Assembly (NCBI GenBank): GCA_002869235.1
Contig: PKTI01000022.1
Span: forward strand, 1-34,566
Length of the DNA: 34,566 bases
Source: Candidatus Parcubacteria bacterium
GTDB lineage: Bacteria > Patescibacteriota > Patescibacteriia > UBA1558 > GWA2-36-10
Direction: 5' to 3'
This document shows positions 1 through 34,566 of this stretch, one piece after another (position 1 is the stretch's first letter; each line of letters opens with the position of its first letter). Under the pieces are notes generated by a model. It was not told the DNA's origin. It searched no databases and saw only the letters and a program-made list of their open reading frames with translations. The position numbers and the translations under genes are program-made.

Positions 1-1392
1 CAAAAAAGTTTTGACGGCTTTTCTACCAGCTGGCTTTTCTTTTATGAGTGATATGTCTAGATCTCCATATAGAGTCAGCGATAGTGTGCGGGGGATAGGA
101 GTGGCTGTCATAGACAATAGGTGAGGCACTTTGTCTTCTAAGTTTTTGTTTTTGAGGCCCTGTCTTTGCCCGACCCCAAAACGGTGTTGTTCGTCTATAA
201 TGGCCATAGCCAAATTTTTGTAGTTTACTTTTTCTTGAATCAAGCTATGTGTACCAATAATAAATTTTATTTTACCGTTTTTTATTTGGGCGTTTATTTC
301 TTTTTTACTCAGTTTTGTATCATCTCCTGACAATATTTGGGCTCTGGTAAACAAGACTATCTGTGAATGATATTTTTTGGGGATTATTTTTTTGGCAGAA
401 ACAAAATGTTGATTGGCAAGAATTTCTGTAGGAGCCATGAGGGCTGTTTGAAAATCAGCTGAAATAGTAGCCAGCGCAGCCAACATAGCTACCACTGTCT
501 TGCCAGAGCCCACGTCTCCTTCTACCAATCTATTCATAGGGTGGTCTTTTTGTAGGTCTGCCAATATATCTGCCAAAGAACTTTGTTGGTCCATGGTCAA
601 TTGGAAAGGTAGTTTATTTACAGTTTGGTTTAGTGTTTCTTTGTGGGGAGATATTTTGTAGCTTTTTTGTGCTTGATAATCTTGTTTGGCTAGACGATAT
701 TTGCACTGAAGGTAGAAAAGTTCCTGAAATTTTAGTCTTTTTGTGGCTAATTTTAGCTTATTTTCGTCACTAGGAAAATGTATCTCCTTGATAGCTTCAT
801 CAAGCCAGGGGTACTTTTCTTTGTTTAATATTTCTACAGGCAAGGGATCTTCTATCTCAGGGGTATCTTTTATGGCCTTGCTCATGAGAAAGCGAAGTTG
901 TTTTTGGGTGATTTTTCCGCTGAGATGATACATGGGCACTAGGCGAGCGCTGTGTATTTGTTCGTCTTGTATGTTTTTTACTTTTTCATAGACTGGGCTA
1001 GTAAGCTGCCAGACAAGGTTTTTTTTCTGAGGCTTTCCGCTCAGGTATATTTCATCGCCAGGTTTTATTATTTGGCTGACAAATTTTTGTCTAAACCATA
1101 TAGCCTTTATGTCATCTGTTTCATCTCCGGCCAGCATTTCAGTAATCATCATTTTTTTTCTAAATGACCGATAACTCCGCATGTTTTTTACTTTGACTTT
1201 TATAGTACTGATCTCATTTTCTTCTAGTTCGGATATTTTTTTTATCTGACTCAAATCATCATATCGCCAAGGAAAATACCACAACAAATCAGCAATAGTT
1301 TTTATACCTATTTTTTTTAGATCACGCTCTAGTTTGTCCGCAATAGAGTGTAATTTGTCTATTTCTAAGTTTGTAGTCAGTCTAGGAGGCAT
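1..1392 (-). CDS. recG: ATP-dependent DNA helicase RecG, C-terminal part outside window
   Basis: Branch-migrating helicase that remodels stalled replication forks and Holliday junctions. The reading frame is open from an ATG at 1390-1392 to the window edge, giving the first 464 residues; the family is usually about 690 aa, so the second RecA-like domain is missing only because the window ends. The N-terminal wedge/OB region is present (KPGDEIYLSGKPQKK). It is followed by a Walker A motif GDVGSGKT encoded near 510-530 and the motif II box IIDEQHRFGVGQR, the DEQH form typical of RecG, then motif III SMTATPIPRTL. No Shine-Dalgarno precedes the ATG. A strong hairpin lies just upstream. Family assignment is very secure. 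Confidence 0.96.
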   Translation of the reverse strand, partial: MPPRLTTNLEIDKLHSIADKLERDLKKIGIKTIADLLWYFPWRYDDLSQIKKISELEENEISTIKVKVKNMRSYRSFRKKMMITEMLAGDETDDIKAIWFRQKFVSQIIKPGDEIYLSGKPQKKNLVWQLTSPVYEKVKNIQDEQIHSARLVPMYHLSGKITQKQLRFLMSKAIKDTPEIEDPLPVEILNKEKYPWLDEAIKEIHFPSDENKLKLATKRLKFQELFYLQCKYRLAKQDYQAQKSYKISPHKETLNQTVNKLPFQLTMDQQSSLADILADLQKDHPMNRLVEGDVGSGKTVVAMLAALATISADFQTALMAPTEILANQHFVSAKKIIPKKYHSQIVLFTRAQILSGDDTKLSKKEINAQIKNGKIKFIIGTHSLIQEKVNYKNLAMAIIDEQHRFGVGQRQGLKNKNLEDKVPHLLSMTATPIPRTLSLTLYGDLDISLIKEKPAGRKAVKTFL

Positions 1393-1406
1393 AAATTGAG
1401 GTTAAA

Positions 1407-1433
1407 TTAAGCTGAACGTTTTGTTCAGCTTAA
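1407..1433. terminator. Perfect 11-bp hairpin between recG and upstream gene
   Basis: Arms 1407-1417 and 1423-1433 are perfectly complementary around a 5-nt GTTTT loop. It lies downstream of the minus-strand membrane-protein gene and directly before the recG start. On the minus strand the hairpin is followed by TTTAACC rather than a long T-run, so it may be a weak terminator or attenuator; on the plus strand it is followed by AAAGGGTCTTTTT. The structure is certain, the function is not. Confidence 0.5.
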
Positions 1434-1458
1434 AAGGGTCTTTTTATGAAATTTATTT

Positions 1459-2049
1459 TTATAACTTCAAGGCACGTGAGAGGCTGTCGCTAGCTGGTTC
1501 ATCTTCTTTGTCTAGGTTTTCTTCTATAAAATCCAACAGTATGTGTCTTAGCTCTACGGGGTTACTGTCTTCAAGAGGTATGGTTATCAAAGGTAGTATA
1601 TGATTTTTTGGTTGAAAGTATACATTTTTTATTCCTGGTGGTTGGTATACTATGTAGAAGCTTTCAATATCTTTGTATTCTACTAATCTATCTTCAATTA
1701 GTATGCCATCTTCAGCAACAAAAAAGTTCAATTTGTTTGGTTCTTGTCTTTCTGTATAAAAATATACCAAAGCAAACAAAGCTATCAATATTACAAACAG
1801 AGGGTTTTGGTAAAAAGAAATATCAAATGTTCTATCAGCATAGGTAAACACTGTGATGCTAAAATCAGAAATTGATAATAATATAAGTATTATAAATATT
1901 ATTGCAAACCAAATATACCATTTTTTGTTGCGAGTTGGTTTTTCATATTCATGAAATTCCCAATGAGCCAATATTTCACCAAAATCATCGTCTGCATGCT
2001 CCGCGTCTAGTTCTTCATTTTTTGGCTCTTTTTTTTCGTTTTTGGCCAT
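1459..2049 (-). CDS. Two-helix membrane protein with C-terminal PH-like domain
   Basis: I do not recognise a named family. The 196-aa protein has a charged acidic/basic N-terminus (1-43), two hydrophobic helices at about 44-62 and 82-99, and a C-terminal cytoplasmic domain (about 105-180). That domain has alternating beta segments and the pattern GILIEDRLVEYKDIESF, resembling bacterial PH-like domains found after two membrane helices. The last helix (VELRHILLDFIEENL) would fit the capping helix of a PH fold. It has its own extended -10 promoter and is followed by recG on the same strand. Function is unknown; a membrane-associated scaffold is a guess. The start ATG at 2047-2049 lies about 20 nt downstream of the predicted transcription start. 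Confidence 0.75.
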   Translation of the reverse strand: MAKNEKKEPKNEELDAEHADDDFGEILAHWEFHEYEKPTRNKKWYIWFAIIFIILILLSISDFSITVFTYADRTFDISFYQNPLFVILIALFALVYFYTERQEPNKLNFFVAEDGILIEDRLVEYKDIESFYIVYQPPGIKNVYFQPKNHILPLITIPLEDSNPVELRHILLDFIEENLDKEDEPASDSLSRALKL

Positions 2050-2076
2050 AATTTTATTTTTAGATTTAACGCCTAT

Positions 2077-2085
2077 ATTATAACA
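2077..2085 (-). promoter_or_regulatory. Extended -10 promoter (TGTTATAAT) for membrane-protein gene
   Basis: On the minus strand the perfect -10 hexamer TATAAT (2077-2082) is preceded by TGT, giving an extended -10. No good -35 is visible. Transcription would start near 2070, about 20 nt before the ATG. Confidence 0.5.
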
Positions 2086-2095
2086 TATTTTGTAA

Positions 2096-2127
2096 AATAA
2101 AAAAACGACACTTTTGTGTTGTTTTTA
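2096..2127 (-). terminator. Terminator after tRNA-Arg
   Basis: Hairpin with arms 2101-2111 and 2116-2126 (one G-T wobble, AAAA loop on the minus strand) followed on the minus strand by TTTATTTT. It sits 6 nt beyond the tRNA-Arg 3' end and is a typical intrinsic terminator; its A/T-rich arm ends could also make it work in the other direction. Confidence 0.75.
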
Positions 2128-2132
2128 TAAAA

Positions 2133-2208
2133 TGGTGTCCCCGGTAGGAGTCGAACCTACGACCTTTTGGACCGCAACCAAACGCTCTATCCACTGAGCT
2201 ACGAGGAC
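2133..2208 (-). tRNA. tRNA-Arg (anticodon GCG)
   Basis: A complete 76-nt cloverleaf on the minus strand: 7-bp acceptor (one G-T), D-arm GCTC/GAGC, anticodon stem TTTGG/CCAAA around the loop TTGCGGT, T-arm GTAGG/CCTAC with loop TTCGACT, discriminator A and encoded CCA. The anticodon reads GCG, decoding CGC and CGU. A20, an arginine identity base, is present in the D-loop. In most bacteria this box is read by an ACG anticodon modified to inosine, so a genomic GCG is notable. Confidence 0.93.
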
Positions 2209-2225
2209 AAAAATGGCTATTTAAT

Positions 2226-2286
2226 TGTATTTAGCTTAAGTTAAATACAGCAAGGGGATTTTACACTATTTTACCCGATTAATCAA
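2226..2286 (-). promoter_or_regulatory. tRNA-Arg promoter and leader hairpin
   Basis: Minus-strand TTGATT (2281-2286) and TAAAAT (2258-2263) are separated by exactly 17 nt. Between this promoter and the tRNA lies a hairpin with 8-bp arms 2226-2233 and 2242-2249, probably part of the precursor leader removed by processing. Confidence 0.65.
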
Positions 2287-2321
2287 GGCCAATTAGCTTA
2301 TTTATCTATTATATTTTTTTC

Positions 2322-3668
2322 TTAATTTATTTTATACGGCTTGATATCTTTGTAGTAATTTGCACCTTTTTCGTTAAATATTTTATAGTGCTTGAGTATT
2401 ATGTCCAGGGCTTCTTCATTGGTCTCAGCAACATACACGTTGTCTATGTCATGAGGGCTGATAAATCCTACTTTCATAGGATATTGTTTTATCCAGGCAT
2501 ACAATTTTTTCCAAATTTTCCCCATAAGAATAATAGGTATAGGATGTACATGTTTTACTTGGGTAAGCTGCAAAGCATAAAAAAATTCTAAACATGTCCC
2601 TATACCGCCTGGCATCACAACTACTGCACCAGATAGGGCCATAAAATAATCCAAGCGATTTGAAAATTTATCGAAATCTTTTTTTATTTCTAAATATTGA
2701 TTATCTTTTATTTCCCATGGCAACGTGATTCTAAGGCCAAATGAATCTGATTTATTATCCTTATCTCCAGCTGCGTGTCCAGAATTTGCTGCTATCATCA
2801 GACCAGGACCTCCTCCTGTCACTATGTCAATATTATTCTTGCCTATTTCTTTGGCTAGGTCAAAGGTCTGTCGGTATAATTTGTCATTTTTTTTGATCCG
2901 GGCCGAACCAAATATAGCTACACGGAATTCTCTTAGATTCAATTCTTGTTTTATTTTTTGATCTACCAAATCTTTTTTATGCAGCCATTTTTCAGCTTTG
3001 TCTATAATATCTTTCATTATTTTTATTGTTTCTACAGGGTATTTGCCTATAGCTGTTTCTTCAGAAAGCATAACGGCATGTGAACCATCAAATACAGCAG
3101 TAGCCACATCATTGACCTCAGCTCGAGTAGGTTTATTTTTTTTAGTCATGGAAAGCATCATTTCTGTAGCAGCAACAAAAAACTTTTGTTTAAGTAAGGA
3201 TTTTTTGGTAAATTCTTTTTGTAGGGGAGGTATGTCCGCCAATGAAACTGCATTTGCCAAATCACCGCGTCCAATCATAATACCATCTGAAGCATCTAGT
3301 ATTTTGTCAAAATTTTTGACTCCAACACGGGTTTCAATCTTTGAAATCACAAAACAACCAGGCAAAGAACGACGTACAGCTTCAATCTGTTTTGGGCTTT
3401 CAGTAAAAGACAGGGCAATATATTTTATATTATTTTTCTGGGCGTATTCTAGTATATCTAGATTTTTGATATCCAAAATCACTTGGATTTTTTTCCGGAC
3501 TTTAATTTTTTTTAGGTTATTTAATATACGATCATATTGTTTGATGTCTCCATATGAAGTATTGATGCGCACAAAATCAAAACCTTGCTCAGCCATTTTT
3601 TGAAAAGTTTTAAGATTCAAAGATGCTGGTCCGATAGTGGCAATAATGTTTGTTTTATTTTTTTTCAT
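2322..3668 (-). CDS. Fusion: lid-less pyruvate-kinase-like barrel + LOG/TIGR00730 Rossmann domain
   Basis: One uninterrupted 448-aa frame encodes two enzyme-like domains. Residues 1-228 match the pyruvate kinase TIM barrel: start NIIATIGPAS, RINTSYG (canonical RLNFSHG), SKIET with K110 and E112, DGIMIGRGDLA with D136, AATEMMLSM and TRAEVNDVATAVFDG. The mobile B (lid) domain, normally about 100 residues after the LDTKGPEIR strand, is absent: ILDIKNLD at 64-71 runs straight into the next helix. The PK C-domain is also absent. Residues about 247-425 are a LOG/lysine-decarboxylase-like fold with GGGPGLM (285-291) and PGGIGTCLE (353-361), the family's PGGxGTxxE signature. LOG proteins hydrolyse nucleoside 5'-monophosphates to base and ribose-5-phosphate. 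What the PK part does without a lid is unknown; it may bind or sense PEP/pyruvate. No frameshift is seen at the join. Confidence 0.88.
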   Translation of the reverse strand: MKKNKTNIIATIGPASLNLKTFQKMAEQGFDFVRINTSYGDIKQYDRILNNLKKIKVRKKIQVILDIKNLDILEYAQKNNIKYIALSFTESPKQIEAVRRSLPGCFVISKIETRVGVKNFDKILDASDGIMIGRGDLANAVSLADIPPLQKEFTKKSLLKQKFFVAATEMMLSMTKKNKPTRAEVNDVATAVFDGSHAVMLSEETAIGKYPVETIKIMKDIIDKAEKWLHKKDLVDQKIKQELNLREFRVAIFGSARIKKNDKLYRQTFDLAKEIGKNNIDIVTGGGPGLMIAANSGHAAGDKDNKSDSFGLRITLPWEIKDNQYLEIKKDFDKFSNRLDYFMALSGAVVVMPGGIGTCLEFFYALQLTQVKHVHPIPIILMGKIWKKLYAWIKQYPMKVGFISPHDIDNVYVAETNEEALDIILKHYKIFNEKGANYYKDIKPYKIN

Positions 3669-3770
3669 TACTTGTTTTTTTAGTATCTTTTGTTAAATAA
3701 TAACATATAGGTATACTAATTAAAAGCTTAGTAAAATTTAGATAAATTGTAATTTAACAAACAAGAAAAC

Positions 3771-3800
3771 AGCCCTGAGTGTAATCGAAGGGTTCTTTTT
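3771..3800. terminator. Possible weak terminator hairpin
   Basis: CCCT (3773-3776) and AGGG (3789-3792) can pair, with TTCTTTTT after them on the plus strand and TGTTTTCTTGTTT on the minus strand. It lies downstream of the minus-strand small membrane gene and upstream of the PK-LOG fusion. The remaining stretch to 3862 contains a 10-bp palindrome GTGCTAGCAC near 3810 and no gene I can support. Confidence 0.35.
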
Positions 3801-3862
3801 AACATCCTCGTGCTAGCACAAAGTAGTGAGCTAGATTAGATAGTAGTTATATACCAAAGTAT

Positions 3863-4060
3863 TTATTTGTCAGTTTGTGTTTGTTCTGCTTGAGGTTTTT
3901 TTCTTGTGATAAAAAATGATTGCAAAATAATAAGTAAAACAGCCATAGTCATAACTAATTTGAAGGCAGCCCCCTCCAAAATATCAGCAAAGACAACCAC
4001 TATAATAGTCAAGGCGTATATACGAATTAACCACAAATTGATGTTTAATTTTATATCCAT
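3863..4060 (-). CDS. Small two-helix membrane protein, probably leaderless
   Basis: A 65-aa protein starting MDIKLNINLWLIRIY, with two hydrophobic segments (about residues 8-26 and 31-51) and a basic/glutamine-rich tail ending QTQTDK. No family is recognised. A longer frame from a TTG at 4105 is possible, but its extra 15 codons run through a consensus-like promoter whose predicted start point is the A of the ATG at 4060. The shorter protein is therefore preferred, read from a leaderless mRNA. The gene sits at the left edge of the repeat-bounded accessory segment and its -35 box is supplied by the repeat. It could be host or island DNA. Confidence 0.55.
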   Translation of the reverse strand: MDIKLNINLWLIRIYALTIIVVVFADILEGAAFKLVMTMAVLLIILQSFFITRKKPQAEQTQTDK

Positions 4061-4066
4061 AAATAT

Positions 4067-4095
4067 ATTATAACTTTGTTTTAGACATTGAGCAA
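4067..4095 (-). promoter_or_regulatory. Promoter for small membrane protein (leaderless geometry)
   Basis: Minus-strand TTGCTC (4090-4095), exactly 17 nt, then TATAAT (4067-4072). The -10 ends 6 nt before the ATG, so transcription should begin at or within a base of the start codon. The -35 overlaps the first bases of the left direct repeat. Confidence 0.65.
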
Positions 4096-4156
4096 ACTTA
4101 AACAAAAACCACCCTTTTGGGCAGTTGGGTCTTCCGATAATAAATTGTCGTGGCGG
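4091..4156. repeat. Left copy of island-flanking direct repeat
   Basis: Aligns with 12471-12532 in the same orientation. Both run AGCAAAC, an A-rich stretch, CCACCC(C)TTT(T)GGGCAG, GGGTCT, TCCGATAA, a diverged spacer, and TGGCGG. In the right copy this is the terminator and last bases of tRNA-Ser(GCT); here no tRNA follows, and similarity ends at TGGCGG, which equals the tRNA's 3' CCGCCA. On the minus strand 4101-4124 still forms a terminator-like hairpin with a T-run. It looks like a duplicated tRNA 3' flank, as integration or recombination at a tRNA would leave. The rest of the gap to 4310 has no supported gene. Confidence 0.7.
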
Positions 4157-4257
4157 GCTACATCGTGCTGGAACTGTATTCCGAGTAGTAAAATAATATT
4201 AAAAAATAAAATTATAAGTATTGTAAAATAGAATTTTATCTTATATTAGGCTAATAA

Positions 4258-4289
4258 TTGACTTTTTGCTTTAAAAATGGGATTATAAA
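4258..4289 (+). promoter_or_regulatory. Candidate promoter of the defence operon
   Basis: A good -35 TTGACT (4258-4263) is followed by GATTAT at 17 nt or TATAAA at 20 nt (4284-4289). Neither combination is ideal, but this is the best promoter in the 150 nt before the first operon gene. No Shine-Dalgarno precedes the ATG at 4311. Confidence 0.4.
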
Positions 4290-4310
4290 GTAGTATATTA
4301 AATATATTTC

Positions 4311-6896
4311 ATGAAAAAAGAGGCTGAAGCTCGAATAAAAATAAATAAGTTACTTGAAGATTCAGGGTGGCGTTTTGATGATAATAAAAACGGTAAAGCC
4401 AATATCCAACTTGAGGCGGGCGTAAAGTTCAATGAACTGGATCAAAATTTGGAAAATGCTATAACCAGCGACGGTCGTCGTGGGGCTATTGATTTTTTGT
4501 TACTGGACAAAGATGGTCGTGCCCTTGTTGTTTTAGAAGCAAAAAAAGAATCAATTGATCCGTTTTCTGCCAAAGAACAAGCTAGAAATTATGCTCGCAA
4601 CGTCAATGCACGTTTTGTTATTCTTTCAAACGGCAATATTCATTATTTTTGGGATACCAAACATGGCAACCCAGAAGTAATTTCAAAATTCCCTACCCAA
4701 GAGTCAATTACTCAATTTGAAAAATGGGAGCCAAATCCAAAAGAGCTTGTTGAAACAAAAGTAGATGAAAATTATATTATTGAATCGCAAATGCCGGTCT
4801 TTGCCAACGATCCGGCTTTTCAAAACACTGACACTCGAGGAGAATTTCTAAAAAATAATAATTTAAAACAACTCCGACCATACCAAGTAAATGCAATAAA
4901 AAGCTTACAAACTTCAGTGCAATCAGGACAGAATCGTTTTTTGTTTGAAATGGCAACAGGCACAGGAAAAACTCTTATTTCCGCTGCTGTCATCAAGCTA
5001 TTCCTTAAATCTGGTAATGCACGTAGAGTTTTATTTTTAGTTGATCGCCTTGAACTTGAAGATCAAGCATTTAAAGCATTTAGAAATTATCTAGGCAAAG
5101 ACTATGCAACAGTGATTTACAAAGACTCACGAGATTCTTGGCAGAATGCGCAAATTGTAGTTTCCACAATTCAAACGTTTCTAGCAGGCGACAGATACAA
5201 AAAAGAATTTTCACCAACCGATTTTGAATTTGTAATTTCTGATGAATCACACCGATCTATTGGTGGAAATAGTCGTGCTGTATTTGAATATTTCGTTGGT
5301 TATAAATTAGGGTTAACTGCTACACCAAAAGATTACCTCAAAGGATTTGACGGAGAAAACACTGACACGCAAAGAGAATTTGAAAGAAGACAACTTCTTG
5401 ATACTTACAAAACTTTTGGTTGTGAATCAGGTGAACCAACTTTTCGTTATGATCTTGTCGCCGGAGTAAATGAAGGTTTTTTGATTAATCCGATCGTGGT
5501 AGATGCTCGAACAGAAATAACCACTGATTTACTTTCTGATGAAGGATTAGCGGTCCATAAAACAAATGAAGATGGTGAATTTTTTGATGAAATATTTACT
5601 GAGCGACAATATGAAAAGAAATTTTTCAATGAAGAAACGAACATCGCTATGTGTAAGGCTTTTATGGATAACGCACTTTATGATCCGGTAGCCAAAAAAA
5701 TGGATGTAGAGTTATTTGGCAAATCTATCGTTTTTTGTGTTTCCCAAAAGCATGCCGCTAAAATTACAAATATTCTAAACAAGTTGGCTTTTGAAAGATG
5801 GCCAGATAAATATAATGAATCAGATTTTGCTGTTCAGGTTACTTCTCTTGTACAAAATGCTCAGCAAATGACTATAAATTTTGCTAATAATATGCTTTCC
5901 GGTAAGGCGCAACAACCAGAAGGTTATGATTCCAGTAAAACTCGAGTTGCCGTTACTGTAGGCATGATGACTACTGGTTATGATTGCCAAGATATTTTAA
6001 ATCTAGCCTTGATGCGTCCTGTTTTTTCTCCGGCAGATTTTGTGCAGATAAAAGGGCGAGGTACTCGCAAATATATTTTTGAATATGAGGATTATAATTC
6101 AGACGAAACTATTATTGAACCAAAAGAGCATTTTAAATTTTTTGATTTCTTTGCCACCTGCGAATATTTTGAAAATGAATTTCCTTATGATGAAAAAATT
6201 AAGCTACCTGCAATTAAACAAATAAAAACTCCTGAAGATGCAACTGCTAATCAAGTAGAACAGGGTGAGTTTGTGGACGAAAACGGAAATAAAATTTTTA
6301 AAGGGCCAATTGACTTGGCGGAAAGTGATGAAATTGCATCAGTTACTGAAAAATCAGTTGGAGTAGATGGTATGCGTATTGATCGAGAAGGATTTAGACG
6401 GGCAGTCGAAGAAGATATCCTTAGTAATGAAACGCTTAAAAATCTTTGGGAAAATGGTGACAGCGAAGAAGCGGAGGATTTTGCCAAAAAACACGTACTT
6501 GATAAGCCAAAATATTTCCTTAATTTAGATAAAATTAGAAAAATTTTCAATATTGATCGTCGAATTAGTGTTAAAGAATTTTTGCAGGTTGCTTTTGGTG
6601 ACAAAGACGCTTTTGAAATGAAAGATGATTTACTGGAATCAGAATGGGATAAATTCCAAGAAGTAAATTTTAATAATCAAGAAATTGATCCGGAAAAATA
6701 CCAGGCAATAAAAATGTTTTTCAAGGCGTATATTGTAGATGAAGAAGTCCGCGATATTATCAAACGAAACCAGCCGGCTGACTTTTATCACTGCGCTTCA
6801 TTTGATTTTTCCGAATATCAAAGGCTAAATGGTTTTAAAGAGCTCGTGCCACGATACATTAAGGATTATGTATCACTTAATACTTTTATGAATTAA
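4311..6896 (+). CDS. hsdR: Type I restriction endonuclease subunit R (HsdR)
   Basis: DNA-translocating motor and nuclease of a type I restriction-modification complex, 861 aa. The N-terminal nuclease domain shows the PD-(D/E)xK core: D61 in GAIDFLLLD and E76-A-K78 in VVLEAKKES. A superfamily 2 helicase follows: Walker A ATGTGKT (about 215-221), motif II DESH (311-314) instead of DEAH, motif III LTATP, and motif VI QIKGRGTRKY. The C-terminal part is helical, as expected for the segment that docks on the methylase. The gene opens a tightly packed plus-strand operon; only 5 nt separate its stop from the methylase-specificity fusion. It is shorter than the classical ~1000-1100 aa EcoKI/EcoR124-type subunits but normal for the compact HsdR group. 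Confidence 0.93.
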   Translation: MKKEAEARIKINKLLEDSGWRFDDNKNGKANIQLEAGVKFNELDQNLENAITSDGRRGAIDFLLLDKDGRALVVLEAKKESIDPFSAKEQARNYARNVNARFVILSNGNIHYFWDTKHGNPEVISKFPTQESITQFEKWEPNPKELVETKVDENYIIESQMPVFANDPAFQNTDTRGEFLKNNNLKQLRPYQVNAIKSLQTSVQSGQNRFLFEMATGTGKTLISAAVIKLFLKSGNARRVLFLVDRLELEDQAFKAFRNYLGKDYATVIYKDSRDSWQNAQIVVSTIQTFLAGDRYKKEFSPTDFEFVISDESHRSIGGNSRAVFEYFVGYKLGLTATPKDYLKGFDGENTDTQREFERRQLLDTYKTFGCESGEPTFRYDLVAGVNEGFLINPIVVDARTEITTDLLSDEGLAVHKTNEDGEFFDEIFTERQYEKKFFNEETNIAMCKAFMDNALYDPVAKKMDVELFGKSIVFCVSQKHAAKITNILNKLAFERWPDKYNESDFAVQVTSLVQNAQQMTINFANNMLSGKAQQPEGYDSSKTRVAVTVGMMTTGYDCQDILNLALMRPVFSPADFVQIKGRGTRKYIFEYEDYNSDETIIEPKEHFKFFDFFATCEYFENEFPYDEKIKLPAIKQIKTPEDATANQVEQGEFVDENGNKIFKGPIDLAESDEIASVTEKSVGVDGMRIDREGFRRAVEEDILSNETLKNLWENGDSEEAEDFAKKHVLDKPKYFLNLDKIRKIFNIDRRISVKEFLQVAFGDKDAFEMKDDLLESEWDKFQEVNFNNQEIDPEKYQAIKMFFKAYIVDEEVRDIIKRNQPADFYHCASFDFSEYQRLNGFKELVPRYIKDYVSLNTFMN

Positions 6897-6901
6897 AGCT
6901 T

Positions 6902-9346
6902 ATGCTTACATCAGAAACAAAACGACATATTGATGCGGCTAGGCAAGTCCTTGTGGGCGTAGTGCCAAATCCAACATCACAAATTGACCAAATCACCAAC
7001 GCACTTATCTATAAATTTATGGATGACATGGATCAATCAGCTATTAAGGCTGGTGGTTCGCCGTCTTTTTTTACTGATGATTTGGAAATATATGCTTGGA
7101 CTCGTCTGATGGATAGCAGACTTGGCAATCAAGAAAGAATGAATTTGTATTCAGAGGCACTGATCAAATTTTCACAGGCCAAACAATTGCCCGAGCTGTT
7201 TAGAAATATTTTTAAATCTGCTTTTTTGCCATATCGCTCACCGGAGGTTTTTGGATTATTTTTAAAAGAAATAAACTACTTTGATTATTCTCATCCAGAA
7301 GATTTGGGCGATGGTTATGAATATTTACTTTCTATAATGTCATCTCAAGGCGATGCTGGACAATTCCGTACCCCTCGTCACATTATTGATTTTATTATTG
7401 ATGCTATCAATCCGACCAAAGGCGATAAGATACTTGATCCAGCCTGTGGCACAGGTGGATTTTTGGTGGGTTCTTACAAACATATTCTTGAACAACATGA
7501 TGGTAAAGATGATCCGAATAAAAAAGAAAAACCGCTTACACCAGACGACAGAAAAAAACTTTTTCAAAATTTTGAGGGCTACGATATTGACCCTGGTATG
7601 GTGCGAATTGCCCAGGTCAATATGTATCTCCATCAATTCAAAAATCCAAAAATATTTCAATATGATGCCTTGGGAATGGATGAGCGCTGGAATGACAAGT
7701 TTGATGTAATACTTGCCAATCCACCGTTTATGTCGCCAAAAGGTGGTGTACGTCCGCATAGTAAATTTAGTGTGCAATCTAGTAGGTCAGAAGTTTTGTT
7801 TGTGGACTACATCATGAATCACCTCAAGCCAAAAGGACGAGCGGGTGTGATTGTACCAGAAGGAATAATTTTCCAATCGGGCAGTGCACACAAACAGCTG
7901 CGCAAAAACCTTGTCAATGACGGACTATATGCGGTGGTCAGTTTGCCTAGCGGTGTATTCCAGCCATATAGTGGAGTAAAAACCAGTATTTTACTTTTTA
8001 ATAACGAACTAGCAAAAAAGACCGAAGATATTTTATTTATAAAGATTTTAAATGATGGCTTTGATCTTGGTGCACAAAGGCGCGCTAATAATAGGAATGA
8101 CCTGCCTCATGCACTAAAAACTTTACAAGCACAAGATATTACAATACAAACAGGCAGTGAAAATTCATTATTATTAGAAAACAGTCTCTTTGCATGGAAT
8201 GTAAGTAAATCCAGGATAGCTGAAAATGGCGACTACAATCTTTCCGGAGATCGCTATCGTACAGCGGTCGATTACGCCAATTCTAAATGGCCGATAGTGG
8301 AGTTGGGAGAAATTACAGAGATTAGAATGGGAGAAACTTTAATAAAGGGTGATTTGACTGGAAATGGACGTCCAATTTTTAGCGCTGACACTTCTGACGA
8401 GCCCTGGGCATATTCAGATAAAACAAAATTGTCTTTTGGTAAGAAAACGATTGTTATTGGTGCTCGAGGAACAGTCGGCTCAATTAAACTCCCTCAGGCA
8501 GATGATTTTACTTGTACACAAACAACGATAGCCGTGACTGTGAGCAAAGAAGTAAATGAAAAATATATATATTACCAATTGAAAAATTTTGATTTTAGTT
8601 CGATCAAAGAGGGTGTTGGTATTCCGATGATAACTGTCAAAGCTGTGTCAAAAATTAAAGTCCCTCTCCCGCCTCTAGAAATCCAAGAGAAAATCGTGGC
8701 GGAGTTGGACGGATACGCAGGCATTATCGCCGGCGCCAAACAAATAGTTGATAATTGGAAGCCAAAAATTGATATTGATCCAGAGTGGGAGAAAGTGAAG
8801 TTGGGAGATGTTTGCGATATTTTTGGTGGCGGCACTCCACCGCGAACAGAAGAAAAATATTGGGGTGGAAATATTCCTTGGCTTTCAGCAAGATATTTTT
8901 CAAATGATCATAGGATTAAAGGTTGCGAAATGATAACCGAGCAAGGATTGAAAAATAGCTCAAGTAAAATTGCTCCAAAAGGTTCGACAATATTAATTAC
9001 ACGCGTATCAGTTGGGAAGTTTGCAATAGCCGACCAAGACTATGCAATCAATCAAGACTTAACAGCTTTAGTGTCAAAGGGAAAGAATTTAGATCCGCAG
9101 TATTTATGGCTTATTACCGAAATAGTAGCCGAAAGAGTTAAAGATAGTGCTATTGGTGTAGGTGTAACTGGAGTTACTAGAGATTTTGTCATCAATCAAG
9201 AAATCCCCCTCCCACCTCTCGAAATCCAAAAACAAATCGTGGAAAAAATCGAAGCCGAGCGCGCCCTTGTGGAATCTGCCAAAAAACTGATTGATATTTA
9301 TGAAGAAAAAACCAAAGAAACTATTGCTAAACTTTGGGAAGAATAA
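6902..9346 (+). CDS. Fused type I methyltransferase-specificity protein (HsdM-HsdS)
   Basis: A single 814-aa frame joins the modification and DNA-recognition subunits. Residues 1-455 are the N6-adenine methylase: a helical N-terminal domain, AdoMet motif I DPACGTGG (179-186), the GYDIDPGM acidic loop, and catalytic motif IV NPPF (273-276). Residues about 463-814 are HsdS-like with two target recognition domains. TRD1 begins WPIVELGEI (463) and TRD2 begins WEKVKLGDV (629); each ends in PLPPLEIQ followed by a long conserved helix. In most type I systems HsdM and HsdS are separate genes and the enzyme is M2S1R2; a fusion forces 1:1 stoichiometry, so either the assembly differs or only one set of TRDs is used. 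The frame crosses the join without a stop, and no frameshift is needed. Confidence 0.93.
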   Translation: MLTSETKRHIDAARQVLVGVVPNPTSQIDQITNALIYKFMDDMDQSAIKAGGSPSFFTDDLEIYAWTRLMDSRLGNQERMNLYSEALIKFSQAKQLPELFRNIFKSAFLPYRSPEVFGLFLKEINYFDYSHPEDLGDGYEYLLSIMSSQGDAGQFRTPRHIIDFIIDAINPTKGDKILDPACGTGGFLVGSYKHILEQHDGKDDPNKKEKPLTPDDRKKLFQNFEGYDIDPGMVRIAQVNMYLHQFKNPKIFQYDALGMDERWNDKFDVILANPPFMSPKGGVRPHSKFSVQSSRSEVLFVDYIMNHLKPKGRAGVIVPEGIIFQSGSAHKQLRKNLVNDGLYAVVSLPSGVFQPYSGVKTSILLFNNELAKKTEDILFIKILNDGFDLGAQRRANNRNDLPHALKTLQAQDITIQTGSENSLLLENSLFAWNVSKSRIAENGDYNLSGDRYRTAVDYANSKWPIVELGEITEIRMGETLIKGDLTGNGRPIFSADTSDEPWAYSDKTKLSFGKKTIVIGARGTVGSIKLPQADDFTCTQTTIAVTVSKEVNEKYIYYQLKNFDFSSIKEGVGIPMITVKAVSKIKVPLPPLEIQEKIVAELDGYAGIIAGAKQIVDNWKPKIDIDPEWEKVKLGDVCDIFGGGTPPRTEEKYWGGNIPWLSARYFSNDHRIKGCEMITEQGLKNSSSKIAPKGSTILITRVSVGKFAIADQDYAINQDLTALVSKGKNLDPQYLWLITEIVAERVKDSAIGVGVTGVTRDFVINQEIPLPPLEIQKQIVEKIEAERALVESAKKLIDIYEEKTKETIAKLWEE
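8662..8700 (+). repeat. First HsdS linker repeat
   Basis: Encodes the PLPPLEIQEKIVAEL end of TRD1. It is closely similar at DNA level to 9205-9242 (CTCCC-CCTCT-GAAATCCAA-AAATCGTGG), the corresponding end of TRD2. Such in-frame repeats are the usual crossover points for exchanging recognition domains. Confidence 0.75.
9205..9242 (+). repeat. Second HsdS linker repeat
   Basis: Encodes PLPPLEIQKQIVEKI at the end of TRD2 and matches 8662-8700. The roughly 540-bp interval between the copies contains TRD2, so recombination between them would delete or swap it. Confidence 0.75.
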
Positions 9347-9348
9347 TT

Positions 9349-10086
9349 ATGAAAACTAAAAACTTAATCATTAAAATTGTAAATCGGTATATCGGCGTAG
9401 AAAGTGGTTATCTAGGAGATTTTACATACAGGACTCATAGCGAATTTTATCCTGAATATTGTGATTTGGTAAAAGATCCGTATTCTATAGAAGGGACCAC
9501 AAGAGAACGATTTATTACGATCTTTCAAAATTCTACACCAAAAGAGCAGGCAAAGATTATTCGGGGTATCATTGAAAGATTTCCTATTGGGGAGGGCCCA
9601 AAAACTAGAACAAATGAACTACAAACATCCTTATTAAAAGAAGCTGAAATCTTGGATAACGGCGATTATTTATCGGAGCCTGATTTATTAAGTGCTGATC
9701 ATGTTCTTGAAATATTAGAAGATGCAAAAAGCCTAATAGAACATAGAAAAGCTGCAAGCGCGGTAGATAGAGTTCATACTGCATTTCATGGGTATTTGCG
9801 GGAAGTTTGTAAAAATGAAGGGATTAATTTTTTAGAAAAAGATGGACTGGTCGTATTAGTAAAAAAAATTTTCTCCGAACATACAAAATTAAAAATTGCA
9901 GTAAAATCAACAGAAGTACAAAATATTGTAAGAAATCTTGCCTCCATCTCAGATTCTCTTAATCCTGTGAGAAATCAAGGAAGTAGAGCACACCCAAATG
10001 AACATGTATTAGAGGAGCCAGAAGCAGTATTAATTATAAATACAGTTAGAACATTACTTAGTTATATTGAATCAAAAATCAGGTAG
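9349..10086 (+). CDS. AbiJ-like abortive infection protein
   Basis: A 245-aa protein read from the ATG at 9349, 2 nt after the HsdMS stop; an upstream TTG frame overlaps that gene and is rejected. Residues about 8-80 (RYIGVESGYLGDFTYRTH, EFYPEYCDL, EGTTRERFITIF) match, from memory, the N-terminal domain found in AbiJ-type abortive infection proteins. The C-terminal third (about 120-245) looks like an Abi_C/HEPN-type helical domain: R208-N-Q-G-S-R-A-H215 fits the HEPN Rx4-6H ribonuclease motif, and a hydrophobic helix follows. Such proteins are thought to cleave RNA and halt growth when phage attack is sensed. Operon placement after the restriction-modification genes fits a backup role. No Shine-Dalgarno is visible. 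Confidence 0.72.
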   Translation: MKTKNLIIKIVNRYIGVESGYLGDFTYRTHSEFYPEYCDLVKDPYSIEGTTRERFITIFQNSTPKEQAKIIRGIIERFPIGEGPKTRTNELQTSLLKEAEILDNGDYLSEPDLLSADHVLEILEDAKSLIEHRKAASAVDRVHTAFHGYLREVCKNEGINFLEKDGLVVLVKKIFSEHTKLKIAVKSTEVQNIVRNLASISDSLNPVRNQGSRAHPNEHVLEEPEAVLIINTVRTLLSYIESKIR

Positions 10087-10090
10087 CTAT

Positions 10091-10885
10091 ATGTATGAAG
10101 ATCCTCAAAAAATTCTTAACTATTTACCCATTCGCAAGAATAAACTCGAAAATGACTACATAGAGCACCTTTGGAATGCTTTTCTAGCACTAGAAACTTC
10201 GGAAAGTACAGGAAAATCTTTTTCAATCATGCCGTTTCACCTGCTTTTTATGCTAGCGTTACAATACAAAATTTTAAGAATTTCCCAAATACAAACTGAA
10301 TCTTGTAACCTTTTCTTTTGTGGAGTTGCTGGTAGAAGTAAAGACGTGCTATTGTCAGATGAAAAATCAGTTTTTGATATAGCTTTAATCAATGAGCGTA
10401 CCATTCCGGAAATTTTTCAATTGGTTGGGTTGGACACAAAGGGTATTAAAAGTATTAAAGATTTAATTGACCAGAGAAATAATACTCTTGCGCATGCCAA
10501 GGGTGGTATAGAGATAAGACCTGAGGAAAAAGTTGATAAATACATAAAGACATTAGAGGCTATTCAAAAAAGTTTTTCTCAAATTAATCAAGATTTAATT
10601 AATACTTGGTTGTATGATATACAAGGTTGTGAGGATGCTGAGCAATATTTAGAAAATAATTTTCTTATATATAGATTAACTTATCGTGATTTTAGTGAAA
10701 TTATTAAAATATTACTTGGAGCCCCACAATTAGATTTTGATCAATGGGAGCAAGTTGTAAATAAAGGATTGGAATTAATTTATGATCAAACCATTGAAGC
10801 ATTAAAGATAATAGCTAAGGATAATTTAGATAAAGATAAAGTATTCAATGCTGTAAAAGTGTTGGAAGAAAATGGGGAGTTATAA
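10091..10885 (+). CDS. HEPN-like protein, last gene of defence operon
   Basis: No named family is recognised in this 264-aa, mostly helical protein. The start is the ATG at 10091, 4 nt after the preceding stop; a TTG frame overlapping the upstream gene is rejected. The most telling segment is IKDLIDQRNNTLAHAKGG, in which R129-x5-H135 fits the HEPN Rx4-6H motif in a helix-loop setting (DLIDxRN...AH). This suggests a ribonuclease or nucleotidyltransferase-partner toxin fold. The N-terminal half has a helical region with SIMPFHLLFMLALQYKILRI, perhaps a dimer core. With the AbiJ-like gene it gives two adjacent HEPN-like proteins, which could pair with each other or act as separate effectors triggered by the restriction complex. 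That link is inference from operon position. Confidence 0.5.
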   Translation: MYEDPQKILNYLPIRKNKLENDYIEHLWNAFLALETSESTGKSFSIMPFHLLFMLALQYKILRISQIQTESCNLFFCGVAGRSKDVLLSDEKSVFDIALINERTIPEIFQLVGLDTKGIKSIKDLIDQRNNTLAHAKGGIEIRPEEKVDKYIKTLEAIQKSFSQINQDLINTWLYDIQGCEDAEQYLENNFLIYRLTYRDFSEIIKILLGAPQLDFDQWEQVVNKGLELIYDQTIEALKIIAKDNLDKDKVFNAVKVLEENGEL

Positions 10886-10897
10886 ATTATTTATAAC

Positions 10898-10922
10898 AAA
10901 ACAACCTATTATAGGTTGTTTT
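10898..10922. terminator. Bidirectional terminator between convergent genes
   Basis: Perfect hairpin: arms 10900-10908 and 10912-10920 with a TTA loop, flanked by AA/TT extensions and a T-run on both strands (TTGTTTTTT on plus, AACAAAA reversed on minus). It serves the defence operon and overlaps the end of the minus-strand nuclease gene. Confidence 0.85.
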
Positions 10923-12428
10923 TTAATACTTTTTATTCATTTGATATAAAGCATCTTTTAAAATCATAGTAGCTTTACAATCATCTTCATTATATAACAA
11001 TATTCTTTTTAATATTTTTTTATCACCAGTTTCTATATATTTATTAAACCACTCAATAGACAATGCTCCAGACGGTGTTTCATCCCTCCATTTAAATTCT
11101 AGATATACGGCTAATGATTTTATGGAATAGCTACTCAATGGCCAATCTGTATTTTTTAATACGACACCGTATAGATCTATAACATTTGGATTTTCAAAAA
11201 ATGATTCAAGCTCTTTTTCTGATATTACATCTGGATATTTTTTTTGCATTCTTCTATAAGTACTTTTTTCATGTGGAGAATAGTAATAAACTGCAAAATC
11301 GTTTTTTGGTAAAAATTTTATATAGCCCCAAAAATTTTGCCATGCTGTTTTTTCTTCTTCAAGGCTTATATTTTTTGCAGTAAAATCAATAAATTTTTCT
11401 TTACCATTATTTCTTTGATATATTCCATGTAGGTATACAAATTCTTGAGTAGGATCATCTTCTATGTCGAAAAATAATTCATATGATACAGAAGGTAAAT
11501 ATATTTTATTATACAAAACTGGTTTTTTTATATTTTTTAAAACATCAGCTCTCTTGACTATTTTTTCTATAGTAGCTTGACCAATTCCCTTTAATAAATT
11601 TTTATCTTCTTTTTTTAATTCAATTAGTTCTTTTACATCAATGGACAAAATGTCTTGAATATTGTGAATATTAGCATCTTCTTCTAATACATCACGTTTA
11701 CTTCTGCCCAAATAAAATAAGCCCGTTAAGTCATCATTATCTTCTGCCCATTTATGACAACTATTATACCAAGGACATAATTTACATATACCACCTAAAG
11801 CAGGTTTATTTTTATCTTCATTATTTACTAGTATAGAAACATTATTAAATGTCTGTTCATATAATTCCCAAAAGGTCATTTTATTTTTTAGACCAATTGT
11901 TTCATTTAGATTGTAAATAACCTCATTGCCATTTATATCAATAATAAGTCCTTGTTTTTTATTTTCAAAACCAAGTTTATTTAGAACGTCAACATATAGC
12001 GCAAGTTGAACAGCATAGTGTTTTTTTAATTTACCTTCTTCACCTTCATTTTCGTCCACACCTTCTCTACCAGCTCCTGACTTGATATCTACTGGTATAT
12101 ATGTGCCATCTGGCATTAATTTTAATAAATCGGGAATACCAACTATATTATCATTTATAAGAACGCCCTGATAAATTAAGGGTGTTTTTTTATTCATTGC
12201 TTCTATAGTTGACTTAAAGCGTTGTTCTAGAGATCCATTTGATAAATCTAATAATTTACCACTTTTAGATATTACTTCTTTTTCATACACAATACCCCTA
12301 TCCCATAATAATTGTACAAATGGATTAGTCTTTTTTATTTTTTCATCTTGAGGTCCATAAATATCTCGCCACACTCTATGTGGACATTGCATATAATCAT
12401 ATAATTTAGATGCTGTGATATTTCTCAT
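10923..12428 (-). CDS. TM0106-family RecB-like nuclease with C-terminal RNase H-like exonuclease
   Basis: A 501-aa predicted nuclease. The N-terminal RecB/Cas4-like PD-(D/E)xK domain has GIPD (D100), PVDIKSG (D114, K116) and the QLALY box (Q141, Y145). Four cysteines, C15 and C215-C218-C224 (ICKLCPWYNSCHKW), match the split 4Fe-4S ligand set of Cas4/AddB nucleases. A helix-hairpin-helix (LLKGIGQATIEKIV, about 278-291) joins it to a DnaQ/RNase H-like 3'-5' exonuclease domain beginning FFDIEDDP (D321, E323) and ending YNEDDCKATMIL (about 479-490). This order matches the TIGR03491 family; its role is thought to be DNA repair or defence but is not established. Leucine is mostly TTA here, unlike the TTG-rich pilus genes, which hints at acquisition. 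It faces the defence operon. Confidence 0.87.
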   Translation of the reverse strand: MRNITASKLYDYMQCPHRVWRDIYGPQDEKIKKTNPFVQLLWDRGIVYEKEVISKSGKLLDLSNGSLEQRFKSTIEAMNKKTPLIYQGVLINDNIVGIPDLLKLMPDGTYIPVDIKSGAGREGVDENEGEEGKLKKHYAVQLALYVDVLNKLGFENKKQGLIIDINGNEVIYNLNETIGLKNKMTFWELYEQTFNNVSILVNNEDKNKPALGGICKLCPWYNSCHKWAEDNDDLTGLFYLGRSKRDVLEEDANIHNIQDILSIDVKELIELKKEDKNLLKGIGQATIEKIVKRADVLKNIKKPVLYNKIYLPSVSYELFFDIEDDPTQEFVYLHGIYQRNNGKEKFIDFTAKNISLEEEKTAWQNFWGYIKFLPKNDFAVYYYSPHEKSTYRRMQKKYPDVISEKELESFFENPNVIDLYGVVLKNTDWPLSSYSIKSLAVYLEFKWRDETPSGALSIEWFNKYIETGDKKILKRILLYNEDDCKATMILKDALYQMNKKY

Positions 12429-12448
12429 AATTTCTATTATATTTTTAT

Positions 12449-12476
12449 ATTATATGAATTAATAAACTTTAGCAAA
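12449..12476 (-). promoter_or_regulatory. Promoter of TM0106-like nuclease gene
   Basis: Minus-strand TTTGCT (12471-12476), 16 nt, TATAAT (12449-12454). A second TATAAT at 12436-12441 would start transcription almost at the ATG. The -35 is the AGCAAA end of the right direct repeat, the same arrangement as at the left copy. Confidence 0.55.
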
Positions 12477-12532
12477 CAAAAAACCACCCCTTTGGGCAGT
12501 CGGGTCTATCCGATAAAAAGATATCATGGCGG
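12471..12532. repeat. Right copy of island-flanking direct repeat
   Basis: Same orientation and order of blocks as 4091-4156. Here it runs from the nuclease promoter through the tRNA-Ser terminator into the tRNA 3' CCGCCA. Together the copies bracket about 8.3 kb. Confidence 0.7.
12477..12500 (-). terminator. Terminator of the tRNA-Ser operon
   Basis: Minus-strand ACTGCCC-AAA-GGGGTGG hairpin (with G-T pairs) followed by TTTTTTGTTT, about 30 nt after the tRNA-Ser(GCT) CCA. Confidence 0.7.
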
Positions 12533-12618
12533 AGAGGGAGGGATTCGAACCCTCGACCCCGAATAAACGGAGTAACACCTTAGCAGGGTGCCGCATTCAA
12601 CCACTCTGCCACCTCTCC
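12527..12618 (-). tRNA. tRNA-Ser (anticodon GCT)
   Basis: A 92-nt class II tRNA: acceptor GGAGAGG/CCTCTCC, anticodon stem GCACC/GGTGT with loop CTGCTAA, a long variable arm (ACTCCG...CGGGGT), T-loop TTCGAAT, discriminator G and encoded CCA. Reads AGC/AGU. Co-transcribed with the upstream tRNA-Ser(TGA). Confidence 0.95.
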
Positions 12619-12655
12619 TAGTAATTGTGGTTATTCTAGAGTTTTGATTTTCAAA

Positions 12656-12743
<88 letters not shown>

Positions 12744-12755
12744 ATAAAAAATAAA

Positions 12756-13007
12756 TTAGTCATTCCAAAGCCCTAATATTTTTTTGAACTTTATGCCGCC
12801 TTTATAACTTTTTATTTCTATTTCTCGCATGCAAGCTTCGGACTTTGTATTATAGTTTTCAAAATAAATCAACTTCCAAGGCACAAACTTTTTGGTAGAT
12901 TTTACATAACCCTTGTTATGCCTGTGTAGTCTATCTACCAAATTATTTGTATGACCTATATAATATCTACCATACTGAATGCTTTGTAAAATATAAACAT
13001 TGTACAT
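12756..13007 (-). CDS. GIY-YIG single-domain endonuclease, inserted at a tRNA-Ser
   Basis: An 83-aa stand-alone GIY-YIG nuclease of the UPF0213/YhbQ-like size class. It has the YNVYILQS strand (GIY equivalent), YYIGHTNN (YIG), DRLHRHNKG with the catalytic arginine, and the late LIYFEN/EACMREIEIKSYKG block with the conserved glutamates. The frame extends upstream to 13067, but those 20 codons read through two GC-rich hairpins and a tRNA fragment, so the ATG at 13005-13007 is chosen. The gene lies between a 14-nt copy of the tRNA-Ser(TGA) 5' end and the intact tRNA itself, and would be in the same transcript. Single-domain GIY-YIG proteins of this type are common as mobile or repair nucleases; the exact role is unknown. 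Confidence 0.88.
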   Translation of the reverse strand: MYNVYILQSIQYGRYYIGHTNNLVDRLHRHNKGYVKSTKKFVPWKLIYFENYNTKSEACMREIEIKSYKGGIKFKKILGLWND

Positions 13008-13029
13008 ATAGATCGCTCTTCTAACCCAC

Positions 13030-13059
13030 CCCCGCAAAGCGGGGTCCCGCTGCGCGGGA
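13030..13059. repeat. Tandem GC-rich hairpins in the GIY-YIG leader
   Basis: Two adjacent perfect hairpins: CCCCGC-AAA-GCGGGG (13030-13044) and TCCCGC-TGC-GCGGGA (13045-13059). They are far more GC-rich than the surroundings and abut the 14-nt tRNA fragment. They could be element ends or RNA structures protecting or processing the transcript. Confidence 0.85.
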
Positions 13060-13073
13060 TCTGCCAACTCTCC
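13060..13073 (-). repeat. tRNA-Ser 5' fragment (14-nt direct repeat)
   Basis: Minus-strand GGAGAGTTGGCAGA, identical to the first 14 nt of tRNA-Ser(TGA) at 12730-12743, 330 bp apart. It stands about 20 nt downstream of a good promoter, where a tRNA 5' end would be expected. It looks like the severed original 5' end of the tRNA gene. Confidence 0.8.
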
Positions 13074-13092
13074 AAATAATAACGACTGCTAT

Positions 13093-13121
13093 ATGATAGT
13101 ATATTTTTTTGTTTTTGTAAA
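13093..13121 (-). promoter_or_regulatory. Apparent original promoter of the tRNA-Ser operon
   Basis: Minus-strand TTTACA (13116-13121), exactly 17 nt, TATCAT (13093-13098). Transcription would start near 13086, run through the 14-nt tRNA stub, the GC hairpins, the GIY-YIG gene and both tRNA-Ser genes. No other tRNA promoter is evident nearer the intact tRNAs. Confidence 0.6.
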
Positions 13122-13142
13122 GCCCCTAGGAGGCTTAAATAT

Positions 13143-13170
13143 TGGGCTTTTTGGCTTTTTTTGCTATAAT
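13143..13170 (+). promoter_or_regulatory. Promoter of small membrane protein gene
   Basis: TTGGGC (13143-13148), 16 nt, TATAAT (13165-13170) preceded by TGC, giving an extended -10. Start expected near 13177, about 28 nt before the ATG. Confidence 0.55.
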
Positions 13171-13204
13171 AAATTATATAATAAAATTTAATTTAAGTAA
13201 AAAA

Positions 13205-13381
13205 ATGGGTAAAAAATGTGGAGCCGGTGGTGGCGCTGTCTATGGATTGGGCTTTATCGGAGCAGCAGTGTATTTTATACAACACGCAAGTTCATTTGGC
13301 CATGGTTTTATAGGCTTTCTCAAGGCTTTGGTTTGGCCAGCCTTTGTGCTCTATGAGCTGATGAAGTTTTTGCAAATGTAG
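13205..13381 (+). CDS. Conserved 58-aa membrane protein
   Basis: Starts MGKKCGAGGGAVYGLGFIG; the upstream in-frame ATG at 13142 lies within and before the promoter, so the ATG at 13205 is chosen. A glycine-rich N-terminus is followed by hydrophobic segments at about 12-27 and 34-55. From memory, short proteins with this K-x-C-G-GGGAVYGLGFIGA...YFIQHA...LKALVWPAFLVY pattern recur in CPR bacteria and some Firmicutes/Actinobacteria, function unknown. It is tail-to-tail with comF, 6 nt between the stop codons, so the transcripts must overlap or end inside each other's genes. Confidence 0.7.
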   Translation: MGKKCGAGGGAVYGLGFIGAAVYFIQHASSFGHGFIGFLKALVWPAFVLYELMKFLQM

Positions 13382-13387
13382 GCTTGC

Positions 13388-14050
13388 TCAATTTTTGGCA
13401 ATAGCTAAACAAAAAATATTTTTGTAGCCAGCCTCTTTGAGAGCTTTAGAGGCTTGGTTTAGCGTAGAACCAGTAGTAGTGACATCATCCAGCAAAAGAA
13501 TTTTTTTTGGAGACTTACTATTTTTGAGTGAGTCTTTTTTATTTATCTCAAAAGCATTTGAGATATTTTTTTGCCTTTGTTCTTTGGACAACCTTGCTTG
13601 GGCCTTGGTGTGTCTTTTTCTGACAAGCATGGGAGAGTATTTTAGGTTCAATCTTTGGGCCAGCTTTTTGGCTAGAATTTCAGTTTGATCAAAACCACGT
13701 ATTTTTCTTTTTCTTTTGTGTAGAGGTACATTGCTAATAATAGTGTTTTTTGGTAGAGACAAACGTCTACTTTGTTTTTCCAATATATCTACCAAAAGAT
13801 CGGCCATATTTTCTAGATAAGAATACTTGTAGTTTTTGATTATTTTTTGTAACAATTTATTGTGGTAATCACAACAAACATAGCAAGCTTCAAAATATAG
13901 TTTGTCTTTGTCAGGCCAACTTATCTTATTGTTTTCTTGGAGCAAGATATCATTGAGACAAAAGCCACAACACAAAGCACCTTCAGTTTTGCAGCCTAGG
14001 CAAAATTGAGGCCAAATAAAGTCCAAAAAATTTTGGAGAATTTTAGACAT
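13388..14050 (-). CDS. comF: ComF-family phosphoribosyltransferase
   Basis: A 220-aa ComFC-like protein associated in other bacteria with DNA uptake and recombination of internalised single-stranded DNA. An N-terminal zinc-finger-like cluster (C17, C20, C27/C28, C31 in FCLGCKTEGALCCGFC) is followed by a PRTase fold with the PRPP-binding loop ILLLDDVTTTGST (about 184-196) and the family's RGFDQTEILAKKLA block. It is last in the lemA-htpX-clpC-comF run, 24 nt after clpC. It ends in TGA, showing that UGA is a stop in this genome. In a pilus-bearing CPR cell it fits a natural competence role, by inference. Confidence 0.92.
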   Translation of the reverse strand: MSKILQNFLDFIWPQFCLGCKTEGALCCGFCLNDILLQENNKISWPDKDKLYFEACYVCCDYHNKLLQKIIKNYKYSYLENMADLLVDILEKQSRRLSLPKNTIISNVPLHKRKRKIRGFDQTEILAKKLAQRLNLKYSPMLVRKRHTKAQARLSKEQRQKNISNAFEINKKDSLKNSKSPKKILLLDDVTTTGSTLNQASKALKEAGYKNIFCLAIAKN

Positions 14051-14074
14051 CGCTTTTCTTCTTGTTTTTAAAAA

Positions 14075-16543
14075 CTAATTTATAGTTATTTTGTCCTTGA
14101 TCAGTTTTACATTTACCCTGTTGGCCTTGCTAGTCAAAAGCACGGAAGCTATAGGGTTGGTTATCTGGGCATCAACTAGACGTTTGAGACTACGAGCACC
14201 TTCTTTGGCTGCGTTTTTATCTTTGAGTAAGTGATTGATTATCTTGTTGTCAAAATTTATCTTTACCTCTCTCTCGATTAGTCGTTCATTCAAATTTTGC
14301 AATTCTTGTTTGATAATCTTTTTGGCTGCATTGTTGTCCAAGGGTTCAAATACCATGATGTTGTCTAGACGGTTGGTAAATTCTGGTGGTAAATATTTTT
14401 TGAGAGAGGAGAGTACTTCATTGCTGGTTTGAGAAAAATCATTGTTTTCACCCTCTACAGCAAAGCCCAGGCTAGCCTTTTGGTTGAATTGGTTTAGGCC
14501 TATGTTGGAGGTCATGATTATTATAGTATTTTTGAAATTGACAGTTCTGCCAGTGGCATCAGTCAGCTCTCCTTCTTCTAGGACTGGCAAAAGTAGACTA
14601 TATACATCGGGGTGAGCTTTTTCTATTTCATCAAAAAGTACTAGACTATATGGTTTGTTTTTGACTAGGTCAGTAAACTTGTTTCCCTCTTTGTATCCTA
14701 CATATCCAGCTGGCGCTCCAATAAGTTTTGATATATTGAATTTTTCGGAAAACTCAGACATATCAATACGAATCATATTTTGTGGTCCACCAAATATGTG
14801 TTGAGCTAGTCTTTTGGCAGTCTCGGTTTTTCCTACGCCGCTTGGCCCTAGAAACATAAATGAAGCCAGAGGTCTATTTTTGTCATGTAGTCCAGTTTTG
14901 GCTTTGCGGATAGTATTGCTTATTGTTTCTATAGCTTTGTTTTGTCCAAAAATATTTTGTTTTATATTTTTATCTAGACTAAGCAAGCGTTTGTTTTCAT
15001 CGTCAGTGATAGACACCATAGGTACGCCAGTTGTATCGGCGATAATCTCTTTGATATGTTGGTCGCTTATAGTACCAAGGTTGTTTTGTTTATTTTTGTC
15101 ATCAAGTGCCTTGAGTCTTACTAGCTCTTCTAGATATTTTTCTTCTTGGTTTTTGTATTCCAAAGCTTCTACATAATTTTCTTTCAAAATAGCTTGTTTT
15201 TTACTATTTTGGCAAATTTCTACTTTGTTTTGTAGATTTTTTATTTGTTTGAGCAAACTTTCTTTGGTGTGACGTACTCTGAATCTAGCAGCTGCTTCGT
15301 CAATCAAATCAATAGCCTTATCAGGAAAATTTTTGTCTGGCAAAAATCTCTTACTCAAAGAAACAGCAGATTTCATAGCTTCTTCAGTGATTTGTACTTT
15401 ATGAAATTTTTCATAGTTTTCTTTGAGTCCTGACAAAATTTCCAAAGTTTCTTCTTCACTTGATTCATTTATCAAAATAGATTGAAACCTTCTTTCTAGA
15501 GCCTTATCACTTTCTATGTGTTTTTTGTATTCTTCAAAAGTAGTAGCACCAATACAACGTAAATGTCCACGACTCAAAGCGGGCTTGAGTATATTGGCAG
15601 CATCCAGAGATCCGGTAGTAGCTCCAGCACCCATGATGGTATGGAGTTCATCAATGAAGAGAATTATATTTTTGTTGTTCTTGATATCATTGATGACTTG
15701 TTTTAGTCTACTTTCAAACTCACCACGATACATAGTGCCAGCTAGTAGGCTGGGTATATCAAGATTAAGTATTGTTTTGTTGAGTAGTACTGCTGGTACA
15801 TTACCTTCAGTTATTCTTTTGGCTAGACCTTCTACAATAGCGGTTTTACCCACACCAGCATCACCTAGTAAGACAGGGTTGTTTTTTGTACGTCGAGAAA
15901 GTATTTCTATCAAGCGATCTATTTCTTTGACGCGACCAATGACAGGGTCAATATCTTTTTGTATTTCTTGACTAGTTAGGTTGATAGTAAAGTTGTCCAA
16001 ATTTCCTGTTTCGCTGGAATTGTCTTCCAAAAAATCGTCAAAATCTTTGATCTCCTCATCTTTGGCCAGATCACCAAATTTGGAGGTACTCTTGAGTATC
16101 AAGTTTAGGTGTTGTTGTAAATTTGAAATATTTACTTTGGCTTTTTCCAAATTTTGTTTTATTTTTTGGTCTTCACTTTGAGCCAATCCCCAGAGCAAAT
16201 GCTCGGTACCTATATATTTGTGTTGATGCTTGTAAGCGGTCACTACGGCTTTTTCTATTATTTGTTGAGCAGAATCTGATGGTTGCGGCATTTTGTTTGG
16301 ATCAGCTGATACAGGCCTGAAATTGTTTGTCAGCTTGAGTGTGGTCAAAAAATTTGGGTCCACTTTTTGTTTTATCAAAATATCAGAACCCAAAGAGCCT
16401 TTGCTTTGCAAAAGTGAAAAAAGCAGATCCTCGGGTTCTATAAAAGCTCTTTTTTTGGCATAAGCCATGTTTTGAGCGTTTATCAAAACCTTTTTGAAAT
16501 TATAAGTAAATTTATTTAATATATTTTGTGGTTTATCAAACAT
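14075..16543 (-). CDS. clpC: ATP-dependent Clp protease ATP-binding subunit ClpC
   Basis: An 822-aa class I Clp/Hsp100 unfoldase. Domains in order: Clp N-domain repeats (about 1-150, FIEPEDLLFSLLQ and YIGTEHLLWGLAQ), AAA1 with Walker A GDAGVGKT (227-234) and Walker B ILFIDELHTIMGAG, a short middle region with a UVR-like segment (YVEALEYKNQEEKYLEELV, about 450-475), and AAA2 with GPSGVGKT (about 565). The short middle domain and the ASLGFA tripeptide loop near residue 690 (IGF/LGF loop for ClpP docking) argue for ClpC, not the disaggregase ClpB. The start is 4 nt after htpX's stop, implying translational coupling. ClpP is not in this window. Confidence 0.93.
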   Translation of the reverse strand: MFDKPQNILNKFTYNFKKVLINAQNMAYAKKRAFIEPEDLLFSLLQSKGSLGSDILIKQKVDPNFLTTLKLTNNFRPVSADPNKMPQPSDSAQQIIEKAVVTAYKHQHKYIGTEHLLWGLAQSEDQKIKQNLEKAKVNISNLQQHLNLILKSTSKFGDLAKDEEIKDFDDFLEDNSSETGNLDNFTINLTSQEIQKDIDPVIGRVKEIDRLIEILSRRTKNNPVLLGDAGVGKTAIVEGLAKRITEGNVPAVLLNKTILNLDIPSLLAGTMYRGEFESRLKQVINDIKNNKNIILFIDELHTIMGAGATTGSLDAANILKPALSRGHLRCIGATTFEEYKKHIESDKALERRFQSILINESSEEETLEILSGLKENYEKFHKVQITEEAMKSAVSLSKRFLPDKNFPDKAIDLIDEAAARFRVRHTKESLLKQIKNLQNKVEICQNSKKQAILKENYVEALEYKNQEEKYLEELVRLKALDDKNKQNNLGTISDQHIKEIIADTTGVPMVSITDDENKRLLSLDKNIKQNIFGQNKAIETISNTIRKAKTGLHDKNRPLASFMFLGPSGVGKTETAKRLAQHIFGGPQNMIRIDMSEFSEKFNISKLIGAPAGYVGYKEGNKFTDLVKNKPYSLVLFDEIEKAHPDVYSLLLPVLEEGELTDATGRTVNFKNTIIIMTSNIGLNQFNQKASLGFAVEGENNDFSQTSNEVLSSLKKYLPPEFTNRLDNIMVFEPLDNNAAKKIIKQELQNLNERLIEREVKINFDNKIINHLLKDKNAAKEGARSLKRLVDAQITNPIASVLLTSKANRVNVKLIKDKITIN

Positions 16544-16547
16544 AAGA

Positions 16548-17423
16548 TTACATACTCCTTAATTCTACTACTCTTTCCTCAACAGGGGGGTGAGTAGCAA
16601 ATAATTTTGATACTTTTTTACCCTTAAATGGGCTACTAATGTATAAATGGGCAGTGGCTTTATTGGCTCTGCGTAAAGGTTGGTTTTGGTAAGAAATTTT
16701 TTCCAAAGCTCGAGCCAATCCCTCTGGATAGCGCGTTAGTAATGCACCTGAAGCATCAGCCAAAAATTCCCTTTTTCTAGAAACAGCTAGCTGTATCAAT
16801 TTGGCAAAGAGAGGGGATAGTATAGCTAGAGCTATACCAACTATCATGACAATAGCGTTGCCTTGCTTGTTGTCTCGGCTTTTGCCACCCCAGATAAAAC
16901 TTCTCAGTAGCCAATCAGCCATTAGTGTAACTATGCCGACGCAAACTATCACCACCATCATTACCCTGATATCATAATTTTTGATATGAGACATTTCATG
17001 GGCAATTACTCCTTCTAGTTCTTCATTTTCTAGGCCTTTTATAATGCCAGTAGTCAGTGCGATAGAGGAGTGTTCGGGATCACGTCCAGTAGCAAAAGCG
17101 TTCATAGCTGGGTCATCTATGATGTGTACCTTTGGCATAGGCACTCCAGCAGTAATACTGAGATTTTCTACCATACGCCAGACATAAGGGTTGTCTTCTT
17201 TTTTTATTTCTTTGGCGCCAGATTGAGTCAAAGCTACTTTGTCGCCAGCAAAAAAGCTAACGGCACTCATCAACATAGCAAATATTGCCGCCAAAATAGT
17301 AATAAAGTATCCGCCCTCACCATAGTAATATCCCCAGACCCAACCGAGTCCGACTATTACCAAAATAAAAACAAGTATTAGGAAAAAACTTTTGCGTTTA
17401 TTGCTGTCTATTTGTTTGTACAT
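16548..17423 (-). CDS. htpX: HtpX-like M48 membrane zinc metalloprotease
   Basis: A 291-aa membrane protease for quality control of membrane proteins. Hydrophobic helices at about 12-32, 39-59, 153-173 and 188-208 surround a cytosolic catalytic domain. The zinc site is HEMSH (142-146), with the third ligand E219 in KREFLADASGA; MNAFATGRDPEHSSIALTTG is the conserved M48 strand-helix before it. Length matches the family. It is expressed from its own promoter downstream of a terminator after lemA, and is nearly contiguous with clpC, joining membrane and cytosolic proteolysis. LemA-HtpX adjacency is common in bacteria. Confidence 0.94.
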   Translation of the reverse strand: MYKQIDSNKRKSFFLILVFILVIVGLGWVWGYYYGEGGYFITILAAIFAMLMSAVSFFAGDKVALTQSGAKEIKKEDNPYVWRMVENLSITAGVPMPKVHIIDDPAMNAFATGRDPEHSSIALTTGIIKGLENEELEGVIAHEMSHIKNYDIRVMMVVIVCVGIVTLMADWLLRSFIWGGKSRDNKQGNAIVMIVGIALAILSPLFAKLIQLAVSRKREFLADASGALLTRYPEGLARALEKISYQNQPLRRANKATAHLYISSPFKGKKVSKLFATHPPVEERVVELRSM

Positions 17424-17442
17424 AGAATTTTATTGTCAACTT

Positions 17443-17472
17443 AATATAACAATAATGCCCCTATTTTGTCAA
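17443..17472 (-). promoter_or_regulatory. htpX-clpC-comF promoter
   Basis: Minus-strand consensus -35 TTGACA (17467-17472), 18 nt, TATATT (17443-17448). One of the strongest promoters in the window; about 13-20 nt of leader without a Shine-Dalgarno. Confidence 0.75.
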
Positions 17473-17473
17473 T

Positions 17474-17500
17474 AATAAAAGCCCCCGCAGAGCGTGGGAT
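17474..17500 (-). terminator. Terminator after lemA
   Basis: Minus-strand CCCaCGC-TCT-GCGgGGG hairpin followed by CTTTTATTATT. It separates lemA from the htpX promoter, so read-through would be needed for a single lemA-htpX transcript. Confidence 0.7.
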
Positions 17501-17512
17501 TTTTATAGTAGT

Positions 17513-18070
17513 TTAGAATTTTACTTGAGGGTTTTCTTTTTCTTTTTCATTGTCTATAGCAAAGAATTGTTCGGCAGTAAATTTGAGCATACCGGCCACG
17601 ACATTGTTGGGGAATATTTGAATCTTGGTATTAAAGTCTCGGACTTGCCCGTTGTAGAATCTTCTAGAAGCCTGAATTTTGTTTTCAGTATCAGATATTT
17701 CGTCTTGTAGTTGCAAGAAGTTTTGTGATGCCTTGAGGTCTGGATATGACTCAGCCACGGCAAACAAGCTTTTTAAGGTATCAGACAACATATTTTCTGC
17801 CTTACCTTTTTCTTCTGCTCCCTTGGCATTCATAGCTTTTGATCTAGCTTCTGTCACCTTTGTCAAAACACCCTCTTCGTGTTTCATATAACCTTTGACA
17901 GTTTCTACTAGGTTTGGGATAAGGTCATAACGTCTTTTTAGTTGTACGTCTATGTCAGACCAAGCTTCTTTTACTCTATTTCTTAGTCTAATTAGCCCAT
18001 TGTAGACGCCAATTAGCCAAAGTATTATGACAGCTACTATGACTAATATTACAATAAAAACAGTATCCAT
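17513..18070 (-). CDS. lemA: LemA family protein
   Basis: A 185-aa LemA protein: one N-terminal membrane helix (about 3-22), then a long helical bundle with the hallmark NGLIRLRNRVKEAWSDIDVQLKRRYDLIPNLVETVKGY, the TEARSKA turn and FYNGQVRDFNTKIQIFPNN near the C-terminus, ending FFAIDNEKEKENPQVKF. Length and motifs are normal. The biochemical role is not established; LemA is often next to htpX and to TPM-domain proteins. It is transcribed divergently from the fibre-like protein genes across a 150-bp region containing a large inverted repeat. Confidence 0.95.
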   Translation of the reverse strand: MDTVFIVILVIVAVIILWLIGVYNGLIRLRNRVKEAWSDIDVQLKRRYDLIPNLVETVKGYMKHEEGVLTKVTEARSKAMNAKGAEEKGKAENMLSDTLKSLFAVAESYPDLKASQNFLQLQDEISDTENKIQASRRFYNGQVRDFNTKIQIFPNNVVAGMLKFTAEQFFAIDNEKEKENPQVKF

Positions 18071-18083
18071 TGGTTTTAATTTT

Positions 18084-18112
18084 AATATTTAATAATAGAC
18101 CTTAATGGTCAA
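18084..18112 (-). promoter_or_regulatory. lemA promoter
   Basis: Minus-strand TTGACC (18107-18112), 17 nt, AATATT (18084-18089). The -35 is near-consensus; the -10 is weak. Confidence 0.5.
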
Positions 18113-18134
18113 CTTCATTTTACTAAAAGTAGGT

Positions 18135-18169
18135 ATATTTAGCAAATGTGGGCACATACAGCTAAATAT
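18135..18169. promoter_or_regulatory. Nested inverted repeat, candidate operator
   Basis: Outer 9-bp arms ATATTTAGC (18135-18143) and GCTAAATAT (18161-18169) are perfect; inner 5-bp arms ATGTG (18146-18150) and CACAT (18153-18157) are nested between them. It covers the -35 area of the plus-strand promoter whose TATAAT begins at 18172 and lies upstream of the lemA promoter, a typical site for a dimeric or tetrameric regulator. Confidence 0.6.
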
Positions 18170-18171
18170 GT

Positions 18172-18177
18172 TATAAT
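18172..18177 (+). promoter_or_regulatory. -10 element for fibre-like gene 1
   Basis: Perfect TATAAT; the hexamer 17 nt upstream (18149-18154, TGGGCA) is a poor -35 and falls inside the inverted repeat, suggesting dependence on a regulator. The leader is about 35 nt. Confidence 0.5.
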
Positions 18178-18218
18178 ATATACGTCAAAATTTTAAATAA
18201 ATTTCTAAAAACAAAAAT

Positions 18219-20339
18219 ATGTGGGAGAAAATTGAAACTTTCCATTGGACAATACTAGTTGCAGTTATATCTGTGCTAAGTGTTTTATTGTTCCAACAAC
18301 AAGTATTGGCTCAGTGGACTTCGCCAGATGAAGTGCCTGGTGGTACAAATTTGGACAATTTGGTGGTTACCCCAATGCAAGAAGATTTGAATCTAGGCGG
18401 TTTTAAGATAAATGATCCGGCTACTGATGCGACTTTTGTCATAGACCCTTCAGCAGCTGTAGATATAGAGGCCGCTAAAGCTGATTTTGATGAGTTGTGT
18501 ATAGCAGGAGCATGTAATGTTGAATGGCCAAGTGGTGCAGGAGGAGGTTATTGGACGCAAGCGGGGTCAGATTTGTACTATAGTTCTGGAAACGTTGGTA
18601 TTGGTACAGGATCACCTGATCGTTTATTGGTTGTAGAGGCTCCTGGTTCAGATCCAGGTTCATATCCTACTGATGCAGCCAGAGTAAGGATTACAGCCAA
18701 TGGTTCTGGTAAGCAAGCTCCAGGATTGGAATTTTATAATGTAGAAAGAGACGCAGGTAAGGTTGCCAAGATAGTATCACGCGATGAATATATATTTAGC
18801 TTTGAGAGTGAAAATAAAGATACCGATGAGGATAATGCTAGTTATGAGCAGTTGATGACTCTGGATAAGAGTTCTGTTGGTACAGAATTGCGTATTCAAA
18901 ATAAAGATAGTGAATCATCAGCTCAGATAGTTTTTGAGGAAGGTTTGGAACCTGATAATTTCGCTATAAGGTACAATGGATCTTCCAATGTAGCCCCACT
19001 CAACAATGGTTATAACAATTGGCTTGAGTTTTGGGGACAAGACGCTCTACAGGGCAACGCTCCAGCTGATCCAATTATGATAATGGAAAGAGATTACGAC
19101 ACCTCATCTGCTCCAACACCAACTTATCAGGGTGTAGGTATCGGTGTACCAGCTAGAACCCACATTGATGCCAAGTTGAGAGTACAAAATTATGGCACAG
19201 AAGATATTTTGCAGCTTTATGATGGTAGTACCAAAGTGGTCACAGTAGAGGATGGTGGTAACGTAGGTATTGGTACTGACAACCCAGGTTCATCTTTGGA
19301 AATAAGAGGTGCTGGATCTGATGAGTCTAATCTGAGATTTAGAAACGATGGGGGGGACATGAAAATTATTTTTCAAGAATACGATGCACCACCAACTCCT
19401 TATGGTGATATCTCTATAAGGTACAATGGCAATAATCCAGATATATATAATGGTTATTCCAATTGGCTTGAGTTTTGGGTAAGATCTCCATCTCAAGGCG
19501 CTACTTCTGGTGAAGCTTCATTGCAGGGTGGAAGACCTATTATGACAATGCAAAGAGATTATGAGCCATCCAAAGATAGCTATCGTGGTGTTGGTATTGG
19601 TGTGCCAACTAGACAAAATATCACAGCCAGACTAAGAGTACAGAATTTTGGTGATGAAGATATATTACAGCTTTATGATGATGAGGAATTATCATTTCAA
19701 GTATCAAATGGAGGATATGTGGGTGTAAATGGTCCAGTACACACTGGTGTCCCTGTTTTTATAAATGGCACCGGCAACAACGGTCTTAAGCTTTATTCTT
19801 ATGGACTTTATTCATACAACAATAGTAGTTTGGAATTAAAAGCTACCAACGATGTATATCTCAATCCTGGTCTCTACGACGGTGTAGGTATTGAGGTTTC
19901 AAATCCTCAGCAAATATTGCATGTCAAAAATCCAAATAGCTTTGCAGATACTTTGTTGAGATTGGAAAATGACAATGATGGAGCTACTTTTTCCAACCAA
20001 ACTACTCAAGTAGAATTTGCCAGAGGCCCAAACTGGACAACTGATTATTCTTGGGTTGGCCCAACCAGTGATAGTACTTTCGATGTTTGGACAATGGAAA
20101 ATGTACCAATGTTGTTTGGTACAAATGGTAGCGAAAGGATGAGGATAAATAGTACTGATGTTACTTTGAGTAATTATCTCAATTTGGCCAAAGTATCTAG
20201 TGCACCAGCTGGTACCGATTGTGACAGCGATGCGGAAATGGGCAGGGTCAAAGTGGACAATATAAATAGTGTTTTGTATATCTGTACTGGTGATCCTGGT
20301 GGAGGCATTCCAGGTTCTTGGAAGAGTCTAAGTTTGTAA
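18219..20339 (+). CDS. Secreted modular fibre-like protein 1 (NVGIGT repeats)
   Basis: A 706-aa secreted protein. Residues 1-31 form a Sec signal peptide ending QQVLA before QW. The body carries GNVGIGTxxP turns (about 123 and 348), a beta-rich repeat common in trimeric phage tail fibres and CPR surface proteins. Two copies of a module are visible: first about 232-350, second about 365-500, each with xIRYNG, NGYxNWLEFW, Px-M-RDY, GVGIGVP, RVQNxGxEDILQLYD. A C-terminal module (TDCDSDAEMGRVKV...LYICTGDPGGG) with two cysteines is shared with the next two genes. There is no class III (pilin) leader and no LPXTG. It has its own promoter and a strong terminator. It may be a surface or pilus-associated adhesin; that role is inferred from location. 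Confidence 0.75.
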   Translation: MWEKIETFHWTILVAVISVLSVLLFQQQVLAQWTSPDEVPGGTNLDNLVVTPMQEDLNLGGFKINDPATDATFVIDPSAAVDIEAAKADFDELCIAGACNVEWPSGAGGGYWTQAGSDLYYSSGNVGIGTGSPDRLLVVEAPGSDPGSYPTDAARVRITANGSGKQAPGLEFYNVERDAGKVAKIVSRDEYIFSFESENKDTDEDNASYEQLMTLDKSSVGTELRIQNKDSESSAQIVFEEGLEPDNFAIRYNGSSNVAPLNNGYNNWLEFWGQDALQGNAPADPIMIMERDYDTSSAPTPTYQGVGIGVPARTHIDAKLRVQNYGTEDILQLYDGSTKVVTVEDGGNVGIGTDNPGSSLEIRGAGSDESNLRFRNDGGDMKIIFQEYDAPPTPYGDISIRYNGNNPDIYNGYSNWLEFWVRSPSQGATSGEASLQGGRPIMTMQRDYEPSKDSYRGVGIGVPTRQNITARLRVQNFGDEDILQLYDDEELSFQVSNGGYVGVNGPVHTGVPVFINGTGNNGLKLYSYGLYSYNNSSLELKATNDVYLNPGLYDGVGIEVSNPQQILHVKNPNSFADTLLRLENDNDGATFSNQTTQVEFARGPNWTTDYSWVGPTSDSTFDVWTMENVPMLFGTNGSERMRINSTDVTLSNYLNLAKVSSAPAGTDCDSDAEMGRVKVDNINSVLYICTGDPGGGIPGSWKSLSL
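19359..19479 (+). repeat. Module copy shared with fibre-like gene 2
   Basis: Aligns without gaps to 20910-21030; I count 6 differences in 121 nt, mostly in third codon positions. Encodes the segment from MKIIFQEYDAPPTP through NWLEFW. Confidence 0.85.
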
Positions 20340-20355
20340 GTTATAATTATCAAAT

Positions 20356-20388
20356 CCGCCCCTCGCTTTGGCGAGGGGCGGTATTTTT
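20356..20388 (+). terminator. Strong terminator after fibre-like gene 1
   Basis: Perfect 11-bp GC-rich hairpin, arms 20356-20366 and 20371-20381 with loop TTTG, followed by TATTTTTG. Confidence 0.92.
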
Positions 20389-20413
20389 GTTTACAAGCCT
20401 TTTATGGTATAAT
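20387..20413 (+). promoter_or_regulatory. Promoter for fibre-like genes 2-3
   Basis: TTGTTT (20387-20392), 15 nt, TATAAT (20408-20413) with an extended TGG immediately before the -10. It abuts the preceding terminator. Confidence 0.5.
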
Positions 20414-20441
20414 AATAACAAATAAAAATTTATATACAATA

Positions 20442-21866
20442 ATGTTTAAAAAGATAAACAATCTTCATTTATCAATTTTGGTTGTTATAGTTTCTGTGCT
20501 TAGTTTGGTACTAATACAACAACAAGTGTTTGCTCAATGGAGTGATCCTATTGGTTTGCCAGGGGAGACAGGTACATTTAGTATAGTAGTCAATCCTTTG
20601 GCCGAGGACCTCAATATGGGAGGACACCAAATAAGTGATCCAGCCACTGATTCTAATTTTTTCATTAACCCTTCTTCTGATATAGACATTCAGGCCACCA
20701 AGGCCAATTTTGACAATCTTTGTATATCAGATGAATGTTACAGTGCGTGGCCAAGTATCGGTGGAGGATTGTGGTCTGAAAATGGATCAGATATATATTA
20801 TAATTCAGGAAATGTAGGTATTGGTACCAACAGTCCTAGTTCAGCTTTACAAATTCAGGGTAGTGTAGCTGACGGGGCCAATTTGAATTTAAGAAGCGAT
20901 TTTGGAGATATGAAAATTATTTTTCAAGAATATGATGCTCCACCAACTCCTTATGGTGATATCTCTATAAGGTACAATGGCAATAATCCAGATATATATG
21001 ATGGTTATGCTAACTGGCTTGAGTTTTGGGGCAGATCCCCAGCTCAAGGCGGTGGTAGACCTATTATGACTATGCAAAGGGATTATGTGCCCGCAGAAGA
21101 CAATTATCTTGGTGTAGGTATTGGCGTGCCATCTGAAGAAAATATTACAGCTAGATTGAGAGTACAAAATTATGGTACAGAAGATATTTTGCAGCTTTAT
21201 GATGATAATGAGTTAGTATTTGAAGTAGCTGATAATGGTTATGTAGGTGTAGATGGTCCTTATCACGATGGCGTGCCATTGTTTGTAAATGGAACTGGTT
21301 CAAATGGTTTGAAGCTCTATGCTGATGGAATTTTTTCGTACAACAATAGTATTTTGGAGTTAAAATCAAGCAATCACGTGTACCTCAATCCGGGTCTCTA
21401 CGACGGTGTAGGTATAGAAGTACAAGATCCACAACAGATACTGCATGTGAAAAATATTAATTCAAGTTTTTCTGACGCTAAGATAAGATTAGAAAACGGT
21501 ACTACTGGTTCATTTTTGAATGAAACTACTCAAGTAGAATTTGCTAGAGGTCCAAATAGCGCTAGTGACTATTCTTGGTTTGGTCCCAGTAGTTCTGGCA
21601 GTTTTGACATATGGACCAACGAAAATTTACCTATAATATTTGGTACAAATGGCACTGAAGATTTGAGAATATCTGATGACAATATAGTACTGCAAAGATA
21701 TTTCAAGTTGGATCAAAGTTTTAGTTTGCCGCCAGCAAATGACTGTTTGACAACAGCAGACATGGGTAGGATGAAGATAAATTCTACTGATGGCATTGTC
21801 TATGTTTGTGTTGGTGATCCTGACGGAGGGACTCCTGGAACCTGGAAAACAATAACAGCTCAATAG
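20442..21866 (+). CDS. Secreted modular fibre-like protein 2
   Basis: A 474-aa paralog of the preceding gene. The signal peptide (1-31, ending QQVFA before QW) has identical length. The next 70 residues follow the same plan (ATDSNFFINPSSDIDIQATKANFDNLCI, with Cys near 98 and 103). One GNVGIGTNSP repeat is followed by a single copy of the RYNG/NWLEFW/RVQNYGTEDILQLYD module, then a shared YxGVGIEVxxPQQILHVKN segment and the C-terminal NDCLTTADMGRMKI...VYVCVGDPDGG module. DNA identity to gene 1 across the central module is very high, implying recent duplication or gene conversion. It is followed at 31 nt by fibre-like gene 3 with no terminator between. Confidence 0.75.
   Translation: MFKKINNLHLSILVVIVSVLSLVLIQQQVFAQWSDPIGLPGETGTFSIVVNPLAEDLNMGGHQISDPATDSNFFINPSSDIDIQATKANFDNLCISDECYSAWPSIGGGLWSENGSDIYYNSGNVGIGTNSPSSALQIQGSVADGANLNLRSDFGDMKIIFQEYDAPPTPYGDISIRYNGNNPDIYDGYANWLEFWGRSPAQGGGRPIMTMQRDYVPAEDNYLGVGIGVPSEENITARLRVQNYGTEDILQLYDDNELVFEVADNGYVGVDGPYHDGVPLFVNGTGSNGLKLYADGIFSYNNSILELKSSNHVYLNPGLYDGVGIEVQDPQQILHVKNINSSFSDAKIRLENGTTGSFLNETTQVEFARGPNSASDYSWFGPSSSGSFDIWTNENLPIIFGTNGTEDLRISDDNIVLQRYFKLDQSFSLPPANDCLTTADMGRMKINSTDGIVYVCVGDPDGGTPGTWKTITAQ
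20910..21030 (+). repeat. Module copy shared with fibre-like gene 1
   Basis: Partner of 19359-19479 (offset 1551 bp). Confidence 0.85.
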
Positions 21867-21897
21867 TTTTAATAATAAGAATAATTAATAAATATCT

Positions 21898-23136
21898 ATG
21901 TTTAAAAGAGTAAACAATTGGCACTTATCAGTTATGATAGTCATCGTTTCTGTATTAAGTGTTATGTTGATAGAGCGCCAAGTTTCAGCGCAGTGGTCAC
22001 CACCATCTTCTGCTCCTGGTGGTTCGGCTATAAATCATTTGGTCGTAACACCCATGACAGAATCTCTAGATCTCAATGGGCAAACAATAACAGACCCAAA
22101 TACTGATGCTACTTTTGCTATCAATCCAGCTGGTCCAGTAGCTATTACAACCAAAGGAGCTTCATTTGATGGAGATGTCAGTATCATCAATAGCAACGAA
22201 CTTTGTTTTGATGGAGATTGTCGTGATTGGGCAGAATTGGAGGCAGGTATAGGCGATGATACAGATTGGACTGAAGATAAGAGCAATGTTTATCGTTTGG
22301 CAGGAAATGTAGGTATTGGTTTGAATTCTCCTGATTATAAGCTTCATATTTATGATGGCACTTACAATTTGAAATTTGACGGTAATGAAATATTACATTC
22401 AGAAGCTAGTCCTTTGTACATACGATCAGGTGCTGATATAAAGTTTGAACCAGATGCTGCTACCACCCAAGTGACTTTCAAGAGTTCTGGTTATGTAGGT
22501 ATAGGCACTGATACTCCAAACAAAAATCTTCATGTGTATGACGCTTCAGCCAATGCAGAAATTGATATCCAGAGTGGCGCTAGTGCTAATCACTGGGGTA
22601 TTTATCAAGATTCTTCTACTCAAGATCTAAGTTTTTGGAACACAGACAATAGAGTCACCTTTACGGATTCAGGCAGGGTAGGTATAGGTACTATAAGTCC
22701 CGCAGCAGCTCTAGAGGTTGATTCTACTGCTTCAAATATTACTTCTATAATTGCCAAATCAGACACAGCCGGCACTTATGCTTTGTCAGGAGAAAATACA
22801 GGTACAGGTGGTACAGGTGTATATGCAAATGGTTATTTTGGACTTATAGCCAACGGCAATCAATCTGGTGGCGCTGCTATATTGGCCACCAAGGGTAATA
22901 GTTCTTATGCTGGTATGTTTTTCGGCACAATTAGACTTTATAACTCAGGTGGCAACTCTTATTTACACTTAGCTACAGTATCTTCTGATCCTCCTGATAC
23001 GGATTGTGATTCTACCGATGAAAGAGGAAGGATGATTTACAATTATGTAGATGATTATCTATATATTTGTGATTATGATCCAGCCAATCCTTCAGGAGGA
23101 GGACATAAGGTATATCCTATGGAGGCTTTGCCATAG
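21898..23136 (+). CDS. Secreted modular fibre-like protein 3
   Basis: A 412-aa third paralog: same 31-residue signal peptide (ending RQVSA before QW), same NTDATFAINPAGPVAITTKGASFDGD segment, and the same C-terminal plan (DTDCDSTDERGRMIYN...LYICDYDP). The centre differs: at least three NVGIGLNSP/YVGIGTDTP/RVGIGTISP turns alternate with LHVYD and ALEVDS strands, and a glycine/threonine-rich stretch (SGENTGTGGTGVYANG) resembles receptor-binding tips of phage fibres. The N- and C-terminal modules are thus conserved while the middle changes, as expected for a diversified surface protein. The intramolecular chaperone domain usually ending phage tail spikes is absent. Confidence 0.72.
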   Translation: MFKRVNNWHLSVMIVIVSVLSVMLIERQVSAQWSPPSSAPGGSAINHLVVTPMTESLDLNGQTITDPNTDATFAINPAGPVAITTKGASFDGDVSIINSNELCFDGDCRDWAELEAGIGDDTDWTEDKSNVYRLAGNVGIGLNSPDYKLHIYDGTYNLKFDGNEILHSEASPLYIRSGADIKFEPDAATTQVTFKSSGYVGIGTDTPNKNLHVYDASANAEIDIQSGASANHWGIYQDSSTQDLSFWNTDNRVTFTDSGRVGIGTISPAAALEVDSTASNITSIIAKSDTAGTYALSGENTGTGGTGVYANGYFGLIANGNQSGGAAILATKGNSSYAGMFFGTIRLYNSGGNSYLHLATVSSDPPDTDCDSTDERGRMIYNYVDDYLYICDYDPANPSGGGHKVYPMEALP

Positions 23137-23172
23137 TAATTTTAATTTTTAAATTGAATCTTTTATATATCA

Positions 23173-25377
23173 ATGAGATCTAATCTCCATTTTCATTTTT
23201 ATAGTCGAATATTAGTTTTGGCGGTTTTTGTATTGACAGCTTGGGCTTGGTACCAAGCTGTAGAAACAAAAGCAGATATTCCTGCTGCCAATCCACCTAG
23301 AGACAATATAGAAATTGGCGGCTGGGCCTGGTCAGAACTTACTGGCTGGGTTAGTTTGAATTGTAAAAATGATGTTGATGGAGATGGTGTTATGGACGAT
23401 GCTTGTAGTGGACTAGCAGGAGACTGGGGTTTGTATGTAGAAAATGATTACATCAAAGGCTGCGGCTACTCTGGTACTATTTTGACTGGTTCTACACCTT
23501 TGGGCTGGATTTGTTGGTCTGATCCAGGTGGTACCTTAGCTCCGGCGGGTGGCGTGTCTCTTTATGATGGCGACCCTGTGCTGACAGAACCAAGGAATCA
23601 ACTTGATGAAACTAGCTATGCTAGTATTTTGTCTTTTGAGGGTATTGCCTCAGGCTCAAGTGAGCTCCGCTTTCCTATAGACGATTATGTAAATCCAGCT
23701 ACTATAACCACCAGTACTCAGGGGTGTTTCAATTGCTATCGTGACCCTTGGTATACTTGTGATGTAGGCTTTGGCGGCTGCGATTGTGCACCAGATGCAG
23801 AGGGAAATATGCCAGATTCTTGTGCAGATGTCCTCAATTGTCCGGATGTAGGAGATCCTCCAGTACCAGATTCTTGTATTTTGACTGGTTATCATGACAA
23901 ATGTGACAATTGTTTAGATTATGATTATTTCAGTGGCGTTTGTAGTGATGACCCTGCCAGATTTTGTACTACCAATGATGATTGTGTGTCAGGTGAGTAT
24001 TGCCGCAATATGTCTACTTGTAGCGAAAATATAGACATAAATTGTACAGATGGAATATATACCTGTAGTGGTAGTTGTGTAGAAAGAGAGATTGGGGGAC
24101 TAAAGAGTGTTTTGTCAGGCATAGAGTGTAGCTCATGTAGTTTTGAGAATGTAGAAAATCTAAATGTACAAAACAATTCTTGTGCTCTAAACGCTTATGA
24201 ATACAATATAAACAGTTGTGAGTCTTGTGACGCTTATTATCAGACAACAGGCGTTATTTTTGATAATAGACACAACACTATATTGGCAGAATCAGATCCA
24301 GATAATGACTGCGATCCTTTGGAGATGGATCCTTCTGAGCCAGACTTCTGCATTAGAGGGGATCTTTGTGGTTGGGCTTGGAACTCTTGGGATTCTGGTA
24401 GTGCTGGCTTGGGCTGGTTTCAATTTTCTCCTAGGATATCTACTACCACCAAACCTTATTTTTCTGTAGAAAAAGGTAAGATTTATTCACAAAAAGATAT
24501 TTTCAATAGATATTCACCTCCTTTTGGTCATTATAATGCTTCATATTTGATAGAAGCCGGAGGTACTATTACCAATTTGGTGAGTTCAAGTACTCTTTCT
24601 GGCTATTATCAAGGTGAGTTGGGTGGAAGACCTATTATAGAATTTCCTAGCCAAACCGGCACAAAATATGCTAATGCTTTGGGAGTGATTGATACATTGG
24701 GTGTTACTACCACAGCTTATACAATCGGCGTATCTGATTATAATAAATATGGTTCAAAAATATCTACAGTTACTGACGCAGCCAATTTTGCTAGTGAATT
24801 TACGGGTGTGCCAAACGGTAAAGTAGTTTATGTACCAGAGAGCACCCTGGCTGCTACTGGAGGTAACCTAACACTGAATGACAATATTGTTATAAAGAAG
24901 GGTGATGTTGGTACAACTAATCCTGAGAGAGGATCAGTCATTATAGTTGTAGAAGGAAATATGATAATAAATGGAAATATTACTTATGAGACAGGCGGTA
25001 CAGCTATAGAAAATTTGAAGCAAATACCTTCAGCAGTTTGGATAGTCTTGGGCACAGTATTTGTCATGCCAACTGTGGATGATTTGTCTGGTAGTTTTGT
25101 TGTCTTGGGTTCACCCAACACTGCTGATTGTTCTGGTGCTACACCACCATTCAATTGTGGAGCATTTTTATCAGGGTCATACTATAATGGCACAGATACA
25201 CAGCTAGAAGTAAAAGGAAGTGTTTTGGCCAGACGTTTTTATTTGGTAAGGGATTATGTATCAGATAGAGAACCAGCAGAAAAATTTGTAAACGATGGAC
25301 GCTTACAAGCAAATCCACCTTTGGGGATGGAGGATTTTAGTAAAGTTATCCCCAGATTCAGTGAAAGCCCGTTTTAA
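23173..25377 (+). CDS. Large secreted cysteine-rich GWAW-motif protein
   Basis: A 734-aa exported protein. A signal peptide (about 1-34, cleavage after ETKA) precedes GGWAWSELTGWVSLNC (49-64), a motif I recall from many CPR secreted proteins. A calcium-loop-like DVDGDG (67-72) follows. Residues about 180-390 are rich in cysteines, with CxxC pairs (FNCYRDPWYTC, CDNCLDYD, ECSSCSFEN, CESCD), suggesting disulfide- or metal-stabilised modules. A second GWAW copy sits at about 400 (CGWAWNSWDSGSAGLGWFQFSP). The C-terminal part is a beta-rich domain (NIVIKKGDVGTTNPERGSVIIVVEGNM split over two strands, then VLGTVFVMP). No pilin leader or sortase signal is seen. Function is unknown; location just before pilM suggests a pilus-associated or cell-surface role. 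Confidence 0.68.
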   Translation: MRSNLHFHFYSRILVLAVFVLTAWAWYQAVETKADIPAANPPRDNIEIGGWAWSELTGWVSLNCKNDVDGDGVMDDACSGLAGDWGLYVENDYIKGCGYSGTILTGSTPLGWICWSDPGGTLAPAGGVSLYDGDPVLTEPRNQLDETSYASILSFEGIASGSSELRFPIDDYVNPATITTSTQGCFNCYRDPWYTCDVGFGGCDCAPDAEGNMPDSCADVLNCPDVGDPPVPDSCILTGYHDKCDNCLDYDYFSGVCSDDPARFCTTNDDCVSGEYCRNMSTCSENIDINCTDGIYTCSGSCVEREIGGLKSVLSGIECSSCSFENVENLNVQNNSCALNAYEYNINSCESCDAYYQTTGVIFDNRHNTILAESDPDNDCDPLEMDPSEPDFCIRGDLCGWAWNSWDSGSAGLGWFQFSPRISTTTKPYFSVEKGKIYSQKDIFNRYSPPFGHYNASYLIEAGGTITNLVSSSTLSGYYQGELGGRPIIEFPSQTGTKYANALGVIDTLGVTTTAYTIGVSDYNKYGSKISTVTDAANFASEFTGVPNGKVVYVPESTLAATGGNLTLNDNIVIKKGDVGTTNPERGSVIIVVEGNMIINGNITYETGGTAIENLKQIPSAVWIVLGTVFVMPTVDDLSGSFVVLGSPNTADCSGATPPFNCGAFLSGSYYNGTDTQLEVKGSVLARRFYLVRDYVSDREPAEKFVNDGRLQANPPLGMEDFSKVIPRFSESPF

Positions 25378-25384
25378 AAAGCTC

Positions 25385-25414
25385 TTGGATATAAATAGCA
25401 AAATGTGTTATAAT
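25385..25414 (+). promoter_or_regulatory. Promoter of the pil operon
   Basis: TTGGAT (25385-25390), 18 nt, TATAAT (25409-25414), with about 40 nt of A/T-rich leader before pilM. It begins inside the gap after the cysteine-rich protein gene. Confidence 0.55.
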
Positions 25415-25460
25415 TATATAAACATTTTGTTTTTAAATTGTTTAATTTCTTTTAAGAATT

Positions 25461-26678
25461 ATGAAATTATTTTCTAGCGCCACTAGTTATCTGGGAATAG
25501 ATATTGGTACCTCTAGTATCAAGATGGTAGAACTCGAGAACTACAAGGGTCAGGCCAGGCTAAAAACTTATGGTTATGCAGAGGTTTCCACTAATGTTTT
25601 AAGGGGAAATATAGAAAAAAATAATCAGCTGGTAGCTGATTATATAAATAATATAGCTCGAAAATCTCAATCTCAGACACGTCAAGTAGTAGCAGCTTTG
25701 CCTACTTTTTCTGTTTTTAATTTTATCATCAATCTACCTCCAATGCCCAAAAAAGACTTGACTTCTGCTATAAAATGGGAGGCTAAAAAGTTTATCCCAG
25801 TACCTATAGAAGAAATGATATTGGATTGGAAGATTTTAAATAAGAAAAAAATAGATAATAGCAAAGATAAAAAGGGTATTGATAAGCCAAAAGATGATGG
25901 TTTGTTGAGCTCAGACAAAGAAAAGACAGGCACTGTCGAGGGTACTGATTTGATGAAAAATATTGAAGAACAGACCAAGGAAAACCAGAAAAACGAAAAG
26001 AACAAAATAGACGTAGTAGAATACAAGAGCAAAAAATCAGACAAAAATTATCGTATTTTATTGACAGCAGCCCCCAAAAATTTGGTTGCTCGCTACATAG
26101 ATATTTTCAAAAGAGCCAAGTTCAACTTGCTTAGTTTGGAGACAGAAGCTTTTGCTTTGTCTCGATCTTTGATCGGCAATGACCTTTCTACAGTTATGAT
26201 AGTTGATATTGGCGCTACTACAGCTGATATTTGTATCATAGAGCAGGGAGTACCTATCTTGAATAGAGGTATTGATACAGGGGGTGAATTTATCACCAAA
26301 ACTATTATGAACAGCCTCAACGTCAATCAGGAAAGGGCAGAACAGTTCAAGAGAGATTTTGGTTTGTCTGATGTAGGTGGTTACAAAAATGTACCTGATG
26401 TTATTCAAAAATCACTCAATTCAATCATCAATGAGATCAAATATGTTTTTGAAATTTATCAAAGACAAGGAGCTTCAAAAATAGACAAGATTGTTTTGAC
26501 GGGTGGTAGTGCCTTTTTGCCAAATTTACCTAATTATTTATCAGAATTATTAGATTTGCCAGTAGTGATTGGTGATCCATGGGATAGGATTATTTATCCT
26601 TTGGATCTAAAGCCAGTTTTGCAAGAAATTGCACCTAGAATGGCAGCTGCTATTGGCTTGGCTATGCGTGATATTTAA
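25461..26678 (+). CDS. pilM: Type IV pilus assembly protein PilM (with charged insertion)
   Basis: Actin-like cytoplasmic ATP-binding protein that binds the N-terminus of PilN and links the inner-membrane platform to the motors. Residues 10-25 (YLGIDIGTSSIKMVEL) are the phosphate-1 loop; LPPMPKKDLTSAIKWEAKKFIP is the PilM signature before domain 1C; MIVDIGATTADICI is phosphate-2; VLTGGSAFLPNL is the adenosine motif. The 405-aa length exceeds the usual ~350 because of a lysine- and glutamate-rich insertion at about 128-195, between the 1C region and the second half, that looks disordered. It is first in the operon and ends 6 nt before pilN. Confidence 0.93.
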   Translation: MKLFSSATSYLGIDIGTSSIKMVELENYKGQARLKTYGYAEVSTNVLRGNIEKNNQLVADYINNIARKSQSQTRQVVAALPTFSVFNFIINLPPMPKKDLTSAIKWEAKKFIPVPIEEMILDWKILNKKKIDNSKDKKGIDKPKDDGLLSSDKEKTGTVEGTDLMKNIEEQTKENQKNEKNKIDVVEYKSKKSDKNYRILLTAAPKNLVARYIDIFKRAKFNLLSLETEAFALSRSLIGNDLSTVMIVDIGATTADICIIEQGVPILNRGIDTGGEFITKTIMNSLNVNQERAEQFKRDFGLSDVGGYKNVPDVIQKSLNSIINEIKYVFEIYQRQGASKIDKIVLTGGSAFLPNLPNYLSELLDLPVVIGDPWDRIIYPLDLKPVLQEIAPRMAAAIGLAMRDI

Positions 26679-26684
26679 TAAACT

Positions 26685-27950
26685 ATGCCTAGTAATGACA
26701 AAGGAATAAATTTGATGCCTGAGGACCTAAGGTCCAAAGAGCAGGAAATCTTGGCCAAACAGGACGAAAATTTTGAGCCTGATTTGGTAGTTCCTGGACA
26801 GCAGAATAGAGCAGATTTTGGCAAGCCTACCGGCAGCCAAGAGTCTTTTTGGTCCAAGCTAGGCAAAATGTTTCGGTCAAAGCCAAAGGCTCCAAAAGCA
26901 AAAAAAGAAAAGACCAAAAAAAGTAATGGTTCTATTTTGGTCAAAGAAATGAAAAAAAAGGACAACAAAAAGATGGATTCCATCAAAGCTCCTGATTTGC
27001 ACAAGCCAGAAAAAAGTAATGGTTCTATTTTGGTCAAAGAAATGAAGAAAAACGGTCACGCCAAAGATCCAGAACCATTGCCAAAAAAGGAAGAGCCAAA
27101 ATTGGAAGAAAGAAAACCAGAGCCAAAAAAAGAGAGCAATTTTGTCATACCAGAAGAACCAAAAGTAAGCGTTATGAAGGCTCCAGAGCCAGAAACTCCA
27201 AAACCAGAAGAGCCAAAAAAGGAAGATAAAAAGAAAAAAGACAAGAAGAAAAAACAAGACAAAAAAGATGAGGCACCAAAAGGCTTTCATCAGCCAGAGC
27301 TTAGGATAAAACCAAAAGTTTTGAGTGATGGAGGAGGGGTGGATTTGATTCCTACCTCAGTAAAAATAAGGTCCTGGAAACAAATTAGTAATTTGATTTT
27401 ACTTTCCTTAGTTGGTTCATTGGTCATTTTGGGAATATCTTATGGGTCTTTGTTTATCCAAGAAAGGAATATAAAAAACAAACAAGACAATAGGGATAGA
27501 CAGATATCAGATTTGGAAGTTCAAATTTTGAAATTTGAAACTTTCAATAAGACAGTTGAAGTACTAGGTAAGGATATCAAGATGACCCATAAGGCCATAA
27601 ATGAGCACATTTATTGGACAAATTTCTTCAATCTTTTGGAAAAATATACTGTTTCAGATGTTTATTATGCGGGCTTTGCAGCTGGCAATGACGGTGCGCT
27701 TACTTTGAGTGCAGTTGGTGGCTCTTATGACTCTGTAGCCAAACAGCTAAAACTTTTGCAGCAGCCAGAAGCTAGTGAGTTTGTAGAAGCTGTCAGTATC
27801 ACTGGAGCTCAAAAAGGAGGAGAAGGTGTAACATTTAGTGTGGTTTTGGTTTTGAACAAGGATTTATTTTATTATCAACCAGACTTGGTCAACAACATAG
27901 AAGATGATGACAATGACGATGGTGATGATGACCAAGACCAGAGGAATTAA
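26685..27950 (+). CDS. pilN: PilN-like protein with long disordered N-terminal linker
   Basis: A 421-aa bitopic platform protein, about twice the usual PilN length. The C-terminal half is a normal PilN: membrane helix at about 236-258, coiled coil, then a ferredoxin-like periplasmic domain (YWTNFFNLLEKYTVSDVYY). Two PilM-binding-like motifs are present: GINLMPEDLR at 7-16, where the N-terminal INLLP motif should be, and VDLIP at 219-223, just before the membrane helix. Between them lie about 200 lysine/glutamate/proline-rich residues, including a duplicated segment SNGSILVKEMKK (80-91 and 111-122). The C-terminus is a short aspartate-rich tail. The architecture suggests a flexible tether able to hold two PilM molecules; that is inference. 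Confidence 0.88.
   Translation: MPSNDKGINLMPEDLRSKEQEILAKQDENFEPDLVVPGQQNRADFGKPTGSQESFWSKLGKMFRSKPKAPKAKKEKTKKSNGSILVKEMKKKDNKKMDSIKAPDLHKPEKSNGSILVKEMKKNGHAKDPEPLPKKEEPKLEERKPEPKKESNFVIPEEPKVSVMKAPEPETPKPEEPKKEDKKKKDKKKKQDKKDEAPKGFHQPELRIKPKVLSDGGGVDLIPTSVKIRSWKQISNLILLSLVGSLVILGISYGSLFIQERNIKNKQDNRDRQISDLEVQILKFETFNKTVEVLGKDIKMTHKAINEHIYWTNFFNLLEKYTVSDVYYAGFAAGNDGALTLSAVGGSYDSVAKQLKLLQQPEASEFVEAVSITGAQKGGEGVTFSVVLVLNKDLFYYQPDLVNNIEDDDNDDGDDDQDQRN
26917..26952 (+). repeat. 36-bp direct repeat in pilN, copy 1
   Basis: Identical to 27010-27045, 93 bp (31 codons) apart; encodes the KSNGSILVKEM segment. Confidence 0.88.
27010..27045 (+). repeat. 36-bp direct repeat in pilN, copy 2
   Basis: In-frame partner of 26917-26952; recombination would remove or add 31 residues without breaking the frame. 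Confidence 0.88.
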
Positions 27951-27965
27951 ACATAAATAATTTTG

Positions 27966-28667
27966 ATGGAGAAAAAGAAAGAAATAAAATTTGAACAACC
28001 CTCAGAAATACTGGTTTTTATGAATCGATATTTTCTGGTTATTATTGCCGTAATAATAATCGGTCTTTTGGGTGTAGGTTATTTCTTTTTACTATCTCCC
28101 AAGATAGACAACATAAAAGAACTAGAAAAAGAAACTACTGACATAGAGGAGCGCAGACTTTTGAACGAGAATTTGCTGGACAAGATAAAAGAGCTAGAGA
28201 ATAAATATGATGACATAATAGCAGATAGAGAAAATCAGTTGTCAGAACTCATGAAAATAATACCTGATGATCCTCAAGTCGCAGAACTTTTTATCATGAC
28301 AGAAAGGCTAGCCAAACAAAGAGGTTTTGAGCTGCAATCTATCAATATATCCGAAGGAGCTGACGGAGAGGTGGCTGCCAGCGTAGAAGAAGCTGAGGCA
28401 GCTATGGATGAAGAAGGGGTTCAGATGCAAGCTCACTCATTAAAATCAACTGTTATACATATCAGCTTGTCTTATGAGGCTGATCCCGACGCAGAAACAG
28501 AAGAGGGCAAAGAAGCTGAAACCCCATATCAAGTATTTAAAAATTATTTGGTAGATCTGGAAAATAATCTTCGTTTGATGGATATACAGTCGGTCAGCTT
28601 TGGCTCACTTGACCCTGATGCAGAAGCTCTGACTTTTGGTTTTGATATTATTACTTATTATAAATAA
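27966..28667 (+). CDS. pilO: Type IV pilus assembly protein PilO
   Basis: A 233-aa bitopic protein: short cytoplasmic tail, membrane helix at about 20-41 (YFLVIIAVIIIGLLGVGYFFLL without its polar ends), long coiled coil (about 48-90, KELEKETTDIEERRLLN), the IPDDPQVAELFIMTERLAKQRGF helix typical of PilO, and a C-terminal ferredoxin-like domain (YQVFKNYLVDLENNLRLMDI). The ATG at 27966 is preferred to the TTG one codon earlier. An acidic alanine/glutamate-rich segment (EVAASVEEAEAAMDEEG) sits inside the periplasmic domain. It partners with PilN. Spacing from pilN is 15 nt. Confidence 0.9.
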   Translation: MEKKKEIKFEQPSEILVFMNRYFLVIIAVIIIGLLGVGYFFLLSPKIDNIKELEKETTDIEERRLLNENLLDKIKELENKYDDIIADRENQLSELMKIIPDDPQVAELFIMTERLAKQRGFELQSINISEGADGEVAASVEEAEAAMDEEGVQMQAHSLKSTVIHISLSYEADPDAETEEGKEAETPYQVFKNYLVDLENNLRLMDIQSVSFGSLDPDAEALTFGFDIITYYK

Positions 28668-28671
28668 ATAT

Positions 28672-29049
28672 ATGGCCAGTAGAGACGACAAAAAAACATT
28701 GTATATCTTGCTAGCAGTCTTGGGTGTGGCTGTAGTTGGTGGTGGTATTTGGTTGTATCAAATTCTCAAGCCAGCGGATATTGTCACTTCTTCTTTTGAC
28801 ATAGAAAGCGATCCTCAAGTCAACAAAGTTTTTGCTATCAAGCAAACGGCCACCAAAAATGTAATTGATTTTATTGGCTCCAGGACATCATCCGACACTA
28901 TTTTGGACAAAATATACAATGATCCACAGTATCAAGCTCTAGAAGATTTTGAAGTAGTGATAGACCTAGAAGAGGGTATTGGTAATCCAGAACCATTTAT
29001 ACCTCAAGTATCAGAGGATGACGAAGAGGGGGAAGACTTAGAGCTTTAG
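28672..29049 (+). CDS. Small single-pass protein in pil operon, PilP position
   Basis: A 125-aa protein starting MASRDDKKTLYILLAVLG; an upstream in-frame start overlaps pilO by over 30 nt and is rejected. One membrane helix (about 9-29) is followed by about 95 external residues ending in an acidic tail (SEDDEEGEDLEL). The gene occupies the position of pilP between pilO and pilB, but no lipobox or PilP beta-domain is seen, and a secretin is not expected in a bacterium without an outer membrane. The extracytoplasmic part has a VNKVFAIKQTATKNVIDFIG stretch that may pack against PilO. Family not recognised; a replacement third member of the platform is plausible. Confidence 0.62.
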   Translation: MASRDDKKTLYILLAVLGVAVVGGGIWLYQILKPADIVTSSFDIESDPQVNKVFAIKQTATKNVIDFIGSRTSSDTILDKIYNDPQYQALEDFEVVIDLEEGIGNPEPFIPQVSEDDEEGEDLEL

Positions 29050-29060
29050 TTTTTTAGATT

Positions 29061-30797
29061 ATGAATTCAGAAGAAACAAAAAAACTTTTTGATTATCTCA
29101 AAGAGCAAGGTTTTATAAACGATGACCAATATCAGGAACTCATACAGCAAAACTTTGCTTCTTTTTCTGATATGGAAAAATATTTGCGTCGTGTAGCCTT
29201 GCTTTCTTCTGAGGATTGGACTCAGGCCAAAGGAGTTTTTTATGATATAGACTACTCAAACTTGATAGGTAGAAATATAGACTCAGCGGTCCTCAACATT
29301 TTGCCAGAATCTTTGTCAGAAAACTACAAAATGGTAGTTTTCAACAAAGAAGGAGAAAGTCTTGAGGCTGGCTTGGTAGATCCGACCAATTTCAAGGCCA
29401 TGGAGGCGCTCAATTTTTTGGCTCGCAAGAAAAATTATAAGGTAAAAAACCATCTAATATCCGGGGAGAGCTATAGAGCTGCAGCCAAGCAATATGAGAC
29501 TCTTGGTGAAGAGGTGGGAGAAGCACTGGATACTGCAGAAGCCATCTTTGCTCCAAAAGATGATATATATGATACAGACGAAGACGTAGAGGATGTAGTC
29601 AAGTCAGCTCCAGTGTCCAAGATAGTGTCAGTAGTACTTCGTCATGCTATAGAAGGTAGAGCGTCTGATATTCATATCGAGCCAGTTGGCAATCAGAGTA
29701 AGGTACGCTATAGGATAGATGGTGTGCTACATACCACTATTGTACTTCCTATATATGTACACGCTGCTTTGGTATCCAAGGTCAAGGTTATGGCCAATTT
29801 GAAAATTGATGAAACTCGTATACCTCAGGATGGGCGTATTAGGATGAAGATCCACAACAAGGACGTTGATTTTCGTATCTCTACTTTGCCGCTCATGGGA
29901 CAAGAAAAGGTAGTAATGCGTATTTTGGAAACTCCAGAAAAAGCTCCTAGTTTTTCTGATCTTGGCTTTATGGGCCCACAACTCAAAATTGTAGAAGAAA
30001 ATATATACAAACCAAATGGACTTTTTCTTTTGACTGGACCTACTGGTTCTGGTAAATCTACTACTTTGTTTGCGGCCTTAAATTATCTCAACAAAGAAGA
30101 GGTAAATATTGCTACTTTGGAAGACCCGGTTGAGTATTATATTCCTGGTGTAAATCAATCCCAGGTCAGGCCAGAGGTCAATTTTACTTTTGCTTCTGGA
30201 TTGCGCGCTTTGCTGCGTCAAGATCCTGACATTATCATGGTAGGTGAGATTCGTGACAATGAAACAGCTGAGCTAGCTATTCATGCTGGTTTGACTGGTC
30301 ACTCTGTTTTGACCACACTTCATACCAATAGTGCTATGGGAGCTATTCCTAGACTGTTTGATATGAAAGTAGAGCCATTTTTGTTGGCATCTACCTTGAA
30401 TGCTGTTATTGCGCAGCGTTTGGTCAGAAAAATATGTCAAAAGTGTAAAGCAGAAGAAAAATTGCCACCAGAAGTAGTCAAACACGCCAAAGATGTTGTG
30501 TCTGCAATGCCAGGTGAGGCAAGGTTGCCTGATATTGATTTGGAAGATATGAAGTTTTATAGAGGTAAGGGTTGCTCAAATTGTGGTCAGACTGGCTACA
30601 AAGGACGTTTGGCTATGGTAGAAGCTATCAATGTATCTCGTGGTATTCAGGATATAGTAGCCAAAGGTTTTTCTAGAGCAGCTGCCGAAGAAGAACTCAA
30701 AAAACAATTTTTTGTCACAATGGAACAGGATGGTATCCAAAAAGCTTTGTTGGGCCTAACTACCATGGAAGAAGTAATGAGAGTAACTAAAATTTAA
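29061..30797 (+). CDS. pilB: Type IV pilus assembly ATPase PilB
   Basis: A 578-aa GspE/PilB-type hexameric ATPase powering pilus extension. The N-terminal MshEN-like domain (about 1-150) may bind a cyclic dinucleotide. The motor core is canonical: Walker A GPTGSGKST (326-334), Asp box TLEDPVEY (352-359), Walker B IIMVGEIRD (391-399), His box TLHTNSA (419-425), and a four-cysteine zinc motif (C459-x2-C462, and CSNC near 510). All catalytic residues are intact, unlike the PilT-like protein two genes downstream. An acidic linker (DTDEDVEDVV, 171-180) connects the domains. It starts 11 nt after the small upstream gene. Confidence 0.96.
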   Translation: MNSEETKKLFDYLKEQGFINDDQYQELIQQNFASFSDMEKYLRRVALLSSEDWTQAKGVFYDIDYSNLIGRNIDSAVLNILPESLSENYKMVVFNKEGESLEAGLVDPTNFKAMEALNFLARKKNYKVKNHLISGESYRAAAKQYETLGEEVGEALDTAEAIFAPKDDIYDTDEDVEDVVKSAPVSKIVSVVLRHAIEGRASDIHIEPVGNQSKVRYRIDGVLHTTIVLPIYVHAALVSKVKVMANLKIDETRIPQDGRIRMKIHNKDVDFRISTLPLMGQEKVVMRILETPEKAPSFSDLGFMGPQLKIVEENIYKPNGLFLLTGPTGSGKSTTLFAALNYLNKEEVNIATLEDPVEYYIPGVNQSQVRPEVNFTFASGLRALLRQDPDIIMVGEIRDNETAELAIHAGLTGHSVLTTLHTNSAMGAIPRLFDMKVEPFLLASTLNAVIAQRLVRKICQKCKAEEKLPPEVVKHAKDVVSAMPGEARLPDIDLEDMKFYRGKGCSNCGQTGYKGRLAMVEAINVSRGIQDIVAKGFSRAAAEEELKKQFFVTMEQDGIQKALLGLTTMEEVMRVTKI

Positions 30798-30808
30798 TTA
30801 ACAATATT

Positions 30809-31198
30809 ATGCCAGAGAGAAAAGTACTAGTGGTAGAGGATGATGATTTTTTGTTGGAAATGTATAGTACCAAATTGGAGTTGGAGGGCTTCAAAGTATA
30901 TAATGCCACTAACGGCGTTCAAGGCTTGAAAGTCGCTCAAAGAGAGGAACCGGATTTGATTCTTTTGGATCTCAATTTGCCAGAGATGAGTGGTTTTGAA
31001 GTTTTGGAACAACTAAAAAATACCGATAATACCAAAAATATCTTGGTAGTAGTTTTGACCAATTATTCTCAGAAGGACCATATAGATCGTTGTCTTGATT
31101 TGGGAGCGGATGATTATTTGATCAAAGCTCATTTTGTACCTTCAGAGGTAATCAGTAAAATAAAAAAATTGTTGGACGAAAAAGACGCCCAAAAATAA
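30809..31198 (+). CDS. Stand-alone response regulator receiver domain (CheY-like)
   Basis: A 129-aa single receiver domain: acidic pocket E10/D11/D12, phosphoacceptor D54 (LILLDLNLP), switch T84 (VVLTNYS) and K106 (DDYLIK), all intact. There is no output domain. It lies between pilB and pilT-like genes, 11 nt after pilB and 9 nt before pilT-like, so it is co-translated with the pilus motors. By analogy with PilG/PilH and CheY it would act by binding a motor or platform protein when phosphorylated. No histidine kinase is present in the window. Confidence 0.93.
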   Translation: MPERKVLVVEDDDFLLEMYSTKLELEGFKVYNATNGVQGLKVAQREEPDLILLDLNLPEMSGFEVLEQLKNTDNTKNILVVVLTNYSQKDHIDRCLDLGADDYLIKAHFVPSEVISKIKKLLDEKDAQK

Positions 31199-31207
31199 AA
31201 ATACATC

Positions 31208-32272
31208 ATGTCAGATACCTTAATTATAAACAGCATATTGAATATTGCTTCTGAGAGGAAGGCAACAGACATTCACTTGGTAGCAGGCAATAATCCTGTG
31301 ATAAGAGTGGATGGTCGTTTGGTGACTCTGACTGAAGAAAAGGTTTTGACCCCCACTTTGCTCAATAATATTGCCGAAACTATTTTGAACAAAAATGATA
31401 TAGAACGCCTCAATCAAGAACGCGAGGTTTCTACAGTGTACTCTTGGATCAATAGAGCTCGTTTTAGGGTCAAGGCTTTTTATCAAAAAGGCTATGTAGC
31501 TATTTCTATGCGTTTGGTACCAGCTTATATACGTTCACCAAAGGATCTAGGAATTCCGCCAGCTATTACTCAGCTCCTCAACAAAGAAAAGGGCTTGATC
31601 ATAATCACAGGTCCATTTGGCAGTGGTAGGACTACTACAGCGGCCTCTCTTATAGAAACAATCAACCAAAACAAGGGTCTACATATCCAAACTCTAGAAA
31701 AGCCGATTGAATATCTATTTTCCAACAACCAATCAGTCATAGAGCAGAGGGAAGTGGGCAAAGATGTGCCTGATTTTGCCAAGGGCATCAAAGATACCTT
31801 GGACGAAGATGTAGATGTAGTTTATATTTCTTCTCTCCATGAATTTGACTTGGAAGAAAAGATACTGGAGCTGGCAGAGAGTGGCAAGCTGGTTATATTG
31901 GTGATGGACGCCGATTCTTCTATTTCTGCTATAGAGAGATTTTTGAGTGATTTGCCAGAAGAAAAAAGAGAATGGGGCAAAGATTTGTTATCAGAAATGC
32001 TCATAGGTTCTATAGCACAGAGGCTATTGCCTAGGATAGGTGGAGGCTTTGTACTAGCCAGTGAGGTACTGACTAGTATTCCAGCAGTCAAATCCAGCAT
32101 CAAGGAAAACAAATTGCATCAATTGAGTAGCATTATGCAGACTTCAAAAGACGAGGGCATGATGGATCTGGATAAGTCACTTTTGGCTCTAGTCAGATCT
32201 GGTCAGGTCAGTCCTGAAGATGCTATGAACCAGGCATTGGATCCAGATATTTTTAGACAAAATTTTAGCTAA
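31208..32272 (+). CDS. PilT-like protein with degenerate ATPase motifs
   Basis: A 354-aa homolog of the retraction ATPase PilT: normal length, a PilT-like N-terminal domain (TDIHLVAGNNPVIRVDGRLV), MRLVP, and the C-terminal PilT signature (IAQRLLPRIGGGFVLASEVL, and PAVKSSIKENKLHQLSSIMQ). The catalytic motifs are broken. Walker A is GPFGSGRT (135-142) with arginine R141 replacing the invariant lysine; the Asp box reads TLEKPIEY (162-169), lysine replacing aspartate; the Walker B region (203-212) is DVVYISSLHE where GEMRD is expected; and the His-box region (229-236) is VILVMDAD, lacking histidines. ATP hydrolysis is therefore unlikely. It follows a receiver domain and precedes pilC with 2 nt between. 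It may regulate PilB or form mixed hexamers with an intact PilT elsewhere. Confidence 0.87.
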   Translation: MSDTLIINSILNIASERKATDIHLVAGNNPVIRVDGRLVTLTEEKVLTPTLLNNIAETILNKNDIERLNQEREVSTVYSWINRARFRVKAFYQKGYVAISMRLVPAYIRSPKDLGIPPAITQLLNKEKGLIIITGPFGSGRTTTAASLIETINQNKGLHIQTLEKPIEYLFSNNQSVIEQREVGKDVPDFAKGIKDTLDEDVDVVYISSLHEFDLEEKILELAESGKLVILVMDADSSISAIERFLSDLPEEKREWGKDLLSEMLIGSIAQRLLPRIGGGFVLASEVLTSIPAVKSSIKENKLHQLSSIMQTSKDEGMMDLDKSLLALVRSGQVSPEDAMNQALDPDIFRQNFS

Positions 32273-32274
32273 TT

Positions 32275-33483
32275 ATGGCAGTATACAAATACAGAGCAAG
32301 GAATAGCCAAGGACGGATTACCGTCGGCGCAGTAGAGGCTGGCAATGAAGCTGAGGCAGCTGATCTTTTGATGGACAAAGGACTTATAGTCCTTTCTTTG
32401 ACTGAGACTTCAAGTAGCTCCAAAAAAGGCTTCAATATAAATATTGGTCGAGTCAAGCACAAGGATATTGTGATATTTTCTCGACAGCTTTCAGTCATGA
32501 TTTCAGCTACTGTGCCAATAGTGCAATCACTCAAGATTTTGGCTCAACAAACAGTCAATCCTATTTTTATAGAAAAGATAGTAGAAATAGCCAACGATGT
32601 AGACGGCGGTATGAAGCTCTCAGATGCCTTGGGCAAACACAAAAAGGTATTTAGTCATTTTTATGTAGCTATGGTTAGGTCTGGTGAGACTTCTGGTCGT
32701 TTGGATGAAGTACTAGAATACCTGGCCGATCAAATGGAAAAGGATTATGATCTGGTATCTCGTATCAAGGGAGCTATGATTTATCCAATATTTATTGTCA
32801 GTGGTATGATAGCAGTTGGCGCTCTGATGATGATATTTGTGGTACCTCAGATGACCCAGATGCTCAAAGAAACCAATACAGAATTACCTTTTTTGACTAG
32901 AATTCTTATTGGTACTTCTGATTTTATTCAGGGCAATCTCTGGTTGATTGGTGGTATTGTGATAGCTATTGTTGTTTTTTTTAGATTTTGGCTTAGTTCC
33001 AAACCCGGCAAGATCACCTGGGATGCTGTCAAGATAAATATCCCTATTTTTGGTAGTTTGTTTAAGAAAATATATATAGTACGTTTTACTAGGTCTTTGT
33101 CTACCCTGATACGTGGTGGTGTACCTATTGCTGTGGCTCTGAAGATTACCGCTGAAGTAGTAGACAATAGAGCTTATGAAAAACTAATACGTGATACAGT
33201 TGAGGAAGTAGAGGGAGGTAATTCTATTGCTACTTTGTTTGTAAAATCAGACCTGGTACCAAAGATGCTGTCTCAGATGATAGTCATAGGTGAGAGGACC
33301 GGTAAGCTGGACAATGTTTTGGAAAAGTTGAGTGAATTTTATAGCAGAGAAATAGACAATCTGGTCCAAGGATTGACATCTTTGATAGAGCCATTGATAT
33401 TGGTAATAATGGGTATAGGTGTAGGTGGTATGGTAGCAGCTATCATGCTTCCTATGTTTAAGGTGGCCCAGAGTATTTCCTAG
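32275..33483 (+). CDS. pilC: Type IV pilus inner-membrane platform protein PilC
   Basis: A 402-aa GspF/PilC protein that couples the cytoplasmic motors to pilin polymerisation. Two homologous GspF domains: the first (about 65-190) carries FSRQLSVMISATVPIVQSLK and KVFSHFYVAMVRSGETSG; the second (about 268-395) carries FTRSLSTLIRGGVPIAVALK and VPKMLSQMIVIGERTGKLD. Three membrane helices at about 168-190, 222-240 and 370-393. Length and motifs are normal. The stop is followed directly by the pilin promoter. Confidence 0.95.
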   Translation: MAVYKYRARNSQGRITVGAVEAGNEAEAADLLMDKGLIVLSLTETSSSSKKGFNINIGRVKHKDIVIFSRQLSVMISATVPIVQSLKILAQQTVNPIFIEKIVEIANDVDGGMKLSDALGKHKKVFSHFYVAMVRSGETSGRLDEVLEYLADQMEKDYDLVSRIKGAMIYPIFIVSGMIAVGALMMIFVVPQMTQMLKETNTELPFLTRILIGTSDFIQGNLWLIGGIVIAIVVFFRFWLSSKPGKITWDAVKINIPIFGSLFKKIYIVRFTRSLSTLIRGGVPIAVALKITAEVVDNRAYEKLIRDTVEEVEGGNSIATLFVKSDLVPKMLSQMIVIGERTGKLDNVLEKLSEFYSREIDNLVQGLTSLIEPLILVIMGIGVGGMVAAIMLPMFKVAQSIS

Positions 33484-33491
33484 AAAAATGA

Positions 33492-33520
33492 TTGTTGTTT
33501 TTTGGAAAAAGTGCTATAAT
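33492..33520 (+). promoter_or_regulatory. Major pilin promoter
   Basis: TTGTTG (33492-33497), exactly 17 nt, TATAAT (33515-33520) preceded by TGC (extended -10). Near-consensus and the strongest plus-strand promoter in the window; the leader is about 117 nt. Confidence 0.8.
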
Positions 33521-33557
33521 ATAACATATAATTAATTAATATTAAAAATTAACATCC

Positions 33558-33643
33558 TTAGTGCTTTATTTTGAGATTAGAACTTTAGGGATTCCGAGCT
33601 TTAATTTTAATTTAATAGCACTGGTATGAGGGGAGGTGAAAAG
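33558..33643 (+). promoter_or_regulatory. Structured pilin 5' leader and strong ribosome-binding site
   Basis: The leader can close with an 8-bp helix between 33558-33565 and 33617-33624 (two T-G pairs), enclosing about 50 nt. Immediately after it comes GGGGAGGTGA (33630-33639), a near-perfect Shine-Dalgarno 5-8 nt before the ATG at 33644. It is the only strong ribosome-binding site seen in the window, and it decides the start: an ATG at 33626 would put the site inside the gene. Confidence 0.65.
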
Positions 33644-34078
33644 ATGAAACAAAAAGGTTTTACTTTAGTTGAGTTGTTAGTAGTTATTGCTATCATTGGT
33701 ATTTTGTCCACTGTAGCAATCGTCAACTTAAACAGTGCTCGTGACAAAGCAAAATTTGCATCAGCTCAAGCTGCTATGTCACAAATGTCTACACCAATTA
33801 TTTTGTGTTTAGACGAGGAGGTAACTGGTAATATAGCTAGTACATATGGTCAAGCTGCTGCTGACTGGGTAATTCCAGCTGCTGACGCTGCTCCATGTGA
33901 TGCTTCTTCAGTTAGTGGATCTGCATTCCCAGATTTGACAGGTTCTGGTTGGAGTTATGGTACAAATTATTGGCATGATTCTTCTAGCTATTCTTGGGGA
34001 TTCTGTCTATTACACAGTACTATAGATGACATTGGTTGTGACCAAGATGGTTGTGCAGCTTCTTCAACTTGCACATAG
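33644..34078 (+). CDS. Type IV major pilin
   Basis: A 144-aa pilin with a short leader MKQKG cleaved before FTLVELLVVIAIIGILSTVAIVNL (read to about residue 29), the class III signal with G5, F6 and E10. The usual N-terminal helix continues to about residue 55. The globular domain is small and has four or five cysteines (C59, C90 region, and FCLLH, IGCDQDGC, SSTC near the end), which could form disulfides. The mature pilin would be about 139 residues. The start is fixed by the strong Shine-Dalgarno. It has its own promoter and terminator, so it can be made in far larger amounts than the assembly proteins. The prepilin peptidase gene is not in this window. Confidence 0.93.
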   Translation: MKQKGFTLVELLVVIAIIGILSTVAIVNLNSARDKAKFASAQAAMSQMSTPIILCLDEEVTGNIASTYGQAAADWVIPAADAAPCDASSVSGSAFPDLTGSGWSYGTNYWHDSSSYSWGFCLLHSTIDDIGCDQDGCAASSTCT

Positions 34079-34101
34079 TTTTCACATTTAGTTTAAAAAA
34101 C

Positions 34102-34134
34102 AAAGAGTCCTTCAATTTGAGGGATTTTTTGTTT
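34102..34134 (+). terminator. Terminator after pilin gene
   Basis: TCCTTCA (34108-34114), loop ATT, TGAGGGA (34118-34124), then TTTTTTGTTTT. Confidence 0.88.
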
Positions 34135-34144
34135 TCTTTTATTA

Positions 34145-34153
34145 TGCTATAAT
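34145..34153 (+). promoter_or_regulatory. Extended -10 promoter (TGCTATAAT)
   Basis: Extended -10 with no good -35 (only a T-run 17 nt upstream, shared with the terminator). Starts the last gene about 6-7 nt before its ATG at most. Confidence 0.55.
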
Positions 34154-34165
34154 ATAAATAAGTTT

Positions 34166-34566
34166 ATGTTTAAAGAATACAGCTTGCCAGTCAAAGTAGG
34201 ATTTATTACTGCTATTGTGATAGCTATTATTGCAATTGTTTGGGCCAGCAACTACAACAAAAGCAAAGCTCAGGATATTAAAATGGTCATACAGACCAAG
34301 TCTTTGGCTACTTCTTTGGAAAGATATTATGATAAGTTCAATTCTTATCCTAAGTCTTCTGCTATCAATTTGAATCAATTTTTGATTTTGACAGAAAAAG
34401 GAGTCAATCAAGAAGGTGATACAGTATATTTTAGGCGTGATTTTGAGTGGGCTAGAACAGGCAAATATTCTAGTGATGGCAACAACTATGCTATAGATTT
34501 TGACTTGGAACATTCTTGGCCTATTTGGGGCCTAGAAGGTTTTGGTGGCGGCAAATGTAGAGTAGC
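34166..34566 (+). CDS. Pilin-like membrane protein, 3' end outside window
   Basis: The first 133 residues of a frame open to the window end. It begins MFKEYSLPVKVGFITAIVIA: a single membrane helix (about 9-28), then an amphipathic helix leading to SLERYYDKFNSYPKS, which closely resembles the alpha1 helix to loop turn of type II secretion pseudopilin G (ALxxYYxDNGxYP). The prepilin peptidase site (G before F/M, then E at +5) is missing, so it would stay membrane-anchored. It has its own promoter after the pilin terminator. It may be a non-processed relative of the pilins or an unrelated membrane protein with a similar helix. Confidence 0.65.
   Translation, partial: MFKEYSLPVKVGFITAIVIAIIAIVWASNYNKSKAQDIKMVIQTKSLATSLERYYDKFNSYPKSSAINLNQFLILTEKGVNQEGDTVYFRRDFEWARTGKYSSDGNNYAIDFDLEHSWPIWGLEGFGGGKCRV

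Follow-up and report, generated by a model that had tools for sequence, protein, structure and literature searches.

We describe here a natural and previously undescribed family of pyruvate kinase (PK) barrels that have lost the lid domain, and we show that one member of this family is joined in a single polypeptide to a LOG-type nucleotide phosphoribohydrolase domain. The fusion gene lies in what we call the window, i.e., the whole stretch of 34,566 nucleotides that was analyzed and that forms contig C45 of the genome bin G000. While the fusion itself is rare and perhaps lineage-specific, the lidless family is the larger find. The lid of PK has been described as closing over the active site.

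Results and Discussion

The preliminary description of this DNA had noticed PK and LOG motifs in one frame. This is borne out by a single open reading frame (Table 1), whose product matches both PF00224 (5.4e-52, 177 bits against a gathering cut-off of 30) and PF03641 (3.3e-19, 69.8 bits against a cut-off of 27) in Pfam. The NCBIfam model pyruv_kin (TIGR01064) was matched with 6e-71 and 239 bits, which is under its curated equivalog cut-off of 306 bits, as expected for a barrel without a lid. The LOG half reached 4e-21 and 75.5 bits with TIGR00730, under the subfamily cut-off of 96 bits, and is a divergent subfamily within the TIGR00730 superfamily. When the PDB was searched with phmmer, the barrel matched PK segments on both sides of the missing lid, and the LOG half matched the solved LOG enzymes 9us2 (3.2e-30) and 5wq3 (3.8e-26). 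Pfam gave no match to the PK C domain (PF02887) in the fusion protein, where the LOG domain stands instead, and only a weak similarity of the barrel to the HpcH/HpaI aldolases.

Table 1. Position of the fusion gene and its parts in the window.
Feature	Position	Strand	Basis or description
Whole fusion gene	2322..3668	minus	448 aa, ATG start, TAA stop, no internal stop
Lidless pyruvate-kinase barrel, residues 1-232	2973..3668	minus	PF00224, AlphaFold model, fit to 3t05
Site of the lost lid, flanked by residues 72 and 73	3450..3455	minus	Alignment to E. coli PykF
Catalytic residues R34, N36, D66, K110, E112, D136, T168, S202, E204	3057..3569	minus	Mapped to PykF
Predicted continuous helix from barrel to LOG, residues 211-245	2934..3038	minus	DSSP on AlphaFold model
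LOG-type nucleotide phosphoribohydrolase domain, residues 245-448	2325..2936	minus	TIGR00730, PDB LOG matches
LOG motif GGGPGLM, residues 285-291	2796..2816	minus	Subfamily alignment
LOG arginine R338	2655..2657	minus	Aligned to the Arg of solved LOGs
LOG motif PGGIGTCLE with E361, residues 353-361	2586..2612	minus	Alignment to solved LOGs and subfamily

Alignment with E. coli PykF revealed that residues 73–177 of the latter, i.e., the lid of about 105 residues, have no counterpart in the fusion. Together with the unmatched PF02887 this confirms that the B domain and the C domain are both absent, as had been proposed. The PK catalytic residues that normally sit on the lid are missing. In the barrel, R34, N36, S38, D66, and K110 are identical to R32, N34, S36, D66, and K220 of PykF, and E112, D136, T168, S202, and E204 to E222, D246, T278, S312, and E314; the earlier statement that K110, E112, and D136 are kept is hence correct. 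The strand that reads LDTKGPEIR in PKs, which had been called degraded, is indeed changed, but the Leu found at the position of PykF T67 is usual in lidded PKs as well (47 of 49 sampled), so that this part of the claim does not stand.

The AlphaFold model of the fusion (mean pLDDT 92.6, pTM 0.73) was built from an alignment of 35 sequences. All eight strands of a complete barrel are present in the model. With VIA-align, the modeled barrel fits S. aureus PK 3t05 with a Z of 35.1 and 1.3 Å over 228 residues, and 7qdn, a human liver PK from which the B domain was deleted by design, with a Z of 34.3 and 1.4 Å over 230 residues. These structural matches cover residues 1–234 well, and the LOG half was assigned by its sequence. 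The join, for which a structure prediction had been called for, is modeled as one unbroken helix that leads from the barrel into the LOG domain.

When further genomes of the phylum, which is probably CPR/Patescibacteria as judged from genome size and gene content, were searched, lidless barrels of about 230–260 residues turned up in many families. The distance from the IGP motif to the KIE motif is about 95–108 residues in the no-lid forms, 119–129 in short-lid forms, and about 200–230 in most lidded PKs. Lid-poor barrels are found alone, with a PK C domain, and, in a short-lid form, with a phosphoglycerate mutase-type domain. Stand-alone lidless barrels without a LOG, which the preliminary description had not noticed, are common among the genomes searched. 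Lidless barrels with a PK C domain were seen in seven genomes of the genus g621 in family f254 (L141–L147; frames of 357–367 residues; C domain checked with Pfam in L143), and the short-lid barrel of G593 likewise carries this domain. Fusions of a short-lid barrel with His_Phos_1 exist in both orders (G718 and G508; loci L060:883-2325 on the minus and L063:829-2286 on the plus strand). Additionally, the lid-poor PK gene is adjoined by enolase in L060, L061, L063, and L065 (Pfam-confirmed in L060 and L065) and by a carbohydrate phosphorylase in L034, L036, and L056 (Pfam-confirmed in L034 and L056). The searches also returned frames of 345–365 residues, which are PKs without a C domain that keep the lid.

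In 15 of the 16 carrier genomes searched, the lid-poor barrel is the sole PF00224 match; the one exception, G496, has a lidded PK in addition to its lidless barrel. Enolase was found in all 16. R34, N36, D66, S87, K110, E112, R134, D136, T168, S202, and E204 are identical in all 28 no-lid and all five short-lid sequences, and the dN/dS values of two close pairs (0.088 and 0.10) show that the family is under selection. Glu203 is fixed in all no-lid sequences, mostly as TEML compared to the TQML of PykF. In a PK tree built with the lid columns left out, the no-lid sequences lie on one side of a branch with an SH-aLRT of 84, which is not firm support. The short-lid forms are placed among lidded PKs at two positions, and for this reason the lid was probably reduced on more than one occasion. 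The window barrel forms a group with f229 barrels that stand alone (bootstrap 92, SH-aLRT 88, 68–70% identity), and the short-lid forms with links to enolase and mutase belong to another clade.

Regarding the second half, LOG enzymes are established to release ribose-5-phosphate from nucleoside monophosphates. The closest LOGs (57–63% identity) come from f145 and families allied to it, where they are genes of their own. All 37 subfamily rows keep the glycines of GGGPGLM, and R338 is present in each of them as well as in 29 of 29 other LOG rows. E361 is invariant across the subfamily; T358 of the PGGxGTxxE motif is Ser in 6 of the 37 rows, and the rest of the LOG motifs does not vary. A gene for transketolase, transaldolase, 6-phosphogluconate dehydrogenase, or glucose-6-phosphate isomerase adjoins 28 of 34 subfamily loci. 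The same set adjoins only 2 of 21 loci of other LOGs of the phylum, a control that used identical reference proteins and can miss divergent neighbors; Pfam served for checks of the neighbors. This operon context suggests that the LOG subfamily feeds the pentose-phosphate route, and it supports the earlier proposal that ties the fusion to nucleotide salvage and ribose-5-phosphate. In the window's class, LOG-matching frames of 449–470 residues are found at L031, L116, L129, and L132; the match of L031 is clearly double.

Compared to known systems, the fusion resembles pyruvate kinase (PF00224, EC 2.7.1.40) in the fold of its barrel and in every catalytic residue that the barrel bears, but it has neither the B domain lid nor the C domain and carries a LOG. 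The barrel is like that of 7qdn. In contrast to 7qdn and the engineered lidless E. coli PK1, the family described here is natural and conserved, and it usually lacks the C domain as well. The engineered PK1 is reported to have kept catalysis, so that the lid is not strictly needed (Sugrue 2020, cited in PMC10176505), and PMC10176505 mentions PKs of some species without a C domain. The latter have the missing allosteric domain in common with the fusion but keep the lid. With the cytokinin riboside monophosphate phosphoribohydrolases of TIGR00730 (9us2, 5wq3, 5zi9), the LOG half aligns over the whole domain and shares GGGPGxM, the Arg, and PGGxGTxxE. Its subfamily has S-x-R-L-D and TCLE or TxLE where those enzymes have RK and TLDE, and the LOG of the fusion is joined to a PK. 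The nucleotide 5'-monophosphate nucleosidase PpnN (6gfl) shares the LOG core, and hydrolysis of nucleoside monophosphates is likely the same; PpnN has flanking domains of its own, and its match to the LOG half is weak (3.6e-08).

We infer, with confidence that is evenly balanced, that the fusion is an enzyme of central carbon metabolism with two activities. Its LOG domain would hydrolyze nucleoside 5'-monophosphates to the free base and ribose-5-phosphate, which would pass through the pentose-phosphate route into glycolysis. The lidless barrel would convert PEP into pyruvate by means of the lysine, the threonine, and the Glu/Asp metal site that it carries, and the phosphate acceptor would most likely be ADP. 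A route from nucleotides to pyruvate would thereby begin and end on one polypeptide. Action of the barrel on PEP in the last step of glycolysis is suggested by its status as sole PK match, by the conservation of its catalytic residues, and by the association of short-lid forms with enolase and mutase. Several points count against PK catalysis. The catalytic residues of the lid are missing, G496 has a lidded PK as well, and the short-lid forms associated with enolase and mutase belong to a clade other than that of the window barrel. Furthermore, bin G000 encodes a PPDK_N protein of the size of a PEP synthase, i.e., another path between PEP and pyruvate, which is a trait of the window genome on the condition that C45 is correctly binned. 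The engineered lidless E. coli enzyme is also said to have low activity only and to bind PEP weakly.

In the fusion, the LOG stands where PKs normally have their allosteric C domain. Since some bacterial PKs are reported to be responsive to ribose-5-phosphate (PMC11101554), a LOG at this place could couple both activities and may make the barrel responsive to AMP or ribose-5-phosphate. The fusion was seen once, and therefore conservation of the join cannot be shown. A broader version of the bifunctional reading appears doubtful to us: here, a lid-free PK family would be the sole PK of many small-genome bacteria, and the LOG swap in one lineage would let AMP both feed and control the last step of glycolysis.

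The preliminary description had considered the barrel a ligand sensor or the catalyst of another enolate reaction. We favor neither, because the family is conserved with invariant barrel catalytic residues, is usually the sole PK, and has short-lid kin beside enolase or fused to a mutase, and because catalysis is reported for the E. coli PK whose lid was engineered away (Sugrue 2020, cited in PMC10176505). It is unlikely that the barrel performs an ADP-free enolate reaction such as PEP hydrolysis, oxaloacetate decarboxylation, or an aldol reaction, for which the metal site is needed and the lid is not. Such a reaction would fit the retention of the E112/D136 site, K110, and T168 despite the loss of the lid residues, and also the aldolase similarity; the fixed Glu203 and the change to TEML hint at a shifted active site. 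PK is, however, by far the closest family in both sequence and fold, the context of the short-lid relatives is that of enolase and phosphoglycerate mutase, and fast PEP hydrolysis would waste energy.

Quite unlikely is a barrel that binds PEP, pyruvate, or an oxalate-like ligand without any phosphate transfer and tunes the LOG to the glycolytic state. The ADP-contacting residues are gone with the lid, and the helix predicted between the domains could carry a signal. Yet the stand-alone barrels without a LOG indicate that the barrel is more than a LOG regulator, residues of catalysis are invariant beyond those of ligand binding, and most carriers have no PK besides this barrel.

Among the genomes of the phylum that were searched, about 1,340 in number, the PK-LOG fusion was found only here, and the open-access literature gave no description of one, in line with the earlier remark that none was known. 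No relatives were seen among viral contigs, and a scan of genome contigs returned lidded PKs only, in an Omnitrophota and a Fusobacteriaceae MAG. A LOG gene adjoining a separate lidless PK gene was not seen at the loci read in other genomes. Four f229 genomes contain a stand-alone lidless barrel and, apart from it, a stand-alone LOG beside transketolase, showing that the two genes combined here are also present as separate genes within one genome.

The placement of the contig deserves care. C45 has no orthologue-like gene in the approximately 635 kb of the same-genus genome G001. The same is true for C5 and C20 of bin G000; C1, C10, and C58 do have such genes, and C36 and C57 are mixed. The tetranucleotide make-up of C45 agrees with the bin. 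The assignment of C45 to G000 is uncertain, and a mixed bin or a gene-rich lineage may lie behind these differences between contigs. The suggested look for another PK in the window genome found none, a result that is conditional on this binning and is weakened by the lack of orthologue-like genes in G001. On the same condition, the window genome has two enolase genes, on C58 and C57; the C58 enolase is 83% identical to that of G001 over 218 residues, the C57 enolase only 27%. We rejected the idea that the whole contig stems from an f229 organism, as the window recG is only 37–38% identical to f229 recG while the barrel reaches 69%.

Elsewhere in the window, a type I restriction locus (4311–10885) has HsdM and HsdS in a single open reading frame (6902–9346), next to which lie an Abi_C protein (9334–10086) and then another open reading frame; a tRNA-Arg (2133–2208) is located 2 kb from this locus. 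Upstream of a type IV pilus cluster, positions 18219–23136 encode three proteins in tandem that resemble each other at the N-terminus and match nothing in Pfam; the first two share 64% identity over 360 residues.

That the join is an assembly artefact merging two neighboring or unrelated genes is very improbable: the single occurrence, the separate genes in f229, and the missing counterparts of C45 in G001 would agree with it, but the join is in frame between two complete domains with a short, continuous predicted helix as the linker, both halves are alike in base composition, the contig agrees with its bin in tetranucleotides, and mis-binning of a contig could not create a fusion.

Conclusion

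In summary, a conserved natural family of lidless PK barrels, usually in genomes with no other PK, allows a direct test of whether PK needs its lid. PK had been found in only about one third of CPR genomes, and divergent substitutes remained possible (Jaffe 2020, PMC7304191). The lidless family bears on this open question of the PK-poor CPR genomes. Finally, the fusion and the operon context of both families point to a route that leads from nucleotides via ribose-5-phosphate to pyruvate.
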